Of a stretch of 40,271 nucleotides of DNA, positions 1 to 40,271 are shown piece by piece. Position numbers and translations under genes: made by a program. How positions within the stretch are numbered: position 1 is the first letter of the stretch; each line of letters begins with the position of its first letter. The notes below the pieces were generated by a model. It ran no database searches, had not been told where the DNA came from, and was given only the letters and a program-made list of their open reading frames with translations. Source of the stretch: Anaerolineae bacterium (lineage in GTDB: Bacteria; Chloroflexota; Anaerolineae; B4-G1; SLSP01); the NCBI GenBank assembly GCA_016931315.1, contig JAFGFB010000093.1, forward strand, positions 1 through 40,271, given 5' to 3'.

Positions 1-85
1 TAGTTGCGTTATTGTCAGTTGTAAAAGTTCATTTTTCGGGCCGTTTTCGTCACTTCGGCCTTCATTTGCACAAAAGTTACGCTAG

Positions 86-226
86 AGGGTGCATTTCACC
101 TTTGGGGCAAAAAGAAGACAATTATTACACAAATGCCTTTCTTTTGATTGATTTTTGGCGGAGGGGCTTTGCCCCTCCGCCAAAAATCAATTTTATTCTA
201 CGCCCCGTAGGGGCGCTTGAGATTGT
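86..226. repeat. Palindromic interspersed repeat, family A copy 1
   Basis: First of three related copies (others near 6864-7006 and 13642-13760). It starts with a conserved block (GCATTTCACCTTTGGGGCAA). It then forms a perfect 20-bp inverted repeat, arms 148-167 and 171-190 with loop TTT, followed by a second perfect hairpin, CGCCCC-GTA-GGGGCG (201-215). It contains no credible gene: an open frame from 12 to 290 merely reads through the palindromes. It lies directly upstream of the purB promoter region. The element could be a MITE- or REP-like mobile repeat or a structured RNA; the sequence alone does not decide. Confidence 0.85.
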
Positions 227-264
227 CGCCCCAGATTTGGAACGCACCCCAATAGAGACTGAAA

Positions 265-293
265 TTGCAACTTACCAGAAGCTATGCTAGACT
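265..293 (+). promoter_or_regulatory. Possible purB promoter
   Basis: TTGCAA (265-270) and TAGACT (288-293) are separated by 17 bases. Both boxes match the sigma-70 consensus only moderately. Position, between the repeat and purB, is the main support. Confidence 0.3.
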
Positions 294-358
294 GTGATCA
301 TACACTGGTCAATACCAATTCCCTGGTGCACTGCCGGGCGGTGGCAATGGAGGCATAA

Positions 359-1756
359 ATGAGCACGGCTGACCCTTACCTGACCCCTTTTACCTGGCGT
401 TATGGTTCACCAGAAATGCGCGAGATTTGGAGCGAGCAAACCACGCGCCGGCTGTGGCGGCGGATATGGGTGGCGCTGGCACGTGTGCAGAGTCGTTACG
501 GGTTGGTGAATGCGGCACAACTCGCAGATCTGGAAGCTCACGTCGAAGAAGTGGATTTGAACCAATCGCGAGCTGTAGAATCAGAAATCCATCACGATGT
601 GATGGCTGAGGTGACTGTCTATGCCAGGCAGTGCCCTACAGGCGGCGGCATCATCCACCTGGGAGCCACGTCCATGGATGTCAAGGATAATGCTTCAGCC
701 CTACAAGTGCGTCAAGCGCTTGATCTGATTATTGCGCGACTTGATGATTTGCTGCAAGCCTTTGCAGAACAAATCGAACGCTGGGCTGATACCATCTGCA
801 TGGCCTATACACACCTCCAACCGGCTGAACCAACAACACTAGGATACCGGCTCGCCCTCTATGCTCAAGACTTGTTAGAAGATCGCGCGGACCTGGTACG
901 CGCAAGGGGCAACTGGCGCGGCAAAGGCATCAAGGGAGCGGTGGGCACCTCGGCATCCTATGCGCTATTGCTGGATCAACGCGTAGAACCAGCCGCATTT
1001 GAAGCACAAGTAATGGCGGAACTTGGATTGCCCTCCTGGTCACTGGCCAATCAAACCTACCCCCGCCGCCAGGATTGGGCTATTCTAAATCACCTCGCCG
1101 GGCTTAGCAGCACCCTCTATCGTTTCGCCATGGATTTACGGGTGTTACAAACGCCCGCGATTGGGGAATGGGCTGAGCCTTTTGGGGAAAAGCAAGTTGG
1201 CTCATCGGCTATGCCTTTCAAGCGCAATCCCATCGAAGCAGAAAAAATAGATAGTCTGGCGCGTTACCTGGCTCAAATTCCCCGTGTAGCCTGGGACAAC
1301 GCAGCGCTATCCCTGTTGGAACGCACATTGGATGATTCGGCGAACCGGCGTATCATTCTCCCAGAGGCATTTCTAACTGCTGATGAAATCATCCGTAGCA
1401 CTAGCAGACTGATTCGCGGGTTACGGGTTAACCAGATAGCACTTTCCCATTCACTGACACAATATGGTCCATTTGCCGGTATTGAAGCACTGCTCATGCG
1501 ATTGGTACAGGCGGGGGCTGACCGGCAGGTCATGCATGGTTTCCTGCGCCAAATAGCGCTACAAGCCTGGAGAGAAATTGAAGCCGGGAAAGAAAACACC
1601 TTGCCGGAGATGCTGGCAGCACAACCGGAGCTACAGCGCTTTCTCACAGAGGAAGAGATTTATGCGGCACTGGATGTAACTACCTATGTCGGTGATGCAA
1701 CACAACGGGCACTTGCACTGGCAAAGGTTTTACGAACCACTATTGACGGGAAATAG
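359..1756 (+). CDS. purB: Adenylosuccinate lyase
   Basis: Catalyses two steps of purine synthesis: SAICAR to AICAR, and adenylosuccinate to AMP, each releasing fumarate. It acts in the cytoplasm, and the family is homotetrameric. The 465-residue protein has the fumarase/aspartase superfamily signature loop GSSAMPFKRNP (281-291) with the catalytic serine, the YTHLQPAEPTT segment with general acid His152, and the EIHHDVMA motif around His79/His80. The KGIKGAVGTSAS segment (189-200) resembles eukaryote-type ADSL more than argininosuccinate lyase, so PurB is the best call. A GGAGG ribosome site lies 5 nt before the ATG. It is the only plus-strand gene before a long minus-strand block, so probably monocistronic. 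3-carboxy-cis,cis-muconate cycloisomerase is a less likely relative. Confidence 0.88.
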   Translation: MSTADPYLTPFTWRYGSPEMREIWSEQTTRRLWRRIWVALARVQSRYGLVNAAQLADLEAHVEEVDLNQSRAVESEIHHDVMAEVTVYARQCPTGGGIIHLGATSMDVKDNASALQVRQALDLIIARLDDLLQAFAEQIERWADTICMAYTHLQPAEPTTLGYRLALYAQDLLEDRADLVRARGNWRGKGIKGAVGTSASYALLLDQRVEPAAFEAQVMAELGLPSWSLANQTYPRRQDWAILNHLAGLSSTLYRFAMDLRVLQTPAIGEWAEPFGEKQVGSSAMPFKRNPIEAEKIDSLARYLAQIPRVAWDNAALSLLERTLDDSANRRIILPEAFLTADEIIRSTSRLIRGLRVNQIALSHSLTQYGPFAGIEALLMRLVQAGADRQVMHGFLRQIALQAWREIEAGKENTLPEMLAAQPELQRFLTEEEIYAALDVTTYVGDATQRALALAKVLRTTIDGK

Positions 1757-1798
1757 CCCATCAAACAAGCAGCAAGTCACTCAAGCCATGAAATACAA

Positions 1799-1850
1799 AA
1801 GGCGCCTCTGCTGTTTCCAAAACCACTATTTCCAGCAGCACCAGCGCCTT
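1799..1850 (+). terminator. Possible imperfect hairpin after purB
   Basis: AAGGCGC (1799-1805) pairs with GCGCCTT (1844-1850), and CTGCTG (1808-1813) pairs with CAGCAG (1833-1838). There is no clear U run, so a terminator role is only a guess from its position after the purB stop. Confidence 0.3.
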
Positions 1851-1972
1851 ATCTTACAAGCGTCTACTGTTCCCAATTTATTCAGCCCACATTATGTAGT
1901 GACGCTCTTACACACAACTATAAAATTATAACCTGCTCCACATCGTTTCGATAAGCGCTAAACAGCTAGAAA

Positions 1973-1996
1973 AAACCCCGCCAAATGGCGGGGTTT
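1973..1996 (-). terminator. Intrinsic terminator of the response regulator transcript
   Basis: Perfect 10-bp stem AAACCCCGCC / GGCGGGGTTT with loop AAAT. Read on the minus strand, the G+C stem is followed by six Ts, the standard Rho-independent layout, about 40 nt after the response regulator stop. On the plus strand only three Ts follow, so it favours the minus strand. Confidence 0.8.
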
Positions 1997-2033
1997 AGCC
2001 TACATTCATATCCGACATATAAAGAAAACCCCC

Positions 2034-2699
2034 CTACTTAAGGTCTATCCAGCCCAACCGGAGAGCTTCGGTAACCGCTTCAGTGCGAGTATTGACATTC
2101 AACTTGCCAAAAAGATTCGCTAAATGCCCCTGCACAGTACGGTGGCTGATAGAAAGCGCCTGCCCAATCTCACGATTTGTCATCCCCTGCGCCACCAGAC
2201 GTAATACAGCGGTTTCCCTTGGAGTGGGACTCTCCACAAACAACGTAGGGGCAAGACCGCCCAGGTCTGTCACTGGCGCCATTCGGCGCACGACTTTTTC
2301 GGTAACCTGGGGACTGAGAACAATATTACCAGCATGAATCTCACGTACGGCGCAAATCACCTCGTCAATATGAGCAGTTTTCAGAATATAACCGTCAACA
2401 CCTGCCCCAAGCAGGGTCAAAACCTGAGGGTCCTCATCATCAGCAGTCAACACCAGAATACGCACATGAGGATAATCACGCTTGATATGCGGAAGCACCT
2501 CAATGCCGCTCATTTTCGGCATATGAACGTCCAAAATGATGACATCAGGATGCAGCTGAGTCAGATGACGTAGAACTTCTTCACCATCGCCGGCCTCTGC
2601 GACAACCTCGATATCTCCAGTCGCTTCTAAAAACCGGCGTATACCCTGGCGCACCAATACATGATCTTCAGCTAATAGCACTGATATCCTATCTGCCAC
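2034..2699 (-). CDS. NarL/FixJ-family response regulator (REC + LuxR HTH)
   Basis: Two-component transcription regulator. The N-terminal receiver domain has the acidic pair in LLAEDH, the phospho-acceptor Asp in VIILDVHMP, the switch Thr in LVLTADD and the conserved Lys in YILKTA. The C-terminal LuxR-type helix-turn-helix covers the last ~65 residues (PTPRETAVLRLVAQG, then NREIGQALSISHRTVQGHL). I chose the GTG start because AGGAGGT lies 7 nt upstream and the protein then begins MADRISVLLAEDH, the usual family length; a TTG 33 nt further upstream has no good ribosome site. No histidine kinase is nearby, so it is an orphan and its signal is unknown. It has its own promoter and terminator. Confidence 0.9.
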   Translation of the reverse strand: MADRISVLLAEDHVLVRQGIRRFLEATGDIEVVAEAGDGEEVLRHLTQLHPDVIILDVHMPKMSGIEVLPHIKRDYPHVRILVLTADDEDPQVLTLLGAGVDGYILKTAHIDEVICAVREIHAGNIVLSPQVTEKVVRRMAPVTDLGGLAPTLFVESPTPRETAVLRLVAQGMTNREIGQALSISHRTVQGHLANLFGKLNVNTRTEAVTEALRLGWIDLK

Positions 2700-2792
2700 G
2701 GGCAGGACCTCCTGTACTGCAACTTCACTCAAGTAGATACCAGATTACTCCGCCACAAATTGCGGCTAGCATGGATGCAAAAACTTACCAGC

Positions 2793-2821
2793 ACTATACG
2801 CCGTTCACAACAATTTGTCAA
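2793..2821 (-). promoter_or_regulatory. Sigma-70-type promoter of the response regulator
   Basis: On the minus strand TTGACA (2816-2821), 17-base spacer, TATAGT (2793-2798). It sits just past the end of the alkyltransferase-like gene and gives a leader of roughly 85 nt, so the regulator can be expressed independently of the upstream genes. Confidence 0.7.
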
Positions 2822-2823
2822 CT

Positions 2824-3126
2824 TCAGAACATCACCGGACCAGCGAAACCATAATCCTTCAGGTTGATCCGCCCCAATGCATCAAAGACAACACCCTCAG
2901 ATTCAAGACGCAAACGCTGCTCAGCAGTCTCAAAGAGGCTGATACCGCCACGTCCATTGACTACACGGTGCCAGGGGACATCCGCCGGCGCAGAACGCAG
3001 CGCCCAACCGACGGTACGCGCGCCTCGCTCCCACCCTAACCAGCGTGCAATCTGCCCATAGGTTGTGACCTTGCCCGCTGGAACCTGACGCACAAGTGCA
3101 TAAACGGATTCAAAATGCTTGTTCAT
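2824..3126 (-). CDS. Alkyltransferase-like protein (ATL, MGMT DNA-binding fold)
   Basis: About 100 residues covering only the DNA-binding domain of O6-alkylguanine-DNA alkyltransferase. The segments VPAGKVTTYGQIARWLG and ARTVGWALRSAP are the usual helix-turn-helix and arginine-finger regions. The active-site motif reads PWHRVVN instead of PCHRV: the alkyl-accepting Cys is replaced by Trp, the hallmark of ATL proteins. These bind O6-alkylguanine, flip it out and hand the lesion to nucleotide excision repair without removing the alkyl group (family knowledge). The second ATG is preferred because AGGTGG stands 6 nt before it, whereas the first ATG abuts that site. It follows the penicillin-binding protein gene by under 40 nt and probably shares its transcript. 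Confidence 0.88.
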   Translation of the reverse strand: MNKHFESVYALVRQVPAGKVTTYGQIARWLGWERGARTVGWALRSAPADVPWHRVVNGRGGISLFETAEQRLRLESEGVVFDALGRINLKDYGFAGPVMF

Positions 3127-3163
3127 AATCATCCACCTGATACGAAGTGCGAGTTTTGAAAGT

Positions 3164-5626
3164 TCACTCTACAGTGATGGTAATTTCCTCACCAAGAATC
3201 AATGCACCTGTGGGGCTAACGCCGCTCACCGAAAAGTGGTGCTGTCCCGGCTCCAGGGTCCAATAAGTGATATACGGAGGTGCGGAAAAAATAGCCAGCG
3301 GCATCCCATCCACCCAAAAAGTCACTTCACGCAACCCCACCGTCGCTTCGGCGCTAACAGGAATACGCTGAGCCGCTTCTGCAAGAGATGTATCACGCTG
3401 ATAGACCGCACCGTCATCGGGACGAAGCAACTCCAGCGCCGCGACCTGAGTGGGGGGTGCCGGATTTTCAGACTCCACAGCAGTTTCGAGAAGCCCTTGT
3501 TCACGCGCCCAAGCTTGAACTTCCAGGGGATAATGTACAACCACACGGTTCCCTATTCGCCGATGCAAATCACAAACCGCTTGCGGTTCCGTGCCAACAA
3601 TGAACCACTCAATGACTCCGTGCCCGCAGTCAGGTCCCAAGAGCTGCCCCGACAAGGCACAAACCGACACCTGAGTGAGACCTTCGGGTGGCTCGAAAAC
3701 GCGTACAGGTCGCCCCTGCAACGCAAGATCCATCACCGCATGCCAAATCGGTCCTGCCCCAGTGATACCGGTTACATTCACCATAGGCGCATTGTCAGCA
3801 TTCCCGACCCACACCCCCACAGCTAAGTCTGGCGTGTAACCTACTGTCCAGTTGTCACGAAAGTCTGTCGTGGTGCCAGTTTTAACCGCTGCCGAACGAG
3901 ATAACGCCAGCACACTGTTTTCACCAAAGGATGGCGCACGTGCCAGGTCGTCACTTAGAATATCGCTTACAAGAAAAGCTACTCGCGGATCAAGTACTTG
4001 CGCCCCACGCCCACTTGGATCCTGCCAAAGCACCCTACCCTCAGCATCTTCCACGCGAAGAATCGCCACGGGATTCACACGAAAGCCGCCATTAGCAAAA
4101 GCAGCATAAGCTGCAGTTTCTTCCAGCAAACGCACCTCGCCGCCGCCAAGCGCCGCCGCCAACCCCAACTGTTTCGCGCCATCAAAGCTGGTTATACCCA
4201 GTTGCCGCGCAAGAGTCGTCAGCGAAGTCACACCAATACGTTCCACCACTTCCACAGCCGGCACATTGTATGAAGATGCCAGCGCCTCCCGAACACGCAC
4301 GGGACCGCGGAACAAAGCATCGTAGTTCAAGGGAACATAAGGCGCCCCTTCTTGCGTGGGAAAAGCTGTGCGCACATCAAATAAAACCGATGCAGGGGTT
4401 AAGACGCCTTGTTCAAAAGCCGCTGCATAAGCGAGCGGTTTAATCGAAGACCCCGGCTGACGCAAAGCAAGCGTGGCATTTACCGCGCCAGCAATACGCG
4501 TCGAAAAGTAATCTGGGCTTCCAACCATGGCAAGTATCTCGCCAGTCTGAGGATCAAGCGCTACGACTGCGCCGTTTTCCACATTGTAGCCGCCTGAAGG
4601 GCAGTTTTGTTCGTGACCCTCACAGGTTGCCAACAGGGCGAGATGATTACGCAATACATCACGCGTCGCCTCATTGAGAGCCACATCCAGCGTCGTAGTA
4701 ATCCGTAACCCACCCGCCTCCAAACGCTCGCGGCTCAGATGCTGCTCCAGCTGGGTATGGACATACATCACGAAATGTGGCGCACGAATACTGAAAGGGG
4801 TTGCGGCGAAATAAAGCCGCTCTTGCCGGGCCATCTCGGCGTCGGTAACAGAAATATACCCCTCTTCAGTCATGCGTTGCAAAACTACCGCCTGGCGTAT
4901 CAGTGCCGCGTCGGTATTCTCAAGCGGGTTATAAATCGCCGGCGCCTGAGGCAATCCTGCAAGTAAAGCACATTCCGCCAGGTCCAAATCGCCCACCGGC
5001 TTGCCAAACATGGCACGCGCTGCCGCCTCAACACCGTAAGCCATATTTCCATAATAGACTTCATTGAGGTAAAAGGTCAAAATTTCATCTTTGGAATAAT
5101 GGCGTGTCAAATACCAGGCAAGCACGACCTCACGGAGTTTGCGGGCCACAGTTCGTTCAAAGCGTTCGGAGGGGCTGAGAAGAAGCAAGCGGGCCAACTG
5201 TTGGGTGATGGTGCTGCCGCCCATTACAACCTCACCCTCACGCCAGTTTGCCCATAATGAGCGCAAAATGCCTGCCGGATCAAAGCCCGCATGACGATAA
5301 AAGTTCGCATCCTCCACCGCAATAGTGGCCTGACGCAAGGCCAATGGAATTTCATCAAGCGGCACGGGAGAGTGCAGGCCAGTATATGGAGGCAACATTT
5401 CATAGAGGAGCCGCCCGTGACGGTCCAGGATTTTGCTGCTCGGCGCGGAAGTATAGTCAGTGAGGTTATCAGGCACTGGCAAGTCCGATGTCAACCAGAA
5501 TCCCGCGATAACCCCAAATAGGATTAGAGTGGCAAGGCAACCTGTCAGCCACCGCCTCCCGAGACGCCGGCGCGCGCCACGAGTTCGCAAAGCAGAGCGC
5601 AGGTTTTGCACACTGAAAACTTTCAT
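3164..5626 (-). CDS. Class A penicillin-binding protein (glycosyltransferase + transpeptidase)
   Basis: Bifunctional peptidoglycan synthase anchored in the cytoplasmic membrane. A basic cytoplasmic stretch and one membrane helix (about 26-46) precede the GT51 domain (about 65-240), with catalytic Glu105 in VEDANFYRH and the GGSTITQQLARLLLL motif. The transpeptidase domain (about 350-640) has Ser393-SIK396, S452-Y-N454 and K582-T-G584. A Cys-containing linker (about 665-710) and a beta-rich C-terminal domain (about 735-820), resembling the BiPBP_C domain of PBP1C, follow. At 820 residues it fits PBP1A/PBP1C-type enzymes; PBP1C-like is favoured by the C-terminal domain. All catalytic residues are present. 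No strong ribosome site precedes the ATG. Confidence 0.92.
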   Translation of the reverse strand: MKVFSVQNLRSALRTRGARRRLGRRWLTGCLATLILFGVIAGFWLTSDLPVPDNLTDYTSAPSSKILDRHGRLLYEMLPPYTGLHSPVPLDEIPLALRQATIAVEDANFYRHAGFDPAGILRSLWANWREGEVVMGGSTITQQLARLLLLSPSERFERTVARKLREVVLAWYLTRHYSKDEILTFYLNEVYYGNMAYGVEAAARAMFGKPVGDLDLAECALLAGLPQAPAIYNPLENTDAALIRQAVVLQRMTEEGYISVTDAEMARQERLYFAATPFSIRAPHFVMYVHTQLEQHLSRERLEAGGLRITTTLDVALNEATRDVLRNHLALLATCEGHEQNCPSGGYNVENGAVVALDPQTGEILAMVGSPDYFSTRIAGAVNATLALRQPGSSIKPLAYAAAFEQGVLTPASVLFDVRTAFPTQEGAPYVPLNYDALFRGPVRVREALASSYNVPAVEVVERIGVTSLTTLARQLGITSFDGAKQLGLAAALGGGEVRLLEETAAYAAFANGGFRVNPVAILRVEDAEGRVLWQDPSGRGAQVLDPRVAFLVSDILSDDLARAPSFGENSVLALSRSAAVKTGTTTDFRDNWTVGYTPDLAVGVWVGNADNAPMVNVTGITGAGPIWHAVMDLALQGRPVRVFEPPEGLTQVSVCALSGQLLGPDCGHGVIEWFIVGTEPQAVCDLHRRIGNRVVVHYPLEVQAWAREQGLLETAVESENPAPPTQVAALELLRPDDGAVYQRDTSLAEAAQRIPVSAEATVGLREVTFWVDGMPLAIFSAPPYITYWTLEPGQHHFSVSGVSPTGALILGEEITITVE

Positions 5627-5701
5627 GGGATAATGGCCAGCTGACAGGCAGGACGCCCTACTCTAACAGGCTGCCCTGACTGCAAGCAGCAAAGTGGCCA
5701 A

Positions 5702-6805
5702 TCATTGATACACAACAAAAACAGGTCGGGGCTGGAGACACAGAACCTCAGCCGGGGTCATCAACGGCACATCATAATCGTAGAAGAGTTTGAAGCCCCC
5801 GTATTCAAAACCCGGTTCCTCAGCGTATTGAAGGTGATCCGCAATCTTGGCTGGTGGCCCGCCAAATCCATCGGCGTCCCAAATCAGTTCTACCAAACGA
5901 TAGGACTCAATGCGCTCTTTGCCCTCAAACATCAGATCGTCAAATTGATGGATAATTAGAAGCTTGCGCTCGCCGGATTCCCAAGCGCGCTCTGTGAGCC
6001 ATGCCTGCACCAGATTGACACTAGCCCCATCCATCGAACCAAGACGCTCCCCAGGAATAATGCCAGAAGGCATCATGAATTCAGGATCCACAGCCAAATG
6101 GACCCCTCGCTGTTTCAGAAAAGGAGTCATATACTCAAGTTCTACAGGTAAAGAGCCGTGAGCCGGTTGAATATCGAGCACCACCATCAAGCCATGCGCT
6201 CGCGCCACATCAATCCACAATTGTATGGTAGCTGTAGGCACTCGATGATTGTAATCGCCATCCCCTCCGGGAAGGGGGTCAGCAATTGTCGTCACCATAT
6301 GGAAGAAAGGTATGACAGCGGTGTCCGTCAACAACTCCTGATAAGCATCCGCTTGCTCACGCGCCAGCGTGACCGTATGTGTGGGAGAGGTAGTACCCAG
6401 AATACCCAATCCCGGTCCCATGGGAGTACCATACAAGCCGACGAGTATGCGTCCACGAAGAGGGCTAAGTCGTTCCGCGGGCCATCCGCGCGCACATGAA
6501 CCGTGATCTATGCCGGTGGATATATCGCAGGACAGATCCTCAAAGAGTGATGAGGTTGAATCAAGAGCATCAGGAGTCTTTGTCGTTGGCGTTATCACCG
6601 TCGCAGATATACCCGACCCCAATTCGAGCGCCAATGCCGATTCCATAGAGGCGCCAGTTGCCGGCTCCGCCACAACTGGTGCAGCGGATACAGCAACGGC
6701 ATCAGGCGCTTGAGACTCATCCAAAACAGCACCCAAAGCCAGCAACGCTCCGCCGACAAATAACAGAACAATGCCCAACCAGAACCAACGCCGGTAGATT
6801 CTCAT
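5702..6805 (-). CDS. Membrane-anchored or secreted protein of unknown function, possible (beta/alpha)8 fold
   Basis: Not assignable to a characterised family. A signal anchor (WFWLGIVLLFVGGALLALGAV) is followed by an Ala/Thr-rich linker to about residue 110. The C-terminal ~255 residues look like an extracytoplasmic barrel with acidic and histidine motifs: ILVGLYGTPMGPGLGILG, VIPFFHMVTTIADP, VVLDIQPAHG, LAVDPEFMMPSG, LLIIHQFDDLM and the terminal RPVFVVYQ. From memory, similar motifs occur in uncharacterised secreted actinobacterial proteins; I cannot verify this here. The repeated beta-strand plus Asp/His/Glu pattern suggests a hydrolase-like barrel. TATAAT ends 8 nt before the ATG, suggesting a leaderless message; a GTG one codon upstream is the alternative start. 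Confidence 0.8.
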   Translation of the reverse strand: MRIYRRWFWLGIVLLFVGGALLALGAVLDESQAPDAVAVSAAPVVAEPATGASMESALALELGSGISATVITPTTKTPDALDSTSSLFEDLSCDISTGIDHGSCARGWPAERLSPLRGRILVGLYGTPMGPGLGILGTTSPTHTVTLAREQADAYQELLTDTAVIPFFHMVTTIADPLPGGDGDYNHRVPTATIQLWIDVARAHGLMVVLDIQPAHGSLPVELEYMTPFLKQRGVHLAVDPEFMMPSGIIPGERLGSMDGASVNLVQAWLTERAWESGERKLLIIHQFDDLMFEGKERIESYRLVELIWDADGFGGPPAKIADHLQYAEEPGFEYGGFKLFYDYDVPLMTPAEVLCLQPRPVFVVYQ

Positions 6806-6813
6806 CACTCGTC

Positions 6814-6819
6814 ATTATA
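6814..6819 (-). promoter_or_regulatory. -10 box of a putative leaderless promoter
   Basis: Perfect TATAAT on the minus strand, separated by 8 nt from the ATG of the secreted-protein gene. The -35 region is weak (CTGGAC at 17-base spacing). The same 8-nt spacing occurs before rnd and dnaG. Confidence 0.5.
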
Positions 6820-6863
6820 GCGCGAACGTGCGCCGCGTCCAGTGAACGCAGCACAACTATGAT

Positions 6864-7006
6864 CGGGGGTATTTCAGCTTGGGGGGAAAAAGCAAGACGG
6901 CTATCATGCAAACACCTTTCCTTTGATTGATTTTTGGCGGTGGGGCTTTGCCCCACCGCCAAAAATCAATTTTCTCCTGCGTCCCGTAGGGACGCCTGAG
7001 ATTTTC
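6864..7006. repeat. Palindromic interspersed repeat, family A copy 2
   Basis: Closely matches copy 1 over about 140 bp: the GTATTTCAGCTTGGGG block, then a perfect 20-bp inverted repeat (6927-6946 and 6950-6969, loop TTT), then CGTCCC-GTA-GGGACG (6980-6994). Relative to copy 1, both stems carry base changes compensated on the other arm. It fills most of the 342-bp gap between the secreted-protein gene and the aldo/keto reductase. Confidence 0.85.
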
Positions 7007-7020
7007 ACCCATTTTACTAA

Positions 7021-7078
7021 GAAACCACCGCCTATACTGCATTGGTCTAAGACCGAATGATACGCTGATGGCGGTTTC
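7021..7078. other. Nested inverted repeat in the gap after the aldo/keto reductase
   Basis: Outer arms GAAACC(ACC)GCC (7021-7032) and GGCGGTTTC (7070-7078) enclose an inner GGTCT-A-AGACC (7044-7054). It could act as a terminator for the aldo/keto reductase transcript, but there is no clear T run. The remaining bases up to 7147 show nothing else recognisable. Confidence 0.35.
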
Positions 7079-7147
7079 TGGTAGAACCCACCATGTCACC
7101 GGCGTGGTGGACTGTTGAAACGCCCCCCTATGCTCCGTCTTCTCCTA

Positions 7148-8101
7148 TCAGCTCTTAGGCGCGTTCTCCAGAATCTGCTCAATCTCTGTCAGCACATCCT
7201 CGGACAGACGAACGCCTGCGGCAGCCACATTAGCCTGCACGTGTTGGGGCTTTGTAGCGCCAGTAATAGCAGAACTGATTGCCGGCCAACGCAGAACCCA
7301 AGCCAGAGCCAATTGGGCAACCGTGATTCCCATTTCCTCCGCCAGGACACTCAAGCGGCGGACTCTCTCAAGATTCAAGTCAGTCATGTCGCGTTCCAGC
7401 CAGCGACTATTTGCCGCCCGCGTCCCATCGGGAATGCCGGCATTGTACTTTCCGGTAAGCAAGCCCTGTGCCAAGGGACTGAAAACCACCACTCCCATAC
7501 CATTCTTCACCACGGTGGGGAGAATCTCTGATTCAATATGCCGGTCGAGCATATTGTAACGGGGTTGCTCGACCTGTGGCAGGTAAGCGTTGAAGCGCAT
7601 TGCAGTCCCCACAGCCGCCTCAATCTGAGCAGCCGTCCATACGCTCGTGCCCCAGTAAAGGATTTTGCCCTGATGCACCAGATCATCCATCGCCCGCACA
7701 ACCTCATCCAGAGGGGTCTCAGGGTCAAAGCGGTGGCAGAAGTACAAATCAAGATAGTCCACACCAAGGCGTCGCAACGAACCCTCAACCGATTCCATCA
7801 GATGCTTACGACTGAGGCCCCGGTCATTGACATCACCACTCATGGGCCAAAATGCTTTGCTACTCAATACCAAATGGTGACGCGATACGCCCAGATCGCG
7901 AATCGCTCGCCCCACGACGCTTTCTGCCTCACCCCCTGCATAGACATCTGCCAGGTCAAAAAAGTTGATTCCCTGCTCCAGGGCAGTTTTGATGCAGGCT
8001 TGAGTGGCTTCAATATCCTCCGTGCCGCCAAAAGTCAGCCAGGCGCCCAGTGAAATGGCGCTGACTTTCAAGCTTGAACGTCCCAGGTTCCGATACTCCA
8101 C
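7148..8101 (-). CDS. Aldo/keto reductase
   Basis: NADPH-dependent carbonyl reductase of the aldo/keto reductase superfamily, close to the Kv-beta/YghZ branch. The 317-residue TIM barrel has the catalytic tetrad Asp49, Tyr54 (FFDLADVYAGG), Lys82 (LSSKAFW) and His123 (LYFCHRFD), with the cofactor-binding SPLAQGLLTGKY segment near residue 220. The GTG start is supported by AGGAGGT 7 nt upstream. It is the last gene of a run of minus-strand genes with short gaps. The physiological substrate cannot be read from sequence. Confidence 0.92.
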   Translation of the reverse strand: MEYRNLGRSSLKVSAISLGAWLTFGGTEDIEATQACIKTALEQGINFFDLADVYAGGEAESVVGRAIRDLGVSRHHLVLSSKAFWPMSGDVNDRGLSRKHLMESVEGSLRRLGVDYLDLYFCHRFDPETPLDEVVRAMDDLVHQGKILYWGTSVWTAAQIEAAVGTAMRFNAYLPQVEQPRYNMLDRHIESEILPTVVKNGMGVVVFSPLAQGLLTGKYNAGIPDGTRAANSRWLERDMTDLNLERVRRLSVLAEEMGITVAQLALAWVLRWPAISSAITGATKPQHVQANVAAAGVRLSEDVLTEIEQILENAPKS

Positions 8102-8179
8102 GATTGCACCTCCTGTAATGAATTGAGACCCAGGAACACATCCAGCGCTCCCGTATCAAAAATGCCGGCGAAACCAACC

Positions 8180-8725
8180 TCAACGATGGGTGTAGGTCCC
8201 CATCAATTCAGTCTGGGCCAGAACATGCCCCTCCATCGCACGTTCGACCTCGCGCTTAGAGGCGCCCTCCTCAAGCGAAAGCACGGAATCAAGCGCATAA
8301 AGCTTAAAAAAATAGCGGTGAACACCCCGAGGCGGGCATGGACCACCATAATTCAATCTCCGCCAGCTGTTTTTGCCATACAGGCTTCCATCCGTGCGCT
8401 CGGCTATACCTTGAGGCAGCTCATTTGTGGATGCCGGAATATTGAACAGAATCAAATGGTCCCAGACTCCAACGGGTGCATCAGGGTCGTCACAAATGAG
8501 AACATAACTCTGCGTCGCCGCCGGGGCGCCGCTCCAGGATAACGGCGGCGAGAGGTCCTCACCATCACATGTGTACAAAGACGGAATCGCTTCACCATGA
8601 ACGAATGCCGCACTGGTCAGTTTGAACATAGTCACCTCCTGCTCCACGATAGGGGTGGCAGTTTCCGGAGACCGGCACGCCACCAGCAGAAAAACCAATC
8701 CCAACAGCCCCAGACATTTCGACAC
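8180..8725 (-). CDS. YbhB/YbcL-type PEBP lipoprotein
   Basis: Phosphatidylethanolamine-binding-protein fold (Raf kinase inhibitor-like). The conserved motifs are CDDPDAPVGVWDHLILFNIP and NYGGPCPPRGVHRYFF, which line the anion-binding pocket in this family; the biochemical role is not settled. I place the start at a GTG with GGAGGT 6 nt upstream, which yields a compact lipoprotein signal, MSKCLGLLGLVFLLVAC, with the lipobox Cys as residue 17. A TTG 21 nt upstream, overlapping the homoserine dehydrogenase stop, is less likely. The protein is probably anchored on the outer face of the membrane. Confidence 0.9.
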   Translation of the reverse strand: MSKCLGLLGLVFLLVACRSPETATPIVEQEVTMFKLTSAAFVHGEAIPSLYTCDGEDLSPPLSWSGAPAATQSYVLICDDPDAPVGVWDHLILFNIPASTNELPQGIAERTDGSLYGKNSWRRLNYGGPCPPRGVHRYFFKLYALDSVLSLEEGASKREVERAMEGHVLAQTELMGTYTHR

Positions 8726-8742
8726 GCCTCCACCTCCACGCT

Positions 8743-9771
8743 TCAAGCAAAAATATCGAGAATATCCCGCAACATCGAAGCTGCCGACGGCACCGGGGTA
8801 AGTTCTTCGATAAAGGCCGTAATACTGCCAAAAATATCTGTATGGTAGACTACTCCCATCTGCTTGCGCCCCAGGTTTCCCAGGGGATGGTCGCGAGTCA
8901 GTGCCACAGGCTGAACAGAAAGCCGGACGCCGCCGTCCACACGCTCGGCCTTTGCCAATAAACGATAGCGGGAGCCCCGCTCTCTAGCCGCCTGTAATTC
9001 CGCCACGGATACTGCCGCCAGACCGGTCCGTTCGACGTCTTCTAAACGCGCCGGATAGCCCAGAACGGCATTGACCAGGATAACGAGCTTTGCGGCCGCA
9101 TCCCACCCTTCAAGGTCCCAGGAGGCATCCGCTTCAAGCACGCCCTCATTGCGCGCTCGTTCCAATGCAGCGTCCCAGACCACGCCTTCAGACAAAAGGT
9201 CCATGATATAACCTGTGACCAAATTGGGCACGGCCTCAAGGCATTCGACGATTGCACCGCGCAACTCACGTTGGCCCAAATTGATCGCGGGCAATCCGCC
9301 CGCCACCGTTCCATCGAAACGCAACTTGACGCCACACGCATCTGCCAATTCATGCAGCTCACGAAAAGCGATCACTAAAGGACCCTTATTAGGTGTGGAA
9401 ACATGCATTCCTCTTCGCATTGCAGCACGGATACAACTCAAACCAGGCTCCGCGCCCTGGCTCAGATTCACAGGTGAGGCTTCAAGGAGCAAGTCTGCTT
9501 CTGCTGACATGACCAACGCCAAGGCGCTTCCGCCGGGTTGCCCCACGCCGGGATAATCAGCAATACTGTGCCCCTCGCGTTTGAACTGTGCGACTAACGC
9601 CGGGCGCAGGCCATCAGGAGAATATGCTGTTCCACGACTATCGGCAGCGCCCACCAAGCGCAATGCAAGACCGTAGCGTTCCTGTAACCACGCATCCTTC
9701 TCTGCCAGCAACTCACAAAAACGTCGCCCCAGATTGCCTAAACCAATCAGCAAAAACCGTATCTCGCGCAT
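8743..9771 (-). CDS. Homoserine dehydrogenase (short form without ACT domain)
   Basis: NAD(P)H-dependent reduction of aspartate semialdehyde to homoserine, the branch point to threonine and methionine. The Rossmann motif is LLIGLGNLGRRF near the N-terminus; HVSTPNKGPLV and the catalytic segment LEGWDAAAKLVIL are characteristic. At about 342 residues it lacks the C-terminal ACT domain that mediates threonine feedback in longer enzymes, so allosteric control by that route is not expected. The ATG is chosen over an upstream TTG because AGGAG lies 6 nt before it. It is followed after 17 nt by the PEBP lipoprotein. MetH, downstream in methionine synthesis, is elsewhere in the window. Confidence 0.88.
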   Translation of the reverse strand: MREIRFLLIGLGNLGRRFCELLAEKDAWLQERYGLALRLVGAADSRGTAYSPDGLRPALVAQFKREGHSIADYPGVGQPGGSALALVMSAEADLLLEASPVNLSQGAEPGLSCIRAAMRRGMHVSTPNKGPLVIAFRELHELADACGVKLRFDGTVAGGLPAINLGQRELRGAIVECLEAVPNLVTGYIMDLLSEGVVWDAALERARNEGVLEADASWDLEGWDAAAKLVILVNAVLGYPARLEDVERTGLAAVSVAELQAARERGSRYRLLAKAERVDGGVRLSVQPVALTRDHPLGNLGRKQMGVVYHTDIFGSITAFIEELTPVPSAASMLRDILDIFA

Positions 9772-9848
9772 CAAGTGCTCCTATGTGAGAGTTCGAAAAT
9801 CGCTGCCCAACAAAGCCACGTTGTGCCCAAAACCGAATACCCCGCGCC

Positions 9849-11141
9849 TTAGGCATCCAGACGCGCAGCCAGGAGCGGGACCAGCATCTCAGCGGCATCC
9901 AATCCGCCATGCCGCCCCCGCAACCTTGATCGCAACGCGGGATCACGCACAAGGTACGCATCATCGCGCGCAATGCCAATGATATCGCCCAACCTGTAGC
10001 CCAGCTCGGGGTGTGGCGTGCCAGTGCCCAACAAACCGCTTTCGATCAACGCCTGACGAGAGAAAAAGGTAAAATGCTTACCAAGGTGCTTGTGGAGATA
10101 ATTCCAAACGAACGTGTATTGCCCTGGGCGTACATAGAAGAACGGCACACGGCTTTCCCCTAAGGGAGGCATGAAAAGGGCGTCGCGCAGCTGCGGATGA
10201 TCCTGCAAGACCACAGCAGCACGCGAAGGCGTGGTAATCTGGCCATGATCTGCGGTTAGCAAGAACAATGTTCCCTTGCGGTCCGCTGCCGAAAGGCCCT
10301 CCCAGAAGCCCATTTCCAGCAACTGCGCGATGGAACAGATTTCCAATTCGCCGGTACGGTCCAAAGGCCCATAATGATGCGCCAGGCTATCCACACCACT
10401 CCAATAACCGCTCAGAACAAAGCGCTCACCCCGATGTTCGCGCAGCACCTGCCCCAGTAACCACCAGAACTCGGAAGCGAATCCATAACCTGAAATCTCT
10501 TTGACGCCACGATGCTGCATTTGCGAGAGTGGTGTGCCAACCAATGAGCGAGCTGTAACAGCATAAGTTGCGATGTCTTCAGCCTTTAGCGCTTGTGACA
10601 GCGTGGGCACCGGGATGAAGTTTTCCGCCTCAAAACCCCAATTGGCCAGCAATCCGGCGAAAGGCGCGTTAACTGTGGAGAACGATATCGCCTCCACAGC
10701 CATCGCCCACTCGCGCAGATAGAGCTCAAAAGCCAGTAGGCCGTGCTGCAAGGAGGGGCATCCGGTCCAAATTGTGTTCAGTACACTGGTGGTGGTTGAA
10801 AGAAAAGCCGTGGTAATGGGCAACAACCGCCCCTGTTGCGCCAAACGCGAGAAGATGGTCTCGGGGTGCGCTTTTAGCACCCATTGCAGTTGCTCCCAAC
10901 CAAGAGCATCCACAACAATGAGGACAACGCGCTCAACGCCATCCAACAGAGCTCCCAGCAATTCAGAATGGAGCGGCGGCATTGCACCAGGCAAATGACC
11001 ACCCAGTGTTTGCGTGATGGTTGCGGCAAGATTCGCAACCGAGATTCCCTCATAGCGAGGATAGACGAAATTCACCGGCAGATCGGCCAGCCCTTGAGGA
11101 CGATAAGAGCGCAAATCTTGCTCCAGGTCTATAAAATCCAT
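9849..11141 (-). CDS. Alkaline-phosphatase-superfamily phosphodiesterase/nucleotide pyrophosphatase-like protein
   Basis: Metal-dependent phospho-transfer enzyme. Motifs in order: first metal Asp78 in VVLIVVDALGW, Thr nucleophile region LSTTTSVLNTIWTG (115-127), Asp251 and His255 in SGVDSLAHHYGP, Asp298-His299 in LLTADHGQ and His411 in RGRHGGL. This matches the two-zinc site of type I phosphodiesterases. No signal peptide or membrane helix is visible, so it is probably cytoplasmic. The ATG has GGAG nearby upstream; a longer frame begins 48 nt earlier but lacks a ribosome site and overlaps the preceding gene. It follows the membrane-protein gene by 11 nt, arguing for co-transcription. The substrate is unknown. 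Confidence 0.85.
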   Translation of the reverse strand: MDFIDLEQDLRSYRPQGLADLPVNFVYPRYEGISVANLAATITQTLGGHLPGAMPPLHSELLGALLDGVERVVLIVVDALGWEQLQWVLKAHPETIFSRLAQQGRLLPITTAFLSTTTSVLNTIWTGCPSLQHGLLAFELYLREWAMAVEAISFSTVNAPFAGLLANWGFEAENFIPVPTLSQALKAEDIATYAVTARSLVGTPLSQMQHRGVKEISGYGFASEFWWLLGQVLREHRGERFVLSGYWSGVDSLAHHYGPLDRTGELEICSIAQLLEMGFWEGLSAADRKGTLFLLTADHGQITTPSRAAVVLQDHPQLRDALFMPPLGESRVPFFYVRPGQYTFVWNYLHKHLGKHFTFFSRQALIESGLLGTGTPHPELGYRLGDIIGIARDDAYLVRDPALRSRLRGRHGGLDAAEMLVPLLAARLDA

Positions 11142-11152
11142 AGTGCTCCTTC

Positions 11153-11677
11153 TTAACGTACAATTCCGTGAATAAGGTAAGCCACACACAGCAAGGATAC
11201 AGTCATGACGTATGGCAATACTCGTTCAGAAAGCGGCAACTTCTCGACCCATGCAACCCGGAATACGAGAGGGGCAGCCAATATCACCGATGAAGCAGCT
11301 ACTGGCAAATAACCCAATACCACACCGCAACCGGCGACTACGTAGACCAATACTGCCGCCAATTTACCGCCTTTTGAGGATAGCCCGCCCAAAGCGCAGG
11401 CAAACAAAGACACTAACAACAGGACCGTTGGAAAAACAACGCGCAAGTCTATCCACCCAACCAATACAACGTAGGCTCCAGGCAAAAACACTAAAGCAAT
11501 CCACCACGGCAACCACGCCACAAGTCTAGCCAATGCGAGCAACAAAACCACACCAGCGCTCACTATGCACAAAGCACGCCCCAGGGATAGAGTTCCCATA
11601 ACCTGCCAGGGAATCATGACAGCCAGTGGCAATACACACAATGTAGACAGCCCTAACTTACGTTGCGGATCAAGCAC
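11153..11677 (-). CDS. Polytopic membrane protein of unknown function
   Basis: About 174 residues, nearly all hydrophobic, with five or six predicted helices (for example LCVLPLAVMIPW, VVLLLALARLVAWLPWW, YVVLVGWIDL and the C-terminal VMTVSLLCVAYLIHG). No catalytic motif or family signature is recognised. The GTG start has GGGAGG a few bases upstream; an ATG 27 nt further upstream is possible but lacks spacing from any ribosome site. It lies between the lipoprotein metalloprotease and the phosphodiesterase with 38- and 11-nt gaps, suggesting a joint cell-envelope role that cannot be specified. Confidence 0.7.
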   Translation of the reverse strand: MLDPQRKLGLSTLCVLPLAVMIPWQVMGTLSLGRALCIVSAGVVLLLALARLVAWLPWWIALVFLPGAYVVLVGWIDLRVVFPTVLLLVSLFACALGGLSSKGGKLAAVLVYVVAGCGVVLGYLPVAASSVILAAPLVFRVAWVEKLPLSERVLPYVMTVSLLCVAYLIHGIVR

Positions 11678-11715
11678 ACTTCCTCCCTGGGCACAAAACA
11701 CCATCCCTCAAGAAA

Positions 11716-13515
11716 TCAATTCTCCAACTGCGGTCCCACAACGGTCCACGAATCAAAGTCAGCACCACGAGCTGCCCACAACAGGCGCTTTGTGGGCCAG
11801 TTTGACCGATCCAACGCGTAAACAACGCAACCCGGCGCACGTTGCCCCACATCAGCGCCATCCTCAAAGCAAATCGTTCGATACGGCTCATAACCTCGCG
11901 CCATGACCGCCTCAACCAGTGCTCTCATCCTGACAACCGCTTCGGGCGCAGCAGATGTGCCGTCATGCAAAGCAACACGCAACGCCTCAAGAGTGGCCGC
12001 TGCCTCTTCAGGGTCGCCAGTGCGCAAAGCCTCTTGAGTCATCTGCAGCAATAGCTCCAGGGAAATAGCCTCCGGGTCCCGAGGACGCCGTACCAGGTCT
12101 GCCGTTATACCGCGTTCAACCGCCGCTGCTGGATCGAACAGAATTCCGGTCAGGTAGTTGGCCGATGGATCATGAAGCTGTTGGTAAAGCCGCATGGTAT
12201 CCATTAATAACCATTCACCTTCGAGGATGCGAAGTTCTTCCGCAGATACATGCAGAGAACGCAGCCAGCGTAGCCACTCTTGTTCCAACTGCGGCATCGC
12301 AGGCAAGTCCACCGCCGTCAATCCCGCTGTCAGGCGCGCCGATTCATCCCCCCGGGCTGCCGTAAATGCCCCGCATAGCTGCTGCACTCCCTCCCAACCG
12401 CGTTCTTCAACAATGTACGCCACCAACGCCCCGGCTTCCAGATAACCAATCTCATGTTGCTGACGGTAGAAATCTGCCAGAAGCTGCTCTAGCGGAATGT
12501 ATCTTCCGGTCTGCAACAATCCAGACGCCTTGCGTGGCAGAGATTCGGGCCAGTAATGTCCCCCCGCAACCCACACAGCCAAGCCCTCGCGGAACAGCGC
12601 CGGTAAGGCATCGCACTCCCAAGCACTATCCAGGCGATGCGTCAATTCATGGCGCAGCAAAAGCGTCATCTCCGCGGGTGCATAAGCACGATCCGTGTAT
12701 GATATGGCCACCCAATCGCTTGTTGCATATCCGCCCTGTCCAACCACGCGATCCAAAGCATAGATATCCAACGCCTCTGTGGTCGTCACACCCAGACGCG
12801 CCGCGACATCCGCATACGCACCTTGCGCCAACGCCAATAACGTAGCCGCATCACGCTCGGCTGCCGAACCGGTGACATAATGCAACCGAATCCCTGGGGC
12901 AGATTGCAAATCCCAGCGCACGCCGGGCTCGGGGGGCGGAAGCGCCGTCCGATTTTGTAGGGGCACTTCAAGCGTCAAGACATTGTTGGCAAGCTCGGTA
13001 TCCCGTACATCGGGCGGCGCCAACAATGTCACGGTAAATGATTGTGATCCGCTTAAGCCAGTCGTATCCCAGACCCAAACAAAACGTGCACGCGGCTGGC
13101 GATCAAAACCAACAGGCACCACCGGGCTGGATAATAGACGCCCATCCGGCAAGGCGAGCGTCACCGTAAAGGGAGCGTCATATCCCATTGAGAGCAAAGG
13201 CTCAATATCAAACGAAAGCCAATCTCCGCTAGCGGGAGGTAAAGGATAAACTCGCACCAATGCAGGATCAAGCCGCGGCTCGGGTATTGAAGTCGCCGTA
13301 GGTGTTAGCGTCGAAGTGGGCACAGCAGCAGTCATAGAAGGTGGCGGAGTACTCATGGCTGCAGGTGAGGGAAGCGTGGCTGTAGGCGAAGGTGTGGTTG
13401 AAGGCAAAGCAACTGCGGTAGCAGGCGGCAAAAGTGGCGCCGCCGCACAGGCGGTCAGCCCACACAGAATCCAGACGGAAAATAGCGTTCTCAAGGCACG
13501 ATGCAGGGTGAACAT
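11716..13515 (-). CDS. Lipoprotein with gluzincin-type metallopeptidase domain
   Basis: A lipoprotein signal (LCGLTAC, lipid-modified Cys23) is followed by a Pro/Thr/Ser-rich tether (about 25-80) and a beta-rich, CARDB-like domain (about 88-190). A zinc peptidase domain follows: HELTH at 289-293, with Glu310 in LFREGLAVWVAGG as the likely third ligand, as in MA-clan gluzincins. The C-terminal ~200 residues are helical. It should sit outside the cell, held at the membrane. It has an excellent promoter whose -10 ends 6 nt before the ATG, and no ribosome site, so the mRNA is probably leaderless. It heads the six-gene minus-strand run. The natural substrate is unknown. Confidence 0.85.
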   Translation of the reverse strand: MFTLHRALRTLFSVWILCGLTACAAAPLLPPATAVALPSTTPSPTATLPSPAAMSTPPPSMTAAVPTSTLTPTATSIPEPRLDPALVRVYPLPPASGDWLSFDIEPLLSMGYDAPFTVTLALPDGRLLSSPVVPVGFDRQPRARFVWVWDTTGLSGSQSFTVTLLAPPDVRDTELANNVLTLEVPLQNRTALPPPEPGVRWDLQSAPGIRLHYVTGSAAERDAATLLALAQGAYADVAARLGVTTTEALDIYALDRVVGQGGYATSDWVAISYTDRAYAPAEMTLLLRHELTHRLDSAWECDALPALFREGLAVWVAGGHYWPESLPRKASGLLQTGRYIPLEQLLADFYRQQHEIGYLEAGALVAYIVEERGWEGVQQLCGAFTAARGDESARLTAGLTAVDLPAMPQLEQEWLRWLRSLHVSAEELRILEGEWLLMDTMRLYQQLHDPSANYLTGILFDPAAAVERGITADLVRRPRDPEAISLELLLQMTQEALRTGDPEEAAATLEALRVALHDGTSAAPEAVVRMRALVEAVMARGYEPYRTICFEDGADVGQRAPGCVVYALDRSNWPTKRLLWAARGADFDSWTVVGPQLEN

Positions 13516-13521
13516 AACTGG

Positions 13522-13550
13522 ATTGTAGCAGCGATTGTGTGAACAGGCAA
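13522..13550 (-). promoter_or_regulatory. Promoter of the metallopeptidase lipoprotein operon
   Basis: Minus strand TTGCCT (13545-13550), 17-base spacer, TACAAT (13522-13527). Transcription would begin at or next to the A of the start codon. Confidence 0.65.
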
Positions 13551-13564
13551 CTAAGAGTGGGCTT

Positions 13565-13642
13565 GTAGCTGTTCAGATTTGTCTGTTTGCACAACCTCTT
13601 CCAGTTTTCCCCCAAAATCTGTCCTATACCCTGAACAGTTGA
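13565..13642. repeat. Repeat family B copy 1 with inverted ends
   Basis: The 49-bp core (13584-13632) matches 32225-32273 at 47 of 49 positions. Here the core is bounded by GTAGCTGTTCAG (13565-13576) and CTGAACAGTTGA (13631-13642), inverted relative to each other and almost identical to the ends of the 30.8-kb element. It lies in the divergent gap between the metallopeptidase lipoprotein and rnd. Confidence 0.75.
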
Positions 13643-13760
13643 GTGCATTTCAACTCGGGGGAAAAAGCGAGCCCATTATCTTGCAAATGCCATTATTTGA
13701 GTGATTTTCCGCCCCGCCGCGAAAAATCACCGTTTTTATGCCTCCCTATGGGGACCCCCG
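13642..13760. repeat. Palindromic interspersed repeat, family A copy 3 (degenerate)
   Basis: Shares the AGTGCATTTCAACTCGGGGG and TTGCAAATGCC blocks with copies 1 and 2. Its palindrome is decayed (GTGATTTT 13701-13708 against AAAATCAC 13723-13730). It is bracketed by two identical 10-bp direct repeats, TGAACAGTTG (13632-13641 and 13761-13770). Confidence 0.75.
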
Positions 13761-13776
13761 TGAACAGTTGCACAGT

Positions 13777-13804
13777 TTGACAATCTACCCTGTCGAATGA
13801 TAAT
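13777..13804 (+). promoter_or_regulatory. Promoter of rnd, probably leaderless
   Basis: Perfect TTGACA (13777-13782), 16-base spacer, GATAAT (13799-13804), then 8 nt to the ATG with no ribosome site. The -35 box starts just 7 bp after the direct repeat that closes repeat copy 3. Confidence 0.75.
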
Positions 13805-13812
13805 GTTGCATT

Positions 13813-15000
13813 ATGCCCAGCTTGAATGAACGTCTATCTGAAATCCAAAGACCACCAATCCTGGTGACCACATCGCTCGCCCTCGCGCGCCTGATAGAAA
13901 GGTTGCAGCGATCGCTACGCGTTGCCGTGGACACAGAGTCCAACAGCCTGTTTGCATACCGCGAACGTGTCTGCCTGATCCAATTCTCCATACCCGGGGA
14001 TGATTTCCTGGTAGACCCCTGGGCGATTGATGACCTTGATCCACTGGCGCCCATTTTTGCCGACCCCCAAATCGAGAAAGTATTCCACGCAGCGGAAAAC
14101 GACCTGGCAGTGCTACGGCGGGATTTTGGCTTCAGCTGCCAGAACCTCTTTGACACTATGTGGGCTGGACGGATACTAGGATGGTCGGCAGTAGGATTGG
14201 GAAAAATCATGGAGCACTACTTTGGTGTGCCGCCCAACAAAAAATACCAACGGTACAACTGGGGTCAACGACCGCTAGAGCCTGATGCCATTGCCTATGC
14301 CCGCACAGACACACATTACCTTCTAGCGTTGCGGGATTTGCAGGCTGAGGAGTTACATGCCAAAGAGCGTTGGGAAGAAGCACAGGAAATCTTTTGCTAT
14401 CTGAGCCAGCACGTGACAACCCCGGCAGAACCACATCCAGCCATCACGTTCTGGCGCATTAAGGGGCTGCACGACCTGACCCTGGGAGAAAAGAAGCGTC
14501 TTTACCAGCTTCACCTCTGGCGAGAACATACCGCCGAACGTTTGGACCGTCCGCCCGTCAAAGTCGTTGGAGATGCACAATTGGTGCGCCTGGCGCAAGC
14601 TCAACCGCACACTCAAGAAGGGCTTGAAACCGCCGGCCTCAGCCCGATGCAACTCCGCCGGTTTGGGCGTGAGATTCTAAGTACACTTAACAGCAGGGTT
14701 GACAGCCTGCCGCACCAACCAGGCGACGATGGACGCCCACCCGATGAAGTGCTTGAACGTTATCAAATACTGCGCAATTGGCGTAAGGAAGTTGCCCATT
14801 GTCGTGGGGTGGAGTCGGACGTGATTCTACCCAATGCGGCGCTATGGGCCTTAGCCTGGAATCCACCACAACAGTCAGATGATCTACTCAACATGCCGGG
14901 CATCGGTCCCTGGCGGCAGAAAACCTACGGGGCAGATCTCTTAGGTATTCTGCGAGGCGCGGCCAACAGCTCGCCATGCGAAGAGCGCGTAAATCTATAA
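13813..15000 (+). CDS. rnd: Ribonuclease D (DEDDy 3'-5' exoribonuclease with HRDC domain)
   Basis: Processes the 3' ends of tRNA precursors and other structured RNAs. The N-terminal DEDDy exonuclease has Asp40 and Glu42 in VAVDTES, Asp97 in HAAENDLAVL, and Tyr162/Asp166 in AYARTDTHYLL. The C-terminal part holds one clear HRDC domain (about 310-385: ERYQILRNWRKEVA, then LNMPGIGPWRQKTYG) and probably a weaker one before it (about 215-300). At 395 residues it is close to E. coli RNase D. The strong promoter with the ATG only 8 nt after the -10 suggests leaderless translation. It is transcribed away from the metallopeptidase lipoprotein operon. Confidence 0.93.
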   Translation: MPSLNERLSEIQRPPILVTTSLALARLIERLQRSLRVAVDTESNSLFAYRERVCLIQFSIPGDDFLVDPWAIDDLDPLAPIFADPQIEKVFHAAENDLAVLRRDFGFSCQNLFDTMWAGRILGWSAVGLGKIMEHYFGVPPNKKYQRYNWGQRPLEPDAIAYARTDTHYLLALRDLQAEELHAKERWEEAQEIFCYLSQHVTTPAEPHPAITFWRIKGLHDLTLGEKKRLYQLHLWREHTAERLDRPPVKVVGDAQLVRLAQAQPHTQEGLETAGLSPMQLRRFGREILSTLNSRVDSLPHQPGDDGRPPDEVLERYQILRNWRKEVAHCRGVESDVILPNAALWALAWNPPQQSDDLLNMPGIGPWRQKTYGADLLGILRGAANSSPCEERVNL

Positions 15001-15125
15001 GTTCCCATCGGCAACACAAATGCCGCTTTCACTGGAAAAAAAACGGCAAGATTCGGGAAGTTGGTCTTTTATAGACCCGAGGGCGGCTACGATAGCTATA
15101 AAGGCAAACAAAAAGGAACAACATT

Positions 15126-16523
15126 ATGATAATTACCTTCTTGGGCGGCGTAGGGACTGTCACCGGCTCGATGTATCTGGTGCACACCAATCGTACGAAT
15201 ATTTTGCTCGAATGTGGGCTGTTTCAGGGAAAACGACAGGAGTCTTACGACCGCAACAAACACTTCGACTTCGACACACGCCAAATAGATGCTGTTGTGC
15301 TCTCGCACGCGCACATTGACCACTCCGGCAATCTTCCCAATCTGGTAGCGCAAGGATGCACTGCCCCTATCTATACTACCCACGCCACACGTGACTTGTG
15401 CGCTTCAATGTTGCCAGATTCGGGCAGGATACAGGAATCTGACGTCGCCTATGCCAACAAGAAACGTGCGCGGAAAGGGGAACCTCCGGTTGCTCCACTC
15501 TACACGGAGGATGATGCGCTTTATGCTCTACAACGCATCGTGGGTATAGGCTACAATCACTCTCTGGAAATTGCGCGCGATGTGCATATCACCTTTTTTG
15601 ACGCCGGACATATTCTCGGCTCTGCAATGGTACTCATCGAAAGCAAGGAGCGCGGGCGCCCGGTACGATTGCTGTTCAGCGGCGACCTGGGGCAACCGGG
15701 TCTTTCCATTGTTCGCGATCCTACCCCAATGCCCCCGTCAGATTACCTGATGATTGAGAGTACTTATGGTGATAGAGAACACCCGGAAGTAAATGATGGG
15801 CGTGAGTTACTTGCCGGTGCCATCAACCATGTTATCAAACGTGATGGTCGCATCATCATTCCCGCCTTTGCCGTAGGCAGGACCCAGGAAATCGTCTACA
15901 CACTACACGAAATGCACTATAAAGGACAGATTCCCGATATTCCAATCTATGTAGACAGCCCACTCGCCATGAATGTCACCGAGGTCTTCCGCCAACACCC
16001 GGAATGCTACGATCGCGAAACACGCCTGCTGCTGGAAGCGGTTGAAAGCAGTGACCCGTTGGGGTTCCGCCGGCTCAAGTACGTTCGCAATGTCGAGGAA
16101 TCTAAAGCACTCAATACGGCGCCCAACCCTATGATTATCATTAGCGCTTCAGGTATGGCAGAAGCAGGACGGGTGCAGCACCACCTCAAACACGCCATCA
16201 CCAATCCCAACAACATTGTCTTGATTACAGGTTGGCAAGCGCCAAATACTCTGGGACGGCGTATCGCCGAACGCGAGCCAGTGGTGCGAATCTTTGGCGA
16301 AGAGTTTCCGCTCCGCGCCGATGTCCGCATCGCCTATGGATACAGCGCCCACGCTGACCGACAGAATCTACTGGACTGGGCGGGACCTCAAAGCACCGCC
16401 AATCAAGCCACCTTTGTCGTCCATGGAGATCCCCAACCCGCACAGGCATTGGCAAACGGCCTGCGTGAATTGGGTTATCGCCGTGTCGAAGTCCCAACGC
16501 GTGGGGAAGTTGTGAAGTTGTGA
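15126..16523 (+). CDS. Metallo-beta-lactamase / beta-CASP RNA nuclease (CPSF73/YSH1-like)
   Basis: Zinc-dependent ribonuclease of the COG1236-like group. The metal motif SHAHIDHSG gives His61, His63, Asp65 and His66; DAGHILGSAM and FSGDLGQPG supply the remaining ligands. The beta-CASP insert (about 205-380) includes IIIPAFAVGRTQEIVY and IIISASGMAEAGR, and the C-terminal RMMBL segment is IAYGYSAHADRQ. At 465 residues it lacks the extra C-terminal domain of RNase J, so it is the shorter CPSF-type exo/endonuclease. AGGA lies 8 nt before the ATG. It follows RNase D by 125 nt, so RNA processing genes cluster here. The exact RNA targets are unknown. Confidence 0.92.
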   Translation: MIITFLGGVGTVTGSMYLVHTNRTNILLECGLFQGKRQESYDRNKHFDFDTRQIDAVVLSHAHIDHSGNLPNLVAQGCTAPIYTTHATRDLCASMLPDSGRIQESDVAYANKKRARKGEPPVAPLYTEDDALYALQRIVGIGYNHSLEIARDVHITFFDAGHILGSAMVLIESKERGRPVRLLFSGDLGQPGLSIVRDPTPMPPSDYLMIESTYGDREHPEVNDGRELLAGAINHVIKRDGRIIIPAFAVGRTQEIVYTLHEMHYKGQIPDIPIYVDSPLAMNVTEVFRQHPECYDRETRLLLEAVESSDPLGFRRLKYVRNVEESKALNTAPNPMIIISASGMAEAGRVQHHLKHAITNPNNIVLITGWQAPNTLGRRIAEREPVVRIFGEEFPLRADVRIAYGYSAHADRQNLLDWAGPQSTANQATFVVHGDPQPAQALANGLRELGYRRVEVPTRGEVVKL

Positions 16524-16583
16524 AGCTCCAAGAAGTGGGGAGCTGCAACTCAAACAGGTCTAGCATCCAGAAAGGAGAAAAAT

Positions 16584-17126
16584 ATGGCCAATCTGTGGCA
16601 TGAACTACCCCCGGGACCCACTGCCAATCTCGATGTCGTTTACGTCGTTGTTGAGGTACCCAAACGCTCGCGGAACAAATTTGAATACGACAAAAATGGT
16701 GGCTTTATTAAGCTGGATCGTGTTCTGTATTCCTCATTACATTATCCAGGGGATTATGGCTTCATTCCACGAACACACTACGATGACGGCGACCCCCTGG
16801 ATATCATCGTCATGACCAATGAACCTACATTCCCGGGGTGTGTTATTGAAGCACGTCCATTGGGCATCTTCCGCATGCTTGATCGAGGGCTAGCCGATGA
16901 CAAGATACTTGCCGTGCCGGCCACCGATCCGCTCTTCGACAGTTATCAAGAGCTTGACGATGTTCCACCCCACTTTCTGGAAGAGGTAGCACATTTCTTC
17001 TCGGTCTACAAAGATCTACAGCATATCGGTGTCAAGGTCCTCAAATGGGAAGGCCGCGAGATGGCGCTGGCGGAAATCGAACGCGCGCTAGATCTGTATG
17101 CCAAATATCTCCGTACCAGTCGCTAG
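16584..17126 (+). CDS. ppa: Inorganic pyrophosphatase, family I
   Basis: Hydrolyses PPi to two phosphates, pulling biosynthetic reactions forward; cytoplasmic, magnesium-dependent, usually hexameric in bacteria. The signature DDGDPLDIIV (67-76) provides metal-binding aspartates. Upstream, RNKFEYDKNGGFIKLDR has the substrate-binding Lys/Glu residues, and YPGDYGFIP (54-62) is another conserved block; the 180-residue length is standard. A clear AGGAG site lies 6 nt before the ATG. It follows the beta-CASP nuclease by 60 nt in the same direction. The match is complete, with no unusual residues. Confidence 0.96.
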   Translation: MANLWHELPPGPTANLDVVYVVVEVPKRSRNKFEYDKNGGFIKLDRVLYSSLHYPGDYGFIPRTHYDDGDPLDIIVMTNEPTFPGCVIEARPLGIFRMLDRGLADDKILAVPATDPLFDSYQELDDVPPHFLEEVAHFFSVYKDLQHIGVKVLKWEGREMALAEIERALDLYAKYLRTSR

Positions 17127-17143
17127 AACATATTCGCCCTCTG

Positions 17144-17190
17144 AACTGCATGCGTGTCCAGGCTCCTGAAGCCTGCCACGTTATGCAGTT
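17144..17190 (+). other. Two-tier hairpin between ppa and the DUF503 gene
   Basis: An outer stem AACTGCAT(G)CGTG / CACG(TT)ATGCAGTT encloses an inner stem CAGGCT-CCTGA-AGCCTG. It has no T run, so it is not a standard terminator. It ends 20 nt before the DUF503 start and may stabilise the upstream mRNA or affect translation. It is not a tRNA. Confidence 0.55.
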
Positions 17191-17210
17191 GGCAATGAGA
17201 AAAACGATTT

Positions 17211-17495
17211 ATGATCATCGGTGCATGTACCATTCAGTTATATCTGCCTGGAGTAAATTCGCTTAAGGAGAAGCGCAGCCTGCTAAAGCCATTGCTGGTC
17301 CAGTTGCGCCGCCGCTTTGATGTAGCTGCGGCAGAGGTTGAGTTGCAGGACCGCTGGCAATCATCTACCATTGCGGTGGTCGCTGTCGCCAATGAAACAG
17401 CGCACATCTACGCCGTGCTTGAGCACGCCGTTCACTGGATTGAAGATGAATTTCGAGACGTCGAGATCGTCAGCTGGAACGTGGAGTTGCGCTGA
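17211..17495 (+). CDS. DUF503 (YlxP-like) protein
   Basis: A 94-residue protein matching the DUF503/YlxP family: the N-terminal MIIGACTIQLYLPG strand, the highly conserved SLKEKR motif, RRRFDVAAAEVELQDRWQ and a closing EIVSWNVEL strand. The family is small, cytoplasmic and usually found beside translation-factor and ribosome-maturation genes; its biochemical role is not established. Here it lies immediately upstream of dnaG rather than near infB/rbfA. The ribosome site is weak, and a two-tier hairpin lies just upstream. Confidence 0.85.
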   Translation: MIIGACTIQLYLPGVNSLKEKRSLLKPLLVQLRRRFDVAAAEVELQDRWQSSTIAVVAVANETAHIYAVLEHAVHWIEDEFRDVEIVSWNVELR

Positions 17496-17507
17496 GATTT
17501 CAGCGTC

Positions 17508-17535
17508 TTGTCATTCAAACCTAGCCGGGTACAAT
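17508..17535 (+). promoter_or_regulatory. Promoter of dnaG-rpoD, probably leaderless
   Basis: TTGTCA (17508-17513), 16-base spacer, TACAAT (17530-17535), then 8 nt to the dnaG ATG. No Shine-Dalgarno sequence precedes the start codon. Confidence 0.7.
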
Positions 17536-17543
17536 AGAGTCCC

Positions 17544-19394
17544 ATGAGCGTAATTGACTTAATCAAAGAACGCCTGGATATCGCAGAGGTCATCGGACGC
17601 ACAGTTCAACTTCAACGAGCTGGACGGAACCTCAGAGGCCTCTGCCCCTTCCACAGCGAAAAAACGCCATCTTTCTACGTCTTCCCAGATAGCCAACGCT
17701 GGCAATGTTTCGGCTGCAACAGGGGCGGTGATATCTTCACCTTCGTCATGGAAACGCAAGGGCTAGACTTTCGTACCGCACTAGAGGAACTGGGGCGACA
17801 GGCAGGGGTTGAAGTGCGCCCACTCACCCCAACGCAAATACAAGCTGGCGCCGAAGCCGAGCGCTTGCTCGCGCTAAGTGAGGCAGCGGCGAGTTACTTC
17901 CACGCGCTACTGACCTCGGCGCCGCAAGCTGCCCGTGCCCGGGAGTACTTGCAACGGCGCGGCTTTAAAGCCGCCACCCTGGAAACCTTTCAGTTAGGAT
18001 ACAGCCTGCGCTCATGGGATGCATTGCGTACACACTTATTGGGGCAAGGTTTCACGGTCGAAGACATGGTCAAAGCCGGGTTACTGGTAGAAAAAGAGGA
18101 AGGCGGCACCTATGACCGCTTCCGTGACCGGTTAATCATTCCCATCCGCGACCGACGTGGTCGTGTCATTGCTTTTGGTGGACGAGTGCTCAATCCCGAA
18201 GATGAACCCAAGTACATGAATTCACCGCAATCGCCAGTCTTCGATAAAAGCCACGTGCTCTTCGGACTGGATCTTGCAAGTCAGGCCATTCGCGAGGCTG
18301 ACGCCGCCATCATTGTCGAAGGCTATATGGATGTGATGATTCCCTATCAAGAAGGGTATCGCAATGTGGTCGCTCCCATGGGAACAGCACTCACAGAAGC
18401 GCACCTGAAGCAGTTACACCGGCTTACACGCCATTTCATTATGGCCCTTGATCCCGATGCTGCCGGCATCCATGCCACATTACGGGGGTTGGAGACGGCA
18501 CGCCAAAGTCTGGAGCGCGAATGGGAACCGGTCTTTGATGCGCGAGGATTGATCGGCTACGAAGGGCGGCTAAACGCGGATATTCGCGTTGTGACCTTGC
18601 CCGATGGCATGGACCCGGATGAACTGCTACTACGTGCGCCCGAACAGTGGAAAAATCTGTTAGCCCAAGCACAACCCGTGGTGCGCTTCTATTTCTCGCA
18701 GCTATTGGAGCAGGAAAACAAGGATGAACCCAAGGGCAAAGCCCGTATCGTGGATGCTATGCTCCCCCTGCTGCGTGATATCTCCAACACGATAGAACGC
18801 GAGGCTTATGCTCAGGAAATTGCGTTGCATTTGGGGTTAGATGCGCGGATGCTCCTCGACCGGCTACACGTGCGCGAGCGGGTTGAAGCTGTACGCCGCG
18901 AACAAGGGTCTGGTGACCGCGAACGCCCACAGGATCAAGAAAGCCATGCCTTACGGATTCTACTGGCTTATCCAGAATTGCTTGAACGGGTTGATATCGA
19001 ACTGGTGAAACTGGAGCTTGAGCCGCTCTGTGACGAAGATTTCGGCGCAGAAGGGCGTATGCTATGGTTGGCGCTGCTGGAACTGATGGCGAACCCCGCT
19101 CTGGAATGGGAGGACTTATTGCCACCCGACCTGGCAGCGCGCGTCAAGGAATGGGCACAAACTCCCCTGCCCGAGAAAACGCCAGAGGAATGGGAACGCA
19201 ACCTTCTGCGCACTGTTTTGTGGATACGCGAAAGGAATTTGCGCCAGCGCAACGAAGAAATGCGCGGACTTTTGCTAGAAGCCAAAGCCATGGGAGATTC
19301 AAAGGGCGCGGAATATGCTGCCACCATGACCCGGCTAGCAGACACATTGATGCGTATCCAGCGCGCACTGTGGCCGAAGCCTCTGAGACGCTAA
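17544..19394 (+). CDS. dnaG: DNA primase
   Basis: Synthesises RNA primers at the replication fork. The N-terminal CHC2 zinc finger (Cys34, His37, Cys55, Cys58 within [13 protein letters not shown] and [10 protein letters not shown]) is followed by the RNAP-like core (about 110-420). The TOPRIM domain has Glu259 in IIVEGYMDV and the metal-binding pair Asp303/Asp305 in MALDPDAAG. The C-terminal ~170 residues form the helical helicase-interaction region. At 616 residues it is a standard length. It is followed after 14 nt by rpoD, the classical primase-sigma order. Its own promoter overlaps the end of the DUF503 intergenic space and suggests a leaderless message. Confidence 0.97.
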
Positions 19395-19408
19395 CGAGGA
19401 GAAACTTT

Positions 19409-20950
19409 ATGGAAGCATCTGGTCGCAACAAGGCCGCGGTCCCCAAGAAAAACGCACACGCGGAGGAAGAGGAGTGGGATTCCGAACTTCTGGAGGAAGA
19501 AGAGGAAGAAGATAGCAGCTGGGAAAAAGAACCTTCTGCGGATGATTTGGAACAAATCGAAGAGGAATATGCCGATACCAGCGCAGACCTGGTAGACGAT
19601 CCGGTACGCATGTACTTGCGAGAAATTGGACGGGTAGATCTTCTAGAACCCCATCAGGAAATCTGGCTTTGCATTGTCCGTCAATGTGCTACAAACCTGG
19701 CCGAACTACGCATGCTTATCAGCAATGATGCCACTGAGGAAACGCCAGACAAAACCTTGATCCAGCACTACGAACAAGCGCGCAATGCCTGGAAAGCCGC
19801 CGTGCGCGCCGCAGAAGGAGAGGGACTCACTCTCCCTACAGTGGCACAGCTCTTCGGGGAAATCATTCAACAACAAACGCTGCTGCTCTCCAATAAACCC
19901 TCGGCACTCTATCAATCCATGGGGCCCAACCACTGGAGCGACGACCCTGACTGGCGTCCCGTGGTCATCAAACTCATTGAGATGGTGAAATTTGCCTACA
20001 TGCTGCCGCCAGAGACCCTTAAGGTGCTTCACGGCAGTTTTGTGAACAGCGAGCGCTGGCCCAGCGTGCGGCAGGTACGGCAAGCCATCCCTGATCCAGA
20101 TTCGATCTATGATTGGTGGAACCAGATTGATATACTGGCAGCCGATGCCCAGCAAATGTTGGTTCGCGCGAACCTGCGTCTGGTGGTCAATATCGCTAAA
20201 CGCTATGTGGGGCGCGGCGTGTCATTCTTAGATCTTATTCAAGAAGGCAATATTGGGTTATTGCGAGCGGTCGAGAAATTCGACTTCACGCGCGGCTATA
20301 AATTCTCCACCTACGCCACCTGGTGGATTCGACAGGCAATTAGCCGTGCCATCGCCGACCAGGCGCGCACCATCCGCATCCCTGTGCACATGGTTGAGAC
20401 GATTAACCGTTTAATGCGAATTCAGCGCCGGCTGATGCAGAGTCTAGGCCGCGAACCTACTCTCGACGAATTAGCGCTCGAGATGGATGTATTACCTCTC
20501 GAAGATATCAATGCCATTGTGCAAACCCGCGCCAAAGGACTCCCCTTGCCGCCGCATCTGGACCGCAAACTGCGGCGTGCCATCACCAAAGTGCGTCGCA
20601 TCATCAGCATTTCTCAAGAACCCATGTCTTTGGAAAGCCCGGTCGGCAACGAAGAAGACAGCGAACTCTCCGATTTCATCGAAGACGAGAACCTGCCCGG
20701 TCCCATGGACGCCACCTCGATGCAAATGCTGCGTGAACAGCTGCAAAACATCCTCGGGGAGTTAGGAGAGCGCGAGCGTGAGGTCCTGGAAATGCGCTTT
20801 GGCCTCAAGGATGGGGAGCCTCACACCCTGGAGGAAGTCGGACAGGCATTCAACGTCACCCGTGAGCGCATTCGACAAATTGAATCCAAAGCGTTGCGCA
20901 AACTGCGCCATCCAGGCCGTAGCCGTAAATTGCGCGATTTTTTGACGTAA
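19409..20950 (+). CDS. rpoD: Primary sigma factor (RpoD/SigA type)
   Basis: Housekeeping sigma-70 factor directing RNA polymerase to promoters. The N-terminus (about 19-56) is a very acidic stretch in place of a classical region 1.1. Region 1.2 is [18 protein letters not shown] (64-81), and a variable insert spans about 100-245. Region 2 runs from [17 protein letters not shown] to the -10-reading [14 protein letters not shown] (254-315). Region 3 contains about 25 extra residues (about 370-395), and region 4 carries the -35-reading helix [21 protein letters not shown] start at the ATG with GAGGAG 7 nt upstream; the open frame extends 345 nt further into dnaG without a ribosome site. The -35/-10 boxes in this window match what such a factor recognises. 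Confidence 0.95.
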
Positions 20951-21042
20951 AAACAAGCCTTTTCAGGGCATAGAACATGGTGAAAGCGCAGCTACCTGAC
21001 CGGCACTTAGAGCGCGCTTCCAAACCATCTTTAAGGAAATAC

Positions 21043-21447
21043 ATGTTCAAACAAATCGAAATTCAGACCCGTACCAAGGTTGACCTTCTCGACATTACTG
21101 CAGATATTCAGCGGGCTATCACCGAAATGCCCATTCAGGAGGGCGTTTGCTTTCTCTTCTGCCCGCATACCACCGCAGGAATCGTCCTTAACGAGAACTG
21201 GGATCCCACCGTTGAACACGATCTAGCCATGGTTTTAGAGCACATGGTCCCTGCAGGATTACCCTACACCCACAGCGAGGGCAATTCGCCAGCACATGTG
21301 AAATCCGTCTTACTGGGCAGCGATCATTTCATCATTGTCACCCAACACCAGTTGCAGTTAGGGCAATGGCAGGGCGTCTTCTTCGCAGAGTTTGACGGTC
21401 CTCGTCGTCGTCATATCTGGATTCGCGTTATACGTGCGGGTGAATAG
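21043..21447 (+). CDS. YjbQ/UPF0047 family protein
   Basis: About 134 residues with the family's conserved core CPHTTAGIVLNENWDPTVEHDL, near residues 42-63, and a terminal GPRRRHIWIRVI strand. UPF0047 proteins are small trimeric beta-rich enzymes; the E. coli member YjbQ has weak thiamine-phosphate synthase activity, but the real role is unsettled. I place the start at the ATG with AAGGA 5 nt upstream; an in-frame ATG 66 nt earlier lacks a ribosome site and adds a non-conserved tail. It follows rpoD by about 90 nt. Confidence 0.88.
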   Translation: MFKQIEIQTRTKVDLLDITADIQRAITEMPIQEGVCFLFCPHTTAGIVLNENWDPTVEHDLAMVLEHMVPAGLPYTHSEGNSPAHVKSVLLGSDHFIIVTQHQLQLGQWQGVFFAEFDGPRRRHIWIRVIRAGE

Positions 21448-21476
21448 ACGATAGCCCCCCCCTATAGACACGGGGC

Positions 21477-21519
21477 ACACGGAGAACTCAAACCAAGACT
21501 TCTCTGCGCTCTTCCGTGT
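21477..21519 (+). terminator. Possible weak terminator after yjbQ
   Basis: ACACGGA (21477-21483) can pair with TCCGTGT (21513-21519) and is followed by CTTTTG. The loop of about 29 nt is long, so this is tentative. Confidence 0.25.
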
Positions 21520-21553
21520 CTTTTGTGGTAATTCCTGTTTTGAATGAGACCCA

Positions 21554-23533
21554 ATGATAGACAATCAAAAGTTAACCAGCAATACACAAAAACCGGCTTA
21601 CAACTCCCAGTCGCCAATACTATGGGAAAATATCGAAGCACTACTACACCAAATCCAAAAACCAGGACGTTACGTCGGCGGGGAATTCAACGCTATTCAT
21701 AAACCATGGGAGACCGTCACAACACGCGTCTGCCTGGCATTTCCCGACCTGTATGACTTGGGAATGTCCAACTTTGCGCTGCAAATCCTTTACGATATCC
21801 TCAACCGCGATGAGAATACCCTCGCCGAACGCACTTATCTCCCTGCCCCAGATATGATTGCGGCGATGCGCCAGCAAAACATGCCGCTCTATGCCCTCGA
21901 AAGTTACCGCCCGGTTGCGGCTTTTGATATCCTCGCCATAAGCACAGCCTACGAGCAGCTCTTCACCAATACCCTGGAAACCCTTGATCTCGCAGGTCTA
22001 CCCATACGCGCCGCCGACCGGGACGAACGCCACCCCCTGGTTGTCGGCGGAGGACACGGCGCCTTCAACCCCGAGCCGATATGTGAGTTCTTTGATTTTT
22101 TCATCATCGGCGAGGCCGAAGAGGTCATCATAGAGCTGGTCAAGCGTTTTCCCCAAATACGCGGACTACCGCGTGAAACGCAGCTTAAGGCATTGCTCGA
22201 TATCAAGGGGCTTTATATTCCACGCTTTTACCGTGTGGACATCACAACAGAGAAAACCCTCGCCGGCATCACAGCGCTGATTCCAGAAGCACCTCTGCCA
22301 ATCCAACGGCGCATTGTTGGCACATTGCCCCCCACTCCGGTGCGCCAAATCGTACCAAACATCGAGACCACACACGACCGAGGCGTCATCGAAATTCAGC
22401 GTGGCTGTACACACGGGTGCCGCTTCTGCCAGGCGGGAATCATCACGCGTCCCGTACGTGAGCGCCCGGCTAAGGAAATCATTGAGAACGTCTTCGCCAT
22501 CGCGGCAGCTACAGGCTACAACGAGATTGGCTTTCTTTCGCTCTCCTCCGCCGATCACACTGAAATCGAAACGTTATTACAAACGCTCCAACAACAATGT
22601 GCGGGATTGCATCTCGGCTTTTCACTACCCAGCCTGCGCATAGATGCTTTTTCCGTTGCTCTGGCGGAAGGACTCACGGGCAGCCGCAAATCCGGCTTTA
22701 CCTTCGCGCCCGAAGCCGCCACCGAAGTCTTGCGTCGCCGCATCAACAAGGAGATCCACACAGAAGACCTGCTTACCATCGCCGAGGAAGTTTTTCAACG
22801 CGGCTGGCGCACCCTTAAACTCTACTTCATGATTGGTCTACCTGGAGAAACAGATGAGGATGTCCTCGCCATCGCCGACCTGGCACATGAGCTACGACGC
22901 ATCGGGGCACGCCTGGGCGGACGAAAAACCGAAATCCACGTAAGTATCAGCACCTTCGTCCCCAAACCACAAACAGCATTCCAGTGGGAAGCTCTTGCCG
23001 ATGCGGATACCATTGCGCGCCGGCAAGCACTGCTCTTCCGGAATCTCCGCGGGCGAGGCTTCAAAGTTTCGTGGAACAAATACCCCGGCACTGCCATTGA
23101 AGCGCTGCTCACACGGGGCGACCGGCGACTCAACCTCATCATCGAACGCGCCTGGCAGCTCGGCGCCCGCTTCGATGCCTGGGATGAGTGGTGGAATCTC
23201 GATGCCTGGGAACAGGCACTCGCAGAGCTGGCTCCGGGGTTGTTTGGCTCGGTCGAGGCATTGCAGAAGTATTACATGTACCGCGAGAGAAGCGAGGATG
23301 AAACTTTCCCATGGGATCATCTTCTTAGTGGTGTAGAACGGCGCTTCCTGCTACAAGATATGCACCGCAGCCGTGCAGGTGAGTTCCTGAGTGATTGTCG
23401 CGAGATGTGCCATGCCTGCGGCATTTTGCAGTACTACGCGAATTTACGCAGCCCAGAATGGCGCTGTCCGCAACCAGGACGAAGCAGCAAGGCGATACAG
23501 CCGCAAGTAACAGGGAGTGAGAACCTTCCATGA
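21554..23533 (+). CDS. Radical SAM protein, TIGR03960-like
   Basis: Iron-sulphur enzyme of the radical SAM superfamily. The N-terminal half resembles a B12-binding-like Rossmann domain (FPDLYDLGMSNFALQILY near 64, VVGGGHGAFNPEP near 163). The radical SAM core has Cys285, Cys289 and Cys292 in QRGCTHGCRFCQAG, then GFTFAPEAATEVLRR and FMIGLPGETDEDV. A second Cys group near the C-terminus, CREMCHACG, may bind another cluster or metal. Members of this family are nearly always next to, or fused with, a DUF2344 protein, as here. The modified substrate is not known to me. The gene end overlaps the next start by 4 nt, implying translational coupling. No ribosome site is visible. Confidence 0.9.
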   Translation: MIDNQKLTSNTQKPAYNSQSPILWENIEALLHQIQKPGRYVGGEFNAIHKPWETVTTRVCLAFPDLYDLGMSNFALQILYDILNRDENTLAERTYLPAPDMIAAMRQQNMPLYALESYRPVAAFDILAISTAYEQLFTNTLETLDLAGLPIRAADRDERHPLVVGGGHGAFNPEPICEFFDFFIIGEAEEVIIELVKRFPQIRGLPRETQLKALLDIKGLYIPRFYRVDITTEKTLAGITALIPEAPLPIQRRIVGTLPPTPVRQIVPNIETTHDRGVIEIQRGCTHGCRFCQAGIITRPVRERPAKEIIENVFAIAAATGYNEIGFLSLSSADHTEIETLLQTLQQQCAGLHLGFSLPSLRIDAFSVALAEGLTGSRKSGFTFAPEAATEVLRRRINKEIHTEDLLTIAEEVFQRGWRTLKLYFMIGLPGETDEDVLAIADLAHELRRIGARLGGRKTEIHVSISTFVPKPQTAFQWEALADADTIARRQALLFRNLRGRGFKVSWNKYPGTAIEALLTRGDRRLNLIIERAWQLGARFDAWDEWWNLDAWEQALAELAPGLFGSVEALQKYYMYRERSEDETFPWDHLLSGVERRFLLQDMHRSRAGEFLSDCREMCHACGILQYYANLRSPEWRCPQPGRSSKAIQPQVTGSENLP

Positions 23534-24216
23534 ACGAACAAGACGTTATGAGCCTCCGCGTAAGATTGACGTTCGCGACCTCAGGCCCACTCGCTTACGT
23601 CTCCGTGCTGGATCTGGGGCGACTATGGGAGCGTGCATTACGCCGCGCCGCAATGCCGCTGCGTTATAGCCAGGGTTTCAACCCGCGACCCAAAATGCAG
23701 TTTGCTGCACCTCTACCCACTGGCTGCGGCAGCGAGGTTGAATGGCTCGATATCTGGCTTACAGAGCCACGTGAACCAGCAGTGATGAAGGCAGCCCTGG
23801 CAGACCAATGTCCACCCGACCTGCGCGTGACAGAAATCACGTGGGTTCCCGAGGACGCGCCTCCGCTCTCAGAGCAAATGGAAGCTGTAACCTACCGCGT
23901 GCTGCTGCGAGATGTGGACGTAGCGGAGCTACAAGCCGCATGCGCCAGGCTACTTGAAGCAGAAAGCATACTACGCGCCAAACGTGGACGACGGCGGGAT
24001 CAACACTACGATCTGCGGCACCTCATCGAGATGCTCACTGTAACACCAGCGCCAGAACCCTGGACAGTAGCGGTGGAGATGCGCTTGAAGGCTCAGGCAG
24101 GCGCTACCGGTCGTCCCGATGAGGTACTCAATGCCCTGGGACTGGCAGACGCACCCCGACGCTGCACCCGCACGGGACTACTGCTCAAAACCGTCACAGA
24201 GAAAGCCAACCTGTGA
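23530..24216 (+). CDS. DUF2344 (TIGR03936-like) partner of the radical SAM protein
   Basis: A 228-residue soluble protein. The characteristic N-terminal block is LRVRLTFATSGPLAYVSVLDLGRLWERALRRA, followed by LRYSQGFNPRPKMQFAAPLPTG, typical of the DUF2344 family. Its ATG overlaps the radical SAM stop in an ATGA arrangement, matching the widespread pairing or fusion of the two families, so they probably form one functional unit. A role in RNA or protein modification is suggested by the pairing only; no activity can be read from sequence. The stop overlaps the start of the transporter gene. Confidence 0.88.
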   Translation: MNEQDVMSLRVRLTFATSGPLAYVSVLDLGRLWERALRRAAMPLRYSQGFNPRPKMQFAAPLPTGCGSEVEWLDIWLTEPREPAVMKAALADQCPPDLRVTEITWVPEDAPPLSEQMEAVTYRVLLRDVDVAELQAACARLLEAESILRAKRGRRRDQHYDLRHLIEMLTVTPAPEPWTVAVEMRLKAQAGATGRPDEVLNALGLADAPRRCTRTGLLLKTVTEKANL

Positions 24217-25148
24217 ATACGCTACTGATACAGTTCGGCGGTGAAATCGCAGCGCTCAGCGCCGCCGCATTTTGGGCTGTTGCAGCGATTTTCTACGGGC
24301 GCGCCCGTGAACGTATCCCCGCACGCGAGCTCAATCTTATCAAAGGCATCCTCGCAATTACCCTGCTTGCCGCAACCTTAGTCATTACCGGCGAAGCCGC
24401 CGGCAACTGGAATACCCGCGCCGTGATACTACTCGGCATAAGTGGCGTGGTGGGCATCGGTTTGGGAGACACGGCCTACTTCGAGGCGCTGAAAACCTTG
24501 GGAGTGCGACGCACACTTCTCATCGGCATCCTCGCGCCGCCTCTCACCGCAGTGATTGCCTGGATTTTCCTGGGCGAAACGCTGCCCTGGGGTGCGTGGC
24601 TAGGCATCGCGCTGACCGTGCTGGGTGTCGCCTGGGTAATCAGCGAACACGAAGGTAACGACAGGTCGACTGGGGACAACGATAGGAAAGTCATAGCCAA
24701 AGCAACGCTGTTAGCAGGCATTGGTTTTGGTATCGCCGCAGCACTGGCACAGTCTGTGGGCGCCATTCTCTCACGTATCGCCCTTACGCAAACTTCTATT
24801 GGCGCACTGATGAGCGCAATCCTGCGCCTGGCAGCCGGCGTGTTCACTATGCTCGTATGGCTGGCGCTAGACCGTCATCCACTGGGAGGGTGGCGTAGCT
24901 CCAAAGGCAATGGCAAACTATGGGGCACCGTTGTGCTCGCCATCTTCATGGGCACCTATCTCGGGGTATGGCTCCAGCAGGTCGCCATTCAATATGCGCA
25001 AGTAGGAACAGCCCAAACACTCCTTTCCACCAGCCAACTCTTCATTCTGCCACTGGCAGCGTTACGCGGCGAGCGCATCAGCTCACGAGCCATTATCGGC
25101 GCGCTTGTTGCCCTGGGCGGCGTTGCGTTACTATTTCAATTCAAGTAA
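24213..25148 (+). CDS. EamA/DMT-superfamily transporter
   Basis: Inner-membrane permease of about 311 residues with ten predicted helices in two repeats of five. The first EamA repeat spans about 10-145 (AALSAAAFWAVAAIFYGRA, LLIGILAPPLTAVIAWIFLGE), the second about 165-310 (TLLSTSQLFILPLAALRGE, IIGALVALGGVALLFQ). The GGWRSSKGNGK loop and the internal polar loop EHEGNDRSTGDNDRK separate helices. The GTG start overlaps the preceding stop by 4 nt (GTGA), so it is translationally coupled to the radical SAM/DUF2344 pair. Metabolite export is typical of the family; the substrate is unknown. Confidence 0.9.
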   Translation: MNTLLIQFGGEIAALSAAAFWAVAAIFYGRARERIPARELNLIKGILAITLLAATLVITGEAAGNWNTRAVILLGISGVVGIGLGDTAYFEALKTLGVRRTLLIGILAPPLTAVIAWIFLGETLPWGAWLGIALTVLGVAWVISEHEGNDRSTGDNDRKVIAKATLLAGIGFGIAAALAQSVGAILSRIALTQTSIGALMSAILRLAAGVFTMLVWLALDRHPLGGWRSSKGNGKLWGTVVLAIFMGTYLGVWLQQVAIQYAQVGTAQTLLSTSQLFILPLAALRGERISSRAIIGALVALGGVALLFQFK

Positions 25149-25165
25149 GAGGGTCAATTCTCCGA

Positions 25166-25194
25166 TTGTCTGTTTTCAAGGGTTGTGCTACACT
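25166..25194 (+). promoter_or_regulatory. Promoter upstream of npdG
   Basis: TTGTCT (25166-25171), 17-base spacer, TACACT (25189-25194), giving a leader of about 40 nt that contains AAAGGAGG. It separates the F420 genes from the transporter trio. Confidence 0.55.
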
Positions 25195-25240
25195 TCTGTT
25201 CAGGATCATAGTTCCATCTTGAAAGGAGGCTCGTACAAGT

Positions 25241-25909
25241 ATGCCCAACCCACGCTATACTCTTGCCATCCTTGGCGGTACTGGCAACGAAGGTCCCGGA
25301 CTTGCACTCCGCTGGGCGCAAATCGGACACAAAGTCATCATCGGTTCACGACAGGCGGAAAAAGGCGAACGTGTTGCCGCTGAAATCAATGCGCAACTGG
25401 GTGCTGAATGGGTCACCGGCATGGCAAACGAGGACGCTGCCCGTGCCTGCGAAATCGCGGTATTGACAGTGCCCTATGCGGCACAAAACCCCTTGCTCGA
25501 GAGCCTGAAAGACCTGCTCCAGGGCAAGGTTCTGATCAATGTCACCGTAGCCATGCAACCGCCCAAAGTTGCTCGCGCTTACATCCCACCGGAAGGTTCT
25601 GCATGCGAACAAGCACAAGCACTGCTAGGACCTGACGTGAAAGTTGTAGCAGCCTTCCAAAACGTTGGGGCGCACAATCTAGAAGACCCCGCACACCCCC
25701 TGGATTGCGATGTATTAGTCTGCGGTGATAACAAAGAAGCCAAAGGTATCGCTATTGGATTGGCGGAGGATCTTGGCACCCGTGGCGTTGATGCAGGTCC
25801 CCTGGTCAATGCCAAAGTCATTGAGGGTCTGACTTCGATACTCATCGGAATCAATATCCGTTACAAGATTCCCGGCGCTGGCATTCGCATCACAGGCTTG
25901 CCCACGTAA
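25241..25909 (+). CDS. npdG: NADPH:coenzyme F420 oxidoreductase
   Basis: Hydride transfer between NADPH and coenzyme F420, setting the F420H2 supply. The Rossmann motif AILGGTGNEGPGLALRWA (8-25) and the NADP-phosphate-binding IGSRQAEKGE follow the NpdG/Fno pattern. Other conserved blocks are LTVPYAAQ, INVTVAMQPPK, VVAAFQNVGAHNL and the C-terminal YKIPGAGIRITGLP. The 222-residue length is normal. A GGAGG site is present about 11 nt before the ATG, slightly long. It is next to cofE and an F420-type oxidoreductase, which supports the assignment over a generic NAD-binding protein. Confidence 0.9.
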   Translation: MPNPRYTLAILGGTGNEGPGLALRWAQIGHKVIIGSRQAEKGERVAAEINAQLGAEWVTGMANEDAARACEIAVLTVPYAAQNPLLESLKDLLQGKVLINVTVAMQPPKVARAYIPPEGSACEQAQALLGPDVKVVAAFQNVGAHNLEDPAHPLDCDVLVCGDNKEAKGIAIGLAEDLGTRGVDAGPLVNAKVIEGLTSILIGINIRYKIPGAGIRITGLPT

Positions 25910-26015
25910 AAATGCTTCACAAAGATACAAAAAAACCCAGGAATTCCCAATTATCCGCAAGACGAGACAAAAACCGTGATTCGCAATAACAGCGAATTCT
26001 GGTTGGTAACAGAAC

Positions 26016-26783
26016 ATGGCTAAATCGCAAATCAACCTGATCGCTCTTCCTGGTATTCCAGATATTGTGCCAGGTGATGATCTCCCTGCGGTGATTCTGG
26101 CAGCGTTGGAACGAGCTAATCTGCGCTTACAGAGTGGCGATGTAGTGGTGGTGACACAAAAAATCGTTTCCAAAGCCGAAGGATGCGCAATCCCCCTGGA
26201 AACCATCATCCCATCGCCGAAGGCTCTGGCGCTTGCCGAGGTAACGGACAAAGACCCGCAGCTTGTCGAAGTAATCCTGCGCGAGTCGCGCGGCGTGATC
26301 CGCCAACGTGGGGGGACGCTTATTATGGAAACCCGTCATGGCTGGATTTGCGCGAATGCGGGTGTAGATCGCTCCAACGTTGGAGGCGCCCTGGGCGAAG
26401 TGGCGCTTCCCTTGCCCCCCGACCCCGATACATCAGCACAGCACATTCGCGAGGCGCTACAAAAAGCTACCGGCGCCGATATTGCAGTGCTCATCACCGA
26501 TACGCATGGGCGCCCCTGGCGTGAGGGCACAGTCAACGTCACCATTGGCAGCGCGGGGATGATGCCGCTGGCTGATCTGCGCGGCACAGTAGACCGTTAT
26601 GGCTACATCCTGCGGGCGACCATCGTCGCCCGCGCAGATGAGTTGGCAGCAGCATCCGGGCTACTGATGGGGCAGGCTGGCGAAGGCATACCTGTAGTTC
26701 TGATTCGAGGTGCGGAATATCCGCGCGGCGCCGGGCGCTCGACCCAGATGCAACGCCCACCGGAGCGCGATCTGTTTCGTTGA
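26016..26783 (+). CDS. cofE: Coenzyme F420-0:L-glutamate ligase
   Basis: Adds glutamates to F420-0 with GTP, forming the polyglutamate tail of F420. The family blocks are VVVVTQKIVSKAEG (48-61), the metal-binding HGWICANAGVDRSNV, AVLITDTHGRPWREG, and DLRGTVDRYGYILRATIVARADELAAA. The length of 255 residues corresponds to archaeal CofE and the ligase half of actinobacterial FbiB; the FbiB reductase domain is absent. It lies 106 nt after npdG with no obvious promoter between, so co-transcription is likely. No other F420 biosynthesis gene is in the window. Confidence 0.93.
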   Translation: MAKSQINLIALPGIPDIVPGDDLPAVILAALERANLRLQSGDVVVVTQKIVSKAEGCAIPLETIIPSPKALALAEVTDKDPQLVEVILRESRGVIRQRGGTLIMETRHGWICANAGVDRSNVGGALGEVALPLPPDPDTSAQHIREALQKATGADIAVLITDTHGRPWREGTVNVTIGSAGMMPLADLRGTVDRYGYILRATIVARADELAAASGLLMGQAGEGIPVVLIRGAEYPRGAGRSTQMQRPPERDLFR

Positions 26784-26837
26784 GTCTCAGTCAGAAGTTC
26801 AGAAATCACTTCCTTTTAGTAACCTTTTGGGCCAGGA

Positions 26838-26866
26838 TTGCCACTTTAGTGGTGGATCAAGATAAT
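26838..26866 (+). promoter_or_regulatory. Promoter of the LLM/flavoprotein operon with overlapping palindrome
   Basis: TTGCCA (26838-26843), 17-base spacer, GATAAT (26861-26866). The perfect palindrome CCACTTTAGTGG (26841-26852) overlaps the -35 box and the first half of the spacer, a typical operator position. Confidence 0.6.
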
Positions 26867-26892
26867 TTTCATCTAGTACAAAGGAGACGATC

Positions 26893-27900
26893 ATGCCACA
26901 GACCGAAATTCCACGGGTTGCAATGTACCTTCAGGATGCCCACCCCATCCGCGACGGGATGAATTACGCACGCTATGCTGAGGAGCGCGGTTTCGAGGCA
27001 GTCTGGCAAGCAGAGAGCCGCCTGGTACGTGATGCGATTGTTCCGATGGCGGCCTTTGCTGCTGTAACCGAGCACATCAAAGTCGGCTCCGGGGTTATAA
27101 ACAACTGGACACGCAACATTGGCCTGCTTGCCGCTACCTTCCTCACGCTCGACGACCTGGCGCCCAATCGCATCATCTGCGGTATTGGCGCATGGTGGGA
27201 TCCCTTGGCGCGCAACGTCGGCATTGAACGGCGCAAGCCCTTGCTCGCCATGCGCGAGACCGTTGAGGTATTGCGCCGCCTGCTTGCCCTGGAGAATGTC
27301 ACCTTCCACGGAGAATTTCACCATGTAGATGGCATCGAGTTGGACGTAGTACACGGACGGCGTGAGCCGCGTCATGTCCCCATCATGATCGGCGCGACCG
27401 GAGATAAGATGATGGAGATGACGGGCGAGATTGCCGATGGGGCGGTTCTCAACTATTGCGTGCCGCCAGAGTACAATGATAAGGCGATGGAGTTGCTGGA
27501 CATTGGGGCACGCCGCGTAGGACGTACCGTCTATGATCTTGACCGTCCGCAGCTGGTGGTCTGTTCCGTCCACGAAGACCACGACGAAGCTATTCGTGGC
27601 GCCAAGATGCTCCTCACCCAATATCTGGCACAACAGCCACACATTGCCAAAGCCAGCGGCGTGACACAAGACGTCGTAGACAAAATCCAAAGCATCCTCG
27701 GCTGGCCCGCCACCAAGGAACAAATCAAACAAGCTATGGTTTACGTACCCGACGACCTGGTGTTGCGCATCACCGCCACCGGCACGCCAGCCGAAGTCGT
27801 CGCCAAGGTACAAGAATATATCAAACGCGGCGCCACCTGCCCCATTCTATATCCTCTGGGCGATGTAAAATTGATGATTGACACATTCGCGACCCAATAG
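26893..27900 (+). CDS. LLM-class F420-dependent oxidoreductase (Mer-like)
   Basis: Luciferase-like TIM barrel that uses F420 in place of FMN. The 335-residue protein shows the group's pattern: an N-terminal strand VAMYLQD, then [27 protein letters not shown] with the conserved [52 protein letters not shown] and a C-terminal [18 protein letters not shown] segment. It is most like methylene-tetrahydromethanopterin reductase (Mer) and related LLM proteins; the substrate is not determinable. AAGGAG lies 6 nt before the ATG. The neighbouring npdG and cofE support F420 rather than FMN use. It is 31 nt upstream of the flavoprotein gene, so the two are co-transcribed. Confidence 0.9.
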
Positions 27901-27931
27901 CACCCAAAGGCTATTTGACACAGGAGGCTCC

Positions 27932-29005
27932 ATGGCAGATTTGACTACGCAGATCAACGGACTCACCCTTGCACATCCGGTGATGCCGGCAGCGGGACCG
28001 CCAGTACGCGATGGGAAAGCGCTACTTGCGTGTGCCGCAGGCGGAGCTGCAGCATTGGTGACCAAGACAATCTCCGTTAGGGCAGCAGAGGTTCCAAGTC
28101 CCAATATGGCAGATTTCAAAACCTACTTCCTCAACACGGAGCTCTGGTCAGAACTCCCGCCGGAACAATGGCTGGAGCAAGAATATGCCATCACACGCCA
28201 GGCAGGACTCCCTACCATTATCAGCCTGGGGTACAGCACGGAGGACATTGCCTTACTAGCGCCGCAAGTCGCCCCCTTTGCCGATGCCCTCGAGCTGAGC
28301 ACGCACTACATCAGCAGCGACCCAGGACCTATGCAGAATGCCATCCGCGCAGCCAAAGCCACCGGACTCCCTGTCTGGGTCAAGATGAGCCCCTTCCGCG
28401 AGCCACAAGCGCTGGCGTTAGCAGCGCAAGAAGCCGGCGCAGATGGTATCGTTGCCGTCAACTCCTTCGGCCCTGCCTTTGGGGTGGATATCGAACACGG
28501 GGGACGGCTATGGATGGGAGGCAAAGGCTATGGCTGGATGTCAGGACCTGCGTTGAAGCCAATCGCGTTGCGCATGGTTTACGATATCGCCAGAACCGTA
28601 GAAGTTCCCGTTATCGGTGTAGGCGGCATCACTACCGGTGCGGATGTAGTGGAGTTTCTCATGGCAGGCGCCAGCGCGGTTCAGGTATGCACCGCAGCGA
28701 TCACCAACGGGCCTCAGATCTACGGAAAGATCGCCACACAACTCGGGAAATGGCTCGATGAGCATGGGTATACTTCGGTGGAAGAAATTCGCGGGTTGGC
28801 GCTACGGCAACCCATTCCAAACATGACCCAACCGCCACGCTTGCGCGTGGACCGCTGTATCGGCTGCAATCGTTGCGTCACGAGCTGCGTCTATGAGGCG
28901 CTCTATCTGGTAGAGAAAAAAATCCATATTCACGAGCAACGCTGCGCGAAATGTGGTCTGTGCATCAGTCGTTGCCCGGTAGATGCGTTGCTCCCAAACA
29001 ATTAA
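27932..29005 (+). CDS. Dihydroorotate-dehydrogenase-like flavoprotein with C-terminal 2x[4Fe-4S]
   Basis: An FMN-binding TIM barrel (1-280) fused to a bacterial-type ferredoxin domain (about 305-352). The barrel has LVTKTIS (Lys45), the flavin region WVKMSPF (Lys151), AVNSFGPAFG and the phosphate-binding GVGGITTGADVVEFLMAGASAVQV. The two clusters use Cys309, 312, 315, 319 and Cys338, 341, 344, 348. The layout resembles PreA or class 1B DHOD. However, the usual NxSCPN active-site loop is replaced by ELSTHYIS (121-128), so the catalytic Cys is absent and the substrate may not be dihydroorotate. The start has AGGAGG 4 nt upstream. It shares an operon with the F420-type oxidoreductase. Confidence 0.82.
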   Translation: MADLTTQINGLTLAHPVMPAAGPPVRDGKALLACAAGGAAALVTKTISVRAAEVPSPNMADFKTYFLNTELWSELPPEQWLEQEYAITRQAGLPTIISLGYSTEDIALLAPQVAPFADALELSTHYISSDPGPMQNAIRAAKATGLPVWVKMSPFREPQALALAAQEAGADGIVAVNSFGPAFGVDIEHGGRLWMGGKGYGWMSGPALKPIALRMVYDIARTVEVPVIGVGGITTGADVVEFLMAGASAVQVCTAAITNGPQIYGKIATQLGKWLDEHGYTSVEEIRGLALRQPIPNMTQPPRLRVDRCIGCNRCVTSCVYEALYLVEKKIHIHEQRCAKCGLCISRCPVDALLPNN

Positions 29006-29015
29006 TCCCATTATT

Positions 29016-29058
29016 AGGCAATTATGCGGCGGCGCTTCGCGCCGCCGCATAATTGCCT
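29016..29058. terminator. Perfect bidirectional hairpin terminator
   Basis: A perfect 20-bp inverted repeat (29016-29035 and 29039-29058) with loop TTC, very GC-rich near the loop and AT-rich at the base. It lies between convergent genes, 10 nt after the flavoprotein stop and 32 nt before the zinc-ribbon stop, and probably serves both strands. Confidence 0.8.
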
Positions 29059-29090
29059 CTTTCGCTGCCACGTTAGCAGCAAACCAACCT

Positions 29091-29744
29091 TTATTTCACC
29101 CCAGTCTTGGCTCCGCACTCCGGGCAAAATTTAGCGTTCGGGTCCAAAAGCGTGCCGCATTCTGTACAGTGCAGCTCCACTTTTAGTTTCGCCCCACACT
29201 CTGGGCAGAACTTGGCATTTGTCGCTAAGGATGCTCCACAATTGGGGCAAGAGGCCCGAATGGTTTGACGCCATTCCTTCTGCTCCAAATGTTTATCTTC
29301 CTCTGCCATCGCCGCATGCGCCCAGACTTCCTCAACAGAACGGCTGGCTTGCGCTGCCGACATCTCCACGCCCAGGTCCGGCGCACAATTCTTGCACAAC
29401 CCACGCTTCTCATTCCAACAACTCTTCCGACAAACCCAACTCGAACATCGGGGGCACTGCGCAAACGCGGGTCGGATTTCTTCCGCGGCCTCTTTGAAAG
29501 CCTCATCATGCGCCCGCTGCCACGCTGCGGAACGCACCCGCTCGCCTACGTCAGCGGCACGGCTGAAGACGCCGCCGAATAGCCCGCTAGCCGCGTCCAA
29601 CACCGAAGCTGCCGTCCCAGTAGCCCAGGCGCTGAAGCGCGTCCGAAAACCCGAACCGCAACGATCGCAATGGAACTCAAACTGAAAACCGCGATCAGTG
29701 CTCAAATCACTATAGTTAGAAGTAAAAGCAATCTGATCTTCCAT
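29091..29744 (-). CDS. Multi-zinc-ribbon protein of unknown function
   Basis: A 217-residue soluble protein with at least four Cys-pair sites. FHCDRCGSGFRTRF lies near the N-terminus; QCPRCSSWVCRKSCW with LCKNCAPDLG forms a central treble-like cluster; CPNCGASLATNAKFCPECGAK and CTECGTLLDPNAKFCPECGAK are two near-identical zinc ribbons at the C-terminus. A Gly/Ala-rich segment, LDAASGLFGGVFSRAADVGERVRSAA, links the first and second sites. The N-terminal MEDQIAFTSNYSDLSTDRGFQFEF block looks strongly conserved as I recall it from similar bacterial proteins (unverified). The ATG has GGAGGAG upstream. It has its own strong promoter and no linked partner gene. Confidence 0.85.
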   Translation of the reverse strand: MEDQIAFTSNYSDLSTDRGFQFEFHCDRCGSGFRTRFSAWATGTAASVLDAASGLFGGVFSRAADVGERVRSAAWQRAHDEAFKEAAEEIRPAFAQCPRCSSWVCRKSCWNEKRGLCKNCAPDLGVEMSAAQASRSVEEVWAHAAMAEEDKHLEQKEWRQTIRASCPNCGASLATNAKFCPECGAKLKVELHCTECGTLLDPNAKFCPECGAKTGVK

Positions 29745-29794
29745 AAATCTTGCTCCTCCATGACACACACAGATCAAAACAGCAACAACACGGC

Positions 29795-29823
29795 ATTATA
29801 CACCCGCTGCCCACGACTGCCAA
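29795..29823 (-). promoter_or_regulatory. Promoter of the zinc-ribbon gene
   Basis: Minus strand TTGGCA (29818-29823), 17-base spacer, perfect TATAAT (29795-29800), leaving a leader of about 45 nt with the GGAGGAG ribosome site. Confidence 0.75.
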
Positions 29824-29942
29824 AGTTGGATATAGGGTAAATGTCGCACAAGAAATTGATGTATTGGAATGCGCCAGGCACTGTGCCGGCGCCGCGCCCC
29901 AAAACACCTTATCACAGCCATCAGGCAAACGCTGGAAAGCCC

Positions 29943-30770
29943 CTACTCTCCCCGTGCCAGGGGGAGAATCAGGCAACTCGGACCACCACCGCCTTTCACA
30001 AACTCCAATAGATCGAGTATGTGAACTTTAATACCCGCACGCACTAACGCTGTGATGGCCGTTTCGTTGTGCTGCTCGACAATGACCTCGCCTGGACCTA
30101 ATGTGATCACATTGCCACTGATGAAATCCCGTCTTGGGAGGTGCACTGCCTCAAATCCTGCCAACAGGCCATCAGGCAACACACCCGCACCGACCATGAT
30201 TTGGTGCGGGCCAATCACACTCATCACGCCACCTAAATGCAGAGAAGGTGCAGGGACAGGAATCACCCGCACAGCATAACCTAACTCGCCCAACAGCACA
30301 CTGAGCTGACGCACGCCCTCCGCATTGGTACGCCCCGAAAGCCCCACAAAGGCAACATCGCCGGCAAGGATGACATCGCCACCTTCAGCAGTTCCCGGCG
30401 CCTCAATATGACCAATTTCTGGAATCCCTCGCGCAGACAAGGCTGCCGCCATCCATGTCGCCTCACTCTCCCGTGTTGGCAGCCCCATCCGCATACGAAC
30501 GAAGCCTGAGGCCGTCCCAACTGCCACATCCTGCACAAAAACGGCATTCGGTTTCCCAGGCGGCTCTTCGAGCACAAGGACTTCTGCGCCGTAAGCTGTC
30601 AGCATCTCCCGCAATAGTCGGTGTTGTTCCAGCGCCGCGGCAGCTTCGACGGTCGCATGAAAGTTGTGTGCGGCAAGTTCATCCGCCCCCACGCCGCAAA
30701 ATGCCAACCCTGGGGGGCAAACCACCACTTGGCGCAAAGGCGCACCCTCATTGTAGGCTGCCAAAATCAC
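29943..30770 (-). CDS. Dimethylarginine dimethylaminohydrolase-like (guanidino-modifying) enzyme
   Basis: Member of the amidinotransferase/DDAH superfamily, whose enzymes hydrolyse or transfer guanidino groups through a Cys nucleophile. The candidate catalytic set is complete: Asp81 in NAVFVQDVAV, Glu129 in GTAEGGDVI, His178 in SLHLGGVMSVIG and Cys266 in GGGGPSCLILPL. The 275-residue length fits DDAH (citrulline plus dimethylamine from methylated arginine) better than arginine deiminase (about 400). Another small guanidino substrate is possible. The start is a GTG; the ribosome site is weak. It is transcribed alone, just downstream of a MITE-like element that separates it from ppk2. Confidence 0.87.
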   Translation of the reverse strand: MILAAYNEGAPLRQVVVCPPGLAFCGVGADELAAHNFHATVEAAAALEQHRLLREMLTAYGAEVLVLEEPPGKPNAVFVQDVAVGTASGFVRMRMGLPTRESEATWMAAALSARGIPEIGHIEAPGTAEGGDVILAGDVAFVGLSGRTNAEGVRQLSVLLGELGYAVRVIPVPAPSLHLGGVMSVIGPHQIMVGAGVLPDGLLAGFEAVHLPRRDFISGNVITLGPGEVIVEQHNETAITALVRAGIKVHILDLLEFVKGGGGPSCLILPLARGE

Positions 30771-30785
30771 CTGCCTGAAATACTG

Positions 30786-30979
30786 CCAGTTTTGTAACTG
30801 TTCAGCGTTCTCCCGCTTACCACGACGAAGAGCGGCTAAAGCCGCACTTTTAGAGAGTGTTTTTCACTGCCGCGCGAAACGCCGTACTCGGCGCCGCGGC
30901 AGCGAAAAACACTCGTTCTACCGGGCTTTAGCCCGAAATTTGTGCATCACGACGGAAGTCTGAACAATTACCCAGTTTT
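30786..30979. mobile_element. MITE-like element of 178 bp with terminal inverted repeats and 8-bp direct repeats
   Basis: Inverted ends GTAACTGTTCAG (30794-30805) and CTGAACAATTAC (30960-30971) match at 11 of 12 positions. They are flanked immediately by perfect direct repeats CCAGTTTT (30786-30793 and 30972-30979). Inside are GCGGCTAAAGCCGC (30832-30845), a 20-bp near-perfect inverted repeat (30855-30874 and 30895-30914, one mismatch) holding a small hairpin CGCCG-TACT-CGGCG, and CGGGCTTTAGCCCG (30922-30935). No coding capacity. The likely interpretation is a non-autonomous transposable element with a target duplication. Confidence 0.7.
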
Positions 30980-30986
30980 CAACAAA

Positions 30987-31031
30987 GATGGGAGATCAAG
31001 CCGGCGATCATTCCGGCAACTATCTCCCATC
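30987..31031 (-). terminator. Two-tier hairpin after ppk2
   Basis: Outer arms GATGGGAGAT and ATCTCCCATC pair perfectly, with an inner GCCGG / CCGGC stem. On the minus strand it follows the ppk2 stop by about 35 nt and is followed by TTTGTTG, a weak U-rich tail. Confidence 0.55.
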
Positions 31032-31065
31032 AACGAAACTAACCGGCAAAGACAAAGCGCAGACG

Positions 31066-31962
31066 TCAATACTTCTCCGGAACAAAAGTCTGATCGGTAA
31101 TTGGCGGGCGCACGTAGCCAATATCTTCCTGGCGCGGCGGCAACTGCATGGGTTCGGGCGTCAAATCCTGATAAGGAATTAGCGAAAGGAAGTGGCTGAT
31201 GCAGTTCAAACGCGCGCGTTTTTTGTTGTCAGCATTGACCACATACCAAGGCGCCTGTTTGATATCCGTATACTTGAACATCTCATCTTTAGCTCTGGAG
31301 TATTCAACCCAGCGCGTGCGGGATTCCAGGTCCATTGGACTAAGTTTCCAGCGTCGGGTGGGATCATCCAAACGCGCCTGGAAGCGCCGCTCCTGCTCAG
31401 CATCACTCACAGAGAACCAATATTTCACCACAATAATGCCCGAACGCACCAACATCCGCTCAAACTCTGGAGCGGAGCGCAGAAATTCGCGATATTCTTC
31501 CTCTGTGCAGAAACCCATCACCCGTTCAACACCCGCACGGTTATACCAACTGCGATCGAAGAAGACAATCTCGCCAGCCGCCGGCAGATGCGGCACATAA
31601 CGCTGGAAGTACCATTGAGTTTTTTCACGCTCGGTAGGCACGCCCAAGGCAACCACACGTGCATAACGAGGATTTAGCGGCTCGGTAAAGCGCTTGATCG
31701 TTCCTCCCTTGCCTGCCGCATCACGCCCCTCGAAGAGTGCCACAATCTTGAGACCTTCCTGCTTCACCCAACCCTGCAACTTAACCAGCTCAATGTGCAA
31801 CTTTCGCAACTCGCGATAGTAATCACGGCTGGAGATGCTTTTGATCTTCTCCCGGGTAGCTTCCGAAAGATCGGGCATTTCTGGTGTTGGTTCGGTGGGT
31901 TCCTCAACTACAACTGGCGCCTTCGCACTTTTTTCGTCCTTCTTGTGCTTCTTCTTCCCCAT
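31066..31962 (-). CDS. ppk2: Polyphosphate kinase 2
   Basis: Transfers phosphate between polyphosphate and nucleotides, generally making ATP or GTP from NDP and polyP. After a Lys-rich N-terminus, Walker A is EGRDAAGKGGTIKRF (78-92; Asp81, Lys85) and Walker B is FFDRSWYNRAGVERVMGF (135-152; Asp136, Arg137). The lid segment with ARLDDPTRRWKLSPMD and the SRAKDEMFKYTD block (about 200-238) complete the family profile. At 298 residues it is a single-domain PPK2, most like class I (NDP-phosphorylating), though subclass cannot be proven by eye. AAGGAGG lies 5 nt before the ATG, and a strong promoter is present. Confidence 0.94.
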   Translation of the reverse strand: MGKKKHKKDEKSAKAPVVVEEPTEPTPEMPDLSEATREKIKSISSRDYYRELRKLHIELVKLQGWVKQEGLKIVALFEGRDAAGKGGTIKRFTEPLNPRYARVVALGVPTEREKTQWYFQRYVPHLPAAGEIVFFDRSWYNRAGVERVMGFCTEEEYREFLRSAPEFERMLVRSGIIVVKYWFSVSDAEQERRFQARLDDPTRRWKLSPMDLESRTRWVEYSRAKDEMFKYTDIKQAPWYVVNADNKKRARLNCISHFLSLIPYQDLTPEPMQLPPRQEDIGYVRPPITDQTFVPEKY

Positions 31963-32091
31963 GATGGCCTCCTTTCAAAACAGTCTTGGGTGACACCTAT
32001 TCCAGTAGAGAATACAGAGCGCTACGGCACCGCATACAATTGCGGATAAGCAGGGAGCCTCAAAGTGTCGCGCGCTTAAAATATTGCTTTT

Positions 32092-32120
32092 AGTGTAGCA
32101 CTACATAGCAAAATTGACAA
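32092..32120 (-). promoter_or_regulatory. Promoter of ppk2
   Basis: Minus strand TTGTCA (32115-32120), 17-base spacer, TACACT (32092-32097). The leader is about 120 nt with no recognisable riboswitch. The rest of the 314-bp gap (32121-32276) holds only repeat B copy 2 and AT-rich sequence. Confidence 0.65.
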
Positions 32121-32224
32121 GAACAGTTTCCCTACGGGGTATACGTCAAATTATTGGTCGCATAACACTACATATCACGCATGGTATGCCTGTTTGAGGC
32201 GGGGTAAAAAAGATCCTCTTCGTT

Positions 32225-32273
32225 TGTTTGCACAACCTCTTCCAGTTTTCCCCAACAATCTGTCCTATACCCT
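32225..32273. repeat. Repeat family B copy 2
   Basis: 49-bp core identical at 47 positions to 13584-13632, starting TGTTTGCACAACCTCTTCCA. Here the CTGTTCAG-type ends seen at copy 1 are missing. It lies 3 bp past the metH stop, so it is transcribed in the metH 3' region unless termination occurs first. Confidence 0.75.
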
Positions 32274-32276
32274 TCC

Positions 32277-35200
32277 CTAAGGCAAATAGCGCGCCTTGGG
32301 ATGATGCACCACTATCGCGGCAGTACTATATTCAGGAATAAGCTGATACGCGGAGGAAAGGTGCAATTTCAGAGCTGTCTCCGCGGGCAATAGCCCAAAA
32401 AGAATACGATGCCCTTCCATGTCTGGACAGGCAGGATAGCCCCACGAGTAACGCTTGCCCCGGGTCTCTACCAGACCAAGTTCGCCACGAATTCGACGGT
32501 GCAACCACTCAGCCAGCGCTTCAGTGACGTTGGCTGCCAACCCGTGAACGAAATAGGCGTCACTGTACTCGCCAACGGCATTGAGTGCGCCAAAACGTTC
32601 CGTCGCACTCGCTCCCACAGTTACGACCTGGAAAGCTGCCACGTCCACAACGTCATTCTCCACTGACGCGAAATAATCTGCCAGACACAAACACGCCTCA
32701 CCCCGTCGCAGACGCGGGAAAGTAAAACGAGCGATTTCGCGCCGAGCCTCTGGTTGCCGGGGGTCGTAAACCAACAATGTCTCCCCCGTTGAAGCAACAG
32801 GGAAGTAACCGTAAAGCGCCTGCGGATGCAGATACGATGCAGCGGGCCACATCTGCGCCAGGCGCGCATCAAACTCCGCCTGTAACGCATCCCATGCCGC
32901 GCCCTTCGCCCCGCGCGCGCCCCACCCCACCCGATAAAGGCTTTTGCGATCCAACAACTCGAAGAGCTCATCTCGGGGAATCTCAGTGAGAGCACGATAG
33001 CCCCAGAAAGGCGGCGTTGGAATTTGGAGCGCTGGAGCAGCGGACGAAACCACAGAAGCACATCCGGCGCACGCAGCACAGGCAGTCGGGCGCTCCATGA
33101 CCCCGCTCTGTCGTCCTTCCGGCGCAATCGCAGCTTCCCCTCCATTTATGTCGGAATCCGGGGCAGCATCATGGTCGTGGTCGTGATCGTGGTCGTGCGC
33201 TGTTGGAGCCGACTTGAACATCACCACATGTTCCAGGACTTGTAGCGCCTCAAAAGCATCCTTACAGTAATAAACACCACCGCGATAGAGCGTCCCACCT
33301 TCGGGGATGGCAATACGCTGTGCGAATGAGGGATTGATTGCTGCGCCACCTACCAACAATGGAATCGCCAATCCACGCCGCTGCAACTCCTCCACCGCGC
33401 GCGCCATCTCCCGGCTTGTCGCCACAAGCAAGGCGCTGAGCCCAATGGCGTCCGCACCCAGCAGCACCGCTTGATCAAGAATTGCATCTATGGGTACTTG
33501 TTTGCCCAAATCGTGGACGGTGTAGCCGTTGTTAGCAAGTATTGTTTTTACCAGGTTTTTGCCGATATCATGCACATCACCAAAGACGGTTGCCAGCACC
33601 ACCACGCCCTTCGAAACACCCTCAGACCGGTCAAGCGCCTGCTCCAGCCGCGCAACCGCGGATTTCATCACCTCAGCAGATTGCAGTACGAAGGGCAGAA
33701 TGAGTTCACCTGCGCCGAAGCGGTCTCCAACTTCCTTCATTGCCGGCAGCAAAATGGCATTCAACACTTCCAATGGAGGATACAGGGCCAGGCAGGCTTC
33801 CACCAACGCCTCAACACCCTCACGACGACGGCGCAACACCGCCTCGTGAAGTTGCATAGCCGGATCAAGCGATGGCGCCTCGGTGTTTTCATCCGCGGCG
33901 CGCTGACCCTCAAACGCAGCAATGAAATCCGTCAGCGCATCCACACGGCGGTTGAAGATCACCTCATCCGCCAATGCACGCTCCACCGGTGGAATATCGG
34001 CGTAAGGCGTGATTTGAGCGGGGTTGACGATAGCCACATCAAGACCCGCCTCCACGGCACGGAAAAGAAAAACGCTGTTGAGCACCCGCCTCGCCGCCGG
34101 ACGAAGCCCATAGGAAACGTTGCTTACGCCCAGATTGGTGAGCGCGCCAGGCAGCTCTAACTTGATGCGACGCAGCGCTATAAGCGTTTCGAGTGCAGCG
34201 CCCGCGCTTTCCGAATCACCGGTTGCCAACGTGAAGGTCAATGGGTCGAAAATCAGCGCGTGCGGCGGCAAGCCGATTTCATCCACCGCCAGTCCATAAA
34301 GACGCCTGGCAACCGCCAGTTTATGCTCAGCAGTTCTGGCCATGCCGGTCTCATCTATGGTCAATGCAATCAACGCCGCACCGAATTCCCGCGCCAGGGT
34401 AAGAATCTCACGCGCCCGCGCTTCTCCCCCCTCCAGGTTCACCGAGTTAATAATCGCGCGTCCGGGATAGCGCTTAAGGGCTGCGCGCATCACTGCCAGG
34501 TCAGTGGTATCCAACATCAACGGGGCATCTGTATTGCGTGCCAGCAAGGCCACAACACGCGCCATCGTCACCACCTCGTCAGCGCGCTCGGTCAACGCCA
34601 CGCAAACATCCAAAACATGCGCGCCGGCGCCCACTTGCTCCTCGGCTAGCGTCACCAGCGCCGGATAACGTTCTTCAAGCATCAGCGTCCGCGCCGCCTT
34701 AGAACCCTGTGTATTGATGCGTTCACCAACCAACAACGGGCGCGGTTCCTGATGCAGCGCCACTGCCTGCACACTGCTCGCAAGCAACGGCAAGACGGAT
34801 GCAGTCTTTACCGGCATGGTGTTGCTCAGACCCTCCCGCACCCCACTGAGCGCTAAAGCGTTCCCCAATGCCTCAATATGCTCGGGACCCGTGCCGCAGC
34901 AACCTCCCACCGCGCGGACGCCCCACGTCGCAAACTCTACCATCGCCGCTGCAAATGCTCTCGGCGCCAGTGTATAGATAGCCTTACCACCGATATTTTG
35001 CGGCATCCCTGCATTCGGCATCACACAGACCGGTCGAGGACTGAGGGCAACCAAACGCCTCACCGCGTCACGCATCTCCTCTGGACCGGTTGAGCAATTG
35101 ATGCCCACAATATCCACAGGCAACGCCATCAGCGTCGCTGCAGCCGCCGCAACATCAGGCCCAGTGAGCATCCGTCCACCCGCGTCGAGCGTGATCTGTG

Positions 35201-35810
35201 CCTGCAAAGGCACACGCACGCCCAAACGCCGGAAGGTATGCCACACGCCCAGAATCGCCGCCTTAAGCTCGAGCAAATCCTGCTGCGTTTCCAGCAACAA
35301 CACATCTACGCCGCCCTCTAGCAAGCCCTGCGCCGCCTCAGCATAAACCTCCGTCAGCAAGTCAAAACTACTCTCACCGTCGGCATCCTCCAATGAGAGC
35401 AACCGTCCCGTTGGCCCCATAGAGCCTGCCACAAAGCGCGGCGCCCGCACCTCTAAGGCCACCCGGTCGGCAACACGTCGCGCCAACTGCGCGGCGCGAC
35501 GGTTGAGGTCCAAAGCCATTTCCGACACGCCAAACTCCGCCAGCGTCAGCCGGTTGGCGCGAAAGGAATTCGTCTCAATAGCCTCAGCGCCCGCTGCCAG
35601 ATACGCCGCATGGGTCGCTTCGACAAGGTCAGGACGATGCAACAGCAGCATCTCATTCAAACCTTCGGTGCGTTCTCCACCGAAATCAGCAGCAGCGGGC
35701 GACATTCGCGCCAGCTGCGTACCGGTTGCGCCATCAAAGAGAATGACATGATCTTCCAACGCATCCAGATAGTCGCGTCGGGAAAAGGGAATTGCAAAAG
35801 GATCAGGCAT
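32277..35810 (-). CDS. metH: Cobalamin-dependent methionine synthase
   Basis: Transfers methyl from methyltetrahydrofolate via cobalamin to homocysteine. All four modules are present. The homocysteine domain (1-320) has zinc ligands Cys239, Cys304 and Cys305 (GGCCGTGPEH). The folate domain spans about 355-625 (VGERINTQGS). The cobalamin cap and Rossmann domain (about 650-865) have the axial His747 in GDVHDIGKN. The reactivation domain occupies about 930-1177 (RYSWGYPACPD). Between the last two lies an unusual linker with an alternating His-Asp run (872-881) and Cys911, Cys914, Cys917. The total of 1177 residues is near the usual ~1230. GGGAGG lies 7 nt before the ATG. No cobalamin riboswitch is seen upstream, where only 76 nt separate it from coaX. 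Confidence 0.96.
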   Translation of the reverse strand: MPDPFAIPFSRRDYLDALEDHVILFDGATGTQLARMSPAAADFGGERTEGLNEMLLLHRPDLVEATHAAYLAAGAEAIETNSFRANRLTLAEFGVSEMALDLNRRAAQLARRVADRVALEVRAPRFVAGSMGPTGRLLSLEDADGESSFDLLTEVYAEAAQGLLEGGVDVLLLETQQDLLELKAAILGVWHTFRRLGVRVPLQAQITLDAGGRMLTGPDVAAAAATLMALPVDIVGINCSTGPEEMRDAVRRLVALSPRPVCVMPNAGMPQNIGGKAIYTLAPRAFAAAMVEFATWGVRAVGGCCGTGPEHIEALGNALALSGVREGLSNTMPVKTASVLPLLASSVQAVALHQEPRPLLVGERINTQGSKAARTLMLEERYPALVTLAEEQVGAGAHVLDVCVALTERADEVVTMARVVALLARNTDAPLMLDTTDLAVMRAALKRYPGRAIINSVNLEGGEARAREILTLAREFGAALIALTIDETGMARTAEHKLAVARRLYGLAVDEIGLPPHALIFDPLTFTLATGDSESAGAALETLIALRRIKLELPGALTNLGVSNVSYGLRPAARRVLNSVFLFRAVEAGLDVAIVNPAQITPYADIPPVERALADEVIFNRRVDALTDFIAAFEGQRAADENTEAPSLDPAMQLHEAVLRRRREGVEALVEACLALYPPLEVLNAILLPAMKEVGDRFGAGELILPFVLQSAEVMKSAVARLEQALDRSEGVSKGVVVLATVFGDVHDIGKNLVKTILANNGYTVHDLGKQVPIDAILDQAVLLGADAIGLSALLVATSREMARAVEELQRRGLAIPLLVGGAAINPSFAQRIAIPEGGTLYRGGVYYCKDAFEALQVLEHVVMFKSAPTAHDHDHDHDHDAAPDSDINGGEAAIAPEGRQSGVMERPTACAACAGCASVVSSAAPALQIPTPPFWGYRALTEIPRDELFELLDRKSLYRVGWGARGAKGAAWDALQAEFDARLAQMWPAASYLHPQALYGYFPVASTGETLLVYDPRQPEARREIARFTFPRLRRGEACLCLADYFASVENDVVDVAAFQVVTVGASATERFGALNAVGEYSDAYFVHGLAANVTEALAEWLHRRIRGELGLVETRGKRYSWGYPACPDMEGHRILFGLLPAETALKLHLSSAYQLIPEYSTAAIVVHHPKARYLP

Positions 35811-35886
35811 GGTTCAGCCTCCCAGGGACTTTACGGAGAACCAGCAGGCGCTGGAGGAAAGATTGAGCACCATTGACCAGGAACAC

Positions 35887-36675
35887 TCAACCGTCGGCTG
35901 CGTTTTGCAGTGCAATCAATCGCATCCCATTAAGGGTATGCCAGGGATCATATACGTCAAAGCAAGTCGTCATCGGCGCGATGAACTGACCCAAACCGCC
36001 AGTAGCGATAACCGGAATGGGTCCGGGAATTCCGTGTTGCAGCATCTCTGCACGGATGCGGCTAATCAAACGCTCCACCAAACCTAAATAGCCCAACATG
36101 ATGCCTGCACTGAGCGCCGAAATCGTATCGGTGCCAATGGCAAGTTCGGGTAGCTCCAATGCGATTTGCGGCAGCTGCGAGGTGCCGCCCGCAAGCGAAG
36201 CCGCCATCAAATTGGCGCCCGGTGCAATCGCCACGCCGAGAAACTCCGCTTGATCTGAAATAGCCACAAAAGTTGTCGCCGTACCGAAATCTACAGAGAT
36301 GCAGGCGCCTCTGAAGCGTGCATAAGCCGCGACCGCGTCGGCAATAAGATCAGCGCCTACCTCAGATGGGTTCTTGACGCGGAAGGTCAAACCCGTTTTG
36401 ATCTGATGACTCACCAATAACGGCGCACGCCCCGTCTGCTTCTCCAACATCCGCTCGATTTTCCAGGTGACAGGCGGCACAACGCTGCTCAGAACCACAT
36501 GGTCGAATTCTACCGCCTCCAGGCCTGCCTCACGCAAGAAAGCGTGGAAGAGCAGTCCGTACTCATCAGGCATTTTCTCTTTAACTGTCTGGACACGCCA
36601 GTGATGATGCCATGAATCTTCATCATGCACCGCAAAAACGATGTTGGTATTACCGATATCAACCGCCAATAGCAT
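35887..36675 (-). CDS. coaX: Type III pantothenate kinase
   Basis: Phosphorylates pantothenate, the first step of CoA synthesis; this type belongs to the ASKHA fold and is feedback-insensitive. The phosphate-binding motif LAVDIGNTNIVFAVHD opens the protein; VGADLIADAVAAYARF and SVDFGTATTFVAI (residues about 105-135) are the other conserved blocks, supplying metal-binding and catalytic aspartates. The start is the ATG with AGGAGA 7 nt upstream, which places DIGNTN at residue 6 as usual; an ATG or GTG-type start 24 nt earlier is less likely. It follows the ECF substrate-binding gene by 50 nt and probably shares its transcript. Confidence 0.93.
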   Translation of the reverse strand: MLLAVDIGNTNIVFAVHDEDSWHHHWRVQTVKEKMPDEYGLLFHAFLREAGLEAVEFDHVVLSSVVPPVTWKIERMLEKQTGRAPLLVSHQIKTGLTFRVKNPSEVGADLIADAVAAYARFRGACISVDFGTATTFVAISDQAEFLGVAIAPGANLMAASLAGGTSQLPQIALELPELAIGTDTISALSAGIMLGYLGLVERLISRIRAEMLQHGIPGPIPVIATGGLGQFIAPMTTCFDVYDPWHTLNGMRLIALQNAADG

Positions 36676-36725
36676 AGGGACGTCTCCTGATGTCTGCAAT
36701 ACGCTTAAGGATAATCCTCAGCGGA

Positions 36726-37283
36726 CTAAAGATTTGCGCCCTTGCGCTTTCCCACTGCAATGCGGCGCCAGGCAGCTACCACTACGAGCGTGATGATTGC
36801 CGAAGCCGCTGCCTCCGGCAAACCATTAGCCAGCACAATCGGTGGCAGGGCTACCCAGGGCACATATCCCAACGCGCCGATAACTCCAAGCACTAGAACC
36901 GTGTTCGTGAGACTCCCGGCAATGCCCGCACCAATCAACCCCGCAACGGGCCAACGCTGCAAGGCCCGCCACACTAACCAGGCCACCGGTCCGATGAAAA
37001 GCCGGGGCAGCACAGCAAGCACCGGATTGGTGAACCATACATCCGTCGGTCCCGTCGGGGCTATCGCAGCTTGCAACATGCTGAACAAGCCAAAAATCAA
37101 CCCGACCGCAGCACCCACTACTGGACCCTCCAACACTGCGCCAATAATCACAGGTACATGCATAATTGTCAGTGATGCGCCGCTAAACCACGGAATAAAC
37201 CCCCAATGCGTCCAACCAAGAAACGCTGCAATCGCGCCCAAAACACCGGCAATCACGACTTTGCGCGTACGAGACTCTTGCAT
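36726..37283 (-). CDS. ECF transporter S component, probably pantothenate (PanT-like)
   Basis: Membrane-embedded vitamin-binding subunit of an energy-coupling-factor transporter. About 185 residues with six predicted helices: VVIAGVLGAIAAFLGWTHW, a re-entrant LTIMHVPVIIGAVLEGP, VGAAVGLIFGLFSMLQ, LPRLFIGPVAWLVWRAL, VAGLIGAGIAGSLTNTVLVLG and a final AAASAIITLVVVAAW. This matches the PF12822-like S-component pattern. The ATG with GGAGGT 6 nt upstream is preferred to a GTG 30 nt earlier. Placement directly before coaX suggests pantothenate as ligand (inference); the fused ATPase and EcfT lie on the opposite strand from a shared promoter region. Confidence 0.86.
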   Translation of the reverse strand: MQESRTRKVVIAGVLGAIAAFLGWTHWGFIPWFSGASLTIMHVPVIIGAVLEGPVVGAAVGLIFGLFSMLQAAIAPTGPTDVWFTNPVLAVLPRLFIGPVAWLVWRALQRWPVAGLIGAGIAGSLTNTVLVLGVIGALGYVPWVALPPIVLANGLPEAAASAIITLVVVAAWRRIAVGKRKGANL

Positions 37284-37388
37284 ACCATCACCTCCAAAGG
37301 CCGAATTCACCACAGAGGCACAAAAAGCGCGAGAAACCCCAATCCCTTATCATGTTGCCTCGCGGTGTGCCCTTCGCCTGACGTCACT

Positions 37389-37416
37389 ATTATACCGCGA
37401 AGCGTGGCTTTGACAC
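37389..37416 (-). promoter_or_regulatory. Promoter of the S-component/coaX operon
   Basis: Minus strand GTGTCA (37411-37416), 16-base spacer, perfect TATAAT (37389-37394). Its -35 box shares bases with the opposite-facing ecfA promoter. The leader is about 100 nt and shows no known riboswitch. Confidence 0.55.
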
Positions 37417-37438
37417 CCGATTCCACAAAGGTTATAAT
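37410..37438 (+). promoter_or_regulatory. Consensus promoter of the fused ecfA gene
   Basis: TTGACA (37410-37415), 17-base spacer, TATAAT (37433-37438): a perfect match to the sigma-70 consensus in both boxes and in spacing. An ATG lies 9 nt after the -10. Confidence 0.85.
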
Positions 37439-37447
37439 GCAACCAAG

Positions 37448-37483
37448 ATGATCAAACAACCTCACCGGGCAGGATGCGGATGA
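37448..37483 (+). other. Possible 11-codon leader ORF before the fused ecfA gene
   Basis: Encodes MIKQPHRAGCG. Its ATG lies 9 nt after the -10 box (possible leaderless start) and its TGA overlaps the chosen ATPase start as ATGA, so it could couple translation. No Shine-Dalgarno site of its own. Confidence 0.35.
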
Positions 37484-39219
37484 CCGCACTCATTGAATTT
37501 GAAGCTGTGCGTTTTGTTTACAATGCAGCTGATCGCAGTGCGCAACCAGCGCTCGACGGTGTAACTTTGCAGATCGAAACCGGCGAATATGTCGCCATCA
37601 TTGGCGCGAACGGCTCCGGCAAATCCACGTTAGCCCGCCACCTGAATGCTTTGCTACTCCCCACACTCGGCACGGTTCACATTGCCGGCATGGATACCCG
37701 CGACCGGACACATCGCCGCGCCATCCGGCAGACCGTGGGAATGGTCTTTCAGCGCCCAGACGATCAGATCATCGCCGCCACGATTGAAGAAGATGTAGCC
37801 TTTGGGCCTGAGAATATGGGATTGCCACCGAATGAGATTCGCGCGAGGGTGCGCAAAGCCCTTGAAACAGTCAATCTCTGGGATGTACGGCTGCGCCCAC
37901 CGCACCTTCTCTCTGCGGGTCAGATGCAGCGAGTAGCACTGGCAGGTGTGCTGGCGATGCAGCCGCGCTGCATTGTGTTCGATGAAGCCACGGCAATGCT
38001 GGATCCTGCGGGCCGGCGCACCGTGCGCTTGATGATGGAACAGCTCCATGCGGAAGGTATCACCATCATCACCATCACGCATTTCATGGATGAAGCAACT
38101 GAAGCCAGACGCATCATTGTCATGGACCAGGGACGCGTGGCACTAGATGCCGCCCCTGCACAGGTTTTCGCGGATGACCAGGAATTACACACGCTAAGTC
38201 TGGAACTGCCGCCGATTGCGTTGCTCAATCAGCGCCTGCGCCAGAGTTTTCCCGAGTTGCCCCCCAATCTCCTTACCGCGCCGGCACTAACCAGCGCACT
38301 GGATGCCCTCCCCCACCGCACGGCAACCGCTGCGCCGATTGCAACACAACCGCCGTCCGCCCAAAATTCCCTAATCGAGGTTGAAGGCCTGGGACACGTC
38401 TACCTGAAAGGCACACCGCTGGAACACCGCGCACTACGCGATGTGAACCTGGTCGTTCCTGAGGGCGGGTCGCACGGGCTGCTCGGCGCCACAGGGTCAG
38501 GAAAATCTACGCTGCTGCAACATCTCAATGGATTGCTGCGTCCCCAGGAGGGCAAAGTACGCATCGGGGATTTCAACCTCAATGATCCGCACGTGGATTT
38601 GCGTGCCGTACGCCGTTCCGCAGGACTGGCTTTCCAGATGCCGGAACTGCAAATCTTCGAGCAATATGTCGGGGATGAAATCGCCTTTGGGCCACGTTTG
38701 CAGGGGCTGGAAGGCAGCGCGTTGCGCGAGCGTGTTCGCTGGGCCATGGAACTGGTCGGGTTAGATTTCGACGCCTTCAAGGATCGCCTGACTTTTGCCC
38801 TAAGCGGAGGCGAACGACGCAAAGTCGCTCTGGCGTCCGTTCTGGCGCTTCAACCGGCCATCCTGCTACTTGATGAGCCAACTGCCGGGCTTGATCCCGT
38901 CTCGCGACGCGAATTGCTGGCGCACCTGCAAGCGCTTCGAGATACAGGTATGGTACTGATCGTCTCCTCTCACCGCATGGAGGACCTGGCGCGTATGACA
39001 GAGACCCTGACCGTCATGGCTGATGGCTCCAGCATTTTGGGAGGCGCCGCCAGTGACGTTTTTGCCGCGGAGGGACAGTTACGGAGCCTGGGATTGGGGC
39101 TTCCCGCCGCCGCAGAAGTTGCCAGCGCGCTGCGCGCCCGCGGCTGGCCCCTGCCTTCGAATGTGCTCACCGCGGAAATGCTTGTAGCACAACTCGTGGA
39201 GATCACTAACCGTGCATGA
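37480..39219 (+). CDS. Fused ECF transporter ATPase (EcfA-EcfA')
   Basis: Two ABC ATPase domains in one 579-residue chain, replacing the usual EcfA1/EcfA2 pair that powers vitamin uptake. Domain 1: Walker A GANGSGKST, Q-loop FQRPDDQI, signature LSAGQMQRVALAG, Walker B CIVFDEATAMLD, His in ITITHFMDE. Domain 2: GATGSGKST, FQMPELQIF, LSGGERRKVALA, ILLLDEPTAGLD, His in VSSHRMED. Both Q-loops and catalytic Glu residues are intact. A Pro/Ala-rich linker (about 255-300) joins them. The second in-frame ATG is preferred as AGGA stands 5 nt before it; an ATG 6 nt earlier is possible. The stop overlaps the EcfT start by 8 nt. Confidence 0.93.
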   Translation: MTALIEFEAVRFVYNAADRSAQPALDGVTLQIETGEYVAIIGANGSGKSTLARHLNALLLPTLGTVHIAGMDTRDRTHRRAIRQTVGMVFQRPDDQIIAATIEEDVAFGPENMGLPPNEIRARVRKALETVNLWDVRLRPPHLLSAGQMQRVALAGVLAMQPRCIVFDEATAMLDPAGRRTVRLMMEQLHAEGITIITITHFMDEATEARRIIVMDQGRVALDAAPAQVFADDQELHTLSLELPPIALLNQRLRQSFPELPPNLLTAPALTSALDALPHRTATAAPIATQPPSAQNSLIEVEGLGHVYLKGTPLEHRALRDVNLVVPEGGSHGLLGATGSGKSTLLQHLNGLLRPQEGKVRIGDFNLNDPHVDLRAVRRSAGLAFQMPELQIFEQYVGDEIAFGPRLQGLEGSALRERVRWAMELVGLDFDAFKDRLTFALSGGERRKVALASVLALQPAILLLDEPTAGLDPVSRRELLAHLQALRDTGMVLIVSSHRMEDLARMTETLTVMADGSSILGGAASDVFAAEGQLRSLGLGLPAAAEVASALRARGWPLPSNVLTAEMLVAQLVEITNRA

Positions 39220-40033
39220 TTTCGAATTCCAGAGATACGTTACGGTAGGGCAATATCTGGCGACAGACTCACCCCTGCACCATCTCGACCCACGAGCTCG
39301 CCTGGTGAGTAGTATCTTCCTGCTGGTCGCCATCACTGCCGCACCCCACCTTAGCGGGCTGGGATTAGCGTTGGCGGTCACCTTCCTCGCGCTCATTGCC
39401 GCCCGAGTCCCCTTGAGCTATGCGTTGCGTGGTTTATTAGCGCCGCTGCCATTCATCCTGTTTCTAGCCCTATTACAGATAGTGTTCGGGTCTCCAGAAA
39501 ATACGTCTCCGGCATGGTTCACGCTGGGACCGCTGCACATCTCAAAAATGGATCTGCTAACCGGTAGCGTCATCATTGTGCGTTTTGCCGCGTTGATCTT
39601 GCTCATCAGCCTGGCATCCGCGATTATCTCCACGTCGGAACTGGTTCACGGGATGCAAGCCCTGTTGCGACCACTTACCATGCTGGGCATCCCCACCCAG
39701 GATATAGTGCTTATGGCGCAAGTCACACTGCGATTTCTCCCCCTTCTGGCTCTAGAAGCCGAACACATCGCAAAAGCGCAAGCTTCGCGTGGAGCCGAGT
39801 GGGGCACGGGGAAAACCGGCATCCTGCATCGCGTGCGGCAGGCACTGCCGTTGCTCGTGCCCCTGTTCCTCAACAGCTTGCAGCGGGCCGAAGCCCTCGC
39901 ACTTGCCATGGAGGCGCGAGGATATCACGGGGGAAAAGGACGCACTTCGATGCTAGAACTACACTTCCGTGCGTCTGATGCGATTGCCCTGATAATCGCA
40001 AGCGCCCTAAGCGTAGTGATTGTGATGCTTTGA
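39212..40033 (+). CDS. ecfT: ECF transporter transmembrane component EcfT
   Basis: Scaffold membrane subunit linking the ATPases to interchangeable S components. A 273-residue protein with about five or six predicted helices (for example LVSSIFLLVAITAAPHL, LAPLPFILFLALLQIVFG, IVRFAALILLISLASAII). The two cytoplasmic coupling motifs appear as QASRGAEWG (near 191) and EARGYHGG (near 235), corresponding to the Ala-Arg-Gly elements that dock on each ATPase. The GTG start overlaps the ATPase gene by 8 nt, so the two are translationally coupled. The S component is divergent rather than downstream, so this may also serve S subunits elsewhere in the genome. Confidence 0.93.
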   Translation: MHDFEFQRYVTVGQYLATDSPLHHLDPRARLVSSIFLLVAITAAPHLSGLGLALAVTFLALIAARVPLSYALRGLLAPLPFILFLALLQIVFGSPENTSPAWFTLGPLHISKMDLLTGSVIIVRFAALILLISLASAIISTSELVHGMQALLRPLTMLGIPTQDIVLMAQVTLRFLPLLALEAEHIAKAQASRGAEWGTGKTGILHRVRQALPLLVPLFLNSLQRAEALALAMEARGYHGGKGRTSMLELHFRASDAIALIIASALSVVIVML

Positions 40034-40194
40034 AATCCGCATCAGCTCAGATTTAGCTCTCCATAACCCATTTGAAAGCGGCAAACCGTTGAACGGGTCC
40101 GTAGGTACAGCTATTGCATTTGGGAAATGACGCTCAGTGGGCAAATCATGGCTCGCCCATTAGGTTCATTTTAGCTACCCAAACAGGTTTTTAT

Positions 40195-40262
40195 AAGGGG
40201 GTTTCTTGATCGGGGCTGCGCCCCGACCAAGAAACCCCTTAAATTTTTCGGACTTTAGTCCG
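40195..40262. repeat. Long palindrome and CTTTAG-core hairpin after ecfT
   Basis: A near-perfect 21-bp inverted repeat (40195-40216 and 40220-40240; one mismatch, one extra G) with loop TGC, then an AT run, then CGGACTTTAGTCCG (40249-40262). Its outer AT-rich arms and GGGGC-NNN-GCCCC core resemble the family A layout without sequence identity. It may also terminate ecfT transcription. The stretch 40034-40194 contains nothing I recognise. Confidence 0.65.
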
Positions 40263-40271
40263 CATCTGCCA

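Follow-up and report, generated by a model that had tools for sequence, protein, structure and literature searches.

An FMN barrel and a ferredoxin domain without the PyrD cysteine

The window analysed here, a stretch of 40,271 nucleotides from an Anaerolineae bacterium, contains a gene whose product resembles dihydroorotate dehydrogenase but departs from it in the active-site loop, which raises the question of what reaction the protein catalyses. The gene (27932..29005, + strand) encodes 357 residues. Its ATG at 27932 has an AGGAGG just ahead, at about 27922; the 375-residue form in the open reading frame list begins at an upstream TTG and overlaps the preceding LLM gene. The protein is composed of a DHO_dh barrel (PF01180, residues 4–274, 113 bits, Pfam cut-off 27) and a C-terminal 2×[4Fe-4S] ferredoxin domain (about residues 304–353; 28841..28990, + strand; matches to PF12838, PF14697 and PF00037). 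Pfam detects nothing else in it, neither an FAD nor an NADPH domain. The eight cysteines of the dicluster domain are invariant among 42 aligned sequences. Among solved structures, the AlphaFold model (pLDDT 93) is closest to pig dihydropyrimidine dehydrogenase (DPD), with a TM score of 0.82–0.84. Against the NCBIfam models the protein scores 164 bits for PyrD (cut-off 270) and 167 bits for PreA (cut-off 335).

The loop that reads NxSCPN in PyrD is replaced by ELSTHYIS (residues 121–128; 28292..28315, + strand). If the loops are aligned without gaps, starting at the glutamate common to both, Tyr126 occupies the position of the PyrD cysteine and Ser123 that of the first asparagine; MAFFT gaps the loop, so the register of Tyr126 against the cysteine is approximate. 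The first-pass annotation of this DNA had reported the cysteine as lost, and the replacement is genuine, being seen in orthologues and homologues. Twelve orthologues of 72–94% identity retain the loop, and in 42 homologues from several phyla Tyr126 is invariant and His125 and Ser123 are each conserved in more than 90%. Given this conservation, the absent cysteine reads as a signature of the family and neither as decay nor as chance or a local error.

A second family signature, LNTELWSE (residues 67–74; 28130..28153, + strand), lies in the substrate loop. Its Asn68, Glu70 and Trp72, together with Lys45, Tyr126 and Lys151, are kept without exception in the 42 sequences, and Asn177, like Ser123 and His125, exceeds 90%. 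Of 71 members sampled across Archaea and numerous bacterial phyla, 68 match the pattern E[LFVI]S-x-HY. The three exceptions (L208:1082-2143, L211:4040-5101 and L029:1453-2544) form their own branch of the tree, with the loop LVSYRAED or LVDYDP; the genes at L208 and L211 stand directly behind an SsnA-like amidohydrolase gene, and this branch perhaps acts on another substrate.

Relatives of the protein lie in purine-degradation clusters

UacX of Clostridioides difficile (CdUacX) is a PF01180 protein described as a ferredoxin-type reductase of yanthine (2,8-dioxopurine) that has no FAD domain; together with EcSsnA it converts yanthine to ureidomethylhydantoin in vitro with reduced methyl viologen as the donor (Li et al., 2025; PMC12507026). 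Genome contigs, most of them from anonymous or metagenome-assembled genomes, were scanned for homologues of the window protein, which gave 79 loci (37–94% identity) in Chloroflexota, Bacillota, Fusobacteriota, Synergistota, Actinomycetota, Mycoplasmatota, Spirochaetota, Myxococcota, Thermoproteota and Asgard archaea. Purine-catabolism markers lie near the homologue in 38 of these loci, and in 21, ranging from Chloroflexota to Desulfurococcales, SsnA is directly upstream on the same strand within 1 kb. Homologues of roughly 40–60% identity are found directly behind SsnA or within uric-acid-degradation clusters; Cetobacterium (46% identity) has the full C. difficile-type cluster, YgeX-YgeY-UacY-SsnA-permease-UacX homologue-XdhD-HyuA. 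These placements mark the protein as related to UacX. In the phylogeny that the first-pass annotation had proposed as a check, the window protein does not group with PyrD but with the SsnA-linked proteins (support 99/95), and PreA falls outside them.

The same study stated that Chloroflexota are without UacX/YgfK and inferred a 'luciferase family' F420-dependent yanthine reductase for them instead (PMC12507026). The stated absence is contradicted: in a number of Chloroflexota (L153, L154, L162–L164, L168 and L177) the gene directly behind SsnA is a UacX relative, and L168 has YgfK as well. The SsnA-linked Chloroflexota proteins are 55–60% identical to the window protein.

At L168:6373-13504 the gene order is SsnA, a UacX without the ferredoxin domain, YgfK (41% identity to that of E. 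coli) and a second UacX-like gene with the ferredoxin domain; since all three stand together there, the presence of several purine reductases in a cluster does not by itself imply redundancy. Candidatus Chloroploca (L169:8001-10429, L170:8001-10445, L171:8001-10439) has a barrel-only UacX in tandem with a ferredoxin-domain UacX-like gene, between YgeY/YgeW and XdhD, and the pair is possibly a heteromer.

The weakest point of the UacX assignment is that the window subclade has left the SsnA neighbourhood. No SsnA or XDH gene adjoins the protein's own orthologues (about 68–94% identity) in the neighbourhoods examined, and LLM is the sole recurrent pathway neighbour of the subclade's UacX. In the window's genome SsnA is not within 15 genes of the gene but on another contig (G000:C319); in the homologues L153, L154, L162–L164, L167, L168, L177 and others it does lie in that range. 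For this reason the protein is classed here as a UacX relative with a putative function.

The LLM gene lies in uricolytic operons of other Anaerolineae

Upstream of the gene and on the same strand lie npdG (25241..25909, +; TIGR01915, 220.5 bits, cut-off 149.8), for an NADPH:F420 oxidoreductase that supplies F420H2; cofE (26016..26783, +; TIGR01916, 274.7 bits, cut-off 180.65), for F420-0:gamma-glutamyl ligase; and the gene for an LLM F420-type reductase (26893..27900, +; PF00296, 212 bits). The LLM stop at 27900 is 31 nt before the start of the UacX-type gene, in agreement with the spacing and the npdG and cofE neighbours originally noted. A 20-bp hairpin between convergent genes (29016..29058; −40.3 kcal/mol, z = −8.1 against shuffles) closes the operon and is a probable terminator; it is absent from the terminator-scan list and its U tract is weak. 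A predicted promoter-like TTGCCA-17-GATAAT at 26838–26866, ahead of the LLM gene, could drive LLM and UacX jointly; the promoter scan of the region gave 2 hits against 2.5 expected, which is chance level.

Of the 396 genomes of the class, 247 carry LLM, nearly always in a single copy, with best matches of 73–100% identity. XDH, SsnA, YgeY or YgeW genes stand beside it in 13 of 20 sampled neighbourhoods. At two loci (L285:4709-10697 and L292:8706-14685) the F420 synthesis genes npdG, cofE, cofD and cofC are located inside the uricolytic operon itself, in the order SsnA-npdG-cofE-(ligase-like)-cofD-cofC-LLM-FAD subunit-XdhD followed by more XDH subunits, where cofC, cofD and the FAD subunit were named by reading the sequences by eye. 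CofE holds the same operon position in L277, L279 and L280 as in L285 and L292, and the uricolytic operon of other families has npdG after SsnA. The npdG-cofE-LLM series of the window is thus part of an SsnA-npdG-cofE-cofD-cofC-LLM-XdhD operon. The window LLM has the PF00296 domain and is linked to F420 and uricolytic genes. Since it lies in uricolytic operons of other Anaerolineae, it very probably corresponds to the F420-dependent yanthine reductase that Li et al. inferred for Chloroflexota. A Mer-like methylene-H4folate/H4MPT reductase was also considered for LLM and dropped on gene context; the NCBIfam scores are 162 and 159 bits, with cut-offs of 276 and 349.

LLM and UacX alternate between genomes

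The distribution of the two genes was compared across the class, with UacX called at E ≤ 1e-45. Among 312 SsnA-bearing genomes, 216 have LLM only, 42 UacX only, 12 both and 42 neither (odds ratio 0.056). Counted per genus, 123 of 222 genera overall have LLM, compared with 11 of the 47 that have UacX (odds ratio 0.17, p 6e-7); both tests correct only partly for shared ancestry. The GTDB family of the window likewise includes genomes with LLM alone (G001, G002, G003, G017) and with UacX alone (G005, G006, G015, G022). This pattern points to LLM and UacX as reductases that stand in for each other at a single step of the pathway, rather than as partners in a complex. There are exceptions to the rule, as 42 SsnA-bearing genomes have neither gene at the thresholds used.

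Eight genomes of the family (G000, G008–G013 and G023) have both genes, and in all eight they are adjacent. Elsewhere in the class, G165, G258, G271 and G284 have both on different contigs; among the class genomes with coordinates, the adjacency is confined to the window's family. The co-occurrence survey suggested at the outset therefore has a divided outcome: the adjacency is consistent wherever the family has both genes, but most genomes of the class carry one alone. The association of the gene with an F420-type LLM reductase is real, and the electron-transfer module from LLM to FMN that had been built on it is left unsupported, as most genomes have LLM without UacX or UacX without LLM.

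Pathway and pyrimidine genes of the genome

The remaining pathway genes are present in the window's genome, G000, scattered over contigs. XdhD is on C239 (59% identity to the XdhD next to LLM in L285), SsnA on C319 (497 bits, cut-off 455.5) and HyuA on C118 (409 bits, cut-off 393). C54 carries YgeY (450 bits, cut-off 321.5), two carbamoyltransferases, carbamate kinase and, as the only counterpart of YgeX, an unassigned PLP enzyme. The carbamoyltransferases stand in tandem beside YgeY (L115:13279-15337), and one scores as an aspartate carbamoyltransferase (242 bits, cut-off 237); an automatic pyrB name would mislead, because the gene context on C54 is purine breakdown.

Canonical pyrD is absent from G000. 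The genome has two further DHO_dh open reading frames, both without the cysteine loop. One is of the PRK07565 kind and adjoins a pyruvate:ferredoxin-oxidoreductase-like gene. The other, at L003:1006-2711 (G000:C223), is a PyrD-like barrel with the loop IELGLDEH, beside PyrK-like and dihydrolipoamide-dehydrogenase-like genes; similar pairs are found in G001, G010 and G013, and also in genomes that have the canonical pyr operon.

In the GTDB family, the genomes G002, G003, G014, G017 and G021 have a canonical pyrB-pyrFE-pyrD(NISCPN)-pyrK operon; G012 and G018 have portions of it. Canonical pyrD and pyrE (orotate phosphoribosyltransferase) are absent from the genomes with the window protein, except G012, which has a window-type protein and a pyrD-pyrK pair together. 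Both genes are missing from G000 and its relatives G005, G008–G011, G013, G015, G022 and G023. PyrE was not found even in G015, which is listed as 100% complete. De novo pyrimidine synthesis has apparently been lost from G000 and these relatives, whereas sister genera retain the full pyr operon.

Alternative readings

A divergent dihydroorotate dehydrogenase standing in for PyrD would account for the DHO_dh family membership and for the general lack of canonical pyrD in the genomes carrying the gene. In G015, where the window-type protein is the sole clear DHO_dh protein, such a replacement was considered and dropped, with pyrE and canonical pyrB missing too. Since pyrE and canonical pyrB are also absent from the genomes that carry the gene, the window protein cannot simply be the missing enzyme, and G012 has pyrD-pyrK in addition to it; with the cysteine and the first asparagine lost, a score far under the PyrD cut-off and no pyr context, the idea is scarcely credible, and the original view that the gene does not serve pyrimidine synthesis holds. 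A dihydropyrimidine dehydrogenase of the PreA/PydAc kind, reducing uracil or thymine with ferredoxin, would fit the best structural match and the PreA score, and PydAc has the same architecture (PMC7332683). That score is nevertheless well short of its cut-off, the catalytic cysteine is absent, the signature is another one and the homologues travel with SsnA and XdhD, which makes this reading highly improbable.

The remaining alternatives concern the gene's partner and its substrate. A single complex linking F420H2, FMN and 4Fe-4S would explain the 31-nt spacing and the adjacency of LLM and the DHOD-like gene in the family. F420-dependent LLM enzymes, though, hand hydride straight to the substrate and are not known to have Fe-S centres; as most genomes of the class carry either gene without the other, such a complex is very unlikely. 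Cooperation of LLM and UacX, in a dual-donor step (F420H2 and ferredoxin) or on successive purine intermediates, is also quite unlikely; if true, the shared operon would represent a new form of uricolytic pathway. It is likewise unlikely, if somewhat less so, that a UacX-fold enzyme has been repurposed in the window subclade for another N-heterocycle, such as another purine or a hydantoin-like intermediate. The subclade lies outside the SsnA cluster, L133–L149 and L160 have no adjoining purine genes other than LLM/F420, and UacX-like paralogues coexist with YgfK (L168) or with each other (Chloroploca). Repurposing is nonetheless hard to reconcile with signature residues that are all unchanged, with the identity to the SsnA-linked Chloroflexota proteins, and with the retention of SsnA, XdhD and HyuA in the genome.

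A proposed reaction and its relation to known systems

The window protein is thus probably a UacX-type reductase of anaerobic reductive purine (uric acid) degradation. Its substrate had first been left blank, and synteny, signature and the characterised relative now point to a purine ring, that of yanthine. Starting from the domain content, signature, family membership, operon, pathway genes and alternation observed in sequences and genomes, we infer the substrate, the electron donor, the proton donor and the action of both reductases on the same compound as follows. XdhD would convert urate to yanthine. Electrons, with reduced ferredoxin (or a different low-potential donor) as their probable source, would enter the two C-terminal [4Fe-4S] clusters and pass to the FMN of the barrel, which would deliver a hydride to yanthine. 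The Ser-x-His-Tyr loop would replace the cysteine acid of PyrD/PydA, with His125 or Tyr126 the likely proton donor. The dearomatised product would be opened by SsnA, which would pull the reaction, and then be processed by HyuA, a carbamoyltransferase, YgeY and a lyase. LLM, fed by NpdG/CofE, would most likely catalyse the same reduction with F420H2, and a single operon of the lineage would encode two alternative reductases, each specific for its donor.

This assignment offers a testable substrate for a widespread family whose members now carry the annotation dihydroorotate dehydrogenase or 4Fe-4S protein. It extends UacX relatives to Chloroflexota and Archaea, for the former contrary to the published survey. 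With two normally interchangeable reductases in one operon, the choice of donor in anaerobic purine breakdown, F420H2 or ferredoxin, becomes open to direct test.

The protein shares with class 1B PyrD (TIGR01037) the barrel fold, the FMN lysines and equivalents of Asn68 and Asn177, but lacks NxSCPN, has an extra ferredoxin domain and has no pyr genes around it. PydAc of Clostridium chromiireducens (PMC7332683) and E. coli PreA have in common with it the FMN barrel plus ferredoxin domain, electron entry through Fe-S clusters and reduction of a pyrimidine-type ring; in comparison with PreA, the differences lie in the cysteine loop and in further signature residues. The second known yanthine reductase, YgfK of E. 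coli, has the motifs PAAGP, NTE and LSTxH and the same proposed reaction in common with the window protein, with FNTEWSTE as the counterpart of LNTELWSE; it differs in its length of about 1030 residues, its FAD/NADH domains and the cysteine kept in its loop (LSTMHGCPP). CdUacX was compared by its description and gene context: both proteins have a PF01180 FMN barrel and ferredoxin-type Fe-S clusters without an FAD domain, and homologues of the window protein lie in SsnA/XdhD/HyuA/YgeY clusters, whereas the window gene itself is in an npdG-cofE-LLM operon and not beside SsnA. The window LLM resembles the published Chloroflexota F420 reductase in the genes that surround it in other families (SsnA, npdG, cofE/D/C and XdhD), and departs from the published picture in having a UacX-type gene immediately downstream.
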